Source: Desulfoscipio geothermicus (lineage in GTDB: Bacteria > Bacillota > Desulfotomaculia > Desulfotomaculales > Desulfallaceae). Taken from it: a stretch of DNA of 64,000 nucleotides. The position numbers and the translations under genes were made by a program. The notes under the pieces are model-generated. The model had not been told where the DNA came from, made no database searches, and saw only the letters and a program-made list of their open reading frames with translations. Each line of letters starts with the position of its first letter. The first letter of the stretch is position 1. Location: the NCBI GenBank assembly GCA_016841905.1, contig JAENYF010000003.1, positions 24,001-88,000 of the forward strand. Direction: 5' to 3'. Of the stretch, positions 1-64,000 are shown piece after piece.

Positions 1-1104
1 CGGGTCGATATGTTTTAACACACCGGTATAGGTTGCAGCTATAAGCTGTATGGAACGGGTAATCACAGCGGATGCAATATTGCGCAGGGTCGTTCGCTCT
101 TCTAACGGTGAGCAGTGTATTTGGCAGATTGTTTTCAGCCAATGCGAGACGCCAGTTAAGTCCGGGCTTTTGTCGGCTAGTATTCCGGCTATATGTTCGG
201 CCTTTATTTGATATGGTGTATAGAATATTTCCGGCCGGCCGGATGCAAAAAGTAATTTTTTGTTAATAAAGTCTTGAATAATTATTCTGGTTAATTCACC
301 GATATACTGGCCGCCGACCATTTTTTCCAGGCACTGCTCTCCGGGTAATTGGCTTTGCCTGTCCAGCTGCAGATCGTAAGCAGTGGCCTGCAGTTCATTA
401 AAATTGCCGGATTCCATATTAATAATCATCGGTTGGCCTGTTATAGGTGAACTTGGCTCGAGATAACAGGTGTTATGGCCGGTGCCGCATATTGACCCTA
501 TATCCGCATGCCGGTCACCATAAGCCGCGGTTAGCAATGTGCCCACTGTGTCGTTGATAACGGCCATGGGCATAACCCGAGTTAAGTTTCTGACGGCCAG
601 CGCCTTTTGCAGCAGCTCGGCAACGTCCCGGCCTTCCACGCCGGAGGTTTGAATTTCTTTAGTCCATTTGATTAATACAGCCTGGTTAACCCCTGCTTGC
701 CGGCTGGGGAAGGAAAAGGTAAAGCCGAGGGAGTAAGATTGGTTGGGTACCAGGATAGTATCCATTGGCTCGGCAATAAACTGAAACAAATCGCTGCCGG
801 CAGTCTCCGGGCTGGTAAAGTCGTAGCCTTTTCCCCGGTCTCGCAGGGGAAACGACCGTCGCTGGAGAGTGCTGTAAGCCCCGTTGCCTTGGAGTTCTAC
901 CGTTAACACGCGTACATTGGTACCGCCGAAATCCACGGCCAGGTAAACACCCTTTTCCTGTCCGGTGGGCTTGGTCAAAAAGGAAGGCAGCATTTTTAAT
1001 GAACTGTTCTTACCGGCAAGGCCATCCGTCATGGCTTTCTGAAAACGGCTGGCGATGTCCAGTATTTGAGTTTCGGAAAGCATAAAATTGGCCAATGCTT
1101 GCAT
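1..1104 (-). CDS. Eukaryotic-type hexokinase (C-terminus beyond window)
   Basis: Minus-strand frame open from the ATG at 1102-1104 to the window edge (368 codons, no stop). It should phosphorylate glucose or another hexose with ATP in the cytosol. The phosphate-1 motif DFGGTNVRV is at residues 58-66, the sugar-binding SFPSRQ at 131-136, KWTKEIQTSGVEGRDV at 146-161, NDTVGT with the catalytic Asp at 184-189, and GTGHNTCY at 207-214. These are signatures of the hexokinase_1/hexokinase_2 fold of eukaryotes, not of bacterial glucokinase or ROK kinases. A GGGGGC SD-like site precedes the ATG. Family members usually have about 430-480 residues, so roughly 60-110 are missing off the edge. Confidence 0.9.
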   Translation of the reverse strand, partial: MQALANFMLSETQILDIASRFQKAMTDGLAGKNSSLKMLPSFLTKPTGQEKGVYLAVDFGGTNVRVLTVELQGNGAYSTLQRRSFPLRDRGKGYDFTSPETAGSDLFQFIAEPMDTILVPNQSYSLGFTFSFPSRQAGVNQAVLIKWTKEIQTSGVEGRDVAELLQKALAVRNLTRVMPMAVINDTVGTLLTAAYGDRHADIGSICGTGHNTCYLEPSSPITGQPMIINMESGNFNELQATAYDLQLDRQSQLPGEQCLEKMVGGQYIGELTRIIIQDFINKKLLFASGRPEIFYTPYQIKAEHIAGILADKSPDLTGVSHWLKTICQIHCSPLEERTTLRNIASAVITRSIQLIAATYTGVLKHIDP

Positions 1105-1312
1105 TTTGTCGCCCCCGGCATAATATTGAGTTGAGCAATAAATCCGGAAGGTCCGGTTCACCTTCCGGATTTATTATATTATGGATGCGCTTGACTGTTA
1201 AGCAGTGAGTGATAAAACCTCCGACGTTATCCAGCATTTGTTTGCGTTCCTCGTTAGCAACCAAGGGTACGGCGTAGCAGTTCATGTATTTAACGTTGGT
1301 AAATGCCGTCAA
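1010..1312 (-). CDS. Possible small ORF with strong SD, overlapping hexokinase start
   Basis: A TTG codon at 1310-1312 follows an AAGGAGAG site with a 7-nt spacer, 22 nt after the tautomerase stop codon, so ribosomes probably load here. The frame runs 100 codons and ends inside the hexokinase coding region in another frame. It also reads through a perfect 12-bp inverted repeat. The N-terminal ~45 residues (MTAFTNVKYMNCYAVPLV...) look protein-like but I do not recognise them. The tail overlapping hexokinase is probably not functional. It may be a degraded or frameshifted remnant. Confidence 0.3.
   Translation of the reverse strand: MTAFTNVKYMNCYAVPLVANEERKQMLDNVGGFITHCLTVKRIHNIINPEGEPDLPDLLLNSILCRGRQNASIGQFYAFRNSNTGHRQPFSESHDGWPCR
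1141..1171. terminator. Perfect 12-bp inverted repeat upstream of hexokinase
   Basis: AATCCGGAAGGT and its exact complement are separated by a 7-nt loop, 37 nt upstream of the hexokinase start and downstream of the tautomerase gene. There is no clean T tract on either side (TATTATATT follows on the plus strand). It could terminate the tautomerase transcript or act as a leader or operator element for hexokinase. Confidence 0.4.
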
Positions 1313-1333
1313 CTATCCACTCTCCTTATGGTT

Positions 1334-1519
1334 TTAGTCTTTATCGGACAGCAATATGCCTCCTACGCCCACGTTGTCGCGTTCCCTCTCCTCGATCAGT
1401 ACAATGATGGATTTTTCCGGCCGCTGGATTATTTCACTGGTAACTTTGGTGATGGCTTTGACTAGTTGCGACTTTTGTTCTCTGGTTAATATAGGGCCGT
1501 CCACGGTAATTACCGGCAT
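1334..1519 (-). CDS. 4-oxalocrotonate tautomerase family enzyme
   Basis: 61-residue protein beginning MPVITVDGPILTREQK. After Met removal, Pro-1 is the catalytic base of the family. The PVI..G..lt.eqK..Lv..iT pattern and the size match 4-OT/DmpI/YwhB-like tautomerases, which act as homohexamers or dimers of hexamers. SD GAAAGAGGTGA precedes the ATG. The physiological substrate cannot be inferred: no aromatic meta-cleavage genes are nearby. It lies between the pseudopilin gene and hexokinase, on the same strand as both. Confidence 0.85.
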   Translation of the reverse strand: MPVITVDGPILTREQKSQLVKAITKVTSEIIQRPEKSIIVLIEERERDNVGVGGILLSDKD

Positions 1520-1609
1520 GGTCAGTCACCTCTTTCCTTTTAGTATTATATTTATTATTTTTTTTAATGCTGGTTGGATATGCATGAGGGCAATGGCAAT
1601 GCGAACTTG

Positions 1610-2098
1610 TTATTCATTTGACAAAGGTGGCTGGTTACTGATCCTTGTCCGCCCCGTTATGGCGGCAACAATAACATATTGCATTTTTCCGGTCTTTTTA
1701 CTCTCCAATCTAATATTCCCGCCTACGACCGGCTTACCCTTGCCGGAGAATCTAATGTAATCGAGCGGGAAATTGGAAAAAGCCAAATCTATTCCGTCAG
1801 GCAATTGCACAATTGTCGAATTACTGTTGCCTGACGGAGCCGCAATAATATATTTATCGTCTATTAATCGCAGCCTAATATAGAAACTGTCGGAATCCTT
1901 AACCAGCGCTTCCTGCGCCACTGAACGAATATGCTGTTGTAACTGCATACACTCGGTTTGCAGTTGATGATTTGCAATGCAGTTATTCATAAACGGCACA
2001 GCTATGGCCATAAATATGCTCATGATCAGGATAACGATGGTTAGCTCGATTAATGAATATCCCTTATCCCTGGCGGTAAATGCTTTATAGTAATTCAT
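1610..2098 (-). CDS. GspH/FimT-like pseudopilin
   Basis: 162-residue protein with a class III (type IV prepilin) signal: a short positive leader ending KG, then YSLIELTIVILIMSIFMAIAV. Cleavage would fall after Gly with Glu at mature position 5, as prepilin peptidase requires. The hydrophobic helix is followed by a soluble region with little recognisable similarity, as is usual for GspH/FimT minor pseudopilins. It is divergent from the three-gene pilin-like cluster at 2365-4418. The likely processing enzyme is encoded at 6040. Confidence 0.8.
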   Translation of the reverse strand: MNYYKAFTARDKGYSLIELTIVILIMSIFMAIAVPFMNNCIANHQLQTECMQLQQHIRSVAQEALVKDSDSFYIRLRLIDDKYIIAAPSGNSNSTIVQLPDGIDLAFSNFPLDYIRFSGKGKPVVGGNIRLESKKTGKMQYVIVAAITGRTRISNQPPLSNE

Positions 2099-2165
2099 AT
2101 CTAACGCATTCCTTGAACTTCGTTTTGAATCAATTACTCAGTAAATTCATTTGTTTTTGCGTTGT

Positions 2166-2202
2166 TCTAAAAGAAGTTACAAAATTATGTAACTTTTTAG
2201 AA
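2166..2202. promoter_or_regulatory. Imperfect 37-bp palindrome between divergent pseudopilin genes
   Basis: TCTAAAA-ga-AGTTAC, an 8-nt AT loop, then GTAACT-t-TTTAGA lies in the 266-bp gap separating the divergent pilin-like genes (2098 and 2365). Its location suits an operator, or an RNA hairpin in a leader. No T tract typical of a terminator is present. Confidence 0.35.
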
Positions 2203-2364
2203 ATGTTTTTCTGTTTAGGCAGGAAATTTCTGATAATTGTATAAATTTTATCATATAGGCAGATTGTTGGGCAATAAAATCATTAGTTTTCAAACCTGAT
2301 TTCTGGTAACCACAGGATCATGAATATGGTTAATACGTTATCCGTTATCATGGGAGGGATACTT

Positions 2365-2745
2365 TTGCTTACTAATAAGCAGGGGTTTATCCTCATGGAA
2401 GTGATAAGCTCGGTATTAATATTGAGCATATGCTCTGTTGCCGTATTATTTGCTGTTACCACTTCAACATACCAGCTGGCGGGATCTATGCAGCGGCTTA
2501 AAGCAATAGAACTGGCTCATGGGAAGCTGGACGAAATAATGGGTTTGGAATTTGAAACCATTACATCAGTACCCAAAACAGACTGTCCTGCTTCTTTTGG
2601 CGAATATCAATATGCTGTAGACGTACAGTACGATGTCGAAAATAATAAATTTTTAAAGAATATCAACGTTACGGTATATTTTACTGAACCGGTATCCGGT
2701 CTTGAGAAATCTATAACTATTGCTGGGGCCAGAGCTAAAAGGTGA
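2365..2745 (+). CDS. PilV/GspI-like pseudopilin
   Basis: 126 residues from a TTG at 2365. I prefer this start to upstream in-frame codons because a GGGAGGG SD lies just before it and it gives the normal short leader (LLTNKQG) ahead of the mature FILMEVISSVLILSICSV helix, with Glu at +5. The C-terminal part matches the size of PilV/GspI minor pilins. The stop is 6 bp before the next gene, so the three genes are probably one operon. Confidence 0.75.
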   Translation: MLTNKQGFILMEVISSVLILSICSVAVLFAVTTSTYQLAGSMQRLKAIELAHGKLDEIMGLEFETITSVPKTDCPASFGEYQYAVDVQYDVENNKFLKNINVTVYFTEPVSGLEKSITIAGARAKR

Positions 2746-2751
2746 TGCATT

Positions 2752-3246
2752 ATGTTAAAGGTGTCCAAAATTGGTGGTTCTACTTTGGTTGGTTTGTTAG
2801 TGGCTATGTTTTTAATGGTTATAGTACTGGGTACTGCAAATTCTGTATTTGCTTTTTGTGTAAGAACCTGCTATTGGAACCTGAATAGACTGGAAGTGCA
2901 AGAAAACCTGCGCGTTGGTATAGACAGGATTTCCCGTGAGGTTCGTCAGGCGACTGAAATTACATCTATTGATAATAGTGGAAGTGGTCGGCTTATTTTT
3001 AAAGATCCACATGATAATGTGATTTCTTATCGGATAAGTAAAAGCGGTGATACTGAGGCAGCATATCAATTAATACGTTCTATAAACGGGTATGGCCATA
3101 ATCCGGTGGCTAGATATGTCACAGGGCTTGCTGTAGAAGCTGTTAATATGGGAACGGACACCTGTACAGTTCAGTTGAAAATAACCGGAGAAAAGGGCGA
3201 TAGCGGGACAATGGACGTAACCACAACTGTTATGCTGAGAAATTAG
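2752..3246 (+). CDS. PilW/GspJ-like pseudopilin, lacking the +5 glutamate
   Basis: 164 residues, leader MLKVSKIGG followed by STLVGLLVAMFLMVIVLG. The motif is a prepilin N-terminus of GspJ/PilW type, but mature position 5 is Gly (G-STLVG) where Glu is nearly universal. The following region (residues about 45-70: LEVQENLRVGIDRISREVRQATE) is the typical helix of PilW-like proteins. It would be an inner-membrane pseudopilin cut by prepilin peptidase. Loss of Glu-5 may reduce methylation or assembly. Confidence 0.75.
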   Translation: MLKVSKIGGSTLVGLLVAMFLMVIVLGTANSVFAFCVRTCYWNLNRLEVQENLRVGIDRISREVRQATEITSIDNSGSGRLIFKDPHDNVISYRISKSGDTEAAYQLIRSINGYGHNPVARYVTGLAVEAVNMGTDTCTVQLKITGEKGDSGTMDVTTTVMLRN

Positions 3247-3266
3247 AAAAATCAGGTGATTGGGTT

Positions 3267-4418
3267 GTGAAAAAGTCTCTGAGTGGCAAAGAAGGACAAA
3301 CCTTAGTTTTGGTGATAATGATAACCACTGTCCTTTTTATATTATCCTCGGCTTTGGGAACTATGTCCATAGGGAGTTATACGAATGTTGTTAGGGAGGA
3401 AGAGTATGTTAAGGCACATTGCGCAGCCGATGCCGGTATTGAAAAAACCATCGCTGCTATTAAAGAGAACGTTGGTTGGTTGAATAACTTACCCGCAGCC
3501 GGTAATAATGATGTTTTTACTCAGGTTTTCCCGGAAACACCGGTTAGTGATTATGTTACATATTCAGTCGGGGCAATAAAACAAAGGCATTATATTGGCA
3601 ATTCTTTATTAATTAATTCCCTTGGACGGTGTGAAAACGATGCCGGTGAATTGCTGGCCAAAAAAACATTAAGGTGTATGGTTGCTGTGTATGGTGTGGA
3701 AGATTATTTAAAGGGGCTTGCTGTCCTATCCGCCCAACCGGCTTCTTTTGATATGTACAATAATATAACAGTGGATGGTAGTATAATTATAAATGGCAGT
3801 ATTAACATACCGGACAATATGCTGGTCAATGGTGATATTTATGCTAGCGGTAATGTCACGGGTGATTGTGCTGGTCAAATACATAGCAATTACGATTACA
3901 TACCATCTTTCCCGGAACTGGACGAGAATTATTACTTGCAGAAGGCAACGGAAGACGGTCATGTTTTTTATAACGATGTGGAATTTGGTTCCGGCGGGGT
4001 TATAACAGATTATAACGGTTTTTATTATGTGGATGGTAACGTCAATGTTTCCGGTGATTACCAGGGGGCGGCATTGATTTTTTCCACCGGCGATATTAAT
4101 GTGACGGGAAATATGGAAACCGGCGTTTCCGGGGGAGAAAATACCGGTATAGGTAATGGAAGTTTAACACTGGTTGCTCTTGGGGATGTAGATATCCATA
4201 ACTTTAATATACATGCCAATATTATAGCCGGTGGCTCTTTATATGCTCAAGACGGCGCATCGCTTCATGGTGCGGCTTGCATTGGTGACTTGATATATGA
4301 ACCTGTGGGAGCGGGGTTATTTGAAATATGCCATGTTCTCAGCCCTGAGCCGGTGGACGGTGCCTTAACGGTTAATATTGAAACAAAATTATGGGAGGAA
4401 TCACGTGCCGTATTTTAA
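3267..4418 (+). CDS. PilX-like pilus-associated protein with β-helix-like repeats
   Basis: 383 residues from GTG 3267, after an AGGTGAT site. The leader KKSLSGKEG is followed by QTLVLVIMITTVLFILSSAL, a PilX_N-type N-terminus without Glu-5. Residues about 165-345 carry short Gly/Asn/Val-rich repeats (VDGSIIINGSI, VNGDIYASGNV, VDGNVNVSGDY, STGDINVTGNM), suggesting a right-handed β-helix or bactofilin-like surface domain. It is the last gene of the pilin-like cluster. No assembly ATPase, PilC/GspF or secretin is in the window, so any such machinery must be elsewhere. Confidence 0.65.
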   Translation: MKKSLSGKEGQTLVLVIMITTVLFILSSALGTMSIGSYTNVVREEEYVKAHCAADAGIEKTIAAIKENVGWLNNLPAAGNNDVFTQVFPETPVSDYVTYSVGAIKQRHYIGNSLLINSLGRCENDAGELLAKKTLRCMVAVYGVEDYLKGLAVLSAQPASFDMYNNITVDGSIIINGSINIPDNMLVNGDIYASGNVTGDCAGQIHSNYDYIPSFPELDENYYLQKATEDGHVFYNDVEFGSGGVITDYNGFYYVDGNVNVSGDYQGAALIFSTGDINVTGNMETGVSGGENTGIGNGSLTLVALGDVDIHNFNIHANIIAGGSLYAQDGASLHGAACIGDLIYEPVGAGLFEICHVLSPEPVDGALTVNIETKLWEESRAVF

Positions 4419-4620
4419 TCACATACACAATGCAGCAGATTTATCTATCATACCAATTATCTCCATGATATAATATTATTCGTGAGCAAAGTATAATAAA
4501 AATAATGCTTTGGAAGTAAAATATAGGTTGTTAATAAGTAGCCACTATAATTTGTTTGTTTTCAGGTTATTTTAGCATTTGCTGTTGTTTATATTAAATT
4601 TGAACTGGACGGTGAACGGT

Positions 4621-6018
4621 GTGCTGGATAAGGATACTTTAAGCGAGGTACTGGCCGTCGCATTAACCAACGGCGGCGATTTTGCCGATGTGTTTGTGGA
4701 GTATAAAAAACTGACCGGTATCGGTTGTGAGGACGGCAAAATTGAGCGTATCCACTCGGGTATTGATTCCGGGGCGGGAATCAGGGTTTTACTTGGCGAC
4801 ATCACTTCTTATGCCTATACCAATGATTTGAGCCGGGAGGGTTTGCTAAAGGCGGCCACAATTGTCAGTCATGCCGTGGCTGGCCAGGGCGGTGAGAAAA
4901 AAACTTTTGTGCTGCAGCGGGTAGAATCGCCGGTTAAATTTGAGGTACTGCAGCGGCCTGACCAAGTGAGTACCGAGCAGAAAGTCCATGCGGTGCGGGC
5001 TGCTGATGAGGCTGCGCGGGCGGTAGACCGGTCCAAAATCAAGCAGGTGATGGTTGGTTACGGCGATATTGTTCAGCGGGTGACCGTGGCCAATAGCCGG
5101 GGATATTTTGTGGAGGACGAGAGGATCCGCACCCGGCTGATGGTGAACGCAGTGGCGGCAGAAGGCGCGGTGATCCAAACAGGCTATGAGGCGGTGGGCA
5201 GTCATAGCGGTTTTGAGCTGCTGGAGCGATATAAACCGGAGGAGGTCGGTGTCGCAGCAGCCCGGCGGGCTGTGCAGATGTTGACGGCCAGGCCGGCGCC
5301 GGCGGGAAAGATGCCGGTCGTGTTGGCCGGAGAAGCGGGCGGCACTATGGTGCACGAGGCCTGCGGCCATGGGCTGGAGGCCGACCTGGTGCAAAAGGGG
5401 CTTTCCGTATACGCAGGGAAAAAAGGCCGGCAGGTGGCGGCGCCGTGTGTCACGGTGGTGGATGATGCCACATTGCCCGACCGCTATGGATCCTACAGCT
5501 TTGATGATGAGGGTGTGCCGGCCCGTAAAGTGGTGTTAATTGAGAACGGGATTTTGAAAGATTTTCTGTACGACCGGTTGACCGCTCACCGGGACGGGGT
5601 TGAGCCCAATGGCCACGGACGCCGGGAATCATACCAGCATAAGCCTATTCCTCGCATGGGCAATACTTATATCGCGCCAGGTCAGGATGACCCGGCCCAG
5701 ATTATCCGCGATGCCGGAAATGGCTTGCTTGTTAAAAAAATGGGCGGGGGGCAGGTTAATACCACGACCGGTGATTTTGTGTTCGATGTGGCTGAGGGCT
5801 ATTTAATTGAAAACGGCGTTGTTGGACCCCTGGTGCGCGGTGCTACGCTGACCGGCAACGGCCCCGCGGTACTCCGGCTTATCGAGGCAGTGGGCAGCGA
5901 CTTGGGCTTTACTATCGGCACCTGCGGCAAAGATGGTCAGGGTGTGCCGGTGAGTGATGCTCAGCCTACCATAAGAATAAAGGAACTAGTGGTTGGCGGT
6001 ACCGGTCACGGGGAGTAA
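4621..6018 (+). CDS. tldD: TldD/PmbA-family metalloprotease, TldD subunit
   Basis: 465 residues from a GTG at 4621, chosen because the next residues (LDKDTLSEVLAVAL) match TldD N-termini. The in-frame extension to 4579 has no SD. The zinc motif HEACGH (HExxxH) is near residue 245, followed by GLEADLV. TldD works with PmbA/TldE, encoded at 7799, as a heterodimeric peptidase that degrades unfolded peptides or matures modified peptides. The two partners are separated here by three unrelated genes. Confidence 0.92.
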   Translation: MLDKDTLSEVLAVALTNGGDFADVFVEYKKLTGIGCEDGKIERIHSGIDSGAGIRVLLGDITSYAYTNDLSREGLLKAATIVSHAVAGQGGEKKTFVLQRVESPVKFEVLQRPDQVSTEQKVHAVRAADEAARAVDRSKIKQVMVGYGDIVQRVTVANSRGYFVEDERIRTRLMVNAVAAEGAVIQTGYEAVGSHSGFELLERYKPEEVGVAAARRAVQMLTARPAPAGKMPVVLAGEAGGTMVHEACGHGLEADLVQKGLSVYAGKKGRQVAAPCVTVVDDATLPDRYGSYSFDDEGVPARKVVLIENGILKDFLYDRLTAHRDGVEPNGHGRRESYQHKPIPRMGNTYIAPGQDDPAQIIRDAGNGLLVKKMGGGQVNTTTGDFVFDVAEGYLIENGVVGPLVRGATLTGNGPAVLRLIEAVGSDLGFTIGTCGKDGQGVPVSDAQPTIRIKELVVGGTGHGE

Positions 6019-6039
6019 GAGTGAGGCTGAAGGATACAC

Positions 6040-6807
6040 GTGGAGAATGCCATGTATTTTGTTCAAGTGCTAGTGTTTATTATTGGTGCCTGCATCGGCA
6101 GCTTTCTTAATGTATGCATATACCGGTTGCCGCGGGGACAGTCGGTAGTGTCTAACCCGTCCCACTGTCCCGGCTGCGGCCGGCGGCTCGGGGTGCCGGA
6201 TTTGGTACCCCTGCTTAGTTATGTGCTGCTTAAAGGGCGCTGCCGTTATTGCGGAGAAAGAATATCCGCCCGGTATCCGCTGGTGGAATTGCTCACGGCG
6301 TTGCTGTTTGTGGGTGCCTATCATTTTTGGGGTTGGCAGTGGCAGACTGTAGCTATGTGGTTATTCTGTGCTGTGCTGGTCACTGCTGCGTTCATCGATT
6401 ACCAGCATAAAATCATTCCGGATGAGCTTATTTTAGCGGGGTGTGTGCTGGGCCTGCCTTTGGTTTTTTTATCTGGCCCAGGTAAATTAGTTGACGGGTT
6501 AGTTGGTTTTTTTGTTGCCGGGCTGTTATTTTTGTTCATTGCTGTTGTATCAAATGGAGGTATGGGGGGCGGTGATATCAAACTATCTGCGCTCATGGGT
6601 TTGTATCTGGGCTTCCCGAATATTATTGTTGCGCTCTTCAGCTCTTTTTTACTGGGTGGTCTATCGGGTATTGCTCTCCTGGCGCTGAGGGGAAAAAGCC
6701 GAAAGGATGCCGTGCCCTTTGGCCCTTTCCTGGCCTTTGGCGGTGTAATGGCGGCCTTTTATTCAGGCCCAATCATAAGGTGGTATTTGCACATTTCCGG
6801 GTTGTAG
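6040..6807 (+). CDS. Prepilin peptidase / N-methyltransferase (PilD/ComC family)
   Basis: 255-residue polytopic membrane protein. N-terminal GSFLNVCIYRLPRG and two CxxC pairs (CPGC, CRYC; residues about 44-73) are the zinc-binding methyltransferase-associated loop. Catalytic aspartates lie in FIDYQHKIIPD (about 125-135) and the GxGD-type motif GGGDIKLSALMG (about 176). It would cut and methylate the pseudopilins encoded at 1610-4418 and any competence pilins elsewhere. The GTG at 6040 follows AAGGATA. An ATG four codons in is an alternative. Confidence 0.93.
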   Translation: MENAMYFVQVLVFIIGACIGSFLNVCIYRLPRGQSVVSNPSHCPGCGRRLGVPDLVPLLSYVLLKGRCRYCGERISARYPLVELLTALLFVGAYHFWGWQWQTVAMWLFCAVLVTAAFIDYQHKIIPDELILAGCVLGLPLVFLSGPGKLVDGLVGFFVAGLLFLFIAVVSNGGMGGGDIKLSALMGLYLGFPNIIVALFSSFLLGGLSGIALLALRGKSRKDAVPFGPFLAFGGVMAAFYSGPIIRWYLHISGL

Positions 6808-6824
6808 CATGTGTATTTAAGTAA

Positions 6825-6859
6825 AAGTAAAGCACTCTATCAGCTGGAGTGCTTTACTT
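6825..6859. terminator. Bidirectional terminator between convergent genes
   Basis: A perfect 13-bp stem (AAGTAAAGCACTC and its complement, 9-nt loop) lies between the converging prepilin peptidase and DUF3243 genes. The A/T arms can provide U-rich 3' ends in both directions. Confidence 0.75.
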
Positions 6860-6902
6860 AACCGATGCTGCACTGCTTTGTTAATTACCATTGTCGCAAG
6901 TG

Positions 6903-7166
6903 CTATTGGTTTACTAGCTTGGTCATTAAACGGGCCAGGATTTGCCGCTCGTTTTGGTCGGCTACCTGCCACAGCTCTTTGATGGTTTGCTGTTCGGGGT
7001 TAGCTGGAGGCACACTTTGGGCCAGCAGATCGCCCACCTGATATGCTAGGGAATTGATTTTATCCTTGGGTATACCAAGTTCGTCGGCAAATTCCATGGC
7101 GTTTTTTAAATAGTTCTTCCAGGTTGGCCAGTCGGTGTTGAAATTCTGTCTGAAGTTAAAATCCAT
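6903..7166 (-). CDS. DUF3243 family protein
   Basis: 87-residue soluble protein (MDFNFRQNFNTDWPTWKNYL...). The pattern W..WK..L..A...a..lG...d.i...A...GD.La..v.P.NpEq..lkELW.va...E+..lA..m.kLV matches DUF3243 (YmfJ-like), widespread in spore-formers and without known function. SD AAGGTGGTGCAATATA precedes the ATG. It is a single gene, convergent with the prepilin peptidase. Confidence 0.85.
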   Translation of the reverse strand: MDFNFRQNFNTDWPTWKNYLKNAMEFADELGIPKDKINSLAYQVGDLLAQSVPPANPEQQTIKELWQVADQNERQILARLMTKLVNQ

Positions 7167-7443
7167 TATATTGCACCACCTTTTTGATTTGAATAACTAT
7201 TATGTAGTTTAAATGCTGTTTATATTTTCACCCGGGTTGCTAAAAGTTATGTACTAATCATGAGTTAATTTTTGCCAGCGTAACCAATGTCACACAGTGC
7301 GGGTAAGATTTATTTTAGCACAACTGCAAATAAAAAGGCATATGTTGTAGCACAAGAGCATAAAATGCATGTTTGATATTATGATGCCACGATGCCTGGA
7401 ATCGTATCCTGCTGGTGGTACTTCCATTAGGAGGTATTTTTTC

Positions 7444-7659
7444 ATGAAAATTGGCGATATTGTAACCCGGAAGGTAGCCGGGAAGGAAGCCCAGTTTTGT
7501 GTTATTGGTTTTTATACAGATCAGCAGACTGAGCAGAGGGTAGCCATAGTGGCTATGCTGGATCCCAATCTAGTGGTTCAAGTTTCCGTCCAGGAGCTGG
7601 CACCGGTTACATTTAAAGATTTGATTGCTCTGACTGCCAATTCGTGTTTTATGCATTAA
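7444..7659 (+). CDS. Small protein resembling the N-terminal domain of YabG
   Basis: 71 residues from the ATG at 7444, which has an AGGAGG SD. The opening MKIGDIVTRKVAGKEAQFCV and the following strand pattern resemble the N-terminal SH3-like part of the sporulation protease YabG (MKIGD.V.RKSYG...F.V), but the catalytic part is absent. It is monocistronic with its own terminator. Function unknown. A small β-barrel adaptor or RNA/protein-binding role is possible. Confidence 0.55.
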   Translation: MKIGDIVTRKVAGKEAQFCVIGFYTDQQTEQRVAIVAMLDPNLVVQVSVQELAPVTFKDLIALTANSCFMH

Positions 7660-7683
7660 CTGCCGTAATGGCAGTTTTTTTTT
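7658..7683 (+). terminator. Intrinsic terminator
   Basis: AACTGCC, 5-nt loop, GGCAGTT, then an uninterrupted T tract directly after the 71-residue protein's stop codon. Confidence 0.9.
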
Positions 7684-7798
7684 GCCCTGATCTGCGTTGG
7701 GGCAAAATTTTTGCTGCATGTTTAATATTGGCACTTAAAGGAATAGTTTGTTTTTCATTGAATTATAATAACTTAATTGAGAGGAGCGAGAAAACGAT

Positions 7799-9139
7799 AT
7801 GGATGTCAAATGCCAATCTATTGCAGAAAACGCGGTACATAAGGCGCTGCAGACTGGCGCTGCTATGGCCGAGGCATATATTAGCAGCAGCAAGGATTTA
7901 GAAATTGAAGTGCGCAACGACAGGGTGGAGACTCTGAAATTAGCTGAAGACCGGGGCATGGGTATCAGGGTTTTCCAGGACGGCAAAACGGGTTTTGCTT
8001 TTACTACAGATTTGGGTGAAACAGCTGTATGGGATGCGGTAACACAAGCCCTAGCTAACGCCCGTCTGGCTGAGCCTGACCCGCACCGGCTGCTGCCCTA
8101 CCCAGCCCAGAGTTACCCGGCTTTGGACTTATATGACCCGTCTATTCGGGCCACTACTGTAGAAGATAAAATCAATATGGCTCGCAACATGGAAAGCGAA
8201 GCACGGGCTGCCGATAACCGGGTTAGTATCATCGAGAGCTCAGCTTATCAGGACGGCAAGGCCGAAGTGACCCTGGCGAACTCCCAGGGCCTGACAGTGT
8301 ATTACGGGGGCGCTTATTGCGGTATGTACATTACTCTGGTAGCGGGCGAGGGAGAGGACAGCCAGACCGGGTTTGCCATGAAGTTCAGCCTGCGCTTTGC
8401 CGACCTTGATCCGGCCGCTCTGGGCAAACAGGCCGCGAACAGGGCTACGCGTATGCTGGGAGCTAAGTCCGGGGTGACGCAGCTGGCACCCGTGGTGCTG
8501 GAGCCCTACGTGGCTACCGGTGTTTTAGGACTGCTGGCACCGTCCTTATCTGCCGAAGCGGTGCAAAAGGGGCGTTCCCTGTTGGCCGGTAAGGTTGGTC
8601 AGCAGGTGGCCTCTGAGCAAATCAATATTATTGATGACGGTACACTGCCCGGCGGGATCGCCTCGGCGCCTTTTGACGGTGAAGGGGTGCCCACCTCCAG
8701 GACGGTGCTGGTGCAAAACGGCCGGTTGCAGGGCTTCTTGCATAACATCTATACTTCCGCCAAGGAAGGGGTGTTATCCACCGGCAACGGGGTGCGGGGT
8801 TCTTTTAAAGGAACGCCTGAGGTGGGCACCACCAACTTTTTTATTGAACCGGGCCGGCAAACTGCCGAGCAGCTTATTGGTGATATAGACAGCGGTTTTT
8901 ATGTAACTGAGGTGATGGGCTTGCACACTGCCAACCCCATTTCGGGAGACTTTTCCCTGGGGGCAAGCGGCTTGTGGATTGAAAAGGGTAAGCTGACTTA
9001 CCCTGTGCGGGGCTTGGCGATTGCCGGCAATATCATGGAAATGCTGGGACAGGTGGATGCCGTGGCCAATGACCTGGAGTTTTTCGGCGGTCGGGGCGCT
9101 CCGACCATTAGAGTATCCCACATGAGCATCAGTGGTTAA
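7799..9139 (+). CDS. pmbA: TldD/PmbA family protein, PmbA (TldE) subunit
   Basis: 446 residues. Paralogous to the protein at 4621 along its length (e.g. GRSLLAGKVGQQVAS, FDGEGVPTSRTVL, GTTNFFIEPG) but lacking the HExxxH zinc site, as expected for the non-catalytic PmbA/TldE partner. It would form the TldD-PmbA peptidase. GAGAGGAGCG upstream supplies the SD. A ~115-bp gap after the previous terminator should contain its promoter, but I found no convincing -35/-10 pair. Confidence 0.9.
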   Translation: MDVKCQSIAENAVHKALQTGAAMAEAYISSSKDLEIEVRNDRVETLKLAEDRGMGIRVFQDGKTGFAFTTDLGETAVWDAVTQALANARLAEPDPHRLLPYPAQSYPALDLYDPSIRATTVEDKINMARNMESEARAADNRVSIIESSAYQDGKAEVTLANSQGLTVYYGGAYCGMYITLVAGEGEDSQTGFAMKFSLRFADLDPAALGKQAANRATRMLGAKSGVTQLAPVVLEPYVATGVLGLLAPSLSAEAVQKGRSLLAGKVGQQVASEQINIIDDGTLPGGIASAPFDGEGVPTSRTVLVQNGRLQGFLHNIYTSAKEGVLSTGNGVRGSFKGTPEVGTTNFFIEPGRQTAEQLIGDIDSGFYVTEVMGLHTANPISGDFSLGASGLWIEKGKLTYPVRGLAIAGNIMEMLGQVDAVANDLEFFGGRGAPTIRVSHMSISG

Positions 9140-9220
9140 GAGGTCAAGCTTTGATATCGTACGGCTATGCAAGTAAGGCCATTTATGTTAAAATAATCCC
9201 ATCTTTTTGAGGTGATGCGG

Positions 9221-9658
9221 GTGAAAATACTGGTTCTCAACGGGCCGAACCTTAACCTGCTGGGTCAGCGTGAACCAGGAGTGTATGGTACCGGTTCATT
9301 GGAGGAAATTAACACTTCGCTGCAGAAATTGGCCCGAGAGCTGAGAGTAGATATCGGTTTTATGCAGTCCAATCATGAGGGTGTGCTGATCGACAAGCTG
9401 CATACCGCCTTGGCTGAGTACGATGCGGTGGTTTTTAACCCGGGCGCTTTTACCCATTACAGTTACGCCCTGCGTGATGCGGTAGCGGCCATTACTTTAC
9501 CGGTGGTGGAAGTGCATATTACCAACATCCACGCCCGGGAGGAATTTCGTCGTCTTTCAGTGATTGCCCCGGTGGCGGCAGGGCAGATCACCGGTTTTGG
9601 GGCCTTGGGTTACCAGCTGGCTCTCCGGGCGGCGGTGGGTTTGGTGACTGGCAAATAA
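9221..9658 (+). CDS. aroQ: Type II 3-dehydroquinate dehydratase
   Basis: 145 residues from GTG 9221 (SD GAGGTGAT, 4-nt spacer), giving the canonical N-terminus KILVLNGPNLNLLGQREP with the active-site lid Arg. FMQSNHEGVLIDKLH, FNPGAFTHYSYALRDA and EVHITNIHAREEFR are the catalytic and ligand motifs. It converts 3-dehydroquinate to 3-dehydroshikimate in the shikimate pathway as a dodecamer. It heads an aroQ-pepP-efp-spoIIIA run that matches the B. subtilis order (yqhS-yqhT-efp). Confidence 0.95.
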   Translation: MKILVLNGPNLNLLGQREPGVYGTGSLEEINTSLQKLARELRVDIGFMQSNHEGVLIDKLHTALAEYDAVVFNPGAFTHYSYALRDAVAAITLPVVEVHITNIHAREEFRRLSVIAPVAAGQITGFGALGYQLALRAAVGLVTGK

Positions 9659-9734
9659 GCTGTGCCCGGTCATACGTGTTCTAATAACGGGGCATATTAA
9701 CCGGTTGGGTTTTACCGGTGTGATGGAGGATTAT

Positions 9735-10814
9735 ATGCAAACGCGTGTAAACAAAGTGGTCGCGGCCCTCCGGGATAAGTCTGTTGGTGGGCTGATTGTT
9801 GTGCAGCCTGAAAACCGTTTTTACTTAAGCGGGTTCACCGGTGATGCCGGAGCATTGTTGATTACATCCGGGCAGTCTTATATCATTACCGACTTTAGGT
9901 TTATTGAACAAGCGCGGGAGCAAAGCCCGCACTTGGAAATAATTAAGATTGAAACCACCTTGGCTGATGCGTTGGTGGATTTAGCAGGCAGGTTAAAATT
10001 TTCTGTTCTGGGCTTTGAGGGAGATTACATAACTTATCAATTTTACGCTACACTACAAAATAAGATGGATAAGCTGGGAGCAGTGTCCTTGCGTTCAGTG
10101 GAGGGTGTGGTTGAGCAATTCCGGCGGGTCAAGGAGCCGGATGAGCTGGCTGCCATCCAGAAAGCGATGTCCCTTTTGGATGAAGGCTTCCAGCACATCT
10201 GCGGTCATATCATGCCAGGGATTAGCGAAAGGGCAGTGGCACTGGAATTGGAAACCTTTATGCGCCTCCGTGGTGCGGAGAAAACAGCTTTCCCCTTTAT
10301 TGTAGCCTCCGGGTACCGGGCTGCGCTGCCACACGGCGAGGCCTCAGCTAAATTAATCAGTCCGGGTGAGGTCATCACGCTGGATTTTGGTGTAATGGTG
10401 GATCATTATAACTCGGATATGACCAGGACTGTGTCACTGGGATTACCAACTGCACAAATGAAAGAAATATATAGCATTGTTTTGGAAGCCCAGTTAGCCG
10501 GATTGGCAGCGGTACGAGCAGGTGTGCCGGCCAGTGCGGTGGATAAGGCTGCCCGGGAGGTCATAGCTGCACATGGATACGGAGAATATTTCGGCCACGG
10601 CACCGGGCATGGTGTCGGCCTGGCGGTGCATGAGGGGCCAAGCCTTTCTGCCAGGGATGATACGGTTTTACAGGCTGGCATGGTGGTAACTGTAGAGCCC
10701 GGTATTTATTTGCCCGGCACAGGGGGAATACGTATTGAGGACAGCGTACTGGTAGAGCAAAACGGCTGCCGGTTGCTGACCGGCTCGCCCAAGGACAGAC
10801 TTATCGAACTTTAA
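9735..10814 (+). CDS. M24 family Xaa-Pro aminopeptidase
   Basis: 359 residues from the ATG at 9735 (SD GGAGG, 5-nt spacer). The creatinase-like N-domain (to about 125) precedes the pita-bread metalloprotease fold. Dinuclear metal ligands are visible in LDFGVMVDHYNSDMTRT (two Asp), GHGTGHGVGLAVHEGP (His), VTVEPGIY (Glu) and GIRIEDSVLV (Glu). It removes N-terminal residues preceding proline. It corresponds positionally to B. subtilis yqhT, directly upstream of efp. Confidence 0.93.
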   Translation: MQTRVNKVVAALRDKSVGGLIVVQPENRFYLSGFTGDAGALLITSGQSYIITDFRFIEQAREQSPHLEIIKIETTLADALVDLAGRLKFSVLGFEGDYITYQFYATLQNKMDKLGAVSLRSVEGVVEQFRRVKEPDELAAIQKAMSLLDEGFQHICGHIMPGISERAVALELETFMRLRGAEKTAFPFIVASGYRAALPHGEASAKLISPGEVITLDFGVMVDHYNSDMTRTVSLGLPTAQMKEIYSIVLEAQLAGLAAVRAGVPASAVDKAAREVIAAHGYGEYFGHGTGHGVGLAVHEGPSLSARDDTVLQAGMVVTVEPGIYLPGTGGIRIEDSVLVEQNGCRLLTGSPKDRLIEL

Positions 10815-10909
10815 CTCACCATAGCACCCGGGCTGGTGGTGCAAGTAAGGCCAGGTTTGCCGGGTGTTAAAAAAGTAAAAAACAGTATAATTCGAGGAGG
10901 CGGAGTAGT

Positions 10910-11467
10910 TTGGTTTCAACTAATGATTTCAGAACCGGTCTGACTATAGAACTGGATGGCGATGTTTATCAGGTAGTAGAATTTCAACATGTTAAGCCGG
11001 GCAAAGGGGCAGCTTTTGTGCGGTCTAAGCTTAGAAATTTGCGTACCGGCGCCGTAGTGGACAAGACCTTTAACGCCGGTGAAAAAATGCCTAAGGCTAG
11101 AATTGAGCATCGGGAAACCCAATACCTATACAATGACGGTGAAGAGTATAATTTTATGGACATGGAAAGTTATGACCAGTTCAGTATGACTAAAGAGCAG
11201 TTGGCCGATGCTATTAAATTTCTCAAGGAAAATATGACTATAACCATTATGTCCTACCAGGAACGCTCCATTGGTGTGGAATTACCCAATGTGGTGGAAC
11301 TGGAAGTGGTGGACACAGCACCGGGTATCAAGGGTGATACTGCTTCCGGTGGTTCTAAACCGGCTACCTTGGAAACCGGCTACGTGGTGCAGGTACCGTT
11401 CTTCATTAATGTAGGCGATGTGCTGCAGGTAGACACTCGCACAGGTCATTATATCAAAAGAGCTTAA
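10910..11467 (+). CDS. efp: Elongation factor P
   Basis: 185 residues from TTG 10910, behind a GGAGGCGGAG site. Three OB-like domains; the loop [12 protein letters not shown] carries the conserved Lys at about position 32 that is modified in many bacteria. It relieves ribosome stalling at polyproline. No PoxA/EpmA-type modification gene is in the window. A TATAAT at 10886 has no good -35, so efp may depend on read-through from pepP. Confidence 0.97.
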
Positions 11468-11520
11468 AAGAGCTTGTGAAAAAAGCAATCTTTTTATCGT
11501 ATGCAGGAAATATATGTTTA

Positions 11521-11575
11521 AAAACCCCCGCTGTGAGAGATACTATTTTTGATAGTAACTACAAGGGGGTATTTT
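11521..11575 (+). promoter_or_regulatory. Putative RBS-sequestering hairpin ahead of the zinc-ribbon gene
   Basis: AAAACCCCC (11521-11529) can pair with GGGGGTATTTT (11565-11575), which contains the SD of the downstream ATG at 11577. An inner ATACTAT/ATAGTA stem would nucleate the fold. Folding would mask the ribosome-binding site, suggesting translational control by temperature, ligand or protein. The alternative is that it is a weak terminator between efp and this gene. Confidence 0.45.
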
Positions 11576-11576
11576 T

Positions 11577-12008
11577 ATGTCTGAACTTAAATCAAAAGTG
11601 GCTTACCTGCAGGGGCTGGCCAACGGTATGAATGTTGAGGAAGATAGTAAGGAAGGCAAGCTGCTGGGTGGTATTATTAATGTTTTAGATCAATTTGCCG
11701 ATTCATTTTCAGAGCTGGAAGAATCCCAAGAACAACTGGAAGAATACATTGAAACCCTGGATGAAGACTTATATACGCTGGAAAATGACCTGCATGACGA
11801 GGACTTGGAAGAATATATGGAAGCGGACTGCCCCGGCTGCGGGGAGACAGTGCTCTTTCACCCGAGCATCATGGATGATGAGGATATTATTGAGGTTACT
11901 TGTCCCAATTGCGATGAGGTGGTTTTTGTTAATAATGACGATTGTGCATCTGCAGATGAGCCGGAAATATTGCATAGCCGGAACTCCGTCATTGAGGATG
12001 ATATATAA
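11577..12008 (+). CDS. Acidic coiled-coil / zinc-ribbon protein (CD1247 N-terminal-domain family)
   Basis: 143 residues, very acidic. Residues 1-75 form a helical segment with heptad character (QFADSFSELEESQEQLEEYIETLDEDLYTLENDL). Two Cys pairs (CPGC about 85, CPNC about 108) make a zinc ribbon. It matches the CD1247-N-terminal-domain family, common between efp and spoIIIA in Clostridia; function unknown. SD AAGGGGGT lies 6 nt before the ATG and can be folded away by the upstream hairpin. Confidence 0.8.
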   Translation: MSELKSKVAYLQGLANGMNVEEDSKEGKLLGGIINVLDQFADSFSELEESQEQLEEYIETLDEDLYTLENDLHDEDLEEYMEADCPGCGETVLFHPSIMDDEDIIEVTCPNCDEVVFVNNDDCASADEPEILHSRNSVIEDDI

Positions 12009-12032
12009 ACAACCAAACCAAATTGATTAAAT

Positions 12033-12069
12033 CAAGCTGCTTCTTGCTTCGGCAAGGCGGCTTTTTTTT
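12033..12069 (+). terminator. Intrinsic terminator
   Basis: An AAGCTGC...GGCGGCTT stem with an inner CTTGC-ttcg-GCAAG helix is followed by eight T residues, ending the zinc-ribbon gene and isolating spoIIIA. Confidence 0.9.
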
Positions 12070-12135
12070 GTGTATTTCCAAAGTTAAAAGTAGAAGTAAA
12101 TGTACTTATTTGTTTTTTTATTTATAAGGGCATAT

Positions 12136-12163
12136 TTTACCAATCCAGTAAATAAAGTATAAT
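12136..12163 (+). promoter_or_regulatory. Promoter-like sequence upstream of spoIIIA
   Basis: TTTACC, 16-nt spacer, TATAAT, 33 nt before the spoIIIAA start and after the preceding terminator. The -10 is a perfect σA hexamer. In B. subtilis spoIIIA is σE-dependent; a GCATATT element at 12130 is σE -35-like, but I find no matching -10 at the right distance. Confidence 0.45.
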
Positions 12164-12195
12164 ACAAATCCTTGTCTGGGCTGGAGGTAGGTAAA

Positions 12196-13239
12196 TTGAA
12201 CAAATATTTGATCACTAAACCGGTGCTGCATGCCTCGGCCGAACCTATTCAATGCCCTGCCGGTGGGTGGCGGCAGATTGCAGCTGTGTTGCCGTCCAAT
12301 TTGGCGGATCTGATCGCCCGGGTGACGCCTCGCTATCTTAATGGGTTAGAGGAAATCAGGCTGCGGCGGGACAGGCCTTTGATGCTGGGTCTGGGGGGCA
12401 GTGATTACTTCCTCCGCCAGGATGGGACGCCGGTATCTGAGCCGGACGGGGCATATCTTGTTGACGCCGCCGATCTGGAAAAGGTATTGCATAATATCAG
12501 CGGTTCTTCCCTGTATGCCCTGGAGGAAGAGTTGAAAAACGGTTATGTCACATTGCCCGGCGGCCACAGAGTAGGGCTTACCGGCAAGGCCGTGCTGGAA
12601 AATGGACGGGTTAAAACACTAAAGTACTTGTCTGGGTTAAACATTCGTGTGTGCCGGGAGATTAAGGGGGCGGCTAATGGATTGATTAAGCATTTGATTG
12701 AACATCAGGCGCAGAATGTTTATCATACAGTAATTTTTTCGCCTCCCCGCTGCGGTAAAACCACGCTGCTGCGGGACCTGGTGCGCCAGGTGAGCAACGG
12801 ACTGCCGGGTATGCAATTTGCCGGGCGGACGGTGGGTGTGGTGGACGAGCGTTCGGAAATTGCCGGGTGCCACCGAGGGGTGCCACAAATGGATGTGGGT
12901 GTCAGGACGGATGTGTTGGATGGCTGTCCCAAGGCGCAGGGTATGATGATGCTCCTGCGGGCCATGTCACCGGATGTGATTGTCACCGATGAAATCGGCA
13001 GCATGGAGGATATTCATGCGCTGGAAGAGGTGTTCAATGCTGGAGTGCGCGTCATCGTTACTATACATGCCTCATCGCTTAGGGAATTAGCTAATCGCCC
13101 GGCTCTTAAATACCTGCTGCAGCTGAATGTAGTTGAAAGGTTTGTGCTGCTGGGCCGTTCACGGGGGGTGGGCACGGTGGAGAAAATTTTTAGTAGTGCG
13201 GATCTGCCTGGCTTGGGGGTGAAAATGTGTTTAAGCTGA
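12196..13239 (+). CDS. spoIIIAA: Stage III sporulation protein AA, AAA-type ATPase
   Basis: 347 residues from TTG 12196 (SD GGAGGT, 8-nt spacer). The Walker A motif SPPRCGKTTLLRD is near residue 182 and the Walker B-like VIVTDEIG near 258, as in type II/IV secretion ATPases. It powers the SpoIIIA-SpoIIQ channel complex that connects mother cell and forespore after engulfment. First gene of the eight-gene spoIIIA operon; it overlaps spoIIIAB by 13 bp. Confidence 0.96.
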   Translation: MNKYLITKPVLHASAEPIQCPAGGWRQIAAVLPSNLADLIARVTPRYLNGLEEIRLRRDRPLMLGLGGSDYFLRQDGTPVSEPDGAYLVDAADLEKVLHNISGSSLYALEEELKNGYVTLPGGHRVGLTGKAVLENGRVKTLKYLSGLNIRVCREIKGAANGLIKHLIEHQAQNVYHTVIFSPPRCGKTTLLRDLVRQVSNGLPGMQFAGRTVGVVDERSEIAGCHRGVPQMDVGVRTDVLDGCPKAQGMMMLLRAMSPDVIVTDEIGSMEDIHALEEVFNAGVRVIVTIHASSLRELANRPALKYLLQLNVVERFVLLGRSRGVGTVEKIFSSADLPGLGVKMCLS

Positions 13240-13745
13240 TTGGTGGACTACTGGTGGTGGTGGCCAGTGGGTTGGCCGGCTGGCAGGTTTCCAGGTCTTA
13301 TGCCGGCAGGCCGGTGGAACTGCGCCAATTTATTTCAGCGCTGCAATTGCTGGAAACTGAAATCACCTACGCAGCCACACCGCTGTACGAGGCGCTGAGC
13401 GGGGTAGCAGAGCAAGTCGGTGTACCGGCAGCCTCTTTTTTCCGCCAAGTGGCTTTTGAGCTGGGTGCCCACCGGGGCTACTCCGCCAGGGAGGCCTGGC
13501 ATGGCGCCTTGGAGGTTTATAGCCGGCGCAGTGCCCTGGGTCCAGGTGATTTGAGTATCCTGCGGGGGTTAGGCAACAACCTGGGTATGTCGGACCGGGA
13601 AGATCAAAGCAAGCACCTGCGCTTGGCTGCGGAACAGTTAAAAACTGCTATGGCGATGGCTGAAGAGGCGGCTACTAAAAACGTAAAATTGTGGAATTAT
13701 ATGGGGTTGTTAGGCGGGCTGGTTATTGTTCTGGCGCTTTATTAA
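13227..13745 (+). CDS. spoIIIAB: Stage III sporulation protein AB
   Basis: 172 residues from GTG 13227 (SD GGGGGTGA), overlapping spoIIIAA. N-terminal hydrophobic segment (KLIGGLLVVVASGLAGWQVS), a helical cytoplasmic region (RQFISALQLLETEITYAATPLYEAL), and a C-terminal membrane segment ending LGGLVIVLALY. Resembles the cytosolic part of GspF/PilC-type platform proteins. Part of the feeding-tube channel. Confidence 0.95.
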   Translation: MFKLIGGLLVVVASGLAGWQVSRSYAGRPVELRQFISALQLLETEITYAATPLYEALSGVAEQVGVPAASFFRQVAFELGAHRGYSAREAWHGALEVYSRRSALGPGDLSILRGLGNNLGMSDREDQSKHLRLAAEQLKTAMAMAEEAATKNVKLWNYMGLLGGLVIVLALY

Positions 13746-13759
13746 AAGGAGGAATGTTC

Positions 13760-13966
13760 ATGATGGGTGCCAACATCGATTTAATCTTTAAAATTGCCGG
13801 CATTGGCATTTTAGTTGCCGTAGCCACAATGGTGTTGAAAAATTCCGGCAAAGAAGACTATGGTTTTGCAGTGACTCTAACGGGTATTGCAGTGGTGTTG
13901 ATCATGGTGATCCAAATGCTGGGCACCCTTTTCGACGAGGTCAAAACAGTTTTTAAATTATTCTAG
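13760..13966 (+). CDS. spoIIIAC: Stage III sporulation protein AC
   Basis: 68 residues from ATG 13760 (SD AAAGGAGG). Two membrane helices flank KNSGKEDYG. The size equals that of other SpoIIIAC proteins. With SpoIIIAD it forms the small membrane components of the SpoIIIA complex in the mother-cell membrane. Confidence 0.95.
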   Translation: MMGANIDLIFKIAGIGILVAVATMVLKNSGKEDYGFAVTLTGIAVVLIMVIQMLGTLFDEVKTVFKLF

Positions 13967-13977
13967 GCGGTGGTGGT

Positions 13978-14364
13978 ATGGATATTTTACAGATATCCGG
14001 TATCGCTCTAACCGGTGCGGTGCTGGCCGTGGTGCTGAAACAAAAGTCGCCGCCCATGGCAGTGCTGCTTAGTATTGCAGTAGGCGTGATCATATTTCTG
14101 CTGGTCCTGGGCAAAATTGGAGCTATTGTGGACATCCTGCAGCAGTTATCGGAAAGAGCCGACATCAGCACCATTTACCTGGGCACGTTGCTTAAAATTA
14201 TCGGTATTGCTTATATAGCAGATTTTATTGCCCAGATCTGCCGGGATGCCGACCAAGGCGCCTTTGCCACCAAAGTTGAAATGGCTGCCAAAATTATGGT
14301 GCTGGTGCTGGCGGTGCCCATTGTGGTAGCGGTGCTGCAGGCGCTGTTGCGGCTGGTGCCATAA
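13978..14364 (+). CDS. spoIIIAD: Stage III sporulation protein AD
   Basis: 128 residues, four hydrophobic segments (e.g. ISGIALTGAVLAVVL, MAVLLSIAVGVIIFLLVLGKIG) with the conserved FIAQICRDADQGAFATKVE loop near residue 80. A GGCGGTGGT SD lies directly before the ATG. Eleven bases separate it from spoIIIAC. Confidence 0.95.
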   Translation: MDILQISGIALTGAVLAVVLKQKSPPMAVLLSIAVGVIIFLLVLGKIGAIVDILQQLSERADISTIYLGTLLKIIGIAYIADFIAQICRDADQGAFATKVEMAAKIMVLVLAVPIVVAVLQALLRLVP

Positions 14365-14378
14365 GGGAGGGGTAAAGC

Positions 14379-15581
14379 TTGAGCTATAAAGCAACCTATC
14401 ATTGCCGCATCTGGGGTTCGCTGCTGTTTTTAGCCTTCTATATAGGCTTAACTCTTGCCATGCCCCTGGCAGCCTGGGCGGCTCCTGAGAGCGCCGGGGA
14501 AGTGGACGAGCAGTTGGGTAAGCTGGATATGGGCGAAGTCCAGCAGTTTGTCAACCGGATGGATCATGAGCTGCAAAGTGCACTGCCGGAAACCGATTTT
14601 AAGGCGTTGGTCACCGGACTGGCCACCGGTCAAATAGCCATGCAGCCTACTGAGATATTTAACCAGTGCATTAATTATTTATTCCGCGAAGTGGTGGCCA
14701 ACTCAGCATTGCTAGGGAAACTGGTGGTACTGGCGGTTATTTGTGCAGTGCTGACCAATATTACCGGTGCCTTTGAAAAGGGAACCACGGGGCAGCTTAC
14801 CCATATGGTTGCCTACCTGGTGCTGATATCCATCGCTGTTGGTTCCTTCGGTCTGGCCATCCAGCTGGGCAGGGAAGTGGTGGATCATATGGTCGCCTTT
14901 ATGCAGGCTTTGCTGCCGCTCTTGCTGACCCTGCTGGTTGCGGTAGGGGGAATTGCCTCGGCGGCAATATTTCACCCGATTATTTTTATCACCATTGCTG
15001 CCTTTGGTACGATTATTAATAATGTTATCCTCCCGCTGATATTTTTTGCCGCGGTACTGGAAATTGTGAGTGGGTTGTCTGAGCATTTTCAGGTGTCCAA
15101 GCTGGCCGGTTTATTAAAAACCGTGGCTATGAGTGTAATGGGCCTGATGAGTACCATATTTTTGGGAGTTATGGCATTGCAGGGGGTAGCTGGAGCGGTG
15201 GCGGACAGTTTAACTTTTCGCACGGCCAAGTTTGCCACACATACTTTTATCCCTGTAGTGGGAGGTGTGTTCAGCGATGCTTTGGAGGCGGTAATCAGGT
15301 CATCGCTGCTGATGAAAAACGCAGTAGGTATTGCAGGGGTGCTCATTATCATCATGCTGCTGGTGGTCCCTCTGGTAAAAATAGTGACTATTGCCTTTAT
15401 TTATAAGCTGGCCGGAGCGGTGATCCAGCCTGTTGGTGAAGATAAAATCAGTAATTGTTTAAACACGCTGGGTGGTAGCTTGCTTACAGTTTTTGGCGCT
15501 GTGGCAATGGTTGGTCTGTTGTTCTTTTTTTCTCTGGCCATTGTGGTGGGGTTGGGAAATATTACGGTAATGCTGCATTAA
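14379..15581 (+). CDS. spoIIIAE: Stage III sporulation protein AE
   Basis: 400 residues from TTG 14379 (SD GGGAGGGG). A cleavable-looking signal segment (LLFLAFYIGLTLAMPLAAWA) is followed by an extracytoplasmic helical stretch and at least six membrane helices. It is the large polytopic component of the SpoIIIA channel. Size and operon position fit the family. Confidence 0.95.
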   Translation: MSYKATYHCRIWGSLLFLAFYIGLTLAMPLAAWAAPESAGEVDEQLGKLDMGEVQQFVNRMDHELQSALPETDFKALVTGLATGQIAMQPTEIFNQCINYLFREVVANSALLGKLVVLAVICAVLTNITGAFEKGTTGQLTHMVAYLVLISIAVGSFGLAIQLGREVVDHMVAFMQALLPLLLTLLVAVGGIASAAIFHPIIFITIAAFGTIINNVILPLIFFAAVLEIVSGLSEHFQVSKLAGLLKTVAMSVMGLMSTIFLGVMALQGVAGAVADSLTFRTAKFATHTFIPVVGGVFSDALEAVIRSSLLMKNAVGIAGVLIIIMLLVVPLVKIVTIAFIYKLAGAVIQPVGEDKISNCLNTLGGSLLTVFGAVAMVGLLFFFSLAIVVGLGNITVMLH

Positions 15582-15597
15582 GTTTGGGGGCGGTGGT

Positions 15598-16254
15598 ATG
15601 GATGTACTCCGTGAACTGATTCAAACGATTATTGTAATTGTAGTGCTGGCTGTGCTAGTGGAAATGCTGCTGCCCAACGGTGATATGCGCCGCTATGTCA
15701 AAATGGTGATAGGTCTGTTAATCATTATGGCGGTATTGCAAGCAGTAGCCGGGCTGGTGAACAGCCAGTTTATGCAGGAAGTGCCTGCGGTGACCGTGTC
15801 CGATATTGGGGCGCCGCCACTTGAAGATATCATGGCTGCCGGTGAGGAACTGTCGGCTATCAACCGTGACAAGGCCGAGCAGCAGTACTGCGAGGGACTG
15901 TCCAGGCAGGTGCTGGCTCTGGTTAGCATGAATTCTGAGGTGCAAGCTGTGGATGCCTGGGTAAATATTGATGGGGAAAACAGTGACATTAAAGAAATAA
16001 CCATTGTATTTCAGGCGGGAGAAAAAGAGCCGGCAGGCGAAGCTAATGAAGGCCTTAATATCACTGATAGTGAGAGCGGAGCTTTGGATGTGCAGCCGGT
16101 GGTAGTTAATCTGGGTGAAAAAACCGCTGTGAATGAGTTAAGCCAGGTTAAGGAGGCTACGCCCGAGCAAAAAAAAATAGCTGCTGAGCTAACCGGGGTG
16201 ATAGCCGAATTCTATAATCTTAAGCCTGAACAGGTTAAATATGAGTTTCAGTAA
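15598..16254 (+). CDS. spoIIIAF: Stage III sporulation protein AF
   Basis: 218 residues. Two N-terminal membrane segments (TIIVIVVLAVLVEMLL, MVIGLLIIMAVLQAVAG) separated by PNGDMRRYVK, then a soluble ring-building-like domain ending AELTGVIAEFYNLKPEQVKYEF. Component of the SpoIIIA complex between AE and AG. Confidence 0.94.
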   Translation: MDVLRELIQTIIVIVVLAVLVEMLLPNGDMRRYVKMVIGLLIIMAVLQAVAGLVNSQFMQEVPAVTVSDIGAPPLEDIMAAGEELSAINRDKAEQQYCEGLSRQVLALVSMNSEVQAVDAWVNIDGENSDIKEITIVFQAGEKEPAGEANEGLNITDSESGALDVQPVVVNLGEKTAVNELSQVKEATPEQKKIAAELTGVIAEFYNLKPEQVKYEFQ

Positions 16255-16274
16255 GAATTGTTGGAGGTGAGAGA

Positions 16275-16886
16275 ATGAACGGTACAGATTTATTTAATCC
16301 CAAGAATAAGAAGTTCTGGTCGATAGGATTGCTGCTGCTCCTGGGTATTATGTTAATGTTGTTGGGCAGCTGTGATAGCGGCGTATTCAGTACAAAATCC
16401 GAAAAAGTTCCGCTGGATAGCGATATGACCGGCGGAACCAGTAAGCCCAGTGTTGTTTCAAATTCATTGATGACCAGGGAGGAAGAGGAATTAGCGGTGG
16501 AATTGCGCCACATGCTGGAACAGGTGGCCGGAGCAGGTAAGGTGGAAGTTACCGTGCAGCTGGCTTCATCTACAAACAATGATTACGCCATTAATACCAC
16601 CACGGGTCTTAAAAATACCCAGGAGAAGGACCAAGGGGGAGGTTCACGGCAAATCACTGAAAACACCGATTCCAGCACGGTGGTAATTGCCCGGGGTGAT
16701 CAGGGACTGGAAGAGCCGGTGGTGCAAAAGGAAGTGGCGCCCGATGTTGCGGGTATCATGGTGGTGGCCCAGGGGGCTGGTACACCCCGGGTAAAGGCCG
16801 ATTTGTTTCGGGCGGTACAGGTTGCCCTGGGTGTGGAACCGCATAGGATTATCGTGCTACCTATGAAGGAGGGGTTGCAGGGTTGA
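16275..16886 (+). CDS. spoIIIAG: Stage III sporulation protein AG
   Basis: 203 residues. One N-terminal membrane segment (FWSIGLLLLLGIMLMLLGSC), then a domain with ELRHMLEQVAGAGKVEVTVQLAS and VAGIMVVAQGAG..RVKADLFRAVQVALGVEPHRIIVLPM, the ring-building fold that gives the large SpoIIIAG ring in the intermembrane space. The LLGSC sequence resembles a lipobox, but more probably ends the TM helix. Confidence 0.95.
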   Translation: MNGTDLFNPKNKKFWSIGLLLLLGIMLMLLGSCDSGVFSTKSEKVPLDSDMTGGTSKPSVVSNSLMTREEEELAVELRHMLEQVAGAGKVEVTVQLASSTNNDYAINTTTGLKNTQEKDQGGGSRQITENTDSSTVVIARGDQGLEEPVVQKEVAPDVAGIMVVAQGAGTPRVKADLFRAVQVALGVEPHRIIVLPMKEGLQG

Positions 16887-17470
16887 TTACAGTGATAAAA
16901 TTAGACCGTAAAAAAATATTTCTGGCTGTCCTGATAGTGATGGGCATTGCTTTTTGTGCTGTGGGGTTCGGTGGTGTAGCCCAAAAGGTGTTTGGTCTGC
17001 AGGAGAACACGTCCACTCCTACCTCGGTAACCCTAAATCAGTCGGAAGACGGCGAGATCGATGCAGTTGGTGAAGACAAACAAGCATCGCTCAATGCTCC
17101 GGAGAATACTGCCGACGGTTCTTATTTTGTTGAGGCTCGCTTGAGCCTGGAGCAGGCTCGGGGCAAGGAAATGGAAACTTTGCGCGAAGTATTGACCTCG
17201 GAAACAGATGAAGAGGTGCGCAAAACTGCCCAGGAAAGGATGATGCAGTTAAGCGGTCAAGTATCCCAGGAAATGGAGCTGGAAAACTTAATTCGGGCCA
17301 AGGGTTATCAAGATGTCGCTGTGTTTTTAGATAGTGATACCGTTACCGTAATTTTGCGCCCCGGTAAAAATATGGTATCCGAGGCAAATAACTTAACAAT
17401 TGCCGAGTTGGTGGCTAAGACCACCGGCGTACCCGAAGACGGTGTAATTGTCATTACCAGAGAGAACTAG
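16883..17470 (+). CDS. spoIIIAH: Stage III sporulation protein AH
   Basis: 195 residues from TTG 16883, overlapping spoIIIAG by 4 bp. N-terminal membrane helix (IFLAVLIVMGIAFCAVGFG), acidic linker, then the YscJ-like domain (residues about 75-190) that binds SpoIIQ from the forespore side. It ends the operon. Confidence 0.95.
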   Translation: MITVIKLDRKKIFLAVLIVMGIAFCAVGFGGVAQKVFGLQENTSTPTSVTLNQSEDGEIDAVGEDKQASLNAPENTADGSYFVEARLSLEQARGKEMETLREVLTSETDEEVRKTAQERMMQLSGQVSQEMELENLIRAKGYQDVAVFLDSDTVTVILRPGKNMVSEANNLTIAELVAKTTGVPEDGVIVITREN

Positions 17471-17500
17471 GAGAACTATAAAAGATGTACTATAGTGCAT

Positions 17501-17540
17501 AACCGGGAATGGATACGTATGTATTTATTCCCGGTTTTCT
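17501..17540 (+). terminator. spoIIIA operon terminator
   Basis: AACCGGGAAT and ATTCCCGGTT arms flanking a 15-nt loop, then TTCTT, 30 nt after the spoIIIAH stop codon. Confidence 0.85.
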
Positions 17541-17764
17541 TATAACGTTATACTAAGTATTAAACTGGTTACCCACCCTGGCTATATCTACCGTGTGTGA
17601 AGATTGTAAATGTATAGCATTTATGGTACTGTATATAGGCAGGTATTTTTTTAATATATTGTATACTTGCTGCAAATCTATTTAATTTTTTTTAACACAG
17701 ATATATAATAAATTTGTTAACCAGGTTGTTAACTTCTAACAGCCTGACTTTTTTTCTAAGCTGA
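17541..17764. other. Intergenic spacer between two terminators
   Basis: AT-rich stretch between the spoIIIA terminator and the carboxyltransferase promoter. It contains no ORF that I can support. It does contain a second terminator hairpin (17722-17755) that has no gene in front of it, so a short unidentified transcript may lie here. A TTGTAA (17604) with TACTGT 17 nt later is only a weak promoter candidate. Confidence 0.4.
17722..17755 (+). terminator. Orphan intrinsic terminator
   Basis: CAGGTTGTTA, 4-5-nt loop, TAACAGCCTG (one G-U pair), then a run of seven T. It lies upstream of the carboxyltransferase promoter, not after a recognised gene. Confidence 0.75.
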
Positions 17765-17792
17765 TTTACTGGATAATTGAGTATCTTATAAT
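17765..17792 (+). promoter_or_regulatory. σA-type promoter for the carboxyltransferase gene
   Basis: TTTACT, 16-nt spacer, TATAAT, about 90 nt before the TTG start at 17890 and just after a terminator. Confidence 0.55.
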
Positions 17793-17889
17793 GATATTAA
17801 ACCGTGAACTTTACAACAGGGATCCAGCGCCTATTAAGGACATTATCCCTGAAAGTATAAATGCAAATGTAATTAGGGAGGGTAATATT

Positions 17890-19284
17890 TTGGCGGAAAC
17901 CAGGAAAGTTATGATTACAGATACCACTTTGAGAGATGGTCATCAATCCTTACTGGCCACACGTATGCGGACAGAACATATGCTGCCCATTTTGGAAAAG
18001 GTGGATCAGGTTGGGTACAACTCCATAGAGATGTGGGGAGGCGCTACCTTTGATACTTGCATGCGTTTCCTCAATGAGGATCCTTGGGAAAGACTCAGAG
18101 CTATCAGGCGCCAGATGAAAAACACCAAACTGCAGATGTTGCTGCGTGCTCAAAACGTGGTGGGTTACAAGCATTACGCAGATGACGTGCTGGAAGAGTT
18201 TGTTAAGAGAGCCGTAGAAAACGGAATGGATATCTTCAGGGTTTTTGATGCTTTAAATGATATCCGTAACATGGCGAAATCCATTGAGTGTGTTAAGCGG
18301 GAAGGCGCTCATGCCCAGGCTACGGTGGTTTACACCATAAGCCCGGTACATGATTACGATTTTTATATGCGAACCGGTAAAGAACTCGTTGAACTGGGCG
18401 TTGATTCGATCTGCTTAAAAGACATGGCGGGTATTTTGGCTCCGAAGCCTGCTTACGAGATTGTCAAGGGCTGGAAAGAAAATCTGGGTGTCATGGTGCA
18501 GCTGCACTGCCATTACTCCAGCGGTATGGCTGCGATGTCTTATTTGAAGGCCGCAGAAGCCGGCGTTGATGTAATTGACTGTGCTATATCCACCATGTCC
18601 TCACAAAGCTCACAGCCTTGCACTGAAAGCATGGTCTGTGCGCTTCAGGATACCCCTTATGATACCGGGCTAAATATTGAGCTGCTTTCCGAAATTGCCG
18701 AGTACTTCAAGGATGTGCGGGCGAATTATGCAGAATTCGATCACGCCAGCTGCAGCCCGGATACCAATGTTTTAATTTATCAGATTCCTGGCGGCATGAT
18801 ATCCAACTTCATCAACCAACTTAAAGAGCAAAATGCTCTGGATAAACTGCCTGAGGTGCTGGCTGAAGTACCCCGGGTGCGTGAAGACTTTGGCTTTCCG
18901 CCGCTAGTCACTCCCACAAGCCAAATTGTGGGCTCTCAGGCGGCCTTCAACGTGATCTTCGGGCAGCGCTATTTAATGGCTACCAATGAATCTAAGATGT
19001 ATATGCGTGGTTACTATGGCCGACCCCCGGCAACGGTGAATGAAGAAGTGCGCAAGATGATTATCGGCGACGAGGAACCCATCGAATGCCGTCCGGCGGA
19101 CTTAATCGAGCCGGAGCTGCCGGCTGCCAGAGAACTGGGCGGAGATTTAATTGAAAAACCCGAAGATGTGGTTTCGGTAGCTTTATTCCCCCAAGTAGCG
19201 CCGCAATTCTTACAGGAAAGAAAGGCGAGAAGAGTTAAAGAACTTGAGCCGGCAAACGATGGCGCTGAGGTTAATCCCATTTAA
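17890..19284 (+). CDS. Pyruvate/oxaloacetate carboxyltransferase subunit (OadA/PycB, transcarboxylase 5S type)
   Basis: 464 residues from TTG 17890 (SD GGGAGGG, 7-nt spacer). I reject the upstream in-frame ATG at 17791 because it overlaps the promoter -10. The HMGL-like TIM barrel (ITDTTLRDGHQSLLATRM at the N-terminus, QLHCHYSSGMA metal-binding His near 205) is followed by the PYC-OADA domain. There is no C-terminal biotinyl domain, so a separate biotin carrier is needed, as in the methylmalonyl-CoA:pyruvate transcarboxylase 5S subunit or PycB. In B. subtilis accB-accC follow spoIIIA; here this gene stands alone with its own promoter and terminator. Confidence 0.88.
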   Translation: MAETRKVMITDTTLRDGHQSLLATRMRTEHMLPILEKVDQVGYNSIEMWGGATFDTCMRFLNEDPWERLRAIRRQMKNTKLQMLLRAQNVVGYKHYADDVLEEFVKRAVENGMDIFRVFDALNDIRNMAKSIECVKREGAHAQATVVYTISPVHDYDFYMRTGKELVELGVDSICLKDMAGILAPKPAYEIVKGWKENLGVMVQLHCHYSSGMAAMSYLKAAEAGVDVIDCAISTMSSQSSQPCTESMVCALQDTPYDTGLNIELLSEIAEYFKDVRANYAEFDHASCSPDTNVLIYQIPGGMISNFINQLKEQNALDKLPEVLAEVPRVREDFGFPPLVTPTSQIVGSQAAFNVIFGQRYLMATNESKMYMRGYYGRPPATVNEEVRKMIIGDEEPIECRPADLIEPELPAARELGGDLIEKPEDVVSVALFPQVAPQFLQERKARRVKELEPANDGAEVNPI

Positions 19285-19332
19285 TATTGTAAACTGATTA
19301 ATTATTTATTCCTTGATTTAAGCTATCTTTAT

Positions 19333-19368
19333 TAAAGCAGGCCTTATTTAGGAGGTCTGCTTTTTTTC
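19333..19368 (+). terminator. Intrinsic terminator
   Basis: AAGCAGGCC...GGTCTGCTT stem (one G-U pair) followed by seven T, after the carboxyltransferase gene. Confidence 0.88.
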
Positions 19369-19478
19369 GCAACTTCCGGTAAGCGAACCGGGCAGTGTAG
19401 GATATGTACAGTGCTTTGCTCGTCAATCAGGGGGGCTAAGGCGACAATTGCAATCTATTAATTGAAAAACTAGTCCAA

Positions 19479-19507
19479 TTGCGGTAATTTGCCTCTTCTG
19501 GTATAAT
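19479..19507 (+). promoter_or_regulatory. σA-type promoter for asp23-amaP-nusB
   Basis: TTGCGG, exactly 17 nt, TATAAT, with the first SD 16 nt downstream. Best consensus promoter in the first 20 kb. Confidence 0.7.
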
Positions 19508-19538
19508 AACTTAAATTGTTTTGAGGGAGGATTACATC

Positions 19539-19940
19539 ATGGAGCAGGAGGAATTAATCATGAGTGAAGAAAAAAATAGCTTGGGTTCCATACGTATCGC
19601 TGATGATGTTGTGCGTATCATTGCAGGGATGGCAGCTACCGAGGTTCCCGGCGTGGTTGGTATGAGCGGTGGTGTGGTGGGCGGCATAGCCGAAAAATTA
19701 GGCCGGAAATACCTCTCTAAGGGTGTTAAAGTGGAAGTAGGAGAGAAAGAAGCAGCGGTGGATTTATTTATTGTTGTGGAATACGGTTCCAGCATACCCG
19801 AAGTAGCGGCTAAAATACAGGATTCAGTAAAAGGCGCCGTGGAAAAAATGACTGGTTTAACGGTGGTGGAGATAAACGTTAATGTACAAGGAGTAGCGTT
19901 TGCCAATGAATTAAATGAAGAAGATAACAGGGTAAAATAA
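19539..19940 (+). CDS. Asp23/Gls24 family envelope stress protein
   Basis: 133 residues from ATG 19539 (SD GGGAGG); the ATG at 19560 also has an SD (AGGAGGAATT) and would give 126 residues. The core NSLGSIRIADDVVRIIAGMAATEVPGV and the VKGAVEKMTGLTVVEINVNVQGV tail define Asp23. In staphylococci Asp23 is membrane-tethered by AmaP, the next gene here, and is linked to cell-wall homeostasis. The dual SD could give two N-terminal forms. Confidence 0.93.
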   Translation: MEQEELIMSEEKNSLGSIRIADDVVRIIAGMAATEVPGVVGMSGGVVGGIAEKLGRKYLSKGVKVEVGEKEAAVDLFIVVEYGSSIPEVAAKIQDSVKGAVEKMTGLTVVEINVNVQGVAFANELNEEDNRVK

Positions 19941-19955
19941 AACTGGAGGATGTAC

Positions 19956-20489
19956 ATGGGACCCTTTGACCGTAGCATACTTGTATTGTATACTGCAACC
20001 CTAACTTTGTTCTTCCTGGCACTGGGTATTTTTCTGGCTGGTTGGCCGGAGCCGGCTCTACTGCTTCGGCAGGAGGTCAATGCCCTTGCTTACCAGGAGA
20101 TTTTATGGCTCTTACTGGTGGTGTACATTATTATGGGCTTGCGTCTGTTGTGGAGGGCTTTAAAACCCGAACGAAAAAAACAAGCTGTGGTGCATGAAAG
20201 CGGTCTAGGCCAGGTGCGGGTATCCTTGGCGGCCATAGAAGCACTGGCGGAAAAAGTGGCTGCTGCCAAACCAGAAATTAAAGAAGTTAAGGCCAAGGTG
20301 GTATCATCATCTAAGGGCATTGCGCTGAACTTAAGATTATACACTGCTCCGGATATCAATATTCCCGCTGTTTCAGAAGATATCCAACGTGAGGTGAAGG
20401 ATCGTATCTATCAGGTAGTGGGAATAACTGTATCCGAGGTGCGGGTGGCGGTAGAGAGCTTTATAGCAGCTAAACCCAGGGTGGAATAA
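19956..20489 (+). CDS. amaP: Alkaline shock response membrane anchor protein AmaP
   Basis: 177 residues from ATG 19956 (SD GGAGG, 6-nt spacer; an ATG two codons earlier overlaps the SD). Two N-terminal membrane helices (SILVLYTATLTLFFLALGIFL; ILWLLLVVYIIMGLRLLW) and a C-terminal soluble domain resembling Asp23 itself (VRVSLAAIEALAEKVAAAKPEIKEV). It should recruit Asp23 to the membrane. Confidence 0.9.
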   Translation: MGPFDRSILVLYTATLTLFFLALGIFLAGWPEPALLLRQEVNALAYQEILWLLLVVYIIMGLRLLWRALKPERKKQAVVHESGLGQVRVSLAAIEALAEKVAAAKPEIKEVKAKVVSSSKGIALNLRLYTAPDINIPAVSEDIQREVKDRIYQVVGITVSEVRVAVESFIAAKPRVE

Positions 20490-20506
20490 TAGGGAGTGGC
20501 CTGTTA

Positions 20507-20728
20507 ATGGATAATCTGGAATTTATTCTGGAATGGATGCTCATGCATCGGGGTAAAATAATTGGTGTACTGGTAGGCTTATTGATCAGTTTATCTGTGA
20601 TATTCTGGGGTATTTTAAAGACCTTGTTGATTGTTGTGTGCGTTGTAATAGGCTATTTTGGCGGCAAACAATTAGACGACCGGGTTGATATAAAGGACCG
20701 GCTGTTACGCATGCTGGGTGAAAGGTGA
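20507..20728 (+). CDS. DUF2273 small membrane protein
   Basis: 73 residues with a pair of membrane segments (KIIGVLVGLLISLSVIFWGI; TLLIVVCVVIGYFGGKQLDD) and a charged C-terminus. The GYF.GK..D pattern and the position between amaP and nusB match DUF2273, which accompanies asp23/amaP in many Firmicutes. Probably part of the same membrane complex. Confidence 0.88.
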   Translation: MDNLEFILEWMLMHRGKIIGVLVGLLISLSVIFWGILKTLLIVVCVVIGYFGGKQLDDRVDIKDRLLRMLGER

Positions 20729-20738
20729 AATCAAATAA

Positions 20739-21143
20739 ATGAGTAGAAGACTTTCCAGGGAATCGGCGATGCAGGTGATGTACCAGGTGGATGTGGGTAA
20801 AATGGACGTAGATGAAGCGCTGCAAAATATTCAGGAACAGTTTGAGCTAACCGGTCCTGATTTGGATTTTACCAGCCAGCTGGTGTATGGCACCCTGGAT
20901 AAGCTTGCTGAGTTAGATCAAACTATTAGTGGGCACAGCCGGGAGTGGCTGGTGGAGCGGATGGCGGCTGTGGACAGGAATATCCTGCGCCTGGCTTTGT
21001 TTGAGATGCTGTATATACAGGAAATCCCTACCAATGTATCCATCAATGAAGCTTTAGAAATGGCCAAGAGGTTTGGCGGTGCAGATTCAGCAAAATTTAT
21101 CAATGGCATCTTAGGTGCGGTGGCACGCCAAACTGAAATATAA
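20739..21143 (+). CDS. nusB: Transcription antitermination factor NusB
   Basis: 134 residues. SRRLSRESAMQVMYQVDVGKMD at the N-terminus and IPTNVSINEALEMAKRFGGADSAKFINGILG at the C-terminus are NusB signatures. It binds boxA with NusE/S10 during rRNA transcription. Same operon as asp23-amaP-DUF2273 (11-bp gap). Confidence 0.97.
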   Translation: MSRRLSRESAMQVMYQVDVGKMDVDEALQNIQEQFELTGPDLDFTSQLVYGTLDKLAELDQTISGHSREWLVERMAAVDRNILRLALFEMLYIQEIPTNVSINEALEMAKRFGGADSAKFINGILGAVARQTEI

Positions 21144-21331
21144 CTTAGAAGCTTATGCAACAGGTCTTTGGCTAATTAGACAACAAACAAGCGAGCAGCC
21201 AAGATTTTTGTATATAATAAATGAAATATTGTTTATATTTTGAAAGGACTGCAGGAATTAAACAATTAATCTAGAAATAATTTATGGTTAAGTTTGTTGA
21301 TAAAAAACATGAGGGAGGGGAATGGAGTTCT

Positions 21332-22183
21332 ATGTTCAAAATTTTAGAGAAACAAGTACATTCACCGGTAATCAAGCAATTTGTTGTCGAGGCGCCCAGG
21401 GTTGCTAAAAGCTGTAAGGCCGGTCAGTTTATTATTTTAGGCATCAATGAAGAAGGGGAAAGAATCCCTTTGACTATTGCCGATTTTGACCGGGAAAAGG
21501 GTACTATAACCATAGTATTTCAGGAAGTTGGTAAGAGTACCATTCAACTAGGTGCCATGGAAGCAGGGGACTATATCAAAGATTTCGTCGGCCCGCTTGG
21601 TGAACCCACTCACATTGAAAATGTAGGCACTGTGATTTGTGTGGCCGGTGGCGTTGGTATCGCGCCGGTGCATCCCATTGCTCGGGCGTTTAAAGAATCC
21701 GGCAATCACGTTATCGGAATTATGGGCGCCAGAACTAAGGATTTATTGTTCTGGGAAGATAAAATGGGTGAAGCCTGCTCTGAACTGAACGTTACCACTG
21801 ATGATGGCTCCTACGTGCGCCAAGGTTTCGTTACTGAAGTTTTAAAAGATATTATTGAACAAAAGGGTAAAGAAAACATCCCCCTGGTAATTGCTATTGG
21901 ACCGCAGCCGATGATGCGGGCGGTATGCAATATGACCAAGGAATACGGCATTAAAACGATCGTTAGTTTGAACGCGCTAATGGTGGACGGCACCGGTATG
22001 TGCGGTTGTTGCCGGATTACCGTGGGTGAGGAAACCAAGTTTGTCTGTGTGGACGGTCCGGATTTCGACGGGCATAAAGTGGACTGGTCAGAGTTGGCCC
22101 TGCGCCAGGTTTACTTTAAATCTGAGGAGCAGTTAGCCCTGGAATATAGAGAATGCACATGCGGAAACGGAGGTGCTAAATAA
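21332..22183 (+). CDS. nfnA: NfnA: NAD(H)/FAD/[2Fe-2S] subunit of the bifurcating transhydrogenase
   Basis: 283 residues from ATG 21332, after a purine-rich GGAGGGGAATGGAG stretch; upstream in-frame ATG 21284 lacks an SD. FAD domain (N-terminal ~95), NAD domain (VAGGVGIAPVHPIARA near 110) and the C-terminal Cys cluster DGTGMCGCCRITVGEETKFVC for a [2Fe-2S] centre. With NfnB it forms NADH-dependent reduced ferredoxin:NADP+ oxidoreductase. The gene ends on the base where nfnB starts. Confidence 0.92.
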   Translation: MFKILEKQVHSPVIKQFVVEAPRVAKSCKAGQFIILGINEEGERIPLTIADFDREKGTITIVFQEVGKSTIQLGAMEAGDYIKDFVGPLGEPTHIENVGTVICVAGGVGIAPVHPIARAFKESGNHVIGIMGARTKDLLFWEDKMGEACSELNVTTDDGSYVRQGFVTEVLKDIIEQKGKENIPLVIAIGPQPMMRAVCNMTKEYGIKTIVSLNALMVDGTGMCGCCRITVGEETKFVCVDGPDFDGHKVDWSELALRQVYFKSEEQLALEYRECTCGNGGAK

Positions 22184-23595
22184 TGGCTGACGAAAAGGCT
22201 AAGAAAACAATTGACCCGCATAAACACGAAATGCCGGTCCAGGAAGCCAGTGTAAGAGCTCATAACTTTGAGGAAGTGGCTTTGGGTTACGATGAAGAAA
22301 CAGCGGTAGCTGAAGCTAAGCGTTGCCTGCAGTGTAAAAACGAGCCCTGTCGCAAGGGCTGCCCTGTATCAGTATATATTCCCCAATTTATTAAGCTCAT
22401 CGCCGAACGGGATTTTGAGGGCGCTATTGCGAAAAATAAAGAGAAAAACGCTTTACCGGCAGTTTGTGGCCGGGTATGTCCCCAGGAAAACCAGTGCGAG
22501 AAATATTGTACTCTTGGGAAAAAATTTGATCCCGTAGGTATTGGACGCTTGGAGCGTTTCATTGCTGACCGGGAATTGAAAATGGGCGTGACGGTGCCTG
22601 AAGTAGCACCGCCTACCGGTAAAAAAGTGGCCGTTATAGGTTCCGGCCCCTCCGGTTTGACCTGCGCTGCCGACCTGGCCAAGCTGGGGCATGATGTAAC
22701 TGTGTTTGAGGCCCTGCATGTGGCGGGTGGTGTGCTGATGTACGGTATTCCACAGTTCCGTCTGCCTAAAGAAGTGGTGCAGGCAGAAGTGGACAACTTG
22801 AGAAAACTGGGTGTTAAAATCGAAGTTAACTCGGTGGTGGGTAAATTCGCCACAGTCGATGAGCTTATGGAAGAAGAAGGCTTTGACGCTGTGTATATCG
22901 GCACCGGCGCCGGTCTGCCCTACTTCATGGGCATTCCCGGGGAAAATGCTTGCGGCGTATACTCCGCCAACGAATTTTTAACCCGGACCAATTTGATGAA
23001 AGCATACCTGTTCCCCAAATATGACACTCCCATTAAGATCGGAAAGAAGGTAGCCGTGCTGGGTGGCGGTAACGTGGCTATGGACGGTGCCCGCACCGCG
23101 CTGCGCCTGGGTGCCGAAGAATCCCATATCGTTTACCGGCGCTCACATGATGAATTGCCTGCCCGTAAGGAAGAAGCCGAACATGCTGAGGAAGAGGGCG
23201 TGATTTTCGACCTGCTGACCAGCCCGGTAGAAATCCTCAGCAACGAAGAAGGTTGGGTAACCGGCATGAAGTGCATCAAGTATGAACTGGGCGAGCCCGA
23301 TGCTTCCGGCAGACGCAGTCCTATAGCAATTCCTGGTTCTGAGTTTATCATGGATGTCGATACAGTAGTAGTGGCTATTGGTCAGGGGCCCAACCCGCTG
23401 GTGCCCAGAACCACTAAAGGCCTGGAATTAAATAAAAACGGTAATATCGTAGCAAGCTTGGAAACTGGTGCCACCTCTAAGCCCGGCGTTTACGCCGGCG
23501 GTGACGTAGTTACCGGTGCGGCGACCGTTATCCTGGCCATGGGTGCCGGGCGAACAGCTGCCGACTCGATTCACGAGTATTTAACTAATAAATAA
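22183..23595 (+). CDS. nfnB: NfnB: NADPH/FAD/[4Fe-4S] subunit of the bifurcating transhydrogenase
   Basis: 470 residues. N-terminal [4Fe-4S] motifs CLQCKNEPCRKGCP and CGRVCPQENQCEKYC (residues about 47-107), FAD GxGxxG (VIGSGPSGLTCAADLAK near 150) and NADPH GxGxxA (VLGGGNVAMDGARTALR near 290). GltD-like, but paired with NfnA rather than GltB. The start codon overlaps the nfnA stop by one base, implying translational coupling and 1:1 stoichiometry. Confidence 0.92.
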   Translation: MADEKAKKTIDPHKHEMPVQEASVRAHNFEEVALGYDEETAVAEAKRCLQCKNEPCRKGCPVSVYIPQFIKLIAERDFEGAIAKNKEKNALPAVCGRVCPQENQCEKYCTLGKKFDPVGIGRLERFIADRELKMGVTVPEVAPPTGKKVAVIGSGPSGLTCAADLAKLGHDVTVFEALHVAGGVLMYGIPQFRLPKEVVQAEVDNLRKLGVKIEVNSVVGKFATVDELMEEEGFDAVYIGTGAGLPYFMGIPGENACGVYSANEFLTRTNLMKAYLFPKYDTPIKIGKKVAVLGGGNVAMDGARTALRLGAEESHIVYRRSHDELPARKEEAEHAEEEGVIFDLLTSPVEILSNEEGWVTGMKCIKYELGEPDASGRRSPIAIPGSEFIMDVDTVVVAIGQGPNPLVPRTTKGLELNKNGNIVASLETGATSKPGVYAGGDVVTGAATVILAMGAGRTAADSIHEYLTNK

Positions 23596-23613
23596 CTATC
23601 TATTAGTACCGAT

Positions 23614-23652
23614 AAACCCGGCAACGGCGCAAGCTGGTGCCGGGGTTTTTTA
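23614..23652 (+). terminator. nfnAB terminator
   Basis: AACCCGGCA...TGCCGGGGTT stem followed by a T tract. It ends only ~45 nt before the xseA start, so xseA needs its own promoter. Confidence 0.9.
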
Positions 23653-23698
23653 TCAAATGTCGGCAATTGGGGAAAAATATATTAGAGGATTTGAATTT

Positions 23699-24895
23699 AT
23701 GCAAATATTTACTGTTCAGCAATTAACCGGACGTATAAAAGGAATCCTGGAAAACGACTATCAGTTGGCGGATCTCTGGGTCAAGGGGGAAATATCCAAT
23801 TTTAAAAAAGCTGCCTCCGGACATATTTACTTTACATTAAAAGATAATTTTTCCTGTATCAGAGTAGTGATGTTTCGTTCCCGGGCTAGACTCTTAAAAT
23901 GCTCTCCTGGCAATGGACTTGCCGTGCGGGTCAGAGGCTATGTTACCGTCTACGACCGGGACGGTCAGTACCAGTTATATGCCGAGCAAGTGGAACCGGA
24001 TGGCACAGGGGCACTTTTTGCTGCCCTGGAGAAGCTTAAACAGCAGTTGGCTGGTGAAGGGTTGTTTGAGCCAAACAAAAAAAAGGTGCTGCCACGTTAT
24101 CCTCACTGTATAGGTATCGTGACCTCGCCGACAGGTGCTGCGGTGCGGGATATTGTACATATATTGCACCGCCGCTGGCCGCAGGTCAATATTATCCTAG
24201 CCCCTGTGGCGGTGCAGGGAGAGGCTGCCCCCCGGGAGGTAGCTCAGGCTCTGGAGCGGCTGAACCGGCTTAATGATCTAGATTTAATTATCGTTGGCCG
24301 GGGAGGCGGTTCCTTGGAGGAACTATGGGCTTTTAATAGTGAGCTGGTAGTAAGAAGCATTGCCGCTTCCACTATTCCGGTTATATCAGCTGTTGGTCAC
24401 GAAACTGATTTTACTCTGGCGGATTTGGCGGCCGATTTACGCGCACCTACTCCCTCAGCGGCGGCGGAATTAGCCGTGCCGGATCGTGAGGATTTGATCA
24501 GACTGGTGGCGATGCAAAAGTCACGATTAACCCGCTGTCTGGGCCAGCAAATTCGCGGTTACCAGCAGCGGCTAAACTACTGTTCCAGGAGCCGGGTAAT
24601 GGCCAGGCCTGTAGATCGGCTGATTGAACAGCGGCGGCAAACCGTGGACACGCTGGCCAGGCAGCTGGCCGGTGGTGTTCGGACGGTCAACAAGAGTTTT
24701 AACAATCGCCTTGCTCTGCTGGCAGGCCGGCTTGATGCCCTTAGCCCGCTGGGCACATTGGCCAGGGGATATAGTTATGCTTTGGATCCGGCCGGCCAAG
24801 TGCTGCGCGACGCAGGCCAGGTGCAGGTGGGCGATCAAGTGCAGTTGCACTTGCAGCGAGGAGAGTTAACGTGTATGGTCAAAAAAATAAATTAA
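23699..24895 (+). CDS. xseA: Exodeoxyribonuclease VII large subunit
   Basis: 398 residues from ATG 23699 (SD AGAGGA). The upstream in-frame ATG at 23657 abuts the terminator. N-terminal OB-fold (VQQLTGRIKGILENDYQLADLWVKGEISNFK), the catalytic region PHCIGIVTSPTGAAVRDI...RRWP and GRGGGSLEELWAFNSE, then long coiled coils. The partner XseB is encoded at 26654, separated here by folD and a cyclohydrolase gene. Confidence 0.96.
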   Translation: MQIFTVQQLTGRIKGILENDYQLADLWVKGEISNFKKAASGHIYFTLKDNFSCIRVVMFRSRARLLKCSPGNGLAVRVRGYVTVYDRDGQYQLYAEQVEPDGTGALFAALEKLKQQLAGEGLFEPNKKKVLPRYPHCIGIVTSPTGAAVRDIVHILHRRWPQVNIILAPVAVQGEAAPREVAQALERLNRLNDLDLIIVGRGGGSLEELWAFNSELVVRSIAASTIPVISAVGHETDFTLADLAADLRAPTPSAAAELAVPDREDLIRLVAMQKSRLTRCLGQQIRGYQQRLNYCSRSRVMARPVDRLIEQRRQTVDTLARQLAGGVRTVNKSFNNRLALLAGRLDALSPLGTLARGYSYALDPAGQVLRDAGQVQVGDQVQLHLQRGELTCMVKKIN

Positions 24896-24926
24896 ATAAT
24901 AATCACCTTGGGGGGATAATGAACCA

Positions 24927-25781
24927 ATGGCTGCGACGCTGATTGACGGCAAAACAATAGCGGAGATTATCCGAGAAGAAGTAAAAACTGAGGTTATACA
25001 GCTGAAAACAAAAGGGATTGCACCCAAATTGAATGTGCTGCTGGTAGGTGATGATCCGGCTTCAGTAGTCTATGCCCGCGCCAAGGAAAAGTCCTGCGGC
25101 AAGGTTGGTATTGAATTTGAATTAAAAACCATGTCTGCATCTTCTGCCATAGGGGAAGTGCTCACCATTATTGATGCCTGGAATAAAAATCCCAAGGTCC
25201 ATGGCATTATGATTGAAATGCCATTGCCGAAGGGGATGGATAAAAACCTGGTACTGGAAGCGGTTGATCCTAAGAAGGATGTGGACGGCTCCCATCCCAT
25301 CAATCGCGGCTATATTTTGAGCGGCGGGGAGGGCCTGTTCCCGACTACCCCCCATAGCTGTATAGAGCTGCTCACCCGCACTGGCCTTGCCATTACGGGT
25401 AAAAACGCCGTGATCGTTGGTCGCGGTGAAACCGTGGGTAAGCCACTGATGTTCATGCTGCTCAAGCATGATGCTACAGTTACCGTATGTCATTCTAAGA
25501 CGGCTGATCTAGCCTATCATACCAAACAAGCCGATATCATTATTGTGGCAGTAGGGCGGGCTAAAATGGTTACAGCTGATATGATCAAGCCAGGCGCCGT
25601 GGTAGTGGATGCCGGTATCAATCTTCCAGATGGCGGCGGTATCTGCGGTGACGTGGATTTTGCCGGCGTCAAGGAAGTGGCCGGGGCCATCAGCCCCGTC
25701 CCGGGCGGCGTGGGTAGCCTGACTGCTGTACTGGTGCAGAAAAACCTGCTGAAGGCTATTAAGCTGCAGGGGCTGGCCTAA
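24927..25781 (+). CDS. folD: Bifunctional methylene-THF dehydrogenase/methenyl-THF cyclohydrolase
   Basis: 284 residues. YARAKEKSCGKVGIE (catalytic Lys), DVDGSHPINRG and the NADP site VIVGRGETVGKPLMFMLL are FolD signatures, as is the C-terminal PVPGGVGSLTAVLV. The usual PGGVGPMT is GGVGSLT here. It interconverts methylene-, methenyl- and formyl-THF, feeding folate synthesis or the methyl branch of the Wood-Ljungdahl pathway. Followed by a cyclodeaminase-type cyclohydrolase, an arrangement common in acetogens and syntrophs. Confidence 0.95.
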   Translation: MAATLIDGKTIAEIIREEVKTEVIQLKTKGIAPKLNVLLVGDDPASVVYARAKEKSCGKVGIEFELKTMSASSAIGEVLTIIDAWNKNPKVHGIMIEMPLPKGMDKNLVLEAVDPKKDVDGSHPINRGYILSGGEGLFPTTPHSCIELLTRTGLAITGKNAVIVGRGETVGKPLMFMLLKHDATVTVCHSKTADLAYHTKQADIIIVAVGRAKMVTADMIKPGAVVVDAGINLPDGGGICGDVDFAGVKEVAGAISPVPGGVGSLTAVLVQKNLLKAIKLQGLA

Positions 25782-25848
25782 CTGACCGTAATAACAGCAA
25801 TATTGCTTTTACCACCGCGCCAAGATTTTTTTGATGAGAGGTGATTCC

Positions 25849-26481
25849 GTGAGTGAAATTTATGATTTTCCCTTTCGCAAGGTAGTGGCGGTAGCGGCCT
25901 CCGACGCGCCTACGCCCGGCGGCGGCAGTGTATCTGCACTGGTAGGTACTTTAGGGGTGGCCATGACTGCCATGGTGGGCAACCTCACCGTGGGCAAGCC
26001 CCAGTATCTGGAGGTAGAGCCTGAGGTTGAGCAAATTACCGGTGCTGCTTATTATATTATTAATAAGCTGGAAAAACTAATAGCTGCGGACATCGCTGCT
26101 TTCGGCAAGTTCATTAAAGTTTTCAGACTGCCAAAAAAAACTGACGATGAGAAGATAAAGCGGGAAGAAATGATGCAGAAGGCGCTTAAGGCTGCCACTG
26201 ATACTCCCATGGAAATAGCTCGTGTTTTGCTGGAAGCACTGGAAATTACCGGTCGCCTGGCCAAACTTGGCAATAAAATGGCCATCAGTGATGCCGGTGT
26301 GGCAGCCTACGTGTGTGAAGCAGCCTTGAATGCGGTGCTGTTGAGTGTGGATATAAATCTTCCGATGATTAAAGATGAGCATTATGTGCAGAATATAATG
26401 GCGGAGAAAGAGCAGTTGATGAGCAAGGCCACTGCCTTCAAAGAACAGGCCGTGGCAGTAGTTCAGGAGAGGATGAAATAA
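25849..26481 (+). CDS. Formiminotransferase-cyclodeaminase family protein (methenyl-THF cyclohydrolase-like)
   Basis: 210 residues from GTG 25849 (SD GAGAGGTGAT). The helical FTCD_C fold is recognisable from ASDAPTPGGGSVSALVGTLGVAMTAMVGNLTVGK and VCEAALNAVLLSVDINLPMIKD. Such single-domain proteins act as 5,10-methenyl-THF cyclohydrolase (FchA) in acetogens or as formimino-THF cyclodeaminase. The folD neighbour supports the cyclohydrolase role. Confidence 0.85.
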   Translation: MSEIYDFPFRKVVAVAASDAPTPGGGSVSALVGTLGVAMTAMVGNLTVGKPQYLEVEPEVEQITGAAYYIINKLEKLIAADIAAFGKFIKVFRLPKKTDDEKIKREEMMQKALKAATDTPMEIARVLLEALEITGRLAKLGNKMAISDAGVAAYVCEAALNAVLLSVDINLPMIKDEHYVQNIMAEKEQLMSKATAFKEQAVAVVQERMK

Positions 26482-26494
26482 TATATTTAACTTG

Positions 26495-26543
26495 GAAGGG
26501 CAGGTGAGCCCTTCTTTTGCTTTAAAGGGGCGGCATCGCCGCC
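26495..26543 (+). terminator. Terminator plus second GC-rich hairpin
   Basis: GAAGGGC-aggtga-GCCCTTC followed by TTTTGCTTT ends the folD/cyclohydrolase unit. A second perfect stem, GGCGGC-atc-GCCGCC (26529-26543), follows at once without a T tract. Confidence 0.75.
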
Positions 26544-26653
26544 TAAAAATGCTTCAAACACTTGACGGTGCTTAAAAGTATGGTGTCTGCCGGCTGATTA
26601 ATATATAATTTAAAATATTAGTATTCATAGATAGTGGAGGCTAACAGGCAAAA

Positions 26654-26884
26654 ATGAATAATGATGATACTTTAACCTTTGAAGAAGCGCTGTCACGCTT
26701 AGAAGTGCTGGTTAACCGGTTGGAAGAGGGCAACCTGCCCCTTGAAGAATCGTTGGATTTGTTTGCCGAAGGCATTAAGCTTACTAAACAGTGCAGCAAG
26801 CATTTGGAACAGGCTGAAAAACAAATTTGCGTACTGCTGGAGGATGATAATGGCCAGGTTGTTGTTCGGGAAGAGGAGCTGTAA
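26654..26884 (+). CDS. xseB: Exodeoxyribonuclease VII small subunit
   Basis: 76 residues; TFEEALSRLEVLVNRLEEGNLPLEESLDLFAEGIKLTKQC is the standard XseB helical hairpin. It pairs with XseA (23699). The SD AGTGGAGG lies 13-19 nt before the ATG. Its stop codon is 2 bp from ispA. Confidence 0.95.
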   Translation: MNNDDTLTFEEALSRLEVLVNRLEEGNLPLEESLDLFAEGIKLTKQCSKHLEQAEKQICVLLEDDNGQVVVREEEL

Positions 26885-26886
26885 AT

Positions 26887-27777
26887 ATGAGCTTTAAAGA
26901 GGAGCTGGCCAGGCTGGCAGGTATAGTAGATGAGGCACTTAATGAGTACCTGCCGCAAAGGGGCAATTACCCTGAAGTGATTCACGAAGCCATGCGTTAC
27001 AGTGTTTTCGCCGGCGGTAAACGCCTTAGACCTTCCCTGGTGCTGGCCTCTGCCCGGGCTGTTGGTGGAGATGAAACCACTGTGCTGCCCGCTGCCTGTG
27101 CTATTGAACTGCTGCACACTTACTCGCTGGTGCATGATGATTTACCTGCCATGGACAACGACGATTTACGCCGGGGCAGGCCGACCAATCACAAGGTGTA
27201 CGGAGAAGCCATAGCTGTACTGGTGGGTGATGCACTTTTAACTCTGGCCTTCAGGCTATTAGCCGGACTGTCCCAAAATAGGCCTGCGGGTGCGGGTAGG
27301 ATAGTACAGGTAATCGCTGAAGTGGCCCAGGCTGCCGGCACAGACGGATTAATTGGCGGCCAGGTAGTGGATATACTATCAGCCGGTAAGTTAATCGATA
27401 AACATACCCTTGAGTACATTCATACCCGTAAGACTGGTGCTTTGTACCGGGCATCGGTGCGGGCTGGAGCTATTTTATCCGGTGCAAACTTTGAACAGTT
27501 GAACAAGCTTACTATCTATGCCGAAAATCTGGGGTTGGCCTTTCAAATTGTAGATGATATATTGGATATTGAAGGTGACGAGCAAAAGTTAGGCAAGCCG
27601 GTGGGCAGTGACATAAACAATGACAAAGCTACTTATCCAGCGCTGTATGGTTTGGCTGCGGCCAAAGCAATGGCCCGACAGTCGGCTGAGCGAGCTACTA
27701 GTGCTCTGGACTTCTTTGGCGTTGAAGCTGATTTTTTGCGCGAGCTGATTTATTTTGTTCTGCATCGAGAGTATTAA
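26887..27777 (+). CDS. ispA: Geranyl/farnesyl diphosphate synthase
   Basis: 296 residues. The first Asp-rich motif DDLPAMDNDD (with the two-residue insertion typical of bacterial FPP synthases, near residue 84) and the second, IVDDILDIEGD (near 221), bind Mg-diphosphate; GGKRLRP (near 42) binds IPP. It makes the C15 precursor for undecaprenyl and quinone chains. xseB-ispA precede OLE RNA and dxs, matching the isoprenoid context reported for OLE loci. Confidence 0.96.
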   Translation: MSFKEELARLAGIVDEALNEYLPQRGNYPEVIHEAMRYSVFAGGKRLRPSLVLASARAVGGDETTVLPAACAIELLHTYSLVHDDLPAMDNDDLRRGRPTNHKVYGEAIAVLVGDALLTLAFRLLAGLSQNRPAGAGRIVQVIAEVAQAAGTDGLIGGQVVDILSAGKLIDKHTLEYIHTRKTGALYRASVRAGAILSGANFEQLNKLTIYAENLGLAFQIVDDILDIEGDEQKLGKPVGSDINNDKATYPALYGLAAAKAMARQSAERATSALDFFGVEADFLRELIYFVLHREY

Positions 27778-27913
27778 AGTGAGTAATGATGAAATCGAAT
27801 CAAATGTATAGATAAACTAGCTTAAACGTGTTTATTGATGAAAGCGGTTTAGTATAATGTAATAAACTAGGCTCACTTGACCTTAATTGACTCTGGATGG
27901 CGAGAATGAGTGT

Positions 27914-27943
27914 TTGCTGTTTTATGAATAATTATGTTATAAT
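27914..27943 (+). promoter_or_regulatory. Candidate promoter for OLE RNA
   Basis: TTGCTG, 18-nt spacer, perfect TATAAT; the expected start is near 27950, just ahead of the structured RNA. The 170-nt gap after ispA holds no ORF. If real, OLE can be made independently of the xseB-ispA transcript. Confidence 0.5.
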
Positions 27944-27949
27944 TATGCA

Positions 27950-28612
27950 GTTAAATTGATTTATAGTTTTCTACGAACAGGTGATGCAGTATCCTAGTCG
28001 GGAACCCTTTTTTGAAGACGGGCCTAAAAATCCGTTAAGGGCACATCGATGAAGTTCCTGGTGCTGGCTGCCGACGCCCAGTTGGGGGTTGGTACTGGGG
28101 GTTAAGGGGGCGGGGCGATCCGCAATGGCATGTGGGCGTTGACCCTGCCCTCGTGGAGACCCCAGTGCGTGGTAACTTGCTAGCGCAGTTGCTATGGCTG
28201 GGGGGTAAACCTGCATGTGGGGGAAGCTGCGTGCAGCGTAGCCTGCCTTGAGTGATGCCGGTGGAGGTCCTTTAACGGCATGTTACGTATGGGCCCATGC
28301 GTAATGTATCGTGGGTTTAAACCGTCATTGCAAAAGAGGCTAGGAAAAGGTACTCCCGTTGAGGAAAACTCCTAGGCTGTCCATGTACTGGGACGGTACG
28401 GGGATTACAGTGTGGACTAAGTGGTAATCTAGCCCCGGGAACTTATACTTTCCGGAATTTCGTTTAAAGGGAAACCGCCGGTATGGTGACAGCCGGTACG
28501 AAATTGGGAAAACCTGCTGGACCTAAGCCACAACATTTACCCGTATCGTTATCACTTGTTCTTCTACATATATATTGGCATCCCAGGTTTAATAAACCTG
28601 GCTTTGCCATAT
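27950..28612 (+). ncRNA. ole: OLE RNA (ornate, large, extremophilic)
   Basis: About 660 nt between ispA and a membrane protein gene, with higher G+C than other gaps and no plus-strand ORF. Seen directly: blocks GGGAACCC (28000), GGGCCTAAAAATCCG (28020) and CCTGCTGGACCTAAG (28513); stems TTACGTATGG/CCATGCGTAA (28283-28304) and AATTTCGT/ACGAAATT (28456-28505) enclosing a CCGG hairpin; and a strong terminal hairpin TGGCA..CCAGGTTT/AAACCTGG..TGCCA (28576-28609). From the literature, OLE RNAs are ~600 nt, occur in anaerobic and extremophilic Firmicutes between ispA and dxs, lie upstream of oapA, and form a membrane RNP linked to alcohol, cold and Mg2+ stress. Ends are approximate. Confidence 0.9.
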
Positions 28613-28642
28613 TATCTTCATGGTTTGTATGGAGTGAAATGG

Positions 28643-29209
28643 TTGAAAAATAATAAGTCTACGGTTTCCGGCAAGTTCGTTATATTTGTCGGTTTTCTTT
28701 CTTTTTTCTTTGCTGCGGTTTTCTTTTTATTATCCCAGTATTTAGCTGCAACCATCAATAGCCTGACCTTTTCGTTTTTGCTGCTGTTTTTTATTGTATT
28801 ATTTGGTATCATAGCAGATATCATTGGCACCTCTGTGGCCGCGGCGGATGAGGCGCCATTTCATGCCAAGGCAGCCAAAAAAGTAACCGGTGCCAAAGAA
28901 AGCGTATTATTAATTCGCAATGCCGATCGGGTAGCAAATATTACCAATGATGTGATTGGTGATATTGCCGGTACATTGAGTGGAGCGCTGGGTATTGCCC
29001 TTGGTTTGCAAATTATCAGCTTAACCAAGGATCTTAACCAGTTTTTTTTGAATATGCTAATTACGGCGCTGATTGCTGCATTAACAGTAGGGGGTAAGGC
29101 TTATGGTAAAAAAATTGCCCTCAGCAATGCTAATGGTGTGATTTTTATTGTAGGGAAAATAGTGGCAGCTTTCAGTAGTATAACGGGTAAAAATATCGTA
29201 AAAAAATAA
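28643..29209 (+). CDS. oapA: OLE-associated membrane protein OapA
   Basis: 188 residues from TTG 28643 (SD GGAG, 8-nt spacer). The in-frame extension to 28556 would overlap the OLE 3' hairpin. Lys/Asn-rich N-terminus, hydrophobic segments at about 11-37, 41-64, 107-127, 131-150 and 161-180, and the cytoplasmic loop DEAPFHAKAAKKVTGAK (69-85). DVIGD (103-107) fits the D-x3-D motif reported as important in OapA. It binds OLE RNA, holding it at the membrane. Followed at 43 bp by dxs. Confidence 0.9.
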   Translation: MKNNKSTVSGKFVIFVGFLSFFFAAVFFLLSQYLAATINSLTFSFLLLFFIVLFGIIADIIGTSVAAADEAPFHAKAAKKVTGAKESVLLIRNADRVANITNDVIGDIAGTLSGALGIALGLQIISLTKDLNQFFLNMLITALIAALTVGGKAYGKKIALSNANGVIFIVGKIVAAFSSITGKNIVKK

Positions 29210-29252
29210 ATTTATTTATGGTCGCAACCTGACAACAAGATGAGGTGAAACC

Positions 29253-31172
29253 TTGGGCAGGTATCTGGATCAAATCAATTCCCCCCGGGACGTTCGGGCA
29301 CTCACTCTTGCTCAGCTAGACCGGCTGGCCGGGGAAATCAGGGAAGAAATTATTGGCACTGTGGCTAAAAACGGCGGTCACCTAGCTTCTAATTTGGGAA
29401 TCGTAGAGTTGACCCTGGCGTTGCACTGCGTGTTTGATACACCTCAAGATAAAATTATTTGGGACGTGGGTCACCAGTGTTATGTACACAAATTAGTTAC
29501 CGGCAGGCGGGAGCAATTCAGTTCGTTGCGCTGTTACGGCGGGCTAAGTGGCTTTCCACGGCCAGATGAAAGCGAACACGATGCATTTGGTACCGGCCAC
29601 AGCAGTACCTCTATATCGGTAGCCCTGGGTATGGTGCTGGCCAGAGATTTCAGAGGCGACCGGCATAATGTGGTGGCAATGATTGGCGACGGTTCAATGA
29701 CCGGAGGTATGGCTTTTGAGGCCTTAAACCATGCCGGGCAATTGAAGAAGGATTTAATTGTTGTGCTAAACGACAATAAAATGAGTATATCAGCTAATGT
29801 AGGTGCCATGTCGGGCTATTTGAACCGCATCCGCACAGACCCCAAATACTCGAGGGGCAAGGATGAAATAGAGCATATATTACGCCGGATTCCAACTATC
29901 GGATCCACTGTGGCTAAAGTTGCGGAACGTATTAAGGATAGCTTTAAGTATTTGGTAGTTCCAGGCATGCTCTTTGAGGAGCTAGGTTTTACTTACTTGG
30001 GGCCTATTGACGGGCACAATATACCTTCTATGCTCGAAACCTTGGAGCAGGCCAAATCGTTGGGAGGCCCGGTACTGGTGCACGTGGTTACGGAAAAAGG
30101 GCGTGGGTACGCGCCGGCGGTGCAAAAAGCGGACAAATTCCATGGTATCGGGCCTTTTGACATCAGTTCCGGCAGCAGTCTTGAAAAAAACGAAATCAGC
30201 ACGTATACCGAGATTTTTGGGCGCACGCTGGTTAAGCTGGCTGAACAAGACTCTGCCATTGTCGCCATTACTGCTGCCATGTGCAGTGGTACTGGTCTTG
30301 GTGGGTTTGCCCAAAAATTCCCTGAGCGGTTTTTTGATGTGGGAATTGCCGAACAACATGCTGTAACCCTGGCGGCCGGGCTGGCCAGCGAGGGTTTTAA
30401 ACCTGTGGTAGCTATTTATTCTACGTTTTTACAGCGGGCTTATGACCAGATTATCCATGATGTGTGCTTGCCTAAATTGCCTGTGGTCTTTGCGGTAGAC
30501 CGCGCAGGTATTGTAGGTGATGACGGCCCAACTCACCATGGTTTATTCGATATATCTTATTTGCGCAGTGTTCCCAATATGTCGATTATGGCACCGGCGG
30601 ATGAAAACGAGCTTCAGCATATGTTGCATACTGCTTTGCAGCTAAATGGCCCGTGCGCACTGCGCTTTCCCAGGGGCACCGGCCTGGGTGTTGCTCTGGA
30701 CCGGCACAGCAGGGCGCTTTCAGTAGGCCAGGCAGAGGTGCTGATGGAAGGAAAAGATATCACTCTGCTAGCCGTAGGCAATACGGTATTGGCAGCTCGC
30801 CGTGCGGCGTCTGTTTTAAAGGAGCAAGGTGTGCTAGCTACTGTGATCAACGCTAGGTTTATAAAGCCTTTAGACGAGGAATGCATTACCCGGTGGGCTG
30901 GACGCACCGGCCGGTTAATCACAGTAGAAGAAAATATCGTAGCAGGAGGTTTTGGCGCATCAGTATTGGAGTTGCTTGCGGTTAAGGATATGACTGGAGT
31001 ACATGTTAAATGCCTGGGTATCAAGGATATCTTCCTGGAACATGGCAGCCAGTCGTTTTTACGTGACAAGTACGGGTTACAGTCGGAAAATATTGTAAAT
31101 TTGGCCATGCAAATGATTGATTCCGGTCGAACTAAAGGTACGAAAATTATTAGCCTGAGCGGAGGCGCGTAA
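29253..31172 (+). CDS. dxs: 1-deoxy-D-xylulose-5-phosphate synthase
   Basis: 639 residues from TTG 29253 (SD GAGGTGA). [13 protein letters not shown], the TPP motif [18 protein letters not shown]...[11 protein letters not shown] (near 150), catalytic Glu in [14 protein letters not shown] and the C-terminal domain are all present. First step of the MEP isoprenoid pathway, acting with IspA upstream. The stop lies 5 bp before tlyA. Confidence 0.97.
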
Positions 31173-31177
31173 AGAAA

Positions 31178-31999
31178 GTGCCGGACAAGAAAAGGATTGA
31201 CGTACTGCTTGTGGAAATGGGCTTTTATGATAGCCGGGAAAGGGCCAGGGCTGCTTTAATGGCCGGTGATGTAACGGTTGGCGGTGTATTGGTGGACAAG
31301 CCGGGGCAAAGGTTTGATGCCCGAACAGAGGATATTTCAATCAAGCGAAAAATGCCTTTTGTTAGCCGGGGCGGGTACAAACTTGCCCGGGCAGTGCAGG
31401 TTTTTCCCATTGATATGCGGGGCAGAGTAGTTTTGGACATCGGTGCCTCTACCGGTGGGTTCACCGATTGCGCTTTACAACATGGCGCTGTTTTGGTTTA
31501 TGCAGTAGACGTTGGCTACGGTCAGATGGCCTGGTCACTGCGCTCTGATCCTCGGGTACGGGTACTGGAGCGCACTAATATTCGCTATATGAGCAGAGAT
31601 GTTTTTACAGCCGGCCTTCCGGACCTGGTTACCATTGATGTGTCTTTTATTTCACTGGGGCTGGTGTTGCCCCGGGTAGAATACCTGCTGGATAATTATG
31701 AAGGCGTAGCCTTGGTGAAACCGCAGTTTGAGGCCGGCCGCGAGGCGGTGGGTAAGAAAGGGGTAGTTAAAGACCCTGCGGTGCACCGGGAAGTGCTGCA
31801 AAAAGTTGTACATACAGCTGTAAGTTTAGGCATGGAGGTGCTAGGCGTTGATTACTCTCCGGTTAAGGGACCGGAGGGCAATATTGAATACCTGATGTAT
31901 TTCAAAAAACCCGCCCTTGGAGTAGACGGGTTATCTATGTTGATTGACAGTGCGGTGTCTGAGGCGCACCGTAATTTTTCTAAAGGAGCGGAATATTGA
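31178..31999 (+). CDS. tlyA: TlyA family rRNA 2'-O-methyltransferase
   Basis: 273 residues from GTG 31178. An N-terminal S4 RNA-binding domain (KKRIDVLLVEMGFYDSRERARAALMAGDVTVGG) is followed by an FtsJ-like methyltransferase with SAM motif VLDIGASTGGFTDCALQHGA (near 88) and catalytic Lys/Asp/Lys/Glu-type positions. TlyA methylates 16S and 23S rRNA ribose; B. subtilis yqxC is the equivalent and has the same neighbours. Confidence 0.93.
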   Translation: MPDKKRIDVLLVEMGFYDSRERARAALMAGDVTVGGVLVDKPGQRFDARTEDISIKRKMPFVSRGGYKLARAVQVFPIDMRGRVVLDIGASTGGFTDCALQHGAVLVYAVDVGYGQMAWSLRSDPRVRVLERTNIRYMSRDVFTAGLPDLVTIDVSFISLGLVLPRVEYLLDNYEGVALVKPQFEAGREAVGKKGVVKDPAVHREVLQKVVHTAVSLGMEVLGVDYSPVKGPEGNIEYLMYFKKPALGVDGLSMLIDSAVSEAHRNFSKGAEY

Positions 32000-32865
32000 A
32001 CACCATTGGTCTGCTGTCCAATCTGACAGGAGAAAGAATAATCAGTTTAGTTAATGACATTGCTGACTGGCTAAGTGACCGGGGGGTTACTTTATTGCTG
32101 GACGATGATACCGCTGGAATGGTTGGCCATCCTGCCGCAGGCTGTACTAGACCGGATTTAGTGCGTCAAATCCAGTGTCTGATGGTGCTAGGGGGAGACG
32201 GCACCCTGTTGCACGGTGCACGGTTAGCTGCGTCTTTAGGTGTGCCTATATTTGGTGTCAACCTGGGCCACCTGGGATTTCTTACCGAAGTAGCCGTCCC
32301 TCATTTGTTCGAGGCCATAGATTGTCTGTTAGCCGGAAAATTTGCCATTGAGGAACGGATGATGCTGCAGGCTAGTGTTGTAAGGGACGGACATGTTTAT
32401 GAGCCGATAATGGGCTTAAATGATGCCGTGATAACCAAAGGGGCCTTTGCCCGGATGATTGTTTTTGATACGATGGTGGATGGTCAACTGTTTAACACTT
32501 ATCACGCAGACGGAATAATTATCTCCACTCCCACAGGTTCAACGGCCTATTCACTGTCTGCGGGTGGCCCGCTTGTATTACCTAACTTGGAACTAATGGT
32601 GGTCACACCTATTTGCCCGCATGCCTTATGGGCCAGACCGCTAGTTATAGCGGCGAACAGCGAGGTGCAAGTAGTATTGCGTTCCAAACAAGGTGAAGTG
32701 ATGCTCACTATAGACGGACAGCATGGTATGCGCCTGCAGTTTGGGGATTTGATCAAAATCCGTAAGGCCACGTGCGTGGCTAAATTTATTAGACTAAGTA
32801 ATCAAACATTTTTTGATATTTTGAAAGAAAAGTTAAAAGAGGGAGACGGGACCAATGTACAATAA
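31996..32865 (+). CDS. nadK: NAD kinase
   Basis: 289 residues from TTG 31996, overlapping tlyA by 4 bp. GGDGT (VLGGDGTLLHGAR near residue 66) is the catalytic motif, with NDAVITKG and TPTGSTAYSLSAGGPLV also diagnostic. It converts NAD+ to NADP+ with ATP or polyphosphate. It overlaps the next gene by 11 bp, so tlyA-nadK-methyltransferase-argR are translationally linked. Confidence 0.96.
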   Translation: MNTIGLLSNLTGERIISLVNDIADWLSDRGVTLLLDDDTAGMVGHPAAGCTRPDLVRQIQCLMVLGGDGTLLHGARLAASLGVPIFGVNLGHLGFLTEVAVPHLFEAIDCLLAGKFAIEERMMLQASVVRDGHVYEPIMGLNDAVITKGAFARMIVFDTMVDGQLFNTYHADGIIISTPTGSTAYSLSAGGPLVLPNLELMVVTPICPHALWARPLVIAANSEVQVVLRSKQGEVMLTIDGQHGMRLQFGDLIKIRKATCVAKFIRLSNQTFFDILKEKLKEGDGTNVQ

Positions 32866-33472
32866 ACGGCCCGTTAACTTTGCCAATGTACGGGGAAACG
32901 CGGTGCTTTTAGGACAGCAATTTGTTGGTGAAGTGCTCCATAAAGGCTGTGTGGCAGTAGACGCTACTGCGGGTAATGGCTACGACACTCTTTATTTGAC
33001 TAATTTAGTGGGGATAAGCGGCAAAGTTTACGCATTTGATATACAGCAGGCTGCCTTGGATGTAACAGCCAGGCGCTTAACCCAATTTGGTCTTGATAAA
33101 AATGTGCAGCTGATCCATGACGGGCACGAAAAAATGGATAAGTATATTAATACTCCTGTAGATGCCTTCATTTTTAATTTGGGATATTTACCTGGTGGCG
33201 ATCATGATATAATAACTCGCTCGCAAACGACTACCAGAGCACTGCAAATTGCATTGGAACTGTTAAAACCGGGTGGCAGAATCAGCCTGGTAGTGTATAC
33301 AGGCCACTGCGGTGCCGGTGAAGAAAGCCGGGCTGTTGAGGAAATGGCAGCTGGGCTTAATCCACTTGTGTTTGGCGTACTTAAGGTAGCCTTTATTAAT
33401 AAACCGGTTGCGGCTCCCTTTTTAATTTTTATAGAAAGGGTGAAAAAAGAAAATGAAAGCCTGGCGCCATAA
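32855..33472 (+). CDS. Class I SAM-dependent rRNA methyltransferase (YtqB/MraW-like family)
   Basis: 205 residues. SAM motif VAVDATAGNGYDTLYLTNLVG (near 32), the acidic YAFDIQQAALDVTARRL, and FNLGYLPGGDHDIITRSQTT, which characterises the YtqB family (rRNA_methylase). The target is unproven; YtqB-type proteins bind SAM and have been suggested to modify rRNA or tRNA. Overlaps nadK and argR at both ends. Confidence 0.88.
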   Translation: MYNKRPVNFANVRGNAVLLGQQFVGEVLHKGCVAVDATAGNGYDTLYLTNLVGISGKVYAFDIQQAALDVTARRLTQFGLDKNVQLIHDGHEKMDKYINTPVDAFIFNLGYLPGGDHDIITRSQTTTRALQIALELLKPGGRISLVVYTGHCGAGEESRAVEEMAAGLNPLVFGVLKVAFINKPVAAPFLIFIERVKKENESLAP

Positions 33473-33908
33473 AAAAATAGTAGAATTAATTAAAGAACAT
33501 GAAATTAGCACCCAGGAAGATTTGGTTGAGGCGCTTCAAAAAGCCGGGTTTTCAGTTACCCAGGCCACTATATCCAGGGATATCAAAGAACTGGGTTTAA
33601 TCAAGGTGCCCGGTAATTCAGGTATGTCCCGCTACACATTGACGGGCGATTCAGTTAATCCAAGAAATGAAGATCGAATGAAAAGGCTTTTCAGGGATGC
33701 TGTTATTTCTATGGATAACAGTGAAAATCTGATTATTATTAAAACTCAACCTGGTGAGGCCCAAGGGGTGGCCTCCACTATTGATAATGTGGGCTGGCCC
33801 GAAGTTATTGGTACGGTGGCCGGGGATGACACGATCCTAATTGTTATTAAAACTAAAAAATTCACTCATGCCACTATGAAGAAATTTGTTGCTCTTACCG
33901 GGGGGTGA
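33453..33908 (+). CDS. argR: Arginine repressor ArgR/AhrC
   Basis: 151 residues. N-terminal winged helix (VELIKEHEISTQEDLVEALQKAGFSVTQATISRDIKELGLIKV) and a C-terminal oligomerisation/arginine domain (residues about 80-150) with AGDDTILIVIKT. It controls arginine synthesis and catabolism genes, none of which is in this window. The argR-recN linkage is conserved in Firmicutes. Confidence 0.96.
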   Translation: MKAWRHKKIVELIKEHEISTQEDLVEALQKAGFSVTQATISRDIKELGLIKVPGNSGMSRYTLTGDSVNPRNEDRMKRLFRDAVISMDNSENLIIIKTQPGEAQGVASTIDNVGWPEVIGTVAGDDTILIVIKTKKFTHATMKKFVALTGG

Positions 33909-33913
33909 ATGGT

Positions 33914-35605
33914 TTGTTGATTGCATTATACATAAAAAATTTTGGATTAATTGACGAGGTGGAAATAGAGTTTGGCCCGGGTCTTAATGTGCTTACCGGT
34001 GAAACAGGTGCAGGCAAATCTATAGTACTCGAAGCATTGCGGGTTACGCTGGGTGGGCGAGCACAGACAGAATTGATTCGTACAGACCGAGAGCGGGCGC
34101 TTGTCCAGGTTACCTTTGATATTACCCTGTTGCCGGGTGTTAGTGAACAACTGGACCAAAATGGTATTGAAATGGACGAGCAAGAGCCAGGTATGTTAAT
34201 TTTGAGTCGGGAAATAAATCGCCAGGGACGCAATCCCTGCCGCATTAATGGTCGGATTGTTAATCTGGCTGTTTACCGGGAAGTCGCCGGTTTATTGGTA
34301 GATATGCACGGTCAGCACGACCAGCAATCTTTGCAGCTGGCGGATAAACAGTTGCAAGTGCTGGACAGGTATGGTGGCGCCAGAGTGCTCAACTTATTGC
34401 AGGCAACTGAGCAGGCCTACAGGCTGTGGCGGAAATACTACCAGCTTAAGGAGAAAATTATCAGTCACAGCCGGGAAAGACAGCAGCGTATGGATATGAT
34501 TCAATATCAAATGGATGAAATTGATGCCGCGCGGCTGGCTGGTGAAGATGAAGAGGAACTAATAAGACGGCGCAATTTACTTGCCAATGCTGAAAAAATA
34601 GCTCAGTTGTCCGGGCATGCGTTGATACTTTTACACAGCGGTGCCAACCGGTGTCCTCCTGCTGTTGATCTTTTAGGTGAGGCCAAAAAAAACCTGGATG
34701 AGCTATGTCAGTATTTACCCGGGTTGAAAAACGCCCAGGATAATGTTTTTTCAGCTCTATGCCTGTTGGAAGAAACCGCCCGCGATCTGGCCTCCTGCCA
34801 AAATAGTGTCGAGGCAGATCCGCGTGAGTTAAATTATATTGAGGAAAGACTTGGTGTAATTGACCGGCTAAAAAAGAAATATGGGCGGACAATCACCGAA
34901 ATACTTGCTCACCGCCAGCGAATTGCCGAGGAGTTAGAGGAACTGCTAGCTCTGGAAACAGATGCGGCCGGGATCGAGGCACAGGTGGAAAAAAGCTATC
35001 AGGAATATAAAGCTATGGCGCAGCAGCTGGAAGCAGGCAGACTGGAAGCAGCTAACCGCCTGAAGCAAGCGATTGAGCAAGAGTTAATAGACCTGGCGAT
35101 GAGCAATGTGCAGTTTGTAGTGCAGGTAATGATAGCTGAGCCTTGCCCTCAAGGTCAAAATACTGTGGAATTTCTTATCTCACCCAACCCGGGCGAACCG
35201 TTACGCCCACTGGCAAAAACCGCCTCCGGTGGTGAGTTGTCAAGGGTTATGCTGGCTCTTAAATCTATCCTAACCTCTGCCGATGAAATAAACACTATGG
35301 TGTTTGACGAAGTTGATTCGGGTATTGGTGGCTATACCTTGCAGGCGGTGGCGGAAAAACTAGAACAATTAAGCCAAACCAAGCAAATTCTTTGTGTGAC
35401 TCACGCTGCAGCTGTTGCAGCTTGTGCAGCAAAACATTATTTAGTTAAAAAATCAATTAACAGCCAAAGAACAGTAACATCTGTAATCCCCTTGAAAAAT
35501 GAAGAACAGCGTGTTGAAGAATTGAAACGCATGCTGGGCGGCGACCAAGAATCACAGGCTCTTTTAGAACACGCGCGCGACTTGCTTCGCAACCGTTTGT
35601 CCTAA
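33914..35605 (+). CDS. recN: DNA repair protein RecN
   Basis: 563 residues from TTG 33914 (SD GGGGGGTGA, 5-6-nt spacer); GTG 33905 is possible but overlaps the SD. SMC-like: Walker A GETGAGKS (near 32), central coiled coils (190-390), signature SGGELSRVMLALKS and Walker B TMVFDEVDSGIGG (near 470). Acts early in double-strand break repair. Confidence 0.96.
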   Translation: MLIALYIKNFGLIDEVEIEFGPGLNVLTGETGAGKSIVLEALRVTLGGRAQTELIRTDRERALVQVTFDITLLPGVSEQLDQNGIEMDEQEPGMLILSREINRQGRNPCRINGRIVNLAVYREVAGLLVDMHGQHDQQSLQLADKQLQVLDRYGGARVLNLLQATEQAYRLWRKYYQLKEKIISHSRERQQRMDMIQYQMDEIDAARLAGEDEEELIRRRNLLANAEKIAQLSGHALILLHSGANRCPPAVDLLGEAKKNLDELCQYLPGLKNAQDNVFSALCLLEETARDLASCQNSVEADPRELNYIEERLGVIDRLKKKYGRTITEILAHRQRIAEELEELLALETDAAGIEAQVEKSYQEYKAMAQQLEAGRLEAANRLKQAIEQELIDLAMSNVQFVVQVMIAEPCPQGQNTVEFLISPNPGEPLRPLAKTASGGELSRVMLALKSILTSADEINTMVFDEVDSGIGGYTLQAVAEKLEQLSQTKQILCVTHAAAVAACAAKHYLVKKSINSQRTVTSVIPLKNEEQRVEELKRMLGGDQESQALLEHARDLLRNRLS

Positions 35606-35655
35606 TTTAAAAGTTTTATTTACTATCCAGGTGCGGTGACGATAAAATTTAGTTA

Positions 35656-35684
35656 TTGACTTTGCGAATTAGTATTATTATAGT
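35656..35684 (+). promoter_or_regulatory. σA-type promoter downstream of recN
   Basis: TTGACT, 17-nt spacer, TATAGT. No ORF follows before the terminator at 35742, so the product would be an ~80-nt RNA or an attenuated leader. Confidence 0.5.
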
Positions 35685-35690
35685 TCCAAG

Positions 35691-35769
35691 ATAATTATGC
35701 AAAACGCAGGTTGTCTGGTTACATGATATTTCTGGTATGAAAAGTGGTTGCTGCCAACCACCTTTTTTT
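35691..35769 (+). ncRNA. Candidate small RNA or attenuated leader between recN and spoIVB
   Basis: Delimited by a good σA-like promoter (35656-35684) and an intrinsic terminator (35742-35769: GTGGTTG-ctgc-CAACCAC then CTTTTTTT). About 80 nt, no ORF with an SD. Alternatively the terminator simply ends recN and the promoter match is fortuitous. Confidence 0.35.
35742..35769 (+). terminator. Intrinsic terminator upstream of spoIVB
   Basis: Perfect 7-bp stem GTGGTTG/CAACCAC with a 4-nt loop and a run of seven T. Confidence 0.88.
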
Positions 35770-35976
35770 ATGCCCGTTATCAATATGTTACAATACAAAG
35801 CCAAGCCGCATGTCTACAGGCGGTGGCAATGTGCGGCACTTAAGGGCGGAATAAATGAACTTAAACAAGGCCAATTTAAAGACATATTAAAAACAGTTTT
35901 TTAAAGGCGGTGATTTTATTTTTTATTATTCGATAGTTTGAAATCCCTCAAAAAATTTTTTAAGGGGGTATGATGT
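35770..35976. other. spoIVB upstream region
   Basis: About 200 nt that should hold the sporulation promoter of spoIVB; I found no unambiguous σF/σG pair. An 11-codon ORF (ATG 35854) and an SD-like AAAGGCGGTGA at 35903 have no convincing product. CCCTCAAAAAA (35945) can pair with TTTTTTAAGGG (35956), partly covering the spoIVB SD. Confidence 0.35.
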
Positions 35977-37311
35977 CTGAAACGCAGCAAGCATTGCAGA
36001 TTATTGGGATCTATTTTTGTACTAGTATTTGCTCTGATGGCATCTTTTATAACACTGAATTCTTATTGGAATTGTTTTCTTCCTTCCAGGCAGAATATTA
36101 ATGTAGGCGATAACCTTGTTTCCGGCCTTGATTTGCCAGGACCTGTTAAGCAAAACGTTAGTTTAGACCTGCACTCGATATCGGAGAGCCCTTCTATTAA
36201 CGGTAATCATTACCATAAGTTTACCTGTAAACCCGCAACCTCCCTTCCTATAGCTTCAAAACCTGGGCAGTTAGAGATGCAGTTGAGATTGTTCGGTCTT
36301 TTACCTATTCACCGGATGATGGTTAATGTAGTGGAACCTGTTAATGTTATACCAGGCGGTCAATCTGTGGGCGTATTACTGCATACTGAAGGCGTAATGG
36401 TGGTTGGTGAGGCCGCAGTGGAAAAAAACGGTCGTACATTTTTCCCTGCCAGGTCAGCTGGCATTGCAGTAGGTGATTTGATATTAAAAATCAATGGCTC
36501 TAAAATTACTAGTGAGAATCAATTACAGGAAATTGTTAATCAATGTGGCAGGCAGGGCAGAGATATTATTTTGCTGATTAAACACGGCAATGAAAAAAAG
36601 TTAACAAAAATTACACCGGTTCTATGTGACAAAACTGACCGTTATCGTATTGGATTATTCATTAAAAATAGTACTGCCGGTGTTGGGACATTAACTTTTT
36701 ATGAACCCAAAACAAAAACCTATGGGGCATTGGGCCATGTAATTGCGGATTTTGATAGTGGTCACAAATTAAACCCGGTGGATGGCAAGATTGTCGAAGC
36801 AACAGTTAAAGGGATTCACCCCGGCCAAAAGGGTTCCCCTGGCGAAAAATTAGGTATATTTAAAGGGAATAGCGATATTATTGGAAATATTGAAAAAAAT
36901 ACCATCTGCGGAATATTTGGCAGGCTACAAAGAGGGATTAACAATCCATATTACAATAAACCCATGTCGGTAGCCATGAGATATCAAATTGAAGAGGGTC
37001 AGGCTGAGATCTTAACTGTACTGGATGGTAATAAAATTGAAAAATTTAATATTAAAATTATAGATATATTACCTGCCGGCAACAACAAAGAGTTAATCAT
37101 AAAAGTCACGGACCAGGAGTTGTTAAGGCGTACTGGAGGTATTATTCAAGGCATGAGCGGTAGTCCCATCATACAAAATGGCAGGCTGGTTGGAGCTGTA
37201 ACACATGTATTTATTAATGATCCGGCTAAAGGGTATGGTGTGTTGGCAGAAAATATGCTAATTGAAGCAAATTTATTAAACGCGAAGCATGTGAAGAAAA
37301 AAGCGGCATAA
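35977..37311 (+). CDS. spoIVB: SpoIVB peptidase, apparent CTG start
   Basis: 444 residues if initiated at CTG 35977: AAGGGGG lies 8 nt upstream and the codon begins KRSKHCRLLGSIFVLVFALMASF, a proper positive/hydrophobic signal segment. An in-frame TGA is at 35971. The first in-frame conventional start, TTG 36004, has no SD and loses the charged region. PDZ domain (residues about 115-205, VIPGGQSVGVLLHTEGV and AVGDLILKINGSKI), then the S55 serine protease with YGALGHVIADFDSGH and catalytic GMSGSP (near 393). Secreted by the forespore, it triggers SpoIVFB and pro-σK processing. Confidence 0.93.
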   Translation: MKRSKHCRLLGSIFVLVFALMASFITLNSYWNCFLPSRQNINVGDNLVSGLDLPGPVKQNVSLDLHSISESPSINGNHYHKFTCKPATSLPIASKPGQLEMQLRLFGLLPIHRMMVNVVEPVNVIPGGQSVGVLLHTEGVMVVGEAAVEKNGRTFFPARSAGIAVGDLILKINGSKITSENQLQEIVNQCGRQGRDIILLIKHGNEKKLTKITPVLCDKTDRYRIGLFIKNSTAGVGTLTFYEPKTKTYGALGHVIADFDSGHKLNPVDGKIVEATVKGIHPGQKGSPGEKLGIFKGNSDIIGNIEKNTICGIFGRLQRGINNPYYNKPMSVAMRYQIEEGQAEILTVLDGNKIEKFNIKIIDILPAGNNKELIIKVTDQELLRRTGGIIQGMSGSPIIQNGRLVGAVTHVFINDPAKGYGVLAENMLIEANLLNAKHVKKKAA

Positions 37312-37386
37312 ACTGAAAATTCTATAATACAAAATAGTAAAATATTAACAATTTGTTAAGAAAAAATAAAGGTATTCCCCCTTCCG

Positions 37387-37393
37387 CGTCGAA
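37387..37393 (+). promoter_or_regulatory. Possible 0A box upstream of spo0A
   Basis: CGTCGAA, one mismatch from the Spo0A box TGTCGAA, 47 nt before the spo0A start. An AAAGGTATT/GTCGAAAGT pair around it weakly resembles a σH promoter. Confidence 0.3.
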
Positions 37394-37439
37394 AGTAAAT
37401 ACAAGATAAAAAAAGGTGTTTGGCAGGAGGCGGGAAATA

Positions 37440-38204
37440 ATGAGAAAGGTAATAAAAGTCCTAATAGCTGATGATAACAGGGAATTTTGCGATTTATTAA
37501 AAGAATTCTTACAACAGCAGGATGAGTTCAATTTAGTAGGTATTGCCCAAAATGGCTTAGAGGCATTAGATTTAATTCAAACTGAAACGCCTGATGTCGT
37601 AGTGTTGGATGTGATTATGCCACATTTAGATGGGATTGGTGTGCTGGAAAAACTCAACGATAATAAATATCGACCCAGGGTAATTATGTTAACAGCTTTT
37701 GGTCAGGAAAGTATAACGCAAAGAGCGGTGGAACTAGGTGCAGATTACTATATTTTAAAACCTTTTGATTTCGAGGTTTTAGCTACCCGGATCAGACAGT
37801 TAGCTGGAGGCGGGCTTAACGTTTCACCTTATATTACAGTGGCCAAACCGAAAAATTTAGATGTTGCAGTAACTAATATAATCCACGAAATGGGTGTGCC
37901 GGCTCATATTAAAGGTTACCATTATCTTAGAGATGCTATTCTACAAGTTATTGAGGATGTTGGTCTACTTGGAGCGGTTACTAAAGAACTTTACCCAATG
38001 ATCGCTCATAAATACCAAACTACTCCCAGTCGAGTTGAAAGAGCCATCCGGCATGCAATTGAACTGGCTTGGGATAGGGGTAATATTGAAATGATGACTA
38101 AGTTTTTTGGCTATACCATTAACCTGCAGCGTGGCAAACCTACAAATTCAGAATTTATTGCTATGGTAGCCGATAAATTACGCATTGAGGTCAAGGTAAG
38201 TTAG
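37440..38204 (+). CDS. spo0A: Sporulation master regulator Spo0A
   Basis: 254 residues from ATG 37440 (SD AGGAGGCGGG). Receiver domain with [14 protein letters not shown] and phospho-acceptor Asp in [13 protein letters not shown] (near 56), KPF switch Lys, then the Spo0A C-terminal DNA-binding domain (residues about 145-254; [33 protein letters not shown]). spoIVB-spo0A adjacency is standard in spore-formers. Confidence 0.98.
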
Positions 38205-38330
38205 TACAAAGCAAAAAAAATATTATATTACTAAAACATGCACATATATTAGCAAACATACTATATATTAACTATATGAGGCCATGATTACACACCAATA
38301 ATTTATTGTTATATTTAAGGCACAATAAAT

Positions 38331-38358
38331 TTGAGGTGTTTTTGTTTTGCGGTATAAT
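38331..38358 (+). promoter_or_regulatory. Promoter-like sequence upstream of the SteA-like gene
   Basis: TTGAGG, 16-nt spacer, TATAAT, about 100 nt before the GTG start. The rest of the 254-bp gap after spo0A is AT-rich without a supported ORF. Confidence 0.45.
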
Positions 38359-38458
38359 AAAGCTTAATAGGTTTTGATTATATCGTATATAATTCGTCAT
38401 AGTCTTGACCCAAATAAGCAGAAACTGTAAAATGTAAAAATTAAAGGCGGTGATTCAA

Positions 38459-39580
38459 GTGGCCATCAAAGGCGTAGCCCGGTTGGATAAAAAAACCAAA
38501 CATTTAGTTAAGCGCTTGCAACCCGGTGATATTGCCGTAATTGACCACGGTGATTTGGACGAGGTAGCCGCTAATGCTCTAGTAGAAGCTCATGTAAAAG
38601 CAGTGATAAATAACAGCCCTTCCATGAGTGTGGTCTACCCAAACTGCGGGCCTTTAACCATTGTGGAAGCGGGTATCAAATTGCTTGATTGCCCGGGCAG
38701 TGATTTATTTGCCATTTTAACAGAAGGCCAGGAAATTGAGGTAAAAAATGACCAGGTCATGCTCTCTGATGTTGTACTTGCAGTCGGGGAAGAATTGACC
38801 GTTGATAAAATAAAGCAAAAAATGGATGCTACCAAAGCTAATATAGAAGATGTGTTATCTAGTTTTGTCCAAAACACTATGGATTACGCCCAAAATGAAA
38901 TCGGTTTAATCTGCGGTGAATACAAAGTGCCGGACGTCACTACAGCTTTTCTGGAGAGACATGCCCTTATTGTTGTGCGCGGCAATAATTATAAGGAAGA
39001 TTTAAGAGCGATAAAATCTTATATCGATGAAATAAAACCTGTGTTAGTTGGAGTTGATGGTGGCGCAGATGCTCTGATGGAGTTTGGCCTGCGGCCTGAT
39101 ATTATTGTAGGTGACATGGACAGTGTGAGCGATAAAACTTTGCGCTGTGGGGCAGAACTGGTAGTGCACGCTTATCCTGACGGACGAGCGCCCGGTATGG
39201 CCCGCCTGCTGGAAATGGGCTTATCGGCTTTAACCTATGCTGCGCCAGGGACGAGCGAGGATATAGCAATGCTGATCGCCTATGACAAGGGAGCAGAGCT
39301 GATCGTGGCAGTGGGAACTCATTCCAATATGATTGATTTTCTTGAAAAAGGACGCAAGGGCATGGCCAGCACTTTTTTAGTTAGAGCTAAAGTAGGTTCA
39401 ATATTAATTGATGCTAAAGGAGTCAGTAAACTGTACAAAAGCAGACTGAAAGCCAAACACCTGGCCCCCCTTTTTTTGGCCGCTCTGCTGCCGGTAGCCG
39501 CAGTAGCGGTGATTTCTCCTGCTACTAGGGAATTGCTGCGTCTTTGGCTCATTCAATTTCGTCTCCTGGTCGGAATTTAA
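38459..39580 (+). CDS. steA: SteA-like putative cytokinetic ring protein
   Basis: 373 residues from GTG 38459 (SD AAAGGCGGTGAT); GTG 38450 lies within that SD. N-terminal region AIKGVARLDKKTKHLVKRLQPGDIAVIDHGDLDEVAA, a thiamine-pyrophosphokinase-like core with VGVDGGADALMEFGLRPDIIVGDMDSVSD (near 200) and a C-terminal membrane segment (LFLAALLPVAAVAVI). Matches the SteA family that pairs with a MctB/SteB-like coiled-coil protein, as here, in Corynebacterium divisome work. Confidence 0.85.
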   Translation: MAIKGVARLDKKTKHLVKRLQPGDIAVIDHGDLDEVAANALVEAHVKAVINNSPSMSVVYPNCGPLTIVEAGIKLLDCPGSDLFAILTEGQEIEVKNDQVMLSDVVLAVGEELTVDKIKQKMDATKANIEDVLSSFVQNTMDYAQNEIGLICGEYKVPDVTTAFLERHALIVVRGNNYKEDLRAIKSYIDEIKPVLVGVDGGADALMEFGLRPDIIVGDMDSVSDKTLRCGAELVVHAYPDGRAPGMARLLEMGLSALTYAAPGTSEDIAMLIAYDKGAELIVAVGTHSNMIDFLEKGRKGMASTFLVRAKVGSILIDAKGVSKLYKSRLKAKHLAPLFLAALLPVAAVAVISPATRELLRLWLIQFRLLVGI

Positions 39581-39602
39581 CGGGGAATATAGGTGATATT
39601 TA

Positions 39603-40472
39603 ATGATTATTGATTATAAATACCACATTGCTTCGCTAGTAGCTGTTTTTTTAGCCTTGGGTGTAGGTATTTTAATTGGCAGTACTATATTGGGCAATGA
39701 TGCGCTGATTGATTATCAGAAACAAGTTACCAACGGGTTGGAAAACCAACTACAAACTTTACGGGAAACCAATGAAACTGTACAAGCCCGGGCAAATACC
39801 TTGGAAACAGATGCTAACATGCATAAAGAATTTGAAAAACAAGTGCTGCCTTTATTAACAGCCGGCAAGTTGACCGGGAAAACTTTTGCCATTGTGGAAC
39901 TGAATAATTTTGGTTTTCCACCGGAACTGTCTGAAGTCATAAAAAATGCCGGGGGGCGGGTTAGTTCCATCACTTCGGTTAACGCCATTGACGATGAAAA
40001 GCAAATTATCACTACATTACAGCAGGAACTTGTTTGGCCGATTGCAACCAGCGACGAATTATATAAAAGGCTGGGAATTGAAATAGCCAACAGCCTAACC
40101 ACCGGTGAAAATGAGGCGGTTACCAGTTATCTGGTGGAAAGAGAATTGCTTAAAACTAATGGGGAATATGGCATTCCTGTTGATGGACTAATTATTGCCG
40201 GTGGTAGTTACAGCGAAGAGGACCGAAATATGCAAGCTGATATATCTTTAATAGATTATTTTAAAAATTTAAACATCCCAGTGGTGGGAGTTGAAGAAAC
40301 TGATGTTATTTCATCATCCATGAAAGAGTACCAGCACAAGCATATCAGTACGGTGGATAATATTGATACCGCACCCGGTCAAATGGCCATGGTGCTGGTA
40401 TTAAGTGGACAGCCGGGTCATTATGGAGTCAAATCTACAGCACAAAAACTAATGCCTGATTTACAAGGATAG
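39603..40472 (+). CDS. SteB/MctB-like (copper transporter family) membrane coiled-coil protein
   Basis: 289 residues. N-terminal IDYKYHIASLVAVFLALGVGILIGS membrane helix, a coiled coil at about 40-85 (YQKQVTNGLENQLQTLRETNETVQARANTLE), and an extracytoplasmic α/β domain. This is the family annotated as copper transporter MctB in mycobacteria and SteB in corynebacteria. The direct steA partner makes a division or cell-wall role more likely than copper export. Confidence 0.82.
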   Translation: MIIDYKYHIASLVAVFLALGVGILIGSTILGNDALIDYQKQVTNGLENQLQTLRETNETVQARANTLETDANMHKEFEKQVLPLLTAGKLTGKTFAIVELNNFGFPPELSEVIKNAGGRVSSITSVNAIDDEKQIITTLQQELVWPIATSDELYKRLGIEIANSLTTGENEAVTSYLVERELLKTNGEYGIPVDGLIIAGGSYSEEDRNMQADISLIDYFKNLNIPVVGVEETDVISSSMKEYQHKHISTVDNIDTAPGQMAMVLVLSGQPGHYGVKSTAQKLMPDLQG

Positions 40473-40524
40473 GACGTTTAAAATTTATTGTCGTCATGGT
40501 CTATTGTTAAGGGAGAGGACAAAA

Positions 40525-41208
40525 GTGGCTATTTTTGCTAAGCGGGTTGTGGCTTTGATACCGGCCTATAACGAAGCAAAAACCATTTCCGCAACTGTAG
40601 CGGCGCTGTCTGAGCTGTCTGAAGTGGATGAAATTGTAGTGGTAAACGATGCATCTACCGATCAAACAGCCAATTTGGCCGCTGCTGCTGGGGCCAGGGT
40701 GATCAGCTTACCCAGTAATCAAGGGAAAGGTGCTGCGCTCAATGAGGGCAGCAGGCAAATTAAGGCGGATATAGTTCTGCTGCTGGATGGAGACCTGGGG
40801 GAATCAGCCAGAGAGGCGCGTTTGTTGTTAGCGCCTGTTCTAGTAGGCCGGGCTGATATGACTGTGGCTCAATTCCCGCCGCCGCGCCTGAAGGGCGGTT
40901 TTGGCCTGGTTAAGGGCTTAGCCAGGAAGGGCATTAGATTTTATACCGGCCTGGAAATGAAGTCCCCATTATCCGGTCAGCGTGTAATGACTCGCTTGGT
41001 AATGGATAAATTGCTGCCTTTCGCTTCGGGTTACGGGGTTGAGGTAGGGCTTACAATTAAAGCGGCCCGGGCTGGCTTTATAGTGCTGGAAGTGCCGGTG
41101 CAGATGACTCATGCTGAAACAGGGCGCGATTTAAAAGGCTTTTGCCACCGAGGCAGGCAGTTTTGTCATGTCGCCCGAGTACTGGTTAAAGCTGCGGTAT
41201 TGAAATAA
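40525..41208 (+). CDS. Family 2 glycosyltransferase
   Basis: 227 residues from GTG 40525 (SD GGGAGAGG). GT-A fold: VVALIPAYNEAKTISATVAAL, VVVNDASTDQTANLAAAAGARVI, NQGKGAALNEG and the metal-binding DGDLGE. Dolichyl-phosphate-mannose-synthase-like without a membrane anchor. Located between the SteB-like gene and a MraY-like transferase, so probably in envelope polysaccharide synthesis. Confidence 0.88.
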   Translation: MAIFAKRVVALIPAYNEAKTISATVAALSELSEVDEIVVVNDASTDQTANLAAAAGARVISLPSNQGKGAALNEGSRQIKADIVLLLDGDLGESAREARLLLAPVLVGRADMTVAQFPPPRLKGGFGLVKGLARKGIRFYTGLEMKSPLSGQRVMTRLVMDKLLPFASGYGVEVGLTIKAARAGFIVLEVPVQMTHAETGRDLKGFCHRGRQFCHVARVLVKAAVLK

Positions 41209-41225
41209 GTTTCGAGGTGAGAGCA

Positions 41226-42074
41226 TTGAATTGGCAGCCAGAAATGTTTTACCTGCCGGTGGGTTTTGTACTGGCTTTTCTAATCGCTCTTATTATAAGG
41301 GAAAAGGTACTGGCCATGATAGTTGAGGCAGATTTTGTGCGACCTAACTTTAAAGGGGAAAAAATTCCCCTAGCCGCAGGGGTTGTTTTTTTTATTTCTA
41401 CAGTTTATGCGGTAATGCCCTTATTTTTTATATGGCCGCCTGATCTGCGTGAAAATGCTGTTCTTTACTTGTTGGCTATGGCCGGGGCGACTTTTTTAGG
41501 ATTGATGGATGATTTTTGGGGCAACCGGGAGGCGTCCGGGCTATTGGGACACTTCAAAGCTTTGCTGCGGGGAAGCTTAACCACCGGGGCCGTAAAAGCG
41601 CTTGGTGGCGGGATGTTAGCGCTAATTTTAGCCGTGCAGCTGTATCCTGGAAATATTTGGCGCATAATGGACAGCGCTTTGATTATTGCTCTTTCAGTTA
41701 ACCTGCTTAATTTATTTGACCTGCGTCCCGGCCGGGCCGGCAAGGTTTTTATATTACTCTATATCCTGTTGTTGCCCGCGGCGCTGGGCAGTTCAGAAGC
41801 GGTGATGGCGACCATGACGTTGGGTGCTCTGCTGGCCTTTTTACCGGCGGACTTTAAAGCCAGGGCGATGATGGGAGATGCGGGGTCTAACACACTGGGG
41901 ATCATTATTGGTTTGACAGCTGCCGCTTCTCTAGATGGATACTACCGTGCCGGTTATCTGGCCATGTTGGTGATCATGCACATCATAACCGAAAGATATT
42001 CCCTTACCCGGATTATTTCCGGGAATGCTTTTTTAAATTATTTAGATATGTTGGGACGGGAAAAAAATCCTTAA
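41226..42074 (+). CDS. MraY/WecA-like (glycosyltransferase family 4) membrane protein
   Basis: 282 residues from TTG 41226 (SD GAGGTGA). Polytopic; GLMDDFWG (near 96) and AMMGDAGSNTLGIIIG (near 217) are the Mg-binding Asp motifs of polyprenyl-phosphate HexNAc-1-phosphate transferases. NLFDLRPGRAGKV replaces the usual NxxD-loop. A standard mraY should be in the dcw cluster, so this is probably a divergent teichoic-acid or capsule-type enzyme, or a regulatory paralogue. Confidence 0.8.
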   Translation: MNWQPEMFYLPVGFVLAFLIALIIREKVLAMIVEADFVRPNFKGEKIPLAAGVVFFISTVYAVMPLFFIWPPDLRENAVLYLLAMAGATFLGLMDDFWGNREASGLLGHFKALLRGSLTTGAVKALGGGMLALILAVQLYPGNIWRIMDSALIIALSVNLLNLFDLRPGRAGKVFILLYILLLPAALGSSEAVMATMTLGALLAFLPADFKARAMMGDAGSNTLGIIIGLTAAASLDGYYRAGYLAMLVIMHIITERYSLTRIISGNAFLNYLDMLGREKNP

Positions 42075-42176
42075 ATACATAACCCTATTATTTTGCCGCC
42101 AGAAACTCGTTATTTTACAGCGGGGCTTTTGGCGGTTATTATATTAGTAACATTAGTTTACAAAGGTGGGGTCCGA

Positions 42177-43322
42177 TTGATTAATAGGGAACGATTGGTG
42201 GCTGAGTTTATGGAATTGGTACGGGTGGACAGTGAAAGCAGGCGGGAGGCACCTATGTCTGCTCTGCTTAGGGACAAACTACAGCAGCTTGGATTCACAG
42301 TTTATGTGGACGATGCCGGCTCTCAAACCGGCTCAAATACGGGAAATCTAATTGCCCGTTTGCCTGGCAATGAAGATGCGGTTGCACTAATGTTATCGGC
42401 CCATATGGATACTGTATCCCCGGGGCGCAGCATTAATCCTGTGAAAAAAAACGGCATAATTTACTCAGATGGGACCACCGTGCTGGGTGCCGACGATAAA
42501 GCCGGTATTGCGGCCATCTTGGAGGCAGTGCGGGTGGTGCAGGAACAAAAACTGCCGCACGGTGTATTGGAGTTAATATTTACGATTTGTGAGGAAGTAG
42601 GGTTAGCAGGCGTCAAGTTCTTGGATTTTTCCCGCCTTGAGGCCAGGATGGGGTACGTGCTGGACAGCAATGGCTCTGTAGGCTCTATCATCAACCAGGG
42701 ACCATCTCAGGATGAGATATATGCTGAAATGCTGGGTGTAGCAGCCCATGCCGGGATCAACCCTGAAGACGGGGTTAATGCCGTACAGGTGGCTTCCAGG
42801 GCTATTGCCGGTATGCAGCTTGGCCGCATTGACCACGAAACAACTGCAAATATTGGCATTATATCCGGTGGCGTGGCCATTAATATTGTACCGGATAAAG
42901 TAATGATCAAGGGTGAGACTAGAAGCCTGCAGGAGCAAAAACGAATTGAGCAGACCCGGGTAATTTGTGAGGCCTTGGAAAAAGCGGCCCGGGAGGGCGG
43001 TGCGCAGGTTCAGGTGAGAGTAGAAACCATGTATCCCGCTATGAACGTGCCTGTAGATGCTCCGGTAGTGCAACTAGCGCAAAAGGCGGCGCTGGATTTG
43101 GGTTTACAACCGGTTGTCAAAAGCACGGGCGGTGGCAGCGATACACACATATTTAACGAACACGGTATATCGGCGGTAAACCTGGGTATTGCCATGCAAA
43201 AGGTGCACACTACCGATGAGTTTATCACAGTCAGTGACCTGGTGCTGGATGCTTCTTATGTGTTGGCCATAATTAACACTGCAGCCGGCTGGGGGACCGG
43301 GAAGGGAGCAAACGCATTTTGA
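42177..43322 (+). CDS. M20 family metallopeptidase (PepT-like)
   Basis: 381 residues from TTG 42177 (SD AAAGGTGGGG, 5-nt spacer), giving INRERLVAEFMELVRVDSES. The 84-bp extension to 42093 would add a hydrophobic segment without an SD. Dinuclear zinc ligands: SAHMDTV, LGADDKAGIAA, ICEEVGLAG, YVLDSN and the C-terminal IFNEHGI. Tripeptidase-T/CPG2-like. The stop overlaps the next start by 4 bp. Confidence 0.9.
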   Translation: MINRERLVAEFMELVRVDSESRREAPMSALLRDKLQQLGFTVYVDDAGSQTGSNTGNLIARLPGNEDAVALMLSAHMDTVSPGRSINPVKKNGIIYSDGTTVLGADDKAGIAAILEAVRVVQEQKLPHGVLELIFTICEEVGLAGVKFLDFSRLEARMGYVLDSNGSVGSIINQGPSQDEIYAEMLGVAAHAGINPEDGVNAVQVASRAIAGMQLGRIDHETTANIGIISGGVAINIVPDKVMIKGETRSLQEQKRIEQTRVICEALEKAAREGGAQVQVRVETMYPAMNVPVDAPVVQLAQKAALDLGLQPVVKSTGGGSDTHIFNEHGISAVNLGIAMQKVHTTDEFITVSDLVLDASYVLAIINTAAGWGTGKGANAF

Positions 43323-44422
43323 TCCGAATACGGCAGGGCCGGGTGCTGGCAGTTAAAGCCCGGCGACGGAACTTTACGGAAATTATTGTGCAAATACCTG
43401 GGGAGTCTGAGCAAAAAGCCTATAATTATGATTTACTTACCGGGCCGGTGGATACCGGAGATACAGTGGTGCTTAATACCACCGCAGTGGCTAGAAAATT
43501 AGGCACCGGCGGAGCTCATTTTGTGATGTCTAATGTATCAAGAACGGAGCATAATGCCGGCCAAGCCGGGCACATAATGAAACTGCGCTACAGTCCCTGT
43601 CAGGTCAAAGTTCTTGCTGCGGAAGAACCGGATAGTCCTTGCGCGGAAGCAATAAAAAATACTACTTCACTGGACGGCCTGCCGGTGGTAGTGGGTACGC
43701 TGCACAGTATGCTGGCACCTGCTGCGGCAGGGATCAAGGCGACTGCGGGAAATCGGGTTAGGGTGGTGTATGTGATGACGGATGGTGCTGCCTTGCCGCT
43801 GCCTATGAGCAACCTGGTGCATGACCTAAAAGCCACAGGAATGGTGGATGCCACCATTACTTGCGGCCACGCTTTTGGTGGTGATTGGGAGTGTATCAAT
43901 ATATATACTGCGCTGCTTACGGCAAAAACAATAGCCCGGGCGGATGTAATTATTGTGGCTATGGGTCCGGGGATTGTAGGCACTGCTTCCCCGTTGGGTT
44001 TTACCGGTGTCGAGCAGGGGGAAATAATTAACGCTGTGAATATACTGGGCGGCCGGCCAGTGGCCATTCCCCGCATAAGCTTTGCTGATCTCCGGGAAAG
44101 ACACTACGGCATTAGCCACCATACAGTGACTGCACTGGGCAAAATCGCCCTTACTTCCTGTACTGTAGTGCTGCCTGAACTGGCTGACGCCAGGCAACAC
44201 GTCTTAGTACAGGACCAGCTCAGCCAAGCCTGGTCGGATGGTAAGCACAGCTTGGTCTGGGAAGATGGCTGGCCGGCGCTGGCCGAATTGGCATGTCGGG
44301 GTATAAAGGTTACCTCCATGGGGCGCTCAACGACTGATGACCCGGTCTTTTTCCTGGCCGCTGGTGCTGCGGGTAGCTATGCCGCCAGGTTAACTGCAGT
44401 TCTAAATGAAGCAGACAGCTAA
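43319..44422 (+). CDS. DUF3866 family protein
   Basis: 367 residues from TTG 43319. IRQGRVLAVKARRRNFTEIIVQI, the GDTVVLNTTAVARKLGTGGAHFV barrel and HIMKLRYSPCQVKVLAAEEPDSP match DUF3866, found in sporulating Firmicutes and actinobacteria beside this peptidase. Function unknown. It contains conserved HAFGGDWEC and GPGIVGTASPLGFTGVEQGE motifs suggestive of a ligand pocket. Confidence 0.85.
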   Translation: MIRIRQGRVLAVKARRRNFTEIIVQIPGESEQKAYNYDLLTGPVDTGDTVVLNTTAVARKLGTGGAHFVMSNVSRTEHNAGQAGHIMKLRYSPCQVKVLAAEEPDSPCAEAIKNTTSLDGLPVVVGTLHSMLAPAAAGIKATAGNRVRVVYVMTDGAALPLPMSNLVHDLKATGMVDATITCGHAFGGDWECINIYTALLTAKTIARADVIIVAMGPGIVGTASPLGFTGVEQGEIINAVNILGGRPVAIPRISFADLRERHYGISHHTVTALGKIALTSCTVVLPELADARQHVLVQDQLSQAWSDGKHSLVWEDGWPALAELACRGIKVTSMGRSTTDDPVFFLAAGAAGSYAARLTAVLNEADS

Positions 44423-44448
44423 TTACGTATTCAAGTATATTATGGTTA

Positions 44449-44577
44449 TTAGTGCAGAGCCAGATTAATGTATTCCCGCAGTGTAATGTTTGATTGAGAC
44501 CAGGGGCGGATTAGCTGCCTGAATTCGCTAATCTTGCCGCTAAAGCAAAATCCACCTTTGGTTACGAATAAACGCAT
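44449..44577 (-). CDS. 42-residue protein resembling the FtsZ inhibitor MciZ
   Basis: Minus-strand ORF from ATG 44575-44577 with AGGAGG 7 nt upstream (44585-44590). Composition: MRLFVTKGGFCFSGKISEFR, then QLIRPWSQSNITLREYINLA, ending LH. Remembered B. subtilis MciZ (40 residues) has the same layout: short basic N-terminus, KG, two or three hydrophobic residues, GK-x-x-E-[IF]-R, a helical stretch, an aromatic/hydrophobic C-terminal helix. MciZ blocks FtsZ polymerisation in the mother cell. It is divergent from 44651 and ~800 bp before spoIIM. Short length limits certainty. Confidence 0.55.
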   Translation of the reverse strand: MRLFVTKGGFCFSGKISEFRQLIRPWSQSNITLREYINLALH

Positions 44578-44650
44578 GATAGATCCTCCTATAACCAGAA
44601 TATACCATTATATTATGCGGTTAGAATTTATATATGCCGGAGGAAATACC

Positions 44651-45319
44651 TTGAAAATTCCCGTTGTGAAAATGACCGTTAATGCCAGTGGAGCAGCTGA
44701 AGCTGCCCGCCAGGGAGATGTGGTAGTGATTGTGGATGTTATTGATATGTCCACGACACTGGAAGCTGCCCTTGATGCCGGTGCCTGCGCTGTGTTTGGG
44801 GCAGCGCCTGATGGAGCTGCGCCTCCTGTAACGATAGACCCGGCCGCCATTGGCTTTTTAGCCGGGCAGGCAGCACGGAAGCATGGCACCAGGGTTGTTT
44901 TAGTGGCTGAGCCCCGGGTAGGCACTGATGCCGAACGGCTTAGCAAAGTCAGCAAAGTGGCCGGTGGTTTGGCTAAGGCTGGTGCAGAAATAGCAGCTGT
45001 AATACCCAATATTGGTGCTGAAACACCTAAGCTATTTGATATGCAAAATCAGGTGGTGATAGCAGCTACAGCCACCGGAGGGGTGGCTTACGATGCCGCG
45101 GTTCAGGCTGGGGCGCCGGCGGTACTCACCGGCACCGTGGCCAGAACCATGGTGCAAAAGGGAGCGGCACCTGCCCGTACTGCGGCTACCCGGGCCATAA
45201 GAAAAGCCCGGGCACTGGATAGTGGAATTACTGTAGTGGCCGCCAGTGGCAATTCATTGGAGGATGTGCTGGCGGCAGAATATATTACCCGAACAATTAT
45301 CGAAGAATATTTACGTTAA
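44651..45319 (+). CDS. ComB-like (2-phosphosulfolactate phosphatase-fold) protein
   Basis: 222 residues from TTG 44651 (SD GGAGG, 7-nt spacer); the upstream in-frame extension crosses the divergent MciZ-like gene and is not credible. GDVVVIVDVIDMSTTLEAALDAGACAVFGAAP resembles the ComB core (VVVIDVLRATST...AL..GA), and the Ala/Gly-rich NTHGAxxL-type turn is replaced here by PNIGAE. The coenzyme M pathway is not otherwise visible, so the substrate is unknown. It lies between DUF3866 and spoIIM. Confidence 0.5.
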   Translation: MKIPVVKMTVNASGAAEAARQGDVVVIVDVIDMSTTLEAALDAGACAVFGAAPDGAAPPVTIDPAAIGFLAGQAARKHGTRVVLVAEPRVGTDAERLSKVSKVAGGLAKAGAEIAAVIPNIGAETPKLFDMQNQVVIAATATGGVAYDAAVQAGAPAVLTGTVARTMVQKGAAPARTAATRAIRKARALDSGITVVAASGNSLEDVLAAEYITRTIIEEYLR

Positions 45320-45384
45320 GGTCATAATTAGCGTTCGGCCGCTCATATATATAGCAGGACAGGTTATATAAAAGGAGCGGTTTT

Positions 45385-46017
45385 ATGGGTTACATGAGCG
45401 GGTTTATGACTGCCTACTTACGACAAAGCTGGCCGCTTTATCTTATTGTAATAGTTATCTTTGGTACAGGCATATTATTGGGTTCGCTGGGGGTTAATAC
45501 ATTGCCACCAGAGCAAACCAAAGATTTACAGAATTACCTGCAATCTTTTTTAGCTCAGGCGGCGGAAATAGAAGTGGACCGGGCTCAAATGGTCAAGGGT
45601 ACATTATATGACAACCTACTGGTAGGTCTGGTGATATATATACTGGGGTTAACAATTATCTGCCTGCCCCTGGTGCTGGCACTAATCTTTTTTCGTGGGT
45701 TTGTGCTGGGGTTCACCATCGGCTTTTTAACGGCTTATCCTGATTGGCGGGAGTTTATGATTGTTTTCATTTCCATGCTACCACAAAACCTGCTTTTTAT
45801 TCCAGCGTTAATTATCAGTGGGGCAGCCGCACTCTCCTTCTCCATGCGATTAGTTAGAAGACTTTATAACTCGCAAACTCAAATTGGGCCGCAATTTGCC
45901 GGTTATTCGTTAATCATGGTTGGCTGCGTGCTTGTATTTGCTTTGGCTGCTTTAGCGGAGGGTTATATTACACCGGAATTGACCAAGTTATTGGCTTCAT
46001 TATTAGCAAACGGGTAA
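45385..46017 (+). CDS. spoIIM: Stage II sporulation protein M
   Basis: 210 residues (SD AAAGGAGCGG). Five membrane segments: YLIVIVIFGTGILLGSLGV, NLLVGLVIYILGLTIICLPLVLALIFF, GFVLGFTIGFLTAY, LPQNLLFIPALIISGAAAL and YSLIMVGCVLVFALAALAEGY. SpoIIM with SpoIID and SpoIIP drives peptidoglycan degradation in engulfment. It precedes xerD-deoB-pdp-dacF as in B. subtilis. Confidence 0.94.
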   Translation: MGYMSGFMTAYLRQSWPLYLIVIVIFGTGILLGSLGVNTLPPEQTKDLQNYLQSFLAQAAEIEVDRAQMVKGTLYDNLLVGLVIYILGLTIICLPLVLALIFFRGFVLGFTIGFLTAYPDWREFMIVFISMLPQNLLFIPALIISGAAALSFSMRLVRRLYNSQTQIGPQFAGYSLIMVGCVLVFALAALAEGYITPELTKLLASLLANG

Positions 46018-46099
46018 ACACCGGTGCATGATTTTTGTAACGTACCTTTTAATGCAATAATATACATGATAACAGCAAATCAATAGATTGGTTATCAGC

Positions 46100-46196
46100 A
46101 AGAAAAGCGCGCCCATTCGGTTCCCTCTGCGCGCGTTTTTCAGTACTTTAATCCTTAGCGCTTGCCATAAATATGGCAAGCATAATTCCTAAAGTA
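46100..46196 (+). repeat. Two-hairpin interspersed repeat, copy A
   Basis: About 96 bp. Hairpin 1: AAGCGCGC, a loop containing CCATTCGGTTCCCTC, GCGCGC, then GTTTTT. Hairpin 2: the perfect palindrome GCTTGCCATA-aa-TATGGCAAGC (22 bp). Ends ATAATTCCTAAAGTA. Roughly 93% identical to copy C (53445-53541, inverted) and to the flanks of the shorter copy B (51548-51613). Hairpin 1 can end spoIIM transcription. Confidence 0.85.
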
Positions 46197-46216
46197 GAAC
46201 AAAGGGGCACAAGAGT

Positions 46217-46420
46217 ATGTTTTTTGTGGTGATTTCCCGGGTCAAAGACAAGGTTTTATTATTTGCCCGCTTGGTGCTGGTGGTGTGCATATTGTGTTTG
46301 CTGGTGGCACAGTTGTACGGGTTAGTAAAGATTAACTTGTTTGAACACGATAAAACAACCAACGAGCCACTGAGGTCGAACAGCTCAGGCAATGAAAGTT
46401 ACTTTCGACAAACATATTAG
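46217..46420 (+). CDS. Small single-pass membrane protein upstream of xerD
   Basis: 67 residues: one membrane helix (LLFARLVLVVCILCLLVAQLYGLV) and a polar C-terminus. I do not recognise it by sequence. B. subtilis has a similarly sized single-pass protein (YqzK, DUF4227) directly before ripX/xerD, so it may be a positional counterpart. The SD is weak (AAAGGGG 11 nt upstream); the gene begins 20 bp after repeat copy A. Confidence 0.55.
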   Translation: MFFVVISRVKDKVLLFARLVLVVCILCLLVAQLYGLVKINLFEHDKTTNEPLRSNSSGNESYFRQTY

Positions 46421-46549
46421 GACCGATTACAGTTTATTGTAACCGGCCTTGATTAACCATTAAAGTGTGTCCAACCTGTGCTTTTATATGCTGCAAAAGG
46501 AATAAGTGGACGGAATGTGGAATAGCTCATGTGATGGTGGTGTTAATAT

Positions 46550-47437
46550 ATGGAGGATAAAATACAACAGTTTTTGACTTACCTTACGGTAGAAAGAGGC
46601 TTAGCACAAAACACGATTATTTCCTATGCCCTGGATTTAAAGCAGTTCAAAGCCTTTTGTAACCGGAGACAGGTGGTGCAGGTTAACCGAGTTGAGCGCA
46701 ATTTTGTGCTAAACTACCTCTTGGAGTTGAAAAAAACTGGTCGGTCTTCTGCTACCATATCCAGGCATATGGCCGCATTGAAGGCTTTTTGCCGTTTCCT
46801 GATGGACGAGCAGGTACTGGACAGCGACCCAATGGCCAACTTGGAATCACCTGGCCAGCAAAAAAAATTGCCCGGCGTGTTGGCTCAGGAGGAAGTCGAG
46901 AAATTGTTGGACCAACCTCGGGTTGGCAACACGGGCGGACTCAGAGATAAAGCTATGTTGGAGTTGATGTATGCTACGGGGATGCGGGTTTCCGAGCTGC
47001 TGGCGCTGGATTTGGACCAGGTGGATTGTGAGCATGGCTATGTCCGTTGCATAGGCAAGGGGTCAAAGGAACGCATAATTCCGGTAGGTGCGATAGCCAG
47101 AAACTTTTTATTGGAATACCTGGGTCGGGGAAGGCTTAAAATCTTGGGCGGCAAAAAGGAAAATGCTCTTTTCTTAAATATGCGGGGTCAGCGACTCACC
47201 AGGCAGGGGTTCTGGAAAATTATAAAAAAATATGCTTTAGAGGCAGGTATAACTAAAATTATTACGCCGCATACCTTACGCCACTCCTTTGCTACCCACT
47301 TGCTGGAAAACGGTGCAGACCTGCGAGCTCTACAGGAAATGCTGGGTCATGTTGATATCGCCACTACTCAGATATATACCCATTTAACCCAAACTAAATT
47401 ACGAGAGGTTTATAATAAACACCATCCGCGAGCGTAA
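46550..47437 (+). CDS. xerD: Site-specific tyrosine recombinase XerD
   Basis: 295 residues. SAM-like N-domain (IQQFLTYLTVERGLAQNTIISYALDLKQF), catalytic Arg in TGMRVSELLALD (near 150), HTLRHSFATHLLENGADLRALQEMLGH with H-x-x-R and His, and nucleophile Tyr in TQIYTHL (near 280). Length is right for XerC/XerD, which resolve chromosome dimers at dif. I saw no att sites or phage genes. Confidence 0.94.
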   Translation: MEDKIQQFLTYLTVERGLAQNTIISYALDLKQFKAFCNRRQVVQVNRVERNFVLNYLLELKKTGRSSATISRHMAALKAFCRFLMDEQVLDSDPMANLESPGQQKKLPGVLAQEEVEKLLDQPRVGNTGGLRDKAMLELMYATGMRVSELLALDLDQVDCEHGYVRCIGKGSKERIIPVGAIARNFLLEYLGRGRLKILGGKKENALFLNMRGQRLTRQGFWKIIKKYALEAGITKIITPHTLRHSFATHLLENGADLRALQEMLGHVDIATTQIYTHLTQTKLREVYNKHHPRA

Positions 47438-47593
47438 TCCAGGGTTGTAACATGAATATTGGGTTAACCTATGATAATGTTTAATTGCTCTGTTTTTTGT
47501 CTAGTTGAAAAAATGCTAAAATGTCATATTTGTTTATATAGGAAATTTACCTACACCTGTTATTTTGCGTTACTATAAGGAGGAATGAGATTA

Positions 47594-48769
47594 ATGCCTT
47601 TAAATAGAAAAGTAGTCATTATTGTGCTGGACAGTGCCGGAATTGGTGAGTTGCCGGATGCTCACCTTTACGGTGACTGCGGCAGTAATACACTGGGCAA
47701 TTGTTCCCGGGCTGTGGGCGGTCTGAAACTGCCGCATCTGGAAAAGATGGGACTGGGCAAGTTGACCGAAATAATGGGCGTGCTCCCCATAGATACCCCA
47801 AACGCCTGTTTTGGTAAAATGGCCGAACTTTCTGCGGGTAAGGATACCACCACCGGGCATTGGGAAATTGCCGGCTTGGTATTGGACAAGCCTTTTCCGG
47901 TATTCCCCACCGGCTTTCCGGCCGAAATCATTAAACCCTTCAAACAAAGTATCGGCAGGGATATACTGGGCAATAAGGTGGCCTCCGGAACGACAATTAT
48001 TGAAGAGCTGGGTGTGGAGCATATGCAAACCGGCCGTCCCATAGTATACACTTCAGCAGACAGCGTATTTCAAATTGCCGCCCATGAAGAGGTGGTGCCT
48101 CTGGAGGAGCTGTATCGAATGTGCCGGATAGCCCGGGAAATGCTAACCGGCGAATATGCGGTAGGACGGGTAATTGCCCGGCCGTTTGTTGGCTCGCCGG
48201 GTTCTTTTAAACGCACGGCTAACCGCCATGACTATTCTGTCCTACCTCCCCGGCCTACAGTATTGGATTTACTCCATGACCATGATTTGACGGTAGCCGC
48301 GGTGGGTAAAATTAAAGATATTTTTGCAGGCCAAGGTATCTCCAGTTCGGTACATATTAACGATAACATGGATGGGGTAGACAAAACTCTTTCTTTGCTA
48401 CGAGAAGACTTTAACGGACTAATTTTTGCCAACTTAGTGGATTTTGACCAGCAATACGGTCATCGCAACGATCCCGCCGGTTATGCCGGTGCGTTGGAGG
48501 AATTTGACTGCCGGGTGCCGGAAATAATCAATGCGCTGCGTCCGGAGGATGTATTGATCCTAACGGCTGATCACGGGTGTGATCCCACCACCACCAGTAC
48601 CGACCACTCCAGGGAATACGTGCCGCTTCTGGTAGCCGGTCAGGCTATAAGAAGCGGAGTTGACCTGGGAACCCGTGCCAGTTTTAGCGATGTTGCGGCC
48701 ACAGTGGCCCGGCTTTTTGAACTGGATTTTGCTGTTGGTGAGGAGTTTGCCAGAGTTATTACTCAGTAA
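47594..48769 (+). CDS. deoB: Phosphopentomutase
   Basis: 391 residues from ATG 47594; AAGGAGG is 10 nt upstream, and the ATG at 47585 is too close to it. Alkaline-phosphatase-superfamily metal site: [15 protein letters not shown] (Asp), catalytic Thr in [26 protein letters not shown] and [20 protein letters not shown]. Interconverts (deoxy)ribose-1- and 5-phosphates, acting after the nucleoside phosphorylase of the next gene. Confidence 0.97.
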
Positions 48770-48809
48770 ACAGCCATTGCCGCATGAGCGATACCATTGA
48801 TGTTTGTTC

Positions 48810-48844
48810 GCCCGCCGGGACATTGAGCCGCAGGCGGGCATTTT
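48810..48844 (+). terminator. deoB terminator
   Basis: GCCCGCC and GGCGGGC arms with a ~16-nt loop, then ATTTT. Confidence 0.8.
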
Positions 48845-48914
48845 GCAGTTCTAAAATTCAGGGTGAATTGGATCTCCCCTGTGAATTAAGAACTTGCTTC
48901 AAGGGGGTACTCGT

Positions 48915-50216
48915 ATGAGAATGGTGGATATAATCCAAAAAAAACGTGATGGATACTCTCTGACCACTGAAGAAATAAATTATATGATCAGCGGTTTTAC
49001 CAGCGGTGCAATTCCTGATTATCAAATGTCGGCTTTTTTAATGGCGGTATATTTTAGGGGCATGGATATCCAAGAAACCACCCAATTAACCATGGCTATG
49101 GTTAATTCAGGTGAGATTATGGATTTATCCGGCATTAACGGTATCAAGGTGGATAAGCATTCTACCGGCGGAGTAGGCGATAAAACCAGTTTAATCGTTG
49201 GTTCGCTGGTGGCTGCGGGGGGTGTTCCGGTAGCTAAAATGTCCGGTCGGGGGCTGGGGCATACCGGTGGTACTATAGACAAGCTGGAAGCAATTGCCGG
49301 CTTTCATGTGGAACTTTCCCAGCCGGAGTTTGTTGAGCAGGTAAATAAACATAAAATAGCCATTGTCAGCCAAACCGGTAATTTAACTCCCGCCGATAAA
49401 AAGCTTTATGCGCTGCGGGATGTAACTGCCACGGTTAACTCTGTCCCTTTAATTGCCAGTTCCGTGATGAGTAAAAAAATTGCCTCCGGGGCCGACGCTA
49501 TTGTGTTGGACGTCAAGATGGGCTCTGGAGCATTTATGAAGACTCACGCCGAGGCTCGAGAATTGGCTAAAATCATGGTGCAGATAGGTAAAGATTTAAA
49601 TAAAAAAACGGTTGCAATTATCACGGACATGAACCAACCACTGGGCTATGAAGTAGGCAACGCCAATGAAGTAAAAGAAGCCATTGAAGTGCTCGGTGGT
49701 AAGGGAGAAGCAGGCCTTGTTCATGTTTGTTTAACCATAGCCGCCTATATGACGATAGCAGGTGGCATTCATGCAGATTTTAACCACGCCTATCAAACCA
49801 TGTCAGGGATGCTGCAAAATGGTGAAGCTCTGGGTAAATTTAAGGAATTTATTAAAGCGCAGGGCGGCCGGGCGGTAGTGGTCGAGCAACCGGACCTGTT
49901 GCCTCAGGCACAAAACCATGTAGAATTAAAATCTGAGCTGGCCGGTTATATTCAAAGCATGGCTGCCGAGTCAGTGGGAACTGCGGCGATGCTGCTTGGT
50001 GCCGGAAGACAAACTAAAAATGAGCCGATTGATTATGCTGCCGGGATAACCTTAAAGAAAAAAGTTGGCGATGAGGTGCGACAAGGAGATGTGCTGGCTG
50101 TTTTGCACAGTAACCGGGACATCAACTTGGAGATCTGCCATATTTTACGCAATGCGTTGGTCATCGGACCGGAAAAGCCTGAGGTATTACCGGTTGTTTA
50201 TGAAGTGATTGAGTAA
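48915..50216 (+). CDS. pdp: Pyrimidine-nucleoside (thymidine) phosphorylase
   Basis: 433 residues from ATG 48915 (SD AAGGGGG, 7-nt spacer). RMVDIIQKKRDGYSLTTEEI and KHSTGGVGDKTSLIVGSLVAAGGVPVAKMSGRGLGHTGGT are diagnostic. It phosphorolyses thymidine, uridine or deoxyuridine to base plus sugar-1-phosphate. Forms a salvage pair with deoB. Confidence 0.95.
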   Translation: MRMVDIIQKKRDGYSLTTEEINYMISGFTSGAIPDYQMSAFLMAVYFRGMDIQETTQLTMAMVNSGEIMDLSGINGIKVDKHSTGGVGDKTSLIVGSLVAAGGVPVAKMSGRGLGHTGGTIDKLEAIAGFHVELSQPEFVEQVNKHKIAIVSQTGNLTPADKKLYALRDVTATVNSVPLIASSVMSKKIASGADAIVLDVKMGSGAFMKTHAEARELAKIMVQIGKDLNKKTVAIITDMNQPLGYEVGNANEVKEAIEVLGGKGEAGLVHVCLTIAAYMTIAGGIHADFNHAYQTMSGMLQNGEALGKFKEFIKAQGGRAVVVEQPDLLPQAQNHVELKSELAGYIQSMAAESVGTAAMLLGAGRQTKNEPIDYAAGITLKKKVGDEVRQGDVLAVLHSNRDINLEICHILRNALVIGPEKPEVLPVVYEVIE

Positions 50217-50288
50217 TAGCTTTGTTTAAAAAGCAAGTTTTTATATTGACGTGTTGCATACACTTTCGCCCGTATAACTTTCACTCAG

Positions 50289-50295
50289 TTCGACA
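50289..50295 (-). promoter_or_regulatory. Possible Spo0A box upstream of dacF
   Basis: TTCGACA, the exact complement of TGTCGAA, 37 nt before the dacF start in a 116-bp gap. The surrounding sequence shows no clear σH, σF or σG hexamers. Confidence 0.35.
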
Positions 50296-50332
50296 TAATA
50301 TTTTAAGCTGATAAAAACAGGGGGGAAGTGTG

Positions 50333-51547
50333 ATGAACAGCAAAAATGTTTGTGCAATCATCTTAGCGATAATGTTGGTTATGGCCGTTATCACCACCGG
50401 GGCCGGATTAGCGCTGGCAGCAAATGATACAGGCGCACCCGGTACAGTGCCGGGTGCGGCGCAGCAAACTGCTGCTGAGGCGTCGGCTGCGGCATTGGAA
50501 ACTACCGCTGAATCGGCCGTGCTGATGGATGCTGCTACGGGCAAGATACTGTGGAGCAAGGAGCAGGACAAAGAACTGCCTATGGCCAGTGTGACAAAAA
50601 TTATGACCTTGCTGCTGGCCTGTGAAGCCTTGGACCAGGGTAAAATCAGCCTTAACGACCGGGTTACGGTTTCGGAAAATGCCTGGAGTATGGGCGGTTC
50701 GCAAATTTACCTGGAGCCCGGCGAGGAAATGAGTATGGAAGATATGCTGATTTCCATAGCTGTGGGTTCGGCTAACGACGCCAGCGTAGCTGTGGCTGAA
50801 CACATTGCCGGTTCAGAGGAAGCGTTCGTGGAATTGATGAATAATCGGGCTAAGGAGCTGGGTTGTCAGCATACCAGGTTTGCTAATCCCACCGGACTGC
50901 CGGCAGAAAATCATTATACCTCTGCTCAAGATATGGCGGTGATTTTACGCCAGGTATTGGCATACCAGCAATTTTGTAAAGTTTCTTCCATTTATAGGTA
51001 CGATATTAGGGGCGGTGACTTTGTTTTATGGAATACCAATAAGCTGCTCAAGTGGTACGAAGGAGTAGATGCAGGCAAAACGGGGTGGACCAATGAAGCC
51101 AAGTATTGCCTGGCAGCTACAGCTAAACGGGACGGGTTGCGGTTGATTTCAGTTGTTCTGGGCACTCCCGAGCCGCGCAGCCATTTTCGGGAGACCATGA
51201 AAATTTTCAATTACGGTTTTGCCCGCTATGAGGCTGTGCAATTTGCCCAGCGGGGGGAAAGGGTTAAAAATGTTAAAGTAAGCAAAGGTACCATAGACCA
51301 GGTAGGCGTGATAGCTGGAGCAGATATTGCCATGGCTGTACCCAAAGGGCAAAAGCAGAATTACCGGGGCCAGGCGCTTTTGCCGGAAGATATTGAAGCT
51401 CCGTTAAGCAAAGGACAGGTGGTAGGTGAGTTCGTTTTGCTGGAAGGGGGAAAAGAGGTGCAGCGCGTACCACTGCTGGCTCAAAACCAGGTTAGCCGGG
51501 CTTCGGTGTTCCGGCAAATGCATAAAGCCCTGGAGCAGGTTTTCTAA
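50333..51547 (+). CDS. dacF: D-alanyl-D-alanine carboxypeptidase DacF
   Basis: 404 residues from ATG 50333 (SD GGGGGAAG). Signal peptide NVCAIILAIMLVMAVITTGAG..., SxxK in MASVTKIM (near 86), SxN in GSANDASV, KTG in AGKTGWTNEA, and a PBP5-like C-terminal domain. Extracytoplasmic low-molecular-weight PBP, made in the forespore in B. subtilis. It lies directly before spoIIAA as there, but a terminator and a promoter separate them here. Confidence 0.95.
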   Translation: MNSKNVCAIILAIMLVMAVITTGAGLALAANDTGAPGTVPGAAQQTAAEASAAALETTAESAVLMDAATGKILWSKEQDKELPMASVTKIMTLLLACEALDQGKISLNDRVTVSENAWSMGGSQIYLEPGEEMSMEDMLISIAVGSANDASVAVAEHIAGSEEAFVELMNNRAKELGCQHTRFANPTGLPAENHYTSAQDMAVILRQVLAYQQFCKVSSIYRYDIRGGDFVLWNTNKLLKWYEGVDAGKTGWTNEAKYCLAATAKRDGLRLISVVLGTPEPRSHFRETMKIFNYGFARYEAVQFAQRGERVKNVKVSKGTIDQVGVIAGADIAMAVPKGQKQNYRGQALLPEDIEAPLSKGQVVGEFVLLEGGKEVQRVPLLAQNQVSRASVFRQMHKALEQVF

Positions 51548-51613
51548 ACCCATTCGGTTCCCTCTGCACGCGCTTTTCAGTTCTTTATATGGTGAGCATA
51601 ATTTCCCAAAGTA
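51548..51613 (+). repeat. Two-hairpin interspersed repeat, copy B (internally deleted)
   Basis: Begins at the base after the dacF stop codon. It keeps CCCATTCGGTTCCCTCTGC, the ACGCGCTTTTCAGT arm and the distal GAGCATAATTTCCCAAAGTA, but has lost about 20 bp including most of hairpin 2, and the GCGCG left arm of hairpin 1. Looks like a decaying copy. Confidence 0.75.
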
Positions 51614-51620
51614 TAAATAT

Positions 51621-51650
51621 AGGCTTCCGGTCATGTGCCGGAAGCTTTTT
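51621..51650 (+). terminator. dacF terminator
   Basis: GCTTCCGG-tcatgtg-CCGGAAGC stem and five T, after repeat copy B. It decouples dacF from spoIIA. Confidence 0.9.
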
Positions 51651-51667
51651 GTTAACTATTATCATGG

Positions 51668-51696
51668 TTGAAATTGTTTGCCTGGTATGGTAAAAT
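51668..51696 (+). promoter_or_regulatory. σA-like promoter for the spoIIA operon
   Basis: TTGAAA, exactly 17 nt, TAAAAT, 43 nt before spoIIAA. In B. subtilis this operon is σH-dependent; here the hexamers fit σA better and no 0A box is visible close by. Confidence 0.5.
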
Positions 51697-51739
51697 GTAG
51701 CAGTATTATAAATATTCCAGGCTAGCTGAGGTGTCAGTT

Positions 51740-52078
51740 ATGAACTATACAATTAAAAAGGAAAATAATTGTTTAATAGTTTCAGTGATAGGTGATGTGG
51801 ATATCAGTTTAACTGATTCGTTGCGAGAAGATGTGGACCTGGCACTGGCGGAGTACAGTGTGAACAGTCTTGTTTTTGACTTGACGGAAGTTGATTTCGT
51901 TGACAGCTCCGGTTTAGGGGTTATTTTAGGACGCTATAAAAGAGTTACTGCCAAAGGAGGAAAAGTTTATTTGGCAGGTGCCAAACCTCAGGTAAAAAAA
52001 GTACTGGACCTGTCAGGGCTGCCACGTTTAATGGAAATATATCCTTCGGTTAACTTGTTACTGGACAAGATTGGATAA
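51740..52078 (+). CDS. spoIIAA: Anti-anti-sigma factor SpoIIAA
   Basis: 112 residues from ATG 51740 (SD GAGGTG). STAS domain; phosphorylatable Ser in VDFVDSSGLGVILGRYKR (near 56). Dephosphorylated SpoIIAA binds SpoIIAB and frees σF in the forespore. Confidence 0.96.
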   Translation: MNYTIKKENNCLIVSVIGDVDISLTDSLREDVDLALAEYSVNSLVFDLTEVDFVDSSGLGVILGRYKRVTAKGGKVYLAGAKPQVKKVLDLSGLPRLMEIYPSVNLLLDKIG

Positions 52079-52171
52079 GTTAATCAAGAAGCTAAGGATA
52101 TTTGAATATTTAACCAATACATTAGCTGGTTTTAAGATATACAAGGTAACCTGAAAAGGAGGTTGCAGAAA

Positions 52172-52612
52172 TTGAATAAAGCTGCACTTGAATTTTCCAG
52201 CCGCCCGGAAAATGTGGCTTTCGCCCGGGTAGCCGTAGCTGCTTTAGCCAGCCAACTGGATTTTACCCTATCTGATCTAGAAGAAATTAAGGTAGCGGTC
52301 TCCGAAGCAGTGACCAACGCTATTATTCATGGTTATGAAAATCATCCAGATTGCATGGTCCGGTTGGAAATAAAAATTGTTGAGGAATTTATGGAGATTG
52401 AAATTATAGACACGGGTAAGGGTATCAAAGATATTACCAGAGCATTGGAGCCGGCTTACTCCACTGATCCTGAACGTATGGGCTTGGGCTTTGCCTTTAT
52501 GCAGTCATTTATGGAAAAGTTTAGTGTGTCTTCTTCTCCGGGTAAAGGCACTCGGGTGAAAATGAGCAGAAGGGCAGGGACACCAGGTCGTCAAGCAGTG
52601 TCTGAACAATAG
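52172..52612 (+). CDS. spoIIAB: Anti-sigma F factor / serine kinase SpoIIAB
   Basis: 146 residues from TTG 52172 (SD AAGGAGG, 10-nt spacer). GHKL ATPase motifs: VAVSEAVTNAIIHGYE (N-box), DTGKGI (G1), ERMGLGFAFMQSFM (G2). It holds σF inactive and phosphorylates SpoIIAA. The ~90-nt gap after spoIIAA is longer than usual and contains an AGCTAA...TTAGCT inverted repeat. Confidence 0.96.
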   Translation: MNKAALEFSSRPENVAFARVAVAALASQLDFTLSDLEEIKVAVSEAVTNAIIHGYENHPDCMVRLEIKIVEEFMEIEIIDTGKGIKDITRALEPAYSTDPERMGLGFAFMQSFMEKFSVSSSPGKGTRVKMSRRAGTPGRQAVSEQ

Positions 52613-52623
52613 GGGGAAAAACC

Positions 52624-53400
52624 ATGAGTAACAGGTTAATGGAAATGAACTTGCCCCGCTTTCCCCTACTCAAGGATGAGGAAATGAAAGAATTGTTGTC
52701 CCGGGCTCAGGCAGGGGACGAGCAGGCTAGGGAGCGCCTGGTTAATTGTAATTTAAAACTGGTGTTCAACCTGGTCAAGCGGTTTCAAAATCGGGGCTAT
52801 GAGCTGGAAGATCTTTTCCAAATCGGCTGCATTGGCTTAATGAAGGCCATCGACAAGTTTGATATGAGCTTTAATGTGCGCTTTTCCACTTATGCTGTGC
52901 CCATGATCGTGGGTGAAATCAGGCGGTTTTTGCGGGACGATAATCTGATCAAGGTAAGCCGCTCGATAAAAGAAACTGCTTATAAAGTGCAGCAGACCAG
53001 GGATGTACTGGTGGCCAAAATGGGTCGTGAACCTACGGTTAACGAAATTGCCGTTGAATTGGGTATTCCCAATGAGGAAGTCGTAACGGCACTGGATGCA
53101 TCTATTTCACCTGCCTCAATTTATGAAACACTGCACCAGGATGATGGTGATCCTATTTATTTGCTTGACCAGCTAAGCGATGGTGGCGGTGAAGAAGTGC
53201 CCTGGCTGGACAATATCGCCATCAAGGAAGTGCTGAAAAGATTGCCGGACAGGGACCGGCTCATCTTACTGTGGCGATTTTTTGGCGATAAAACTCAGGG
53301 GGAAATTGCGAGCAGGCTGGGGCTTTCTCAGGTGCAGGTATCGCGCCTGGAACGACAGGCTTTACAAAAATTGCGGGATATGATGGAAAGCGCCCAGTAA
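52624..53400 (+). CDS. sigF: RNA polymerase sigma factor σF
   Basis: 258 residues. Region 2 (NLKLVFNLVKRFQNRGYELEDLFQIGCIGLMKAIDKFD), region 3 and region 4 helix-turn-helix (GEIASRLGLSQVQVSRLERQALQKLRDM). First forespore-specific sigma factor. The spoIIAA-spoIIAB-sigF order is canonical. Confidence 0.98.
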   Translation: MSNRLMEMNLPRFPLLKDEEMKELLSRAQAGDEQARERLVNCNLKLVFNLVKRFQNRGYELEDLFQIGCIGLMKAIDKFDMSFNVRFSTYAVPMIVGEIRRFLRDDNLIKVSRSIKETAYKVQQTRDVLVAKMGREPTVNEIAVELGIPNEEVVTALDASISPASIYETLHQDDGDPIYLLDQLSDGGGEEVPWLDNIAIKEVLKRLPDRDRLILLWRFFGDKTQGEIASRLGLSQVQVSRLERQALQKLRDMMESAQ

Positions 53401-53410
53401 GCCCGATGCA

Positions 53411-53444
53411 GGAGAGTGCAGCTTTTGTGCTCTCCTTTAATTTT
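53411..53444 (+). terminator. spoIIA operon terminator
   Basis: GGAGAGTGC...GTGCTCTCC stem followed by TTTAATTTT, 10 nt after the sigF stop; repeat copy C follows at once. Confidence 0.82.
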
Positions 53445-53541
53445 ACTTTAGGGAATTATGCTTGCCATATTTATGGCAAGCGCTGAGGATTAAAGTACTG
53501 AAAAGCGCGCGTAAAGGGAACCGAATGGGCGCGCTTTTCTT
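53445..53541 (-). repeat. Two-hairpin interspersed repeat, copy C (inverted)
   Basis: Full-length copy in the opposite orientation to copies A and B: on the minus strand AAGCGCGC, CCATTCGGTTCCC, the CGCGC arm, then the 22-bp palindrome and CATAATTCCCTAAAGT. Differs from copy A by a few substitutions and one inserted C. Because hairpin 1 is flanked by A and T runs, it also reads as hairpin plus TTTTC on the plus strand. Confidence 0.85.
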
Positions 53542-53653
53542 ATGTCATGTTAACCTCAAGTATACCCATGGGCTGATGTTGTATAAAAAACGATATAGAT
53601 CAAATAATACAATTGCCAGTAGAATTTAGTTACAGCAAAAGGAGGATTGTATT

Positions 53654-53848
53654 ATGCATATTAAGGTTATGGAAATGGTAGGGGAATCAACTGAAGGTTG
53701 GCGCAGTGCGGTACAGTCAGCGATCTCCGAGGCCTCTAAAACAACCGATAATATTGTTGGTGTGGAAGTGGTTAACTTTACTGCCAATGTTGAGAACGGC
53801 CGGGTAGTTGAGTATAAAGCCAACTTGAAAGTGGCTCACACCAGTTAA
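53654..53848 (+). CDS. Dodecin family flavin-binding protein
   Basis: 64 residues (SD AAAGGAGG). HIKVMEMVGESTEGWRSAVQSAISEASKT and GVEVVNFTANVENGRVVEYKANLKV follow the dodecin βαββ pattern, with the Trp and Gln positions used to stack flavin. It forms dodecamers that store or buffer FMN/riboflavin or CoA. Unusual between sigF and spoVA genes; monocistronic with its own terminator. Confidence 0.92.
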   Translation: MHIKVMEMVGESTEGWRSAVQSAISEASKTTDNIVGVEVVNFTANVENGRVVEYKANLKVAHTS

Positions 53849-53854
53849 AAAGCA

Positions 53855-53885
53855 AGGGACACCATAAAAGGTGTCCTTTACTTTT
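53855..53885 (+). terminator. Dodecin gene terminator
   Basis: GGACACC-ataaaa-GGTGTCC stem, then TTTACTTTTAA. Confidence 0.8.
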
Positions 53886-53927
53886 AATGACTAATGATTA
53901 TATAAACCAATAAGGGGAGCAAAATCG

Positions 53928-54512
53928 GTGGGTAAACCAATTAGTATTATTGTAGTAACGGATGGGGATAAGATGGCTAAAAAAACGGTGGAAACAGCGG
54001 CGCACAATATTGGGGCACGTACAATTTCCGCCTCAGCCGGCAATCCCACCCCTTTGACCGGAGAAGAATTGGTGTTTTTAATTAAACAAGCTGCCCATGA
54101 GCCAGTGGTGGTGATGCTGGATGATAAGGGCAAGCATGGACTGGGACGTGGTGAATCGGTACTGGCTTATTTGGCTTTCCATCCGGATATACGTATTTTA
54201 GGTGCCCTCGCGGTGGCCTCTAATACCGAGTTTACTCACGGGGCGCATGTGGATTTATCGGTAGATTGTCACGGAGAGTTAGTGGCCGGGCCGGTAGATA
54301 AACTCGGACAGGTAAGCGGGTGCACCGGTGAGGTAATCTATGGCGATACTGTGGAGGTGTTGGATGAACTAAACATCCCGGTGATTATTGGCATCGGTGA
54401 TGTAGGAAAAATGGATTATGCTGATTGCTATGCCTTTGGCGCACCCCTGACTACCAAAGCATTAAGGGAAATAATCAAGAGGAGTGGATACGATGGCACC
54501 AGCTGCCATTGA
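53928..54512 (+). CDS. spoVAEA: Stage V sporulation protein AE, soluble SpoVAEa-type
   Basis: 194 residues from GTG 53928 (SD AAGGGGAGC). ISIIVVTDGDKMAKKTVETAAHNIGARTISASAGNPTPLTG and VMLDDKGKHGLGRGESVLAYLA match the cytosolic SpoVAE (SpoVAEa) family. Accessory to the dipicolinic-acid channel. Overlaps spoVAF by 20 bp. The membrane subunits SpoVAC, AD and AEb are not in this window. Confidence 0.88.
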   Translation: MGKPISIIVVTDGDKMAKKTVETAAHNIGARTISASAGNPTPLTGEELVFLIKQAAHEPVVVMLDDKGKHGLGRGESVLAYLAFHPDIRILGALAVASNTEFTHGAHVDLSVDCHGELVAGPVDKLGQVSGCTGEVIYGDTVEVLDELNIPVIIGIGDVGKMDYADCYAFGAPLTTKALREIIKRSGYDGTSCH

Positions 54513-56037
54513 AGATAAGACCAGGCTAAGTAAGAATTTAGATATTAATCAAGATCTATTGGCCGAGAAGCTAGCCTTTGATAAAAATTTTGATATTGTA
54601 AGAAGGGAAATGATTATCGGCGGTCGCAAGACGTTGATGGTGTTTGTTGATGCCTTTGCCAACGCCGAACTGATGACGGAAATTTTATATAATCTGCATC
54701 AATTGGACCGGGAAGACCTGTCCGTGGATGCCTTTCAAAAACTTTTTTTACAACATATCAATTACGTTGAAGTTCAGCCAACAGAATATCTTGAAGACTT
54801 AATTGAAAAGATGTTATCCGGTCCCCTTGCCCTGCTTGTTGACGGTATGGATAAAGCGATTATGCTGGATGTGCGCACATATCCAGCCCGCAGCCCCGAA
54901 GAGCCTGATCTGGAAAAAGTGGTACGGGGTTCTCGGGATGGTTTTACAGAAACGCTGGTTTTTAATACCGCGTTAATCAGGCGGCGTATCCGTGATCCCA
55001 AACTGCGCATGGAATATGCCCAGGCAGGTAATCGCTCTAAAACCGATATCGTTATTTGTTATATCGAGGATATTGCCAATAAGGATTTGGTGGATAGCAT
55101 TCGGGAGAAAATCGAAGCCATCAATATAGACGGTCTGCCAATGGCCGAAAAAGCCGTAGAAGAACTCATCACTCCGGGCAATTATTGGAACCCGTTGCCT
55201 AGAGTGCGCTATACGGAAAGGCCGGATGTGGCCGCTGTTCACTTGCTCGAAGGGCATGTGCTGGTGCTGGTGGATACTTCACCCAGTGTGATTATTACTC
55301 CCGCTACTTATTTTCATCACCTGCAGCACGCCGAGGAATACCGGCAGAACCCTACAGCGGGTGTATATATGCGTTTAATCAGGTTTTTAGGGGTAGCTAT
55401 TTCCGTTTTCCTGCTGCCCTTGTGGCTGCTGGCAGTACTGCAGCCCAGCATATTACCTGACGCTTTGAAATTTATTGGTCCTGACAAAATAGGTAAGATA
55501 CCTATCTTTATTCAGTTCTTGCTCGCCGAGGCAGCGGTAGATATGGTGCGCATGGCCACCATCCATACTCCTACAGCATTGGCTACTGCGGTAGGTTTGA
55601 TTGCTGCTCTGTTGATCGGAGATCTAGCGGTGGGCGTGGGGCTGTTTAATCCTGAAGTAATAATGTATACTGCGGCGGCAGTGGTGGGCAACTACCTTAC
55701 TCCCAGCTACGAATTGGGTTTTGCCAACCGCTTGATTCGCCTATTCCTGTTAGTAATGGTTGGTTTCCTCAGTCTGCCCGGGCTGCTGGTGGGTATGGTG
55801 CTGGTGCTGGTGCTGCTGATCTTCACCAAATCTTTCGGTGTGCCTTACTTGTGGCCTCTGATTCCCTTTAATGCTAAAGCACTGTACAATATTATTGTGC
55901 GCCGCCCGGTACCGGTGAACAATGTTCGACCCAGTATTTTACACACCCGGGATAGTGACCGGCAGGCATTGCCGGTGCCGGCCCGCAAGCCGGGCAAAAA
56001 TAGGAAACAGCAGCCGAAAAGAAATAACCGCACTTAA
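54493..56037 (+). CDS. spoVAF: Stage V sporulation protein AF (GerA-family membrane protein)
   Basis: 514 residues from ATG 54493 (SD AGAGGAGTGG). Soluble N-domain of GerAA type (about 1-270), then five to six membrane helices (e.g. FLGVAISVFLLPLWLLAVLQ, ALATAVGLIAALLIGDLAVG) and a basic tail KPGKNRKQQPKRN. Homologous to germinant-receptor A subunits. Sits with SpoVAEa at the inner spore membrane. Confidence 0.93.
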   Translation: MAPAAIEDKTRLSKNLDINQDLLAEKLAFDKNFDIVRREMIIGGRKTLMVFVDAFANAELMTEILYNLHQLDREDLSVDAFQKLFLQHINYVEVQPTEYLEDLIEKMLSGPLALLVDGMDKAIMLDVRTYPARSPEEPDLEKVVRGSRDGFTETLVFNTALIRRRIRDPKLRMEYAQAGNRSKTDIVICYIEDIANKDLVDSIREKIEAINIDGLPMAEKAVEELITPGNYWNPLPRVRYTERPDVAAVHLLEGHVLVLVDTSPSVIITPATYFHHLQHAEEYRQNPTAGVYMRLIRFLGVAISVFLLPLWLLAVLQPSILPDALKFIGPDKIGKIPIFIQFLLAEAAVDMVRMATIHTPTALATAVGLIAALLIGDLAVGVGLFNPEVIMYTAAAVVGNYLTPSYELGFANRLIRLFLLVMVGFLSLPGLLVGMVLVLVLLIFTKSFGVPYLWPLIPFNAKALYNIIVRRPVPVNNVRPSILHTRDSDRQALPVPARKPGKNRKQQPKRNNRT

Positions 56038-56072
56038 TTTTCGTGTATATATTTGCTTTACCCATATGTTCA

Positions 56073-56106
56073 AAGAAACCTGCAGACGTCAGGTTTCTTT
56101 TTCTTC
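56073..56106 (+). terminator. spoVAF terminator
   Basis: GAAACCTG-cagacgt-CAGGTTTC perfect stem followed by TTTTTCTT. Confidence 0.92.
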
Positions 56107-56199
56107 GTGCGAGTTTCAATGAAGCATTTAAGTATACCAATTTATTTTTTAGTTCATAATACCTTAATGTGAGTTAAGTACCGGAACGGAGGTTTAATC

Positions 56200-57198
56200 A
56201 TGTCCGTTACAGTGGGTATACCAAGAGCGTTGCTATATTATTACTACTATCCCCAGTGGAAGACCTTTTTTGAACATCTGGGTGTAAAAACCCTGGTTTC
56301 CCGGGAAACTACCCGGGGCATATTGGAAAAAGGCATTAAATCCACTGTTGATGAGGCCTGTCTGCCTGTTAAGCTGGCGGTAGGTCACGTAATGGATCTT
56401 TACGACAGGGTAGATTATATATTTTTACCTCGCATTGTCAGCACTGCCCGGAAGGAATATATTTGCCCCAAGTTCCTGGGTTTTCCCGATATGGTTCGTA
56501 ACAATATTGATCATCTGCCGCCTTTAATTGATAACAATTTGGATTTATACCGCAAAGGCAGCAGTTTGTACAATTTATTTTATACAGTGGGCAAGCAGTT
56601 TACCCACAACCCGGTCCGGATTATGAGGGCTTACCAAGCTTCTATGGCTGCGCTGAACAATCACTGCCGGGATATGGAGTCCGGCCGGCTGCCGTTTGAA
56701 ACCTGTGACAGTAACCGCCATAACCGGCAAGACCAGGATGTTGGCGTAAGCGATGTGACCATTGCCGTTATCGGTCACCCCTACAATATTTACGATCGTT
56801 ATATCAGCATGAATATGCTCAAGCGGCTTAGGGATTACGGGGCTAATGTGGTAACTGCGGATCAACTACCTGAGCATGTTTTTCGCCGTGAAGCCGGGAA
56901 GCTGCCCAAGCAGCTCTTCTGGACCTTAAACCAGCGCATGGTGGGTGCTGCCTTTTATTATTTTGACCGGCCGGAAGTGGACGGGCTAATTCACGTGGCC
57001 TCTTTCGGCTGTGGGCCGGACTCTATGACCGGAGAATTAATCGAACGGTTTGCCCGCCAGGACTCGCGCAAGCCACTGCTTAATTTAACCATCGATGAAC
57101 ATACCGGAGAGGCAGGTATGGTCACCCGCTTAGAAGCATTTATGGATATGGTTAGATGGCGCCGTCAACTCGATGACGTGGCAGCCACATATTATTAA
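56200..57198 (+). CDS. CoA-dehydratase-activase-associated protein (DUF2229-type), component 1
   Basis: 332 residues (SD CGGAGG). TVGIPRALLYYYYYPQWKTFFEHLGVKTLVS is the DUF2229 opening; STVDEACLPVKLAVGHV carries a conserved Cys, with others at YICPKF and VASFGCGPDSM; EHTGEAGMVTRLEAFMDM closes the domain. These domains are related to the large subunits that accompany 2-hydroxyacyl-CoA dehydratase activases and probably hold an Fe-S cluster. Same module as the next two genes. Substrate unknown. Confidence 0.82.
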   Translation: MSVTVGIPRALLYYYYYPQWKTFFEHLGVKTLVSRETTRGILEKGIKSTVDEACLPVKLAVGHVMDLYDRVDYIFLPRIVSTARKEYICPKFLGFPDMVRNNIDHLPPLIDNNLDLYRKGSSLYNLFYTVGKQFTHNPVRIMRAYQASMAALNNHCRDMESGRLPFETCDSNRHNRQDQDVGVSDVTIAVIGHPYNIYDRYISMNMLKRLRDYGANVVTADQLPEHVFRREAGKLPKQLFWTLNQRMVGAAFYYFDRPEVDGLIHVASFGCGPDSMTGELIERFARQDSRKPLLNLTIDEHTGEAGMVTRLEAFMDMVRWRRQLDDVAATYY

Positions 57199-57223
57199 AG
57201 CAATTGGAAAGGTGTAGATAACA

Positions 57224-58321
57224 GTGAAGGTAGTTTATCCCCATATGGGGCTGATGTGGATATGCATCAAAGCCATGCTGGAATACCTTAACGTGGATGT
57301 AATTGTGCCGCCACCTTCCAGTAAAAAAACATTGTTGTTGGGGGTTAAGCATGCCCCTGAATTTGCTTGTATGCCATTAAAACTAAATTTAGGTAATTTT
57401 ATGGAGGCCGCCGACTTAGGTGCGGACACCATCGTCATGGCAGGCGGATGCGGTCCCTGCCGGTTTGGTTACTATGCTCAGGTAGAACATGCCATCTTGC
57501 GGGACTTGGGCTATCAGTATGAATTGGTGGTGCTGGAACCTCCGCAAAAACATATCGGCGATCTGTTGGATAAGATCAAGCAGATTACCGGACAGCAGTC
57601 CTGGCGGAGGGTGATTAACGGTATACGTTTTGGTTATCACAAAGCTGAGGCTGTAGACAAGCTAGAAAGAATGGCTCACTATTGCCGGCCCAGGGAAACC
57701 ACAGCGGGTGCTACCGACCGGGCGCTACAGCATGCGCTGCAAGAGATAATTAATATAGCTGCGCCTGAAGGACTACCGGCAGCCCTGCAAAGAGCTGTTG
57801 AGATGATGAATGCAATACAGGTGGATATACACAGGCCGGTGTTGCGCATTGGCCTGGTGGGGGAGATTTACACCCTGCTGGAGCCCTTTGCTAACCAGGA
57901 TATTGAACGCAAGCTGGGCAGCATGGGAGTGGAAGTGGACCGCTCCATTTATCTTAGCGAATGGGTTAACGAGCACCTGTTTTTGGGGCTGGCTAAAAAT
58001 ACGCGCAGCAGCAAATTAACTAAGCAAAAAGCAGCTAAATATCTGAGGCATTTTGTTGGTGGGCACGGCCTGGAAACCGTGGGCAGCACTGTATTATACG
58101 CAGAGCAGGGCTATGACGGAGTGATTCAACTGCTTCCTTTTACCTGTATGCCGGAAATTGTAGCCCAGAGCATCTTGCCCCGCATAAGCGCTGAATTGGG
58201 TATTCCGGCCATGACGTTAATTGTTGACGAGCAGTCCGGGGAAGCCGGCCTAATCACCAGGTTGGAGGCATTTGTGGATTTATTGGCCAGGAGAAAGCAA
58301 ACTGAGGAGGTGTTGGCGTAA
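57224..58321 (+). CDS. CoA-dehydratase-activase-associated protein, component 2
   Basis: 365 residues from GTG 57224. VVYPHMGLMWICIKAMLEYL, APEFACMPLKLNLGNFMEA, GGCGPCRFGYYAQVEH (CGPC) and QLLPFTCMPEIVAQSIL provide several conserved cysteines; DEQSGEAGLITRLEAFVDLL parallels component 1. Looks like a second Fe-S domain of the HgdB/DUF2229 type. Its stop overlaps the activase start by one base. Confidence 0.8.
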   Translation: MKVVYPHMGLMWICIKAMLEYLNVDVIVPPPSSKKTLLLGVKHAPEFACMPLKLNLGNFMEAADLGADTIVMAGGCGPCRFGYYAQVEHAILRDLGYQYELVVLEPPQKHIGDLLDKIKQITGQQSWRRVINGIRFGYHKAEAVDKLERMAHYCRPRETTAGATDRALQHALQEIINIAAPEGLPAALQRAVEMMNAIQVDIHRPVLRIGLVGEIYTLLEPFANQDIERKLGSMGVEVDRSIYLSEWVNEHLFLGLAKNTRSSKLTKQKAAKYLRHFVGGHGLETVGSTVLYAEQGYDGVIQLLPFTCMPEIVAQSILPRISAELGIPAMTLIVDEQSGEAGLITRLEAFVDLLARRKQTEEVLA

Positions 58322-59295
58322 TGTACGGTTACCTGGGAATTGATGTAGGCTCAGTGAGCACAAATATGGTATTAACGGGTGAAGACGGGACAATAAAACA
58401 AAGTATTTATCTGCGTACTCAAGGAAAACCGATCGAAATGGTGCAGCAGGGTTTGAAACATATGCAGGCGGCTTTGCCGGGCAAATTAAAGGTGATTGGT
58501 GTGGGAACTACGGGTAGCGGCAGACATCTGGCCGGGGTAATCACGGGTGCAGATATTATTAAAAACGAAATTACCACCCACGCCATTGCATCCTCCAACG
58601 TAATGCCTGGCGTGCAAACTATACTGGAAATAGGCGGCCAGGACTCCAAGATAATTATCCTGCGTAACGGTGTGGTGTCTGACTTTGCCATGAATACGGT
58701 GTGCGCTGCGGGTACCGGCTCGTTTTTAGATCAGCAGGCCGCCCGTTTGAATATTAAAATTGAGGAATTTGGCCCATTGGCTATGCAGGCCACGGTACCG
58801 GTGCGCATTGCCGGGCGCTGCGCTGTTTTTGCGGAGAGCGATATGATTCATAAGCAGCAAATGGGCTATAACGTACCCGATATTTTAGCCGGTCTGTGTG
58901 AGGCGCTAGTACGCAACTATTTGAACAACGTGGGCAAAGGCAAAGAAATACTCCAACCGGTTGTTTTCCAAGGTGGGGTAGCTGCCAATGCCGGTATGAA
59001 AGCCGCCTTTGAAAAGGCTTTAGGCCACCCGGTACATGTACCTTCCTATTATGACGTTATGGGAGCCCTGGGTGCAGCTATGCTGGCCAGGGAAGCCACC
59101 AATCGAAAAAGCACCGGCTTTAGGGGCTTTGAGGTTGCGGACAGGGATTTTAAAGCCGGCGGTTTTGCCTGTGAAGGCTGTCCGAATGTGTGCGAGGTAG
59201 TTGAAATTATGGAATCGGGGCAGATTATTGCCCGCTGGGGTGATCGCTGCGGCCGCTGGAGTAATGCATTGACTCAGCAGGCAAGGATAAGCTAG
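58321..59295 (+). CDS. Acyl-CoA dehydratase activase (BadF/BadG/HgdC ATPase family)
   Basis: 324 residues. ASKHA ATPase: GIDVGSVSTNMVL (phosphate 1, near 7), GGQDSK (105-110) and GGVAANAGM. Cys128 (NTVCAAGTGSFLDQQA) and Cys167 (AGRCAVF) are the ligands of the dimer-bridging [4Fe-4S] cluster. Unlike HgdC (~260 residues), it has a C-terminal extension with CEGCPNVCEV and RCGRW. Such archerases inject an electron into a partner at ATP cost; the partner is presumably one of the two preceding proteins. Confidence 0.88.
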   Translation: MYGYLGIDVGSVSTNMVLTGEDGTIKQSIYLRTQGKPIEMVQQGLKHMQAALPGKLKVIGVGTTGSGRHLAGVITGADIIKNEITTHAIASSNVMPGVQTILEIGGQDSKIIILRNGVVSDFAMNTVCAAGTGSFLDQQAARLNIKIEEFGPLAMQATVPVRIAGRCAVFAESDMIHKQQMGYNVPDILAGLCEALVRNYLNNVGKGKEILQPVVFQGGVAANAGMKAAFEKALGHPVHVPSYYDVMGALGAAMLAREATNRKSTGFRGFEVADRDFKAGGFACEGCPNVCEVVEIMESGQIIARWGDRCGRWSNALTQQARIS

Positions 59296-59312
59296 GGGGT
59301 AGGAGGGTAATT

Positions 59313-59396
59313 TTGAGAGAAAAAAGTAGATTCTTACTGGTCTATTTGCTAATTACAGCATATATTGACGGCAAAGATAATTTCGCTGCCGCCTAA
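59313..59396 (+). CDS. 27-residue hydrophobic mini-ORF
   Basis: TTG 59313 with a strong SD (AGGAGGG, 5-nt spacer) begins REKSRFLLVYLLITAYIDGK..., a charged start and one short membrane-like helix, ending DNFAAA. It lies 17 bp after the activase gene and before the lysA promoter. Could be a real small membrane protein or the remnant of a longer gene; no homologue recalled. Confidence 0.35.
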   Translation: MREKSRFLLVYLLITAYIDGKDNFAAA

Positions 59397-59407
59397 AGTA
59401 TGTCCAA

Positions 59408-59437
59408 TTGACTTAATTAATTAAAACGTGTTAAAAT
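59408..59437 (+). promoter_or_regulatory. σA promoter for the lysine riboswitch-lysA unit
   Basis: TTGACT, 18-nt spacer, TAAAAT; transcription should start near 59444, just ahead of the aptamer. Confidence 0.65.
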
Positions 59438-59466
59438 GTGCAAAACTATATAGACCTCATCTCCGC

Positions 59467-59670
59467 TAGGAGGTATAGAGGTGCGGTGTGCAAAAGTAGC
59501 CAACGGTGAGGAGCGGGAGTCCGGTGAACCGTGGTGAAAGGGCATCACCGCCGAAGTCCGGTTAAATTCTCGTAATGCCGGACTGGTTAGGCATTGAATA
59601 AGTGCCGGACTGTCACCCTCACTTGCTGTATTCTAGGAATGGCAGCGTATTGGGTGGAGAGCTATCACCG
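59467..59670 (+). promoter_or_regulatory. Lysine riboswitch (L box) aptamer
   Basis: Conserved blocks in order: AGGTATAGAGGTGCGG (59471), AAGTAGC, GGGAGTCCGGTGAA, GGTGAAAGGGCATCACC with GCCGAAG, a pseudoknot region, and GGGTGGAGAGCTATC at the 3' end; GGTATAG pairs with CTATCACC as P1. It senses lysine and, with the terminator at 59702, should reduce lysA expression when lysine is abundant. Confidence 0.95.
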
Positions 59671-59701
59671 GGGAACGAAAAGGGTTGATATAAATGTATG
59701 G

Positions 59702-59745
59702 CCTCCTTTCACTCCGCATGAAGGGAGGTTTAATTATTTCTGATC
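59702..59745 (+). terminator. Riboswitch-controlled terminator (expression platform)
   Basis: CCTCCTTTCA/TGAAGGGAGG stem (one G-U pair, 7-nt loop) followed by TTTAATTATTTC, between the aptamer and the lysA SD. Confidence 0.85.
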
Positions 59746-59762
59746 TGAACGGAGGAAATTCG

Positions 59763-61109
59763 ATGAAGTTACAGGGCACAATGCAAATTAACGATAAAGG
59801 TCACCTTGAAATTGGCGGCTGCGATACTGTGGAACTAGCCGAGCGTTTTGGCACTCCGCTGTATGTATTGGATGAGCAATACTTTCGGCAAAACTGCCGC
59901 AACTACTACCGGGCTTTCATGGAAAAATATGACGGTGTCGTGTTATACGCCGCCAAAACACTGCTTACTCTGGCTATTTGCCGCATTATAGCCGAGGAAG
60001 GTCTGAGCCTGGATGTAGTATCGGGTGGTGAGTTATATACTGCTAAAAAGGCGTGTTTCCCTATGGAGCGGGTGTATTTTCATGGCAATAACAAATCGGC
60101 TGACGAGCTGAAATTAGCCCTAGAATCCAAGGTCGGCCATATTATTGTGGATAACCGGTATGAATTGCTTATGCTTAACGAGTTGGCCGGTGAAGCGGGT
60201 GTTCAGGTAAAGATAATGTTACGCTTAACCCCCGGGGTGGAAGCGCATACTCATGAATACATCAAAACAGGACAAATAGATAGTAAATTCGGCATTGTCA
60301 TTGAAAACGGCCAGGCTATGGAAATTATCAAACATGCTATGGCACTGGAAAATATTCAGCTCACCGGGCTGCACTGCCATATTGGCTCGCAGATATTTGA
60401 AATGGAGTCCTATACTCACGCAGCTGAAGTTATGCTCAGGTTTGCCACCATGGTACACCAGGAAACAGGTTGGCAGCCTGAAGAAATGAACTTTGGTGGT
60501 GGTTTGGGGATATATTATACTTCCGCAGATGAGCCTCAGCCTGTAAGTAAATACGCTGACATGCTTGTACCGGCAGTGCAAACATTAGCTAAATCCTATG
60601 GTTTAATAGCGCCCAGAGTATTAGTGGAGCCTGGCCGTTCGATCAGTGGTCCCGCCGGGACAACACTGTATACGGTAGGTTCGGTCAAAGAAATACTCGG
60701 CATTCGTAAATATGTGGCGGTGGATGGCGGGATGGGTGACAACCCCAGACCGGCATTGTACCAATCACGCTATGAAGCACTCTTGGCCAACCGGGCTGAC
60801 CGGCAGCCCGAGGAAACAGTGTCCATAGCCGGGAAATGCTGTGAGTCAGGTGATATGTTGATCTGGGACATTAATCTACCTGCTCCCGTACCTGGTGATG
60901 TTCTGGCTGTTTCCTCTACCGGTGCTTATAACTATTCCATGTCGATGAACTATAACCGGTTGCCTCGCCCAGCTATGGTGCTGGTTCGGGATGGTGCGGC
61001 AGATATCATTATCGCTCGGGAAACGTATGACGATTTAATTAGAAATGATATGGTGCCGGAGCGGTTAGGTGAGAGCAAAGTGATTAGGATAGCCGGTGCC
61101 AACTGCTAA
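59763..61109 (+). CDS. lysA: Diaminopimelate decarboxylase
   Basis: 448 residues from ATG 59763 (SD GGAGG, 7-nt spacer); upstream in-frame codons lie in the terminator. PLP Lys in VLYAAKTLL (K65), GLHCHIGSQIF, the FGGGLGI phosphate loop, EPGRSISG and the partner-subunit Cys of CCESGDMLIWD. Last step of lysine synthesis from meso-diaminopimelate. Fits control by the lysine riboswitch. Confidence 0.97.
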   Translation: MKLQGTMQINDKGHLEIGGCDTVELAERFGTPLYVLDEQYFRQNCRNYYRAFMEKYDGVVLYAAKTLLTLAICRIIAEEGLSLDVVSGGELYTAKKACFPMERVYFHGNNKSADELKLALESKVGHIIVDNRYELLMLNELAGEAGVQVKIMLRLTPGVEAHTHEYIKTGQIDSKFGIVIENGQAMEIIKHAMALENIQLTGLHCHIGSQIFEMESYTHAAEVMLRFATMVHQETGWQPEEMNFGGGLGIYYTSADEPQPVSKYADMLVPAVQTLAKSYGLIAPRVLVEPGRSISGPAGTTLYTVGSVKEILGIRKYVAVDGGMGDNPRPALYQSRYEALLANRADRQPEETVSIAGKCCESGDMLIWDINLPAPVPGDVLAVSSTGAYNYSMSMNYNRLPRPAMVLVRDGAADIIIARETYDDLIRNDMVPERLGESKVIRIAGANC

Positions 61110-61162
61110 CATGATGGCACTTTTTATGCTTATCAAATTAATACTAATTTATCACTTACGGC

Positions 61163-61198
61163 GCCCCGAAACAGCTAGATGCTATTCGGGGCATGTTT
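61163..61198 (+). terminator. lysA terminator
   Basis: GCCCCGAA and TTCGGGGC arms with a 14-nt loop, then ATGTTTATT. Confidence 0.78.
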
Positions 61199-61199
61199 A

Positions 61200-61228
61200 T
61201 TCACCGCACAAATAAAATATGGTATAAT
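61200..61228 (+). promoter_or_regulatory. Promoter for the tRNA nucleotidyltransferase fusion gene
   Basis: TTCACC, 17-nt spacer, TATAAT, 26 nt before the GTG start. Confidence 0.5.
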
Positions 61229-61254
61229 ATGAAACTAATGCAAGGAGGCGCACA

Positions 61255-63894
61255 GTGGAAATTATTACCACACACACCAATACTGATATGGATGGACTGT
61301 CCTCCATGGTGGCGGCCCAAAAATTATATCCCGATGCCAGGTTGGTTTTGCCCGGCAAAATGTCCCGTAATGTAGAAGAATTTATGTCGCTGCATAAAGA
61401 CACCATAAATATACGCAGTCTAAAGCAAATTGATTTAAAGCGAGTCAAGCGGGTAATTATTGTTGATACCAAAAGCCATCGTCGGGTGGGTAAGGTAGCT
61501 GAAATTTTAAACCAACCTGGTGTGGACGTGCATATTTATGACCATCACCCCTGGGCAGATGGCGATATACGGGGTTCCCTGGAGGTAGTGGATATTGTAG
61601 GGGCAACGGTTACCCTACTGGTGGAAAAAATCAGGGAGTCAGGTTTGCCGCTTAACTCCTTGGAAGCCACTATTTTATGTTTGGGCATATATAGTGACAC
61701 CGGTTCGCTGGTCTTCACGAATACAACTCACCGCGATGTGGATGCAGTTTCATTTTTACTGCAAAAGGGAGCCAACCTGGCGGTGGTGGCTGATTTTCTA
61801 AGTCGGCCAATGACCAATGAACAAAAAGAGCTGCTCAAGGATTTGCTGTTGAATACCCGGCAGTATCAGGTTAATGGTGCCAAGGTGTTATTGGCTATGT
61901 CCAAAACGGATGAGTATGTGGTCGGTCTGGCGGTGATAGCGCATACCATTGCTGAAATTGAGCAGCTGGATGTTGTATTTGTGCTGGCTGAGATGGAGGA
62001 CCGGGTACATATAGTGGGACGGAGCAGTATATCCCAGGCTAATGTTGCGGATATATTGAAGCACTTTGGTGGTGGTGGACATGCTGCCGCTGCGGCTGCT
62101 GTTGTTAAAAACCGTGTGCTAGAAGATGTGGCTGAGGAACTACTGACTGTTATATGTAGTAAGATACAGCCTCCCATTTGTGCTGCGGATATTATGACTT
62201 CACCGGTCAAAACACTAGCACCGGAAATGAGCATTGCTGAGGCAGGGCAAATCATGCTCCGCTATGGTCACACTGGTTTCCCGGTGGTAAAAGGGGAAAA
62301 GCTAATTGGTGTCATATCCCGTCGAGACGTGGAAAAAGCTATTCACCACGGTCTGGGGCATGCCCCGGTAAAGGGCTTTATGACTGTCCGGGTTGTATCC
62401 GTGCCTGGCAATATGCCTGTGTCCGAACTGCAGGATTTGATGATTAATCACGATATCGGTCGGGTGCCTGTGGTAGAGGCTGGAAAAATCGTTGGTATTG
62501 TTTCTCGTACCGATATATTGCGTACACTGCATGGGGAGGTGCAAACCAGGCACCGGATAATATATAATCATCATGGGCAGGAGGGGTTGTCCGGTTACAA
62601 TATTGGCTTGACTATGGAGCGAACGCTGCTTCCTAATGTACAAAAAATTTTAAAAGAAGCCGGCCAAATAGCCGACCGAATGCGGTACAAGATCTACGCC
62701 GCAGGAGGGGTGGTACGTGATATATTACTGGGCCAGGAAAGCCTGGATGTGGACTTGGTGGTAGAGGGTAATGGTATACTGCTGGCGGAAGAACTGGCTA
62801 AATTATACGATGCCCGAGTTAGACAGCACCAGAACTTCGGTACTGCGGAAATAATTTTTTCTGATGATTTCAAAATAGATGTGGCTACTGCCCGGGTGGA
62901 ATTTTATGCCTACCCGGCAGCTTTGCCCCAGGTAGAGAGTTCTACGTTGCACCAGGATTTATACCGGCGTGATTTTACCATTAATGCAATGGCTGTTGCT
63001 TTAAATGAAAGCAGTTATGGTAACTTAGTAGACTTTTTTGATGGCCGGGAAGATTTGCAGGAGCACACGGTCAGGGTGCTGCACAATTTAAGTTTTATCG
63101 AAGACCCCACCAGAATATTACGGGCGATCCGTTTTGAGCAGCGGTACGGCTTTAAGATTGAGCCGCAAACTTTGAAATTTCTCAATGAAACGGTGAGCCG
63201 GGGTGTGCTTTCCAGGGTGAGCAATGAACGTATAGGGGAAGAGTTAAAACATATTTTCATTGAACCCCAAGCCGGAATAATGCTGCGGCGTATGAAAGAA
63301 TTGGCGGTTTGGCCCTATATTTTCCCCCGGGTTAATTACAGTGAGGTTGAGCCGGTACTAATAAATTTGCACCGTGCTCTGCAGCAAATCAGCGATTGGG
63401 GTATGAAGGTGCCTGAACCACGGTGGTTGGTTTATTTAATTGCTATCTTGCACCGGTCTGATGCCGAGGTGGCCCGTGCTGTCTGTGAGCAGTACGTAGT
63501 TGATAAAAGGTCAACCGAAAAACTACTGGCCGCGATGCAGGGATGGAACCTGTCTGCAGACGTGCTCCGCCAGAAGCCGCAGCATTTAAAGGTCAGTCAG
63601 CAGGCTCAAATACTGCTGCAAATGCCCTGGGAAAGCTCGCCTTTGTTGCTGGCTATTTTGAATGATGAAGAGTCTCAGGAACGTTTTAGACAACTGCTCG
63701 ATATAATTAGCGATAGCAAACCAAAAACAAGCGGAGAATATATTAGAAACTTGGGCTATCGTCCCGGACCGGTTTACCGGGAAGTCTTGGATGCTTTATG
63801 GCGGGAAAAGCTTGATGGCAATTTGGACACTGAGGAAGAAGAGCAAGCTTTTATGCGGGATTACCTTGCCAGAGTGACCAAAAGGAGCGAGTAA
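61255..63894 (+). CDS. DHH-CBS-tRNA nucleotidyltransferase fusion (A-adding/CCA-adding type)
   Basis: 879 residues from GTG 61255 (SD AGGAGG). Order: DHH phosphoesterase (1-230; THTNTDMDG, IYDHHPW) with DHHA1-like end HFGGGGHAAAAAAV (~270), tandem CBS domains (~310-430; PVVKGEKLIGVISRRDV, VPVVEAGKIVGIVSRTDIL), then class II nucleotidyltransferase (~460-879; AAGGVVRDILLG, LDVDLVVEG, RRDFTINAMA). Such fusions in anaerobic bacteria add A or CCA to tRNA ends; the DHH part may remove pAp or 3' damage. The M50 gene follows without a gap. Confidence 0.92.
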   Translation: MEIITTHTNTDMDGLSSMVAAQKLYPDARLVLPGKMSRNVEEFMSLHKDTINIRSLKQIDLKRVKRVIIVDTKSHRRVGKVAEILNQPGVDVHIYDHHPWADGDIRGSLEVVDIVGATVTLLVEKIRESGLPLNSLEATILCLGIYSDTGSLVFTNTTHRDVDAVSFLLQKGANLAVVADFLSRPMTNEQKELLKDLLLNTRQYQVNGAKVLLAMSKTDEYVVGLAVIAHTIAEIEQLDVVFVLAEMEDRVHIVGRSSISQANVADILKHFGGGGHAAAAAAVVKNRVLEDVAEELLTVICSKIQPPICAADIMTSPVKTLAPEMSIAEAGQIMLRYGHTGFPVVKGEKLIGVISRRDVEKAIHHGLGHAPVKGFMTVRVVSVPGNMPVSELQDLMINHDIGRVPVVEAGKIVGIVSRTDILRTLHGEVQTRHRIIYNHHGQEGLSGYNIGLTMERTLLPNVQKILKEAGQIADRMRYKIYAAGGVVRDILLGQESLDVDLVVEGNGILLAEELAKLYDARVRQHQNFGTAEIIFSDDFKIDVATARVEFYAYPAALPQVESSTLHQDLYRRDFTINAMAVALNESSYGNLVDFFDGREDLQEHTVRVLHNLSFIEDPTRILRAIRFEQRYGFKIEPQTLKFLNETVSRGVLSRVSNERIGEELKHIFIEPQAGIMLRRMKELAVWPYIFPRVNYSEVEPVLINLHRALQQISDWGMKVPEPRWLVYLIAILHRSDAEVARAVCEQYVVDKRSTEKLLAAMQGWNLSADVLRQKPQHLKVSQQAQILLQMPWESSPLLLAILNDEESQERFRQLLDIISDSKPKTSGEYIRNLGYRPGPVYREVLDALWREKLDGNLDTEEEEQAFMRDYLARVTKRSE

Positions 63895-64000
63895 ATGTTT
63901 GATTTGCCCAGTCTGTCTGAATTGTTGCTTTTATTGCCGGTAATATTAATCAGCCTGACCTTTCACGAGTTCGCCCATGGCTGGATGGCCTATCGGTTAG
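63895..64000 (+). CDS. M50 family site-2-type membrane protease (truncated by window)
   Basis: First 35 codons only. The ATG directly follows the previous stop codon, with SD AAAGGAGCGAG inside the preceding gene's end. FDLPSLSELLLLLPVILISL is a membrane helix leading into HEFAHGWMAYRL, the HExxH zinc site of YwhC/Rv-type M50 proteases. The C-terminal part is outside the window. Confidence 0.85.
   Translation, partial: MFDLPSLSELLLLLPVILISLTFHEFAHGWMAYRL

Follow-up and report, generated by a model that had tools for sequence, protein, structure and literature searches.

An OLE RNA locus in Desulfoscipio geothermicus and phage RNAs that resemble its domain 2 alone

The window, by which we mean the whole stretch of 64,000 nucleotides of Desulfoscipio geothermicus DNA analysed here, has the following gene order in its ORF list: presumably xseA, folD and an fchA-like gene, then xseB, ispA, the OLE RNA, oapA and dxs, followed by what we take to be tlyA, nadK, argR and recN. 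The names so qualified were given by eye to ORFs of the window, and family models confirm xseB, ispA and dxs only among the neighbours. The ispA gene for farnesyl diphosphate synthase lies at 26887..27777 (+) (PF00348, 1.6e-63; NF045485, 2.7e-113) and dxs at 29253..31172 (+) (TIGR00204, 852 bits), in keeping with the initial annotation, which had placed an OLE RNA between these two genes. The gap in plus-strand ORFs to which it had pointed is likewise present: beyond the end of ispA at 27777, the first plus-strand ORF of at least 60 aa starts at 28556. An antisense ORF at 27971-28216 is without a Pfam match and was rejected as a gene. Elsewhere in the window there is a lysine riboswitch (RF00168, 59468-59672 (+), 106.6 bits).

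A full-length OLE RNA occupies the gap at 27965..28571 (+). There cmscan against Rfam matches RF01071 with 527.6 bits (E 6.9e-152) over the complete model (positions 1-616), a score ten times the gathering score of 50 bits, and the identity proposed from the letters alone is thereby upheld. All three blocks that had looked conserved are present: GGGAACCC at 28000-28007, GGGCCTAAAAATCCG at 28020-28034 and CCTGCTGGACCTAAG at 28513-28527. The RNA had been given as about 660 nt long at 27950..28612 and as closing with a strong 3' hairpin. OLE does lie in this interval, and the hairpin sequence does exist at 28576-28609, but the 3' limit has to be drawn in to about 28560-28571, since P1 is closed by about 28558-28560 and the RF01071 match reaches no further than 28571; the hairpin falls beyond the family model. 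OLE is single-copy in the D. geothermicus genome, and the locus in the window is an ordinary, typical full-length member of the known family.

Of 299 genomes sampled across the phylum, 217 have OLE. We drew 166 loci from the better-scoring part of these 217; the alignment has the 150 that are full-length, 16 having been set aside because they were truncated, split or decayed or repeated a single contig. Several draft assemblies (L032, L033, L034, L035, L039, L041, L177, L179, L180) have contig ends with part of OLE; since assemblies break inside the RNA, its absence from a draft genome can be an artefact of assembly. In the alignment of the best 150 of 217 the median pairwise identity is 65%, and conservation reaches 97% or more in 178 of the 630 window columns. 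Among named organisms, Sporotomaculum syntrophicum is the nearest relative found, as befits the Desulfotomaculum group in which relatives were to be sought; its locus is 93.9% and its OapA 95% identical to those of the window.

Covariation was scored with a G-test and background correction against a null of 20 alignments simulated on the tree. At E<=0.05 it picks out 33 pairs in the best 150 of 217, and each of these is a Watson-Crick or GU pair in 80% or more of the sequences, so the stems pass the check on relatives by which the initial annotation was to be judged. The long-range stems that it had noted are among them, as pairs of P1, P2 and P3 covary in this same best 150 of 217. In P1 the two pairs tested (27978..27979 with 28557-28558) are significant and 82% and 94% paired. 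In P2 (5' strand CCUAG, 27993..27997, with 28372-28376) the pair 27993-28376 covaries and is 99% paired, the other pairs having been placed by eye; its CUAG palindrome is near one mapped OapA site (PMC12265935). In P3/P3.1 (28000..28012 with 28344-28357) six pairs covary, at 28001-28012 with 28344-28356 (best 150 of 217). These nine pairs, two in P1, one in P2 and six in P3, are all missing from the Rfam structure of RF01071, and since that structure is without three stems that covary strongly, the family model could be improved.

Upstream of OLE there is a candidate promoter at 27914..27943 (+), made up of a -35-like TTGCTG (27914-27919), an 18-nt spacer and an extended -10, TGTTATAAT, at 27935-27943. 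The consensus promoter scan of the window did not list it; the extended -10 is kept in 4/4 nearest relatives (L188-L191, from Sporotomaculum, Desulfoscipio and Desulfallas), and we consider it the probable promoter of OLE. Downstream, oapA occupies 28643..29209 (+), with a TTG start and the Shine-Dalgarno sequence GGAG at 28631-28634, and codes for a membrane protein of 188 aa. It is the multi-spanning membrane protein gene that had been noticed directly downstream: an OapA ORF lies 3' of OLE in all 150 full-length loci (the best 150 of 217), and that of the window has hydrophobic segments and a DxxxD at 103, with D103 and D107 invariant in 16/16 aligned proteins. No Pfam or NCBIfam model matched it. 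In the four nearest relatives the Shine-Dalgarno sequence and the TTG at 28643 are kept, as is the -10, while the spacer has diverged, and oapA therefore most likely begins at this TTG. A start at 28556 was rejected, because the relatives align from the NNKS block onward only and the Shine-Dalgarno sequence fits the TTG. As the called oapA start follows P1 at a median of 42.5 nt in relatives, co-transcription of OLE and oapA is probable. The locus is an ole-oapA unit in which OLE would be made from its own promoter.

The hairpin at 28576..28609 (+) thus lies in the spacer between OLE and oapA. Of the four nearest relatives, all but L191 keep hairpin-like sequence there as judged by eye, and among the best 150 of 217 the search for a hairpin succeeded in 40 of 146 OLE-oapA spacers (four of the 150 loci have no start call), a T-rich tail being present in 11 of the 40; with so few, we do not count it as part of OLE. 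The hairpin before the oapA start, with its terminator-like tail in 11/146 spacers (best 150 of 217), and the position of the whole region directly upstream of oapA are what one would expect if the region were no more than the long leader, or an attenuator, of the oapA-dxs mRNA, with stems that regulate in cis. To this reading we give hardly any credence: the region matches, over its full length, a family described in print as an RNP that acts in trans, no spacer hairpin was found in 106/146 loci (best 150 of 217), and 178 near-invariant columns across the entire RNA exceed the expected need of a leader. In Halalkalibacterium halodurans, the laboratory model for OLE, OLE provided in trans is reported to complement the chromosomal deletion.

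We prefer to see in OLE a trans-acting RNA that folds as two modules joined by P3. The first is domain 1 (P4-P9), at 28013..28343 (+) in the Rfam alignment. By homology, the domain 1 of the window would hold the dimer contacts and the OapC and bS21 sites (PMC12286853; PMC12265935). One such contact is a self-complementary kissing loop formed by the GGCC of P9.3 (PMC12286853). The window has GGGCCC in the apical loop of P9.3 (28291..28296 (+)), with the self-complementary GGCC at 28292-28295. Among the best 150 of 217 this loop has GGCC in 105, another 4-nt palindrome in 24 and none in 10, with 11 unscorable. As we estimate that a 4-nt palindrome would occur by chance in about a quarter of loops of eight, it is the GGCC count alone that is telling; as far as loop sequences can speak to it, the counts agree with a kissing-loop dimer.

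The second published proposal is that P3 spans the membrane (PMC12265935), with domain 2, in the published model, outside the membrane. P3 has 10-15 bp in 150/150 sequences, while the spans of P7, P8 and P9 vary widely (sd 8.0-9.8 nt), again in the best 150 of 217. In the same best 150 of 217, P1, P2, P4, P5 and one strand of P11 are as constant as P3; since other stems are equally constant, the length of P3 fits the membrane-span model and is rejected as proof of it. Domain 2 is the part left unresolved by cryo-EM (PMC12265935). Its core in the window lies at 28393..28551 (+), and in the loop of P13, GGUGAC at 28485..28490 (+), the GG and the AC both reach 97% conservation or more in the best 150 of 217. 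OapB binds P12.2/P13 (PMC12265935), and by homology the P13 loop of the window would be within the OapB-binding region. Taken together, domain 1 would be a dimerising scaffold that holds OapC and bS21, with OapA at the membrane, and domain 2 (P1, P2, P10-P15) would bind OapB. Published work describes OLE as an abundant, membrane-bound RNA, the knock-out of which gives stress phenotypes; in H. halodurans its particle adjusts how the cell responds to Mg2+, to cold, to alcohol and to carbon stress.

The partner proteins are encoded in the same D. geothermicus genome as OLE: OapB, of 98 aa, between map and infA (PDB 7k9b, E 2.9e-9); OapC/YbxF between rpoC and rpsL (YbxF chains, about 4e-15); and bS21 (4.4e-23). 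Across the sample, OapA matches occur in 222 of the 299 genomes, including all 217 with OLE; neither is found in 77/299, and OapA only in 5/299. In three of these five (G210, G236, G260) a contig edge cuts through OLE, of which a truncated end is left, in a fourth (G113) OapA itself is at a contig edge, and in the fifth (G262) there is a scrap of broken OapA only; we therefore reject OapA without OLE as a real state.

OapA is a distant relative of the CNNM (MpfA) proteins and, unlike them, is without CBS/CorC domains (PMC11332333). An anticorrelation of OLE and CNNM has been published there, and our counts agree: a strong CNNM (MpfA-type) protein is present in 79 of the 217 OLE genomes versus 65 of the 82 without OLE (Fisher p 2.8e-11, kinship ignored). 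The 144 genomes so counted were picked by eye from the table, the automatic tally of those over the cut-off being 154/299. D. geothermicus is itself an exception to the anticorrelation, with OLE and a 443-aa MpfA-type CNNM protein (G000:C36:30710-32041; L175:211-1542). In one genus the OLE-oapA pair seems to be dying in place (L038 of G014, L182 of G262, L187 of G238). In G238 OLE and oapA are both intact, with a weak PF01595 match (6.7e-6) at the oapA position. In G014, one of the 217 OLE genomes, OLE is degraded (169.9 bits, with an internal duplication) and oapA is broken, being interrupted by stops; in G262 the oapA scrap is the sole remnant. A strong CNNM (MpfA-type) protein is present in G014, G099 and G262; G238 (79% complete) and G163 (94% complete) gave none, and G163 gave no OLE either.

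Relatives of OLE also occur in viral contigs. A pattern drawn from OLE's most conserved stretch matched 20 of these, and on one (L223) positions 441-590 of RF01071 are recognised with 84.3 bits beside tRNA genes; the remaining 19/20 gave no OLE match by nhmmer or by R1, a covariance model made from phage RNAs alone. Two-block patterns added 10 contigs and then L238, for a total of 12 IMG/VR contigs with 10 distinct RNAs (at L223:1544-1764(+) and on L228-L238), and RF01071 scores above gathering on all twelve (78.7-124.2 bits). Eight further viral contigs that matched a looser pattern (L239-L246) have no R1 match and were rejected as members; two of them, L239 and L240, are also among the 21 controls used below. 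A domain 1 pattern that matches 102/150 bacterial OLE sequences hit no viral contig, and a domain 2 pattern that matches 54/150 hit 10 (both out of the best 150 of 217). By blastn, no copy of the phage RNA was found in 50,697 named phage records, and a blastn search with the domain 2 of the window gave no plasmid copies.

The phage RNA has about 225 nt and corresponds to P1, P2 and domain 2 of OLE. The ten distinct RNAs share one layout: P1 (AUGGC...GCCAU), P2 (UUCUAG...CUAGA, as in OLE), a short loop, and then domain 2. In 10/10 the short loop takes the place of P3-P9 (28000-28357 in the window). Two members have CCGG for the CUAG of P2 on both strands, and 2/10 have an altered P13 loop. Although domain 2 is present in both sequence and structure, domain 1 (P4-P9) and P3 are missing, and we accordingly file these RNAs as a domain-2-only relative and not as OLE.

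Their kinship to OLE can be read in both directions. R1, which the 12 phage contigs match by construction, finds domain 2 in all of 20 hand-picked bacterial OLE sources, including the window (28393-28551, 98.0 bits, E 4.9e-22), and in 0/21 control viral contigs chosen irrespective of tRNA arrays. Among the 10 sequences (the two phage RNAs identical to others were omitted from the alignments) RNAalifold gives 58 pairs, 31 with compensatory change. In that alignment 97.6% of cells are paired, a value that is favoured by the structure having been derived from the alignment on which it was scored; on four of five measures 0/500 shuffles are as high, and on the fifth, further pair types, 78/500 are, so that it does not stand above the shuffles. 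A joint phage and bacterial alignment has 95.0% of cells paired and two-sided change in 35/45 pairs, with the fit to the R1 structure again favouring the observed pairing. Of 48 near-invariant core columns of OLE domain 2, 33 are kept in at least 9/10 phage RNAs; the 15 not kept include 28470 and 28475, which vary together, a G turned to C at one and a C turned to G at its partner. A midpoint-rooted tree of domain 2 groups all ten phage RNAs in a single clade (support 1.0), and their mean identity is 71%.

The loss of domain 1 could suggest that the phage RNAs are functionless, decaying fragments of a captured bacterial OLE, and phage tRNA arrays do gather foreign RNA genes. Still, we place very little trust in this reading, as ten RNAs of one clade with 71% mean identity and 31 compensated pairs would not be expected of an unselected fragment, and as the truly decaying OLE of G014 differs, with its 169.9 bits, internal duplication and broken oapA. 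The retention of domain 2 in RNAs without domain 1 argues instead that domain 2 is separable and can be maintained by selection in the absence of domain 1. That the window carries OLE and that OLE includes a separable domain 2 module is a joint claim of which we are very nearly certain.

The phage contigs are 13-136 kb long and come from metagenomes. The stretches of them that were fetched (1.3-14.6 kb each) contain 4-25 tRNA genes, versus 0-2 in the 21 controls, and the nearest tRNA is at most 26 nt away in 11/12 loci (248 nt in L230). Rfam recognises a tmRNA on L230, L232, L233 and L236 (barely above the cut-off in L236), and ARAGORN one on L230 and L233 only; the L233 stretch that bears the OLE domain 2 RNA also has a ROOL RNA (3625-4261(-), 151.7 bits). 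Phage families, such as topoisomerase II, DNA ligase, HNH endonuclease and tRNA-His guanylyltransferase, are matched by 17/24 ORFs scanned. As capsid and terminase genes were not seen in the fetched stretches, the viral assignment rests on IMG/VR and on these matched families. The 12 stretches, which are parts of the contigs, have no OapA-, OapB- or OapC-like ORF, and a scan of viral contigs with an OapA pattern gave no relative.

This setting would suit an RNA recruited to the tRNA array to serve its structure or its processing, perhaps by stabilising it or as the partner of a Ro-like protein, and not as a mimic of OLE: a tRNA lies within 26 nt in 11/12 loci, tmRNA and ROOL genes are nearby, and a Ro-like RNA-binding protein ORF is present in 4/12 fetched stretches, the unequal lengths of which leave room for it elsewhere. 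Against this, 33/48 core columns of OLE are kept, which points to OLE's own ligand; and Ro-like proteins occur in 675 of 50,697 phage records, so that their presence is unspecific, and a Ro-like protein as the specific partner of the phage RNA was rejected as too widespread in phages. Such a role in the array is possible, though we would stop short of calling it probable, and the phage RNA could indeed have been put to a use unrelated to OLE.

The reading that we prefer, with a weight equal to that of the array role and held just as tentatively, is that of an autonomous domain 2 RNA: large phages may express domain 2 alone from their tRNA arrays, and in the cytoplasm it would imitate the OLE particle of the host or serve as its decoy. 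We infer that the RNA would most likely be excised from a tRNA transcript and would likeliest act in the cytoplasm on a host factor shared with OLE domain 2. The location follows from the composition of the RNA: P3 is missing and no OapA was found nearby, which leaves the RNA without an evident route across the membrane, and if its ligand is the same as that of OLE domain 2, that ligand should be cytoplasmic. If so, a cytosolic ligand of domain 2 would argue against the published model in which domain 2 is outside the membrane, and a phage RNA without P3 or a nearby OapA makes that transmembrane model testable. To our knowledge, of the structured RNAs for which no biochemical function is known, OLE ranks with the largest. 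The copy in the window is by itself one more ordinary OLE; the stand-alone phage domain 2 matters more, and a natural RNA of about 225 nt without domain 1 is far easier material for structure, probing and binding work.

OLE is thus already known, and the new part is the stand-alone phage domain 2 RNA, in so far as our literature search, in which subscription papers were covered sparsely and bioRxiv preprints hardly or not at all, found no report of a phage OLE. In the available part of the literature on ROOL, GOLLD and OLE, OLE is not tied to phages, and named phage genomes were searched with an OLE profile with no mention, in that part, of phage OLE (PMC12286853); phage lncRNAs are only likened to OLE in another study (PMC9241854). 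Compared with RF01071 as reviewed in PMC12265935, the OLE of the window has the same length, blocks, stems, ispA/oapA/dxs setting and partner genes, with no notable difference; the phage RNAs differ from RF01071 OLE in that P3-P9 are missing and OapA was not detected alongside. They resemble ROOL and GOLLD, which are likewise large ornate phage RNAs near tRNA islands; these, however, are separate Rfam families and are described as distinct from OLE (PMC12286853). The other shortened forms of OLE are variants 1 and 2, of the TANB77 and RF39 clades: variant 1 has short P7-P9 and often no P13 tip, and variant 2 is without P7 and P8 (PMC11332333). The phage RNA is shortened as they are but goes further, all of domain 1, P4, P5 and P6 included, being missing together with P3, and it keeps P13.
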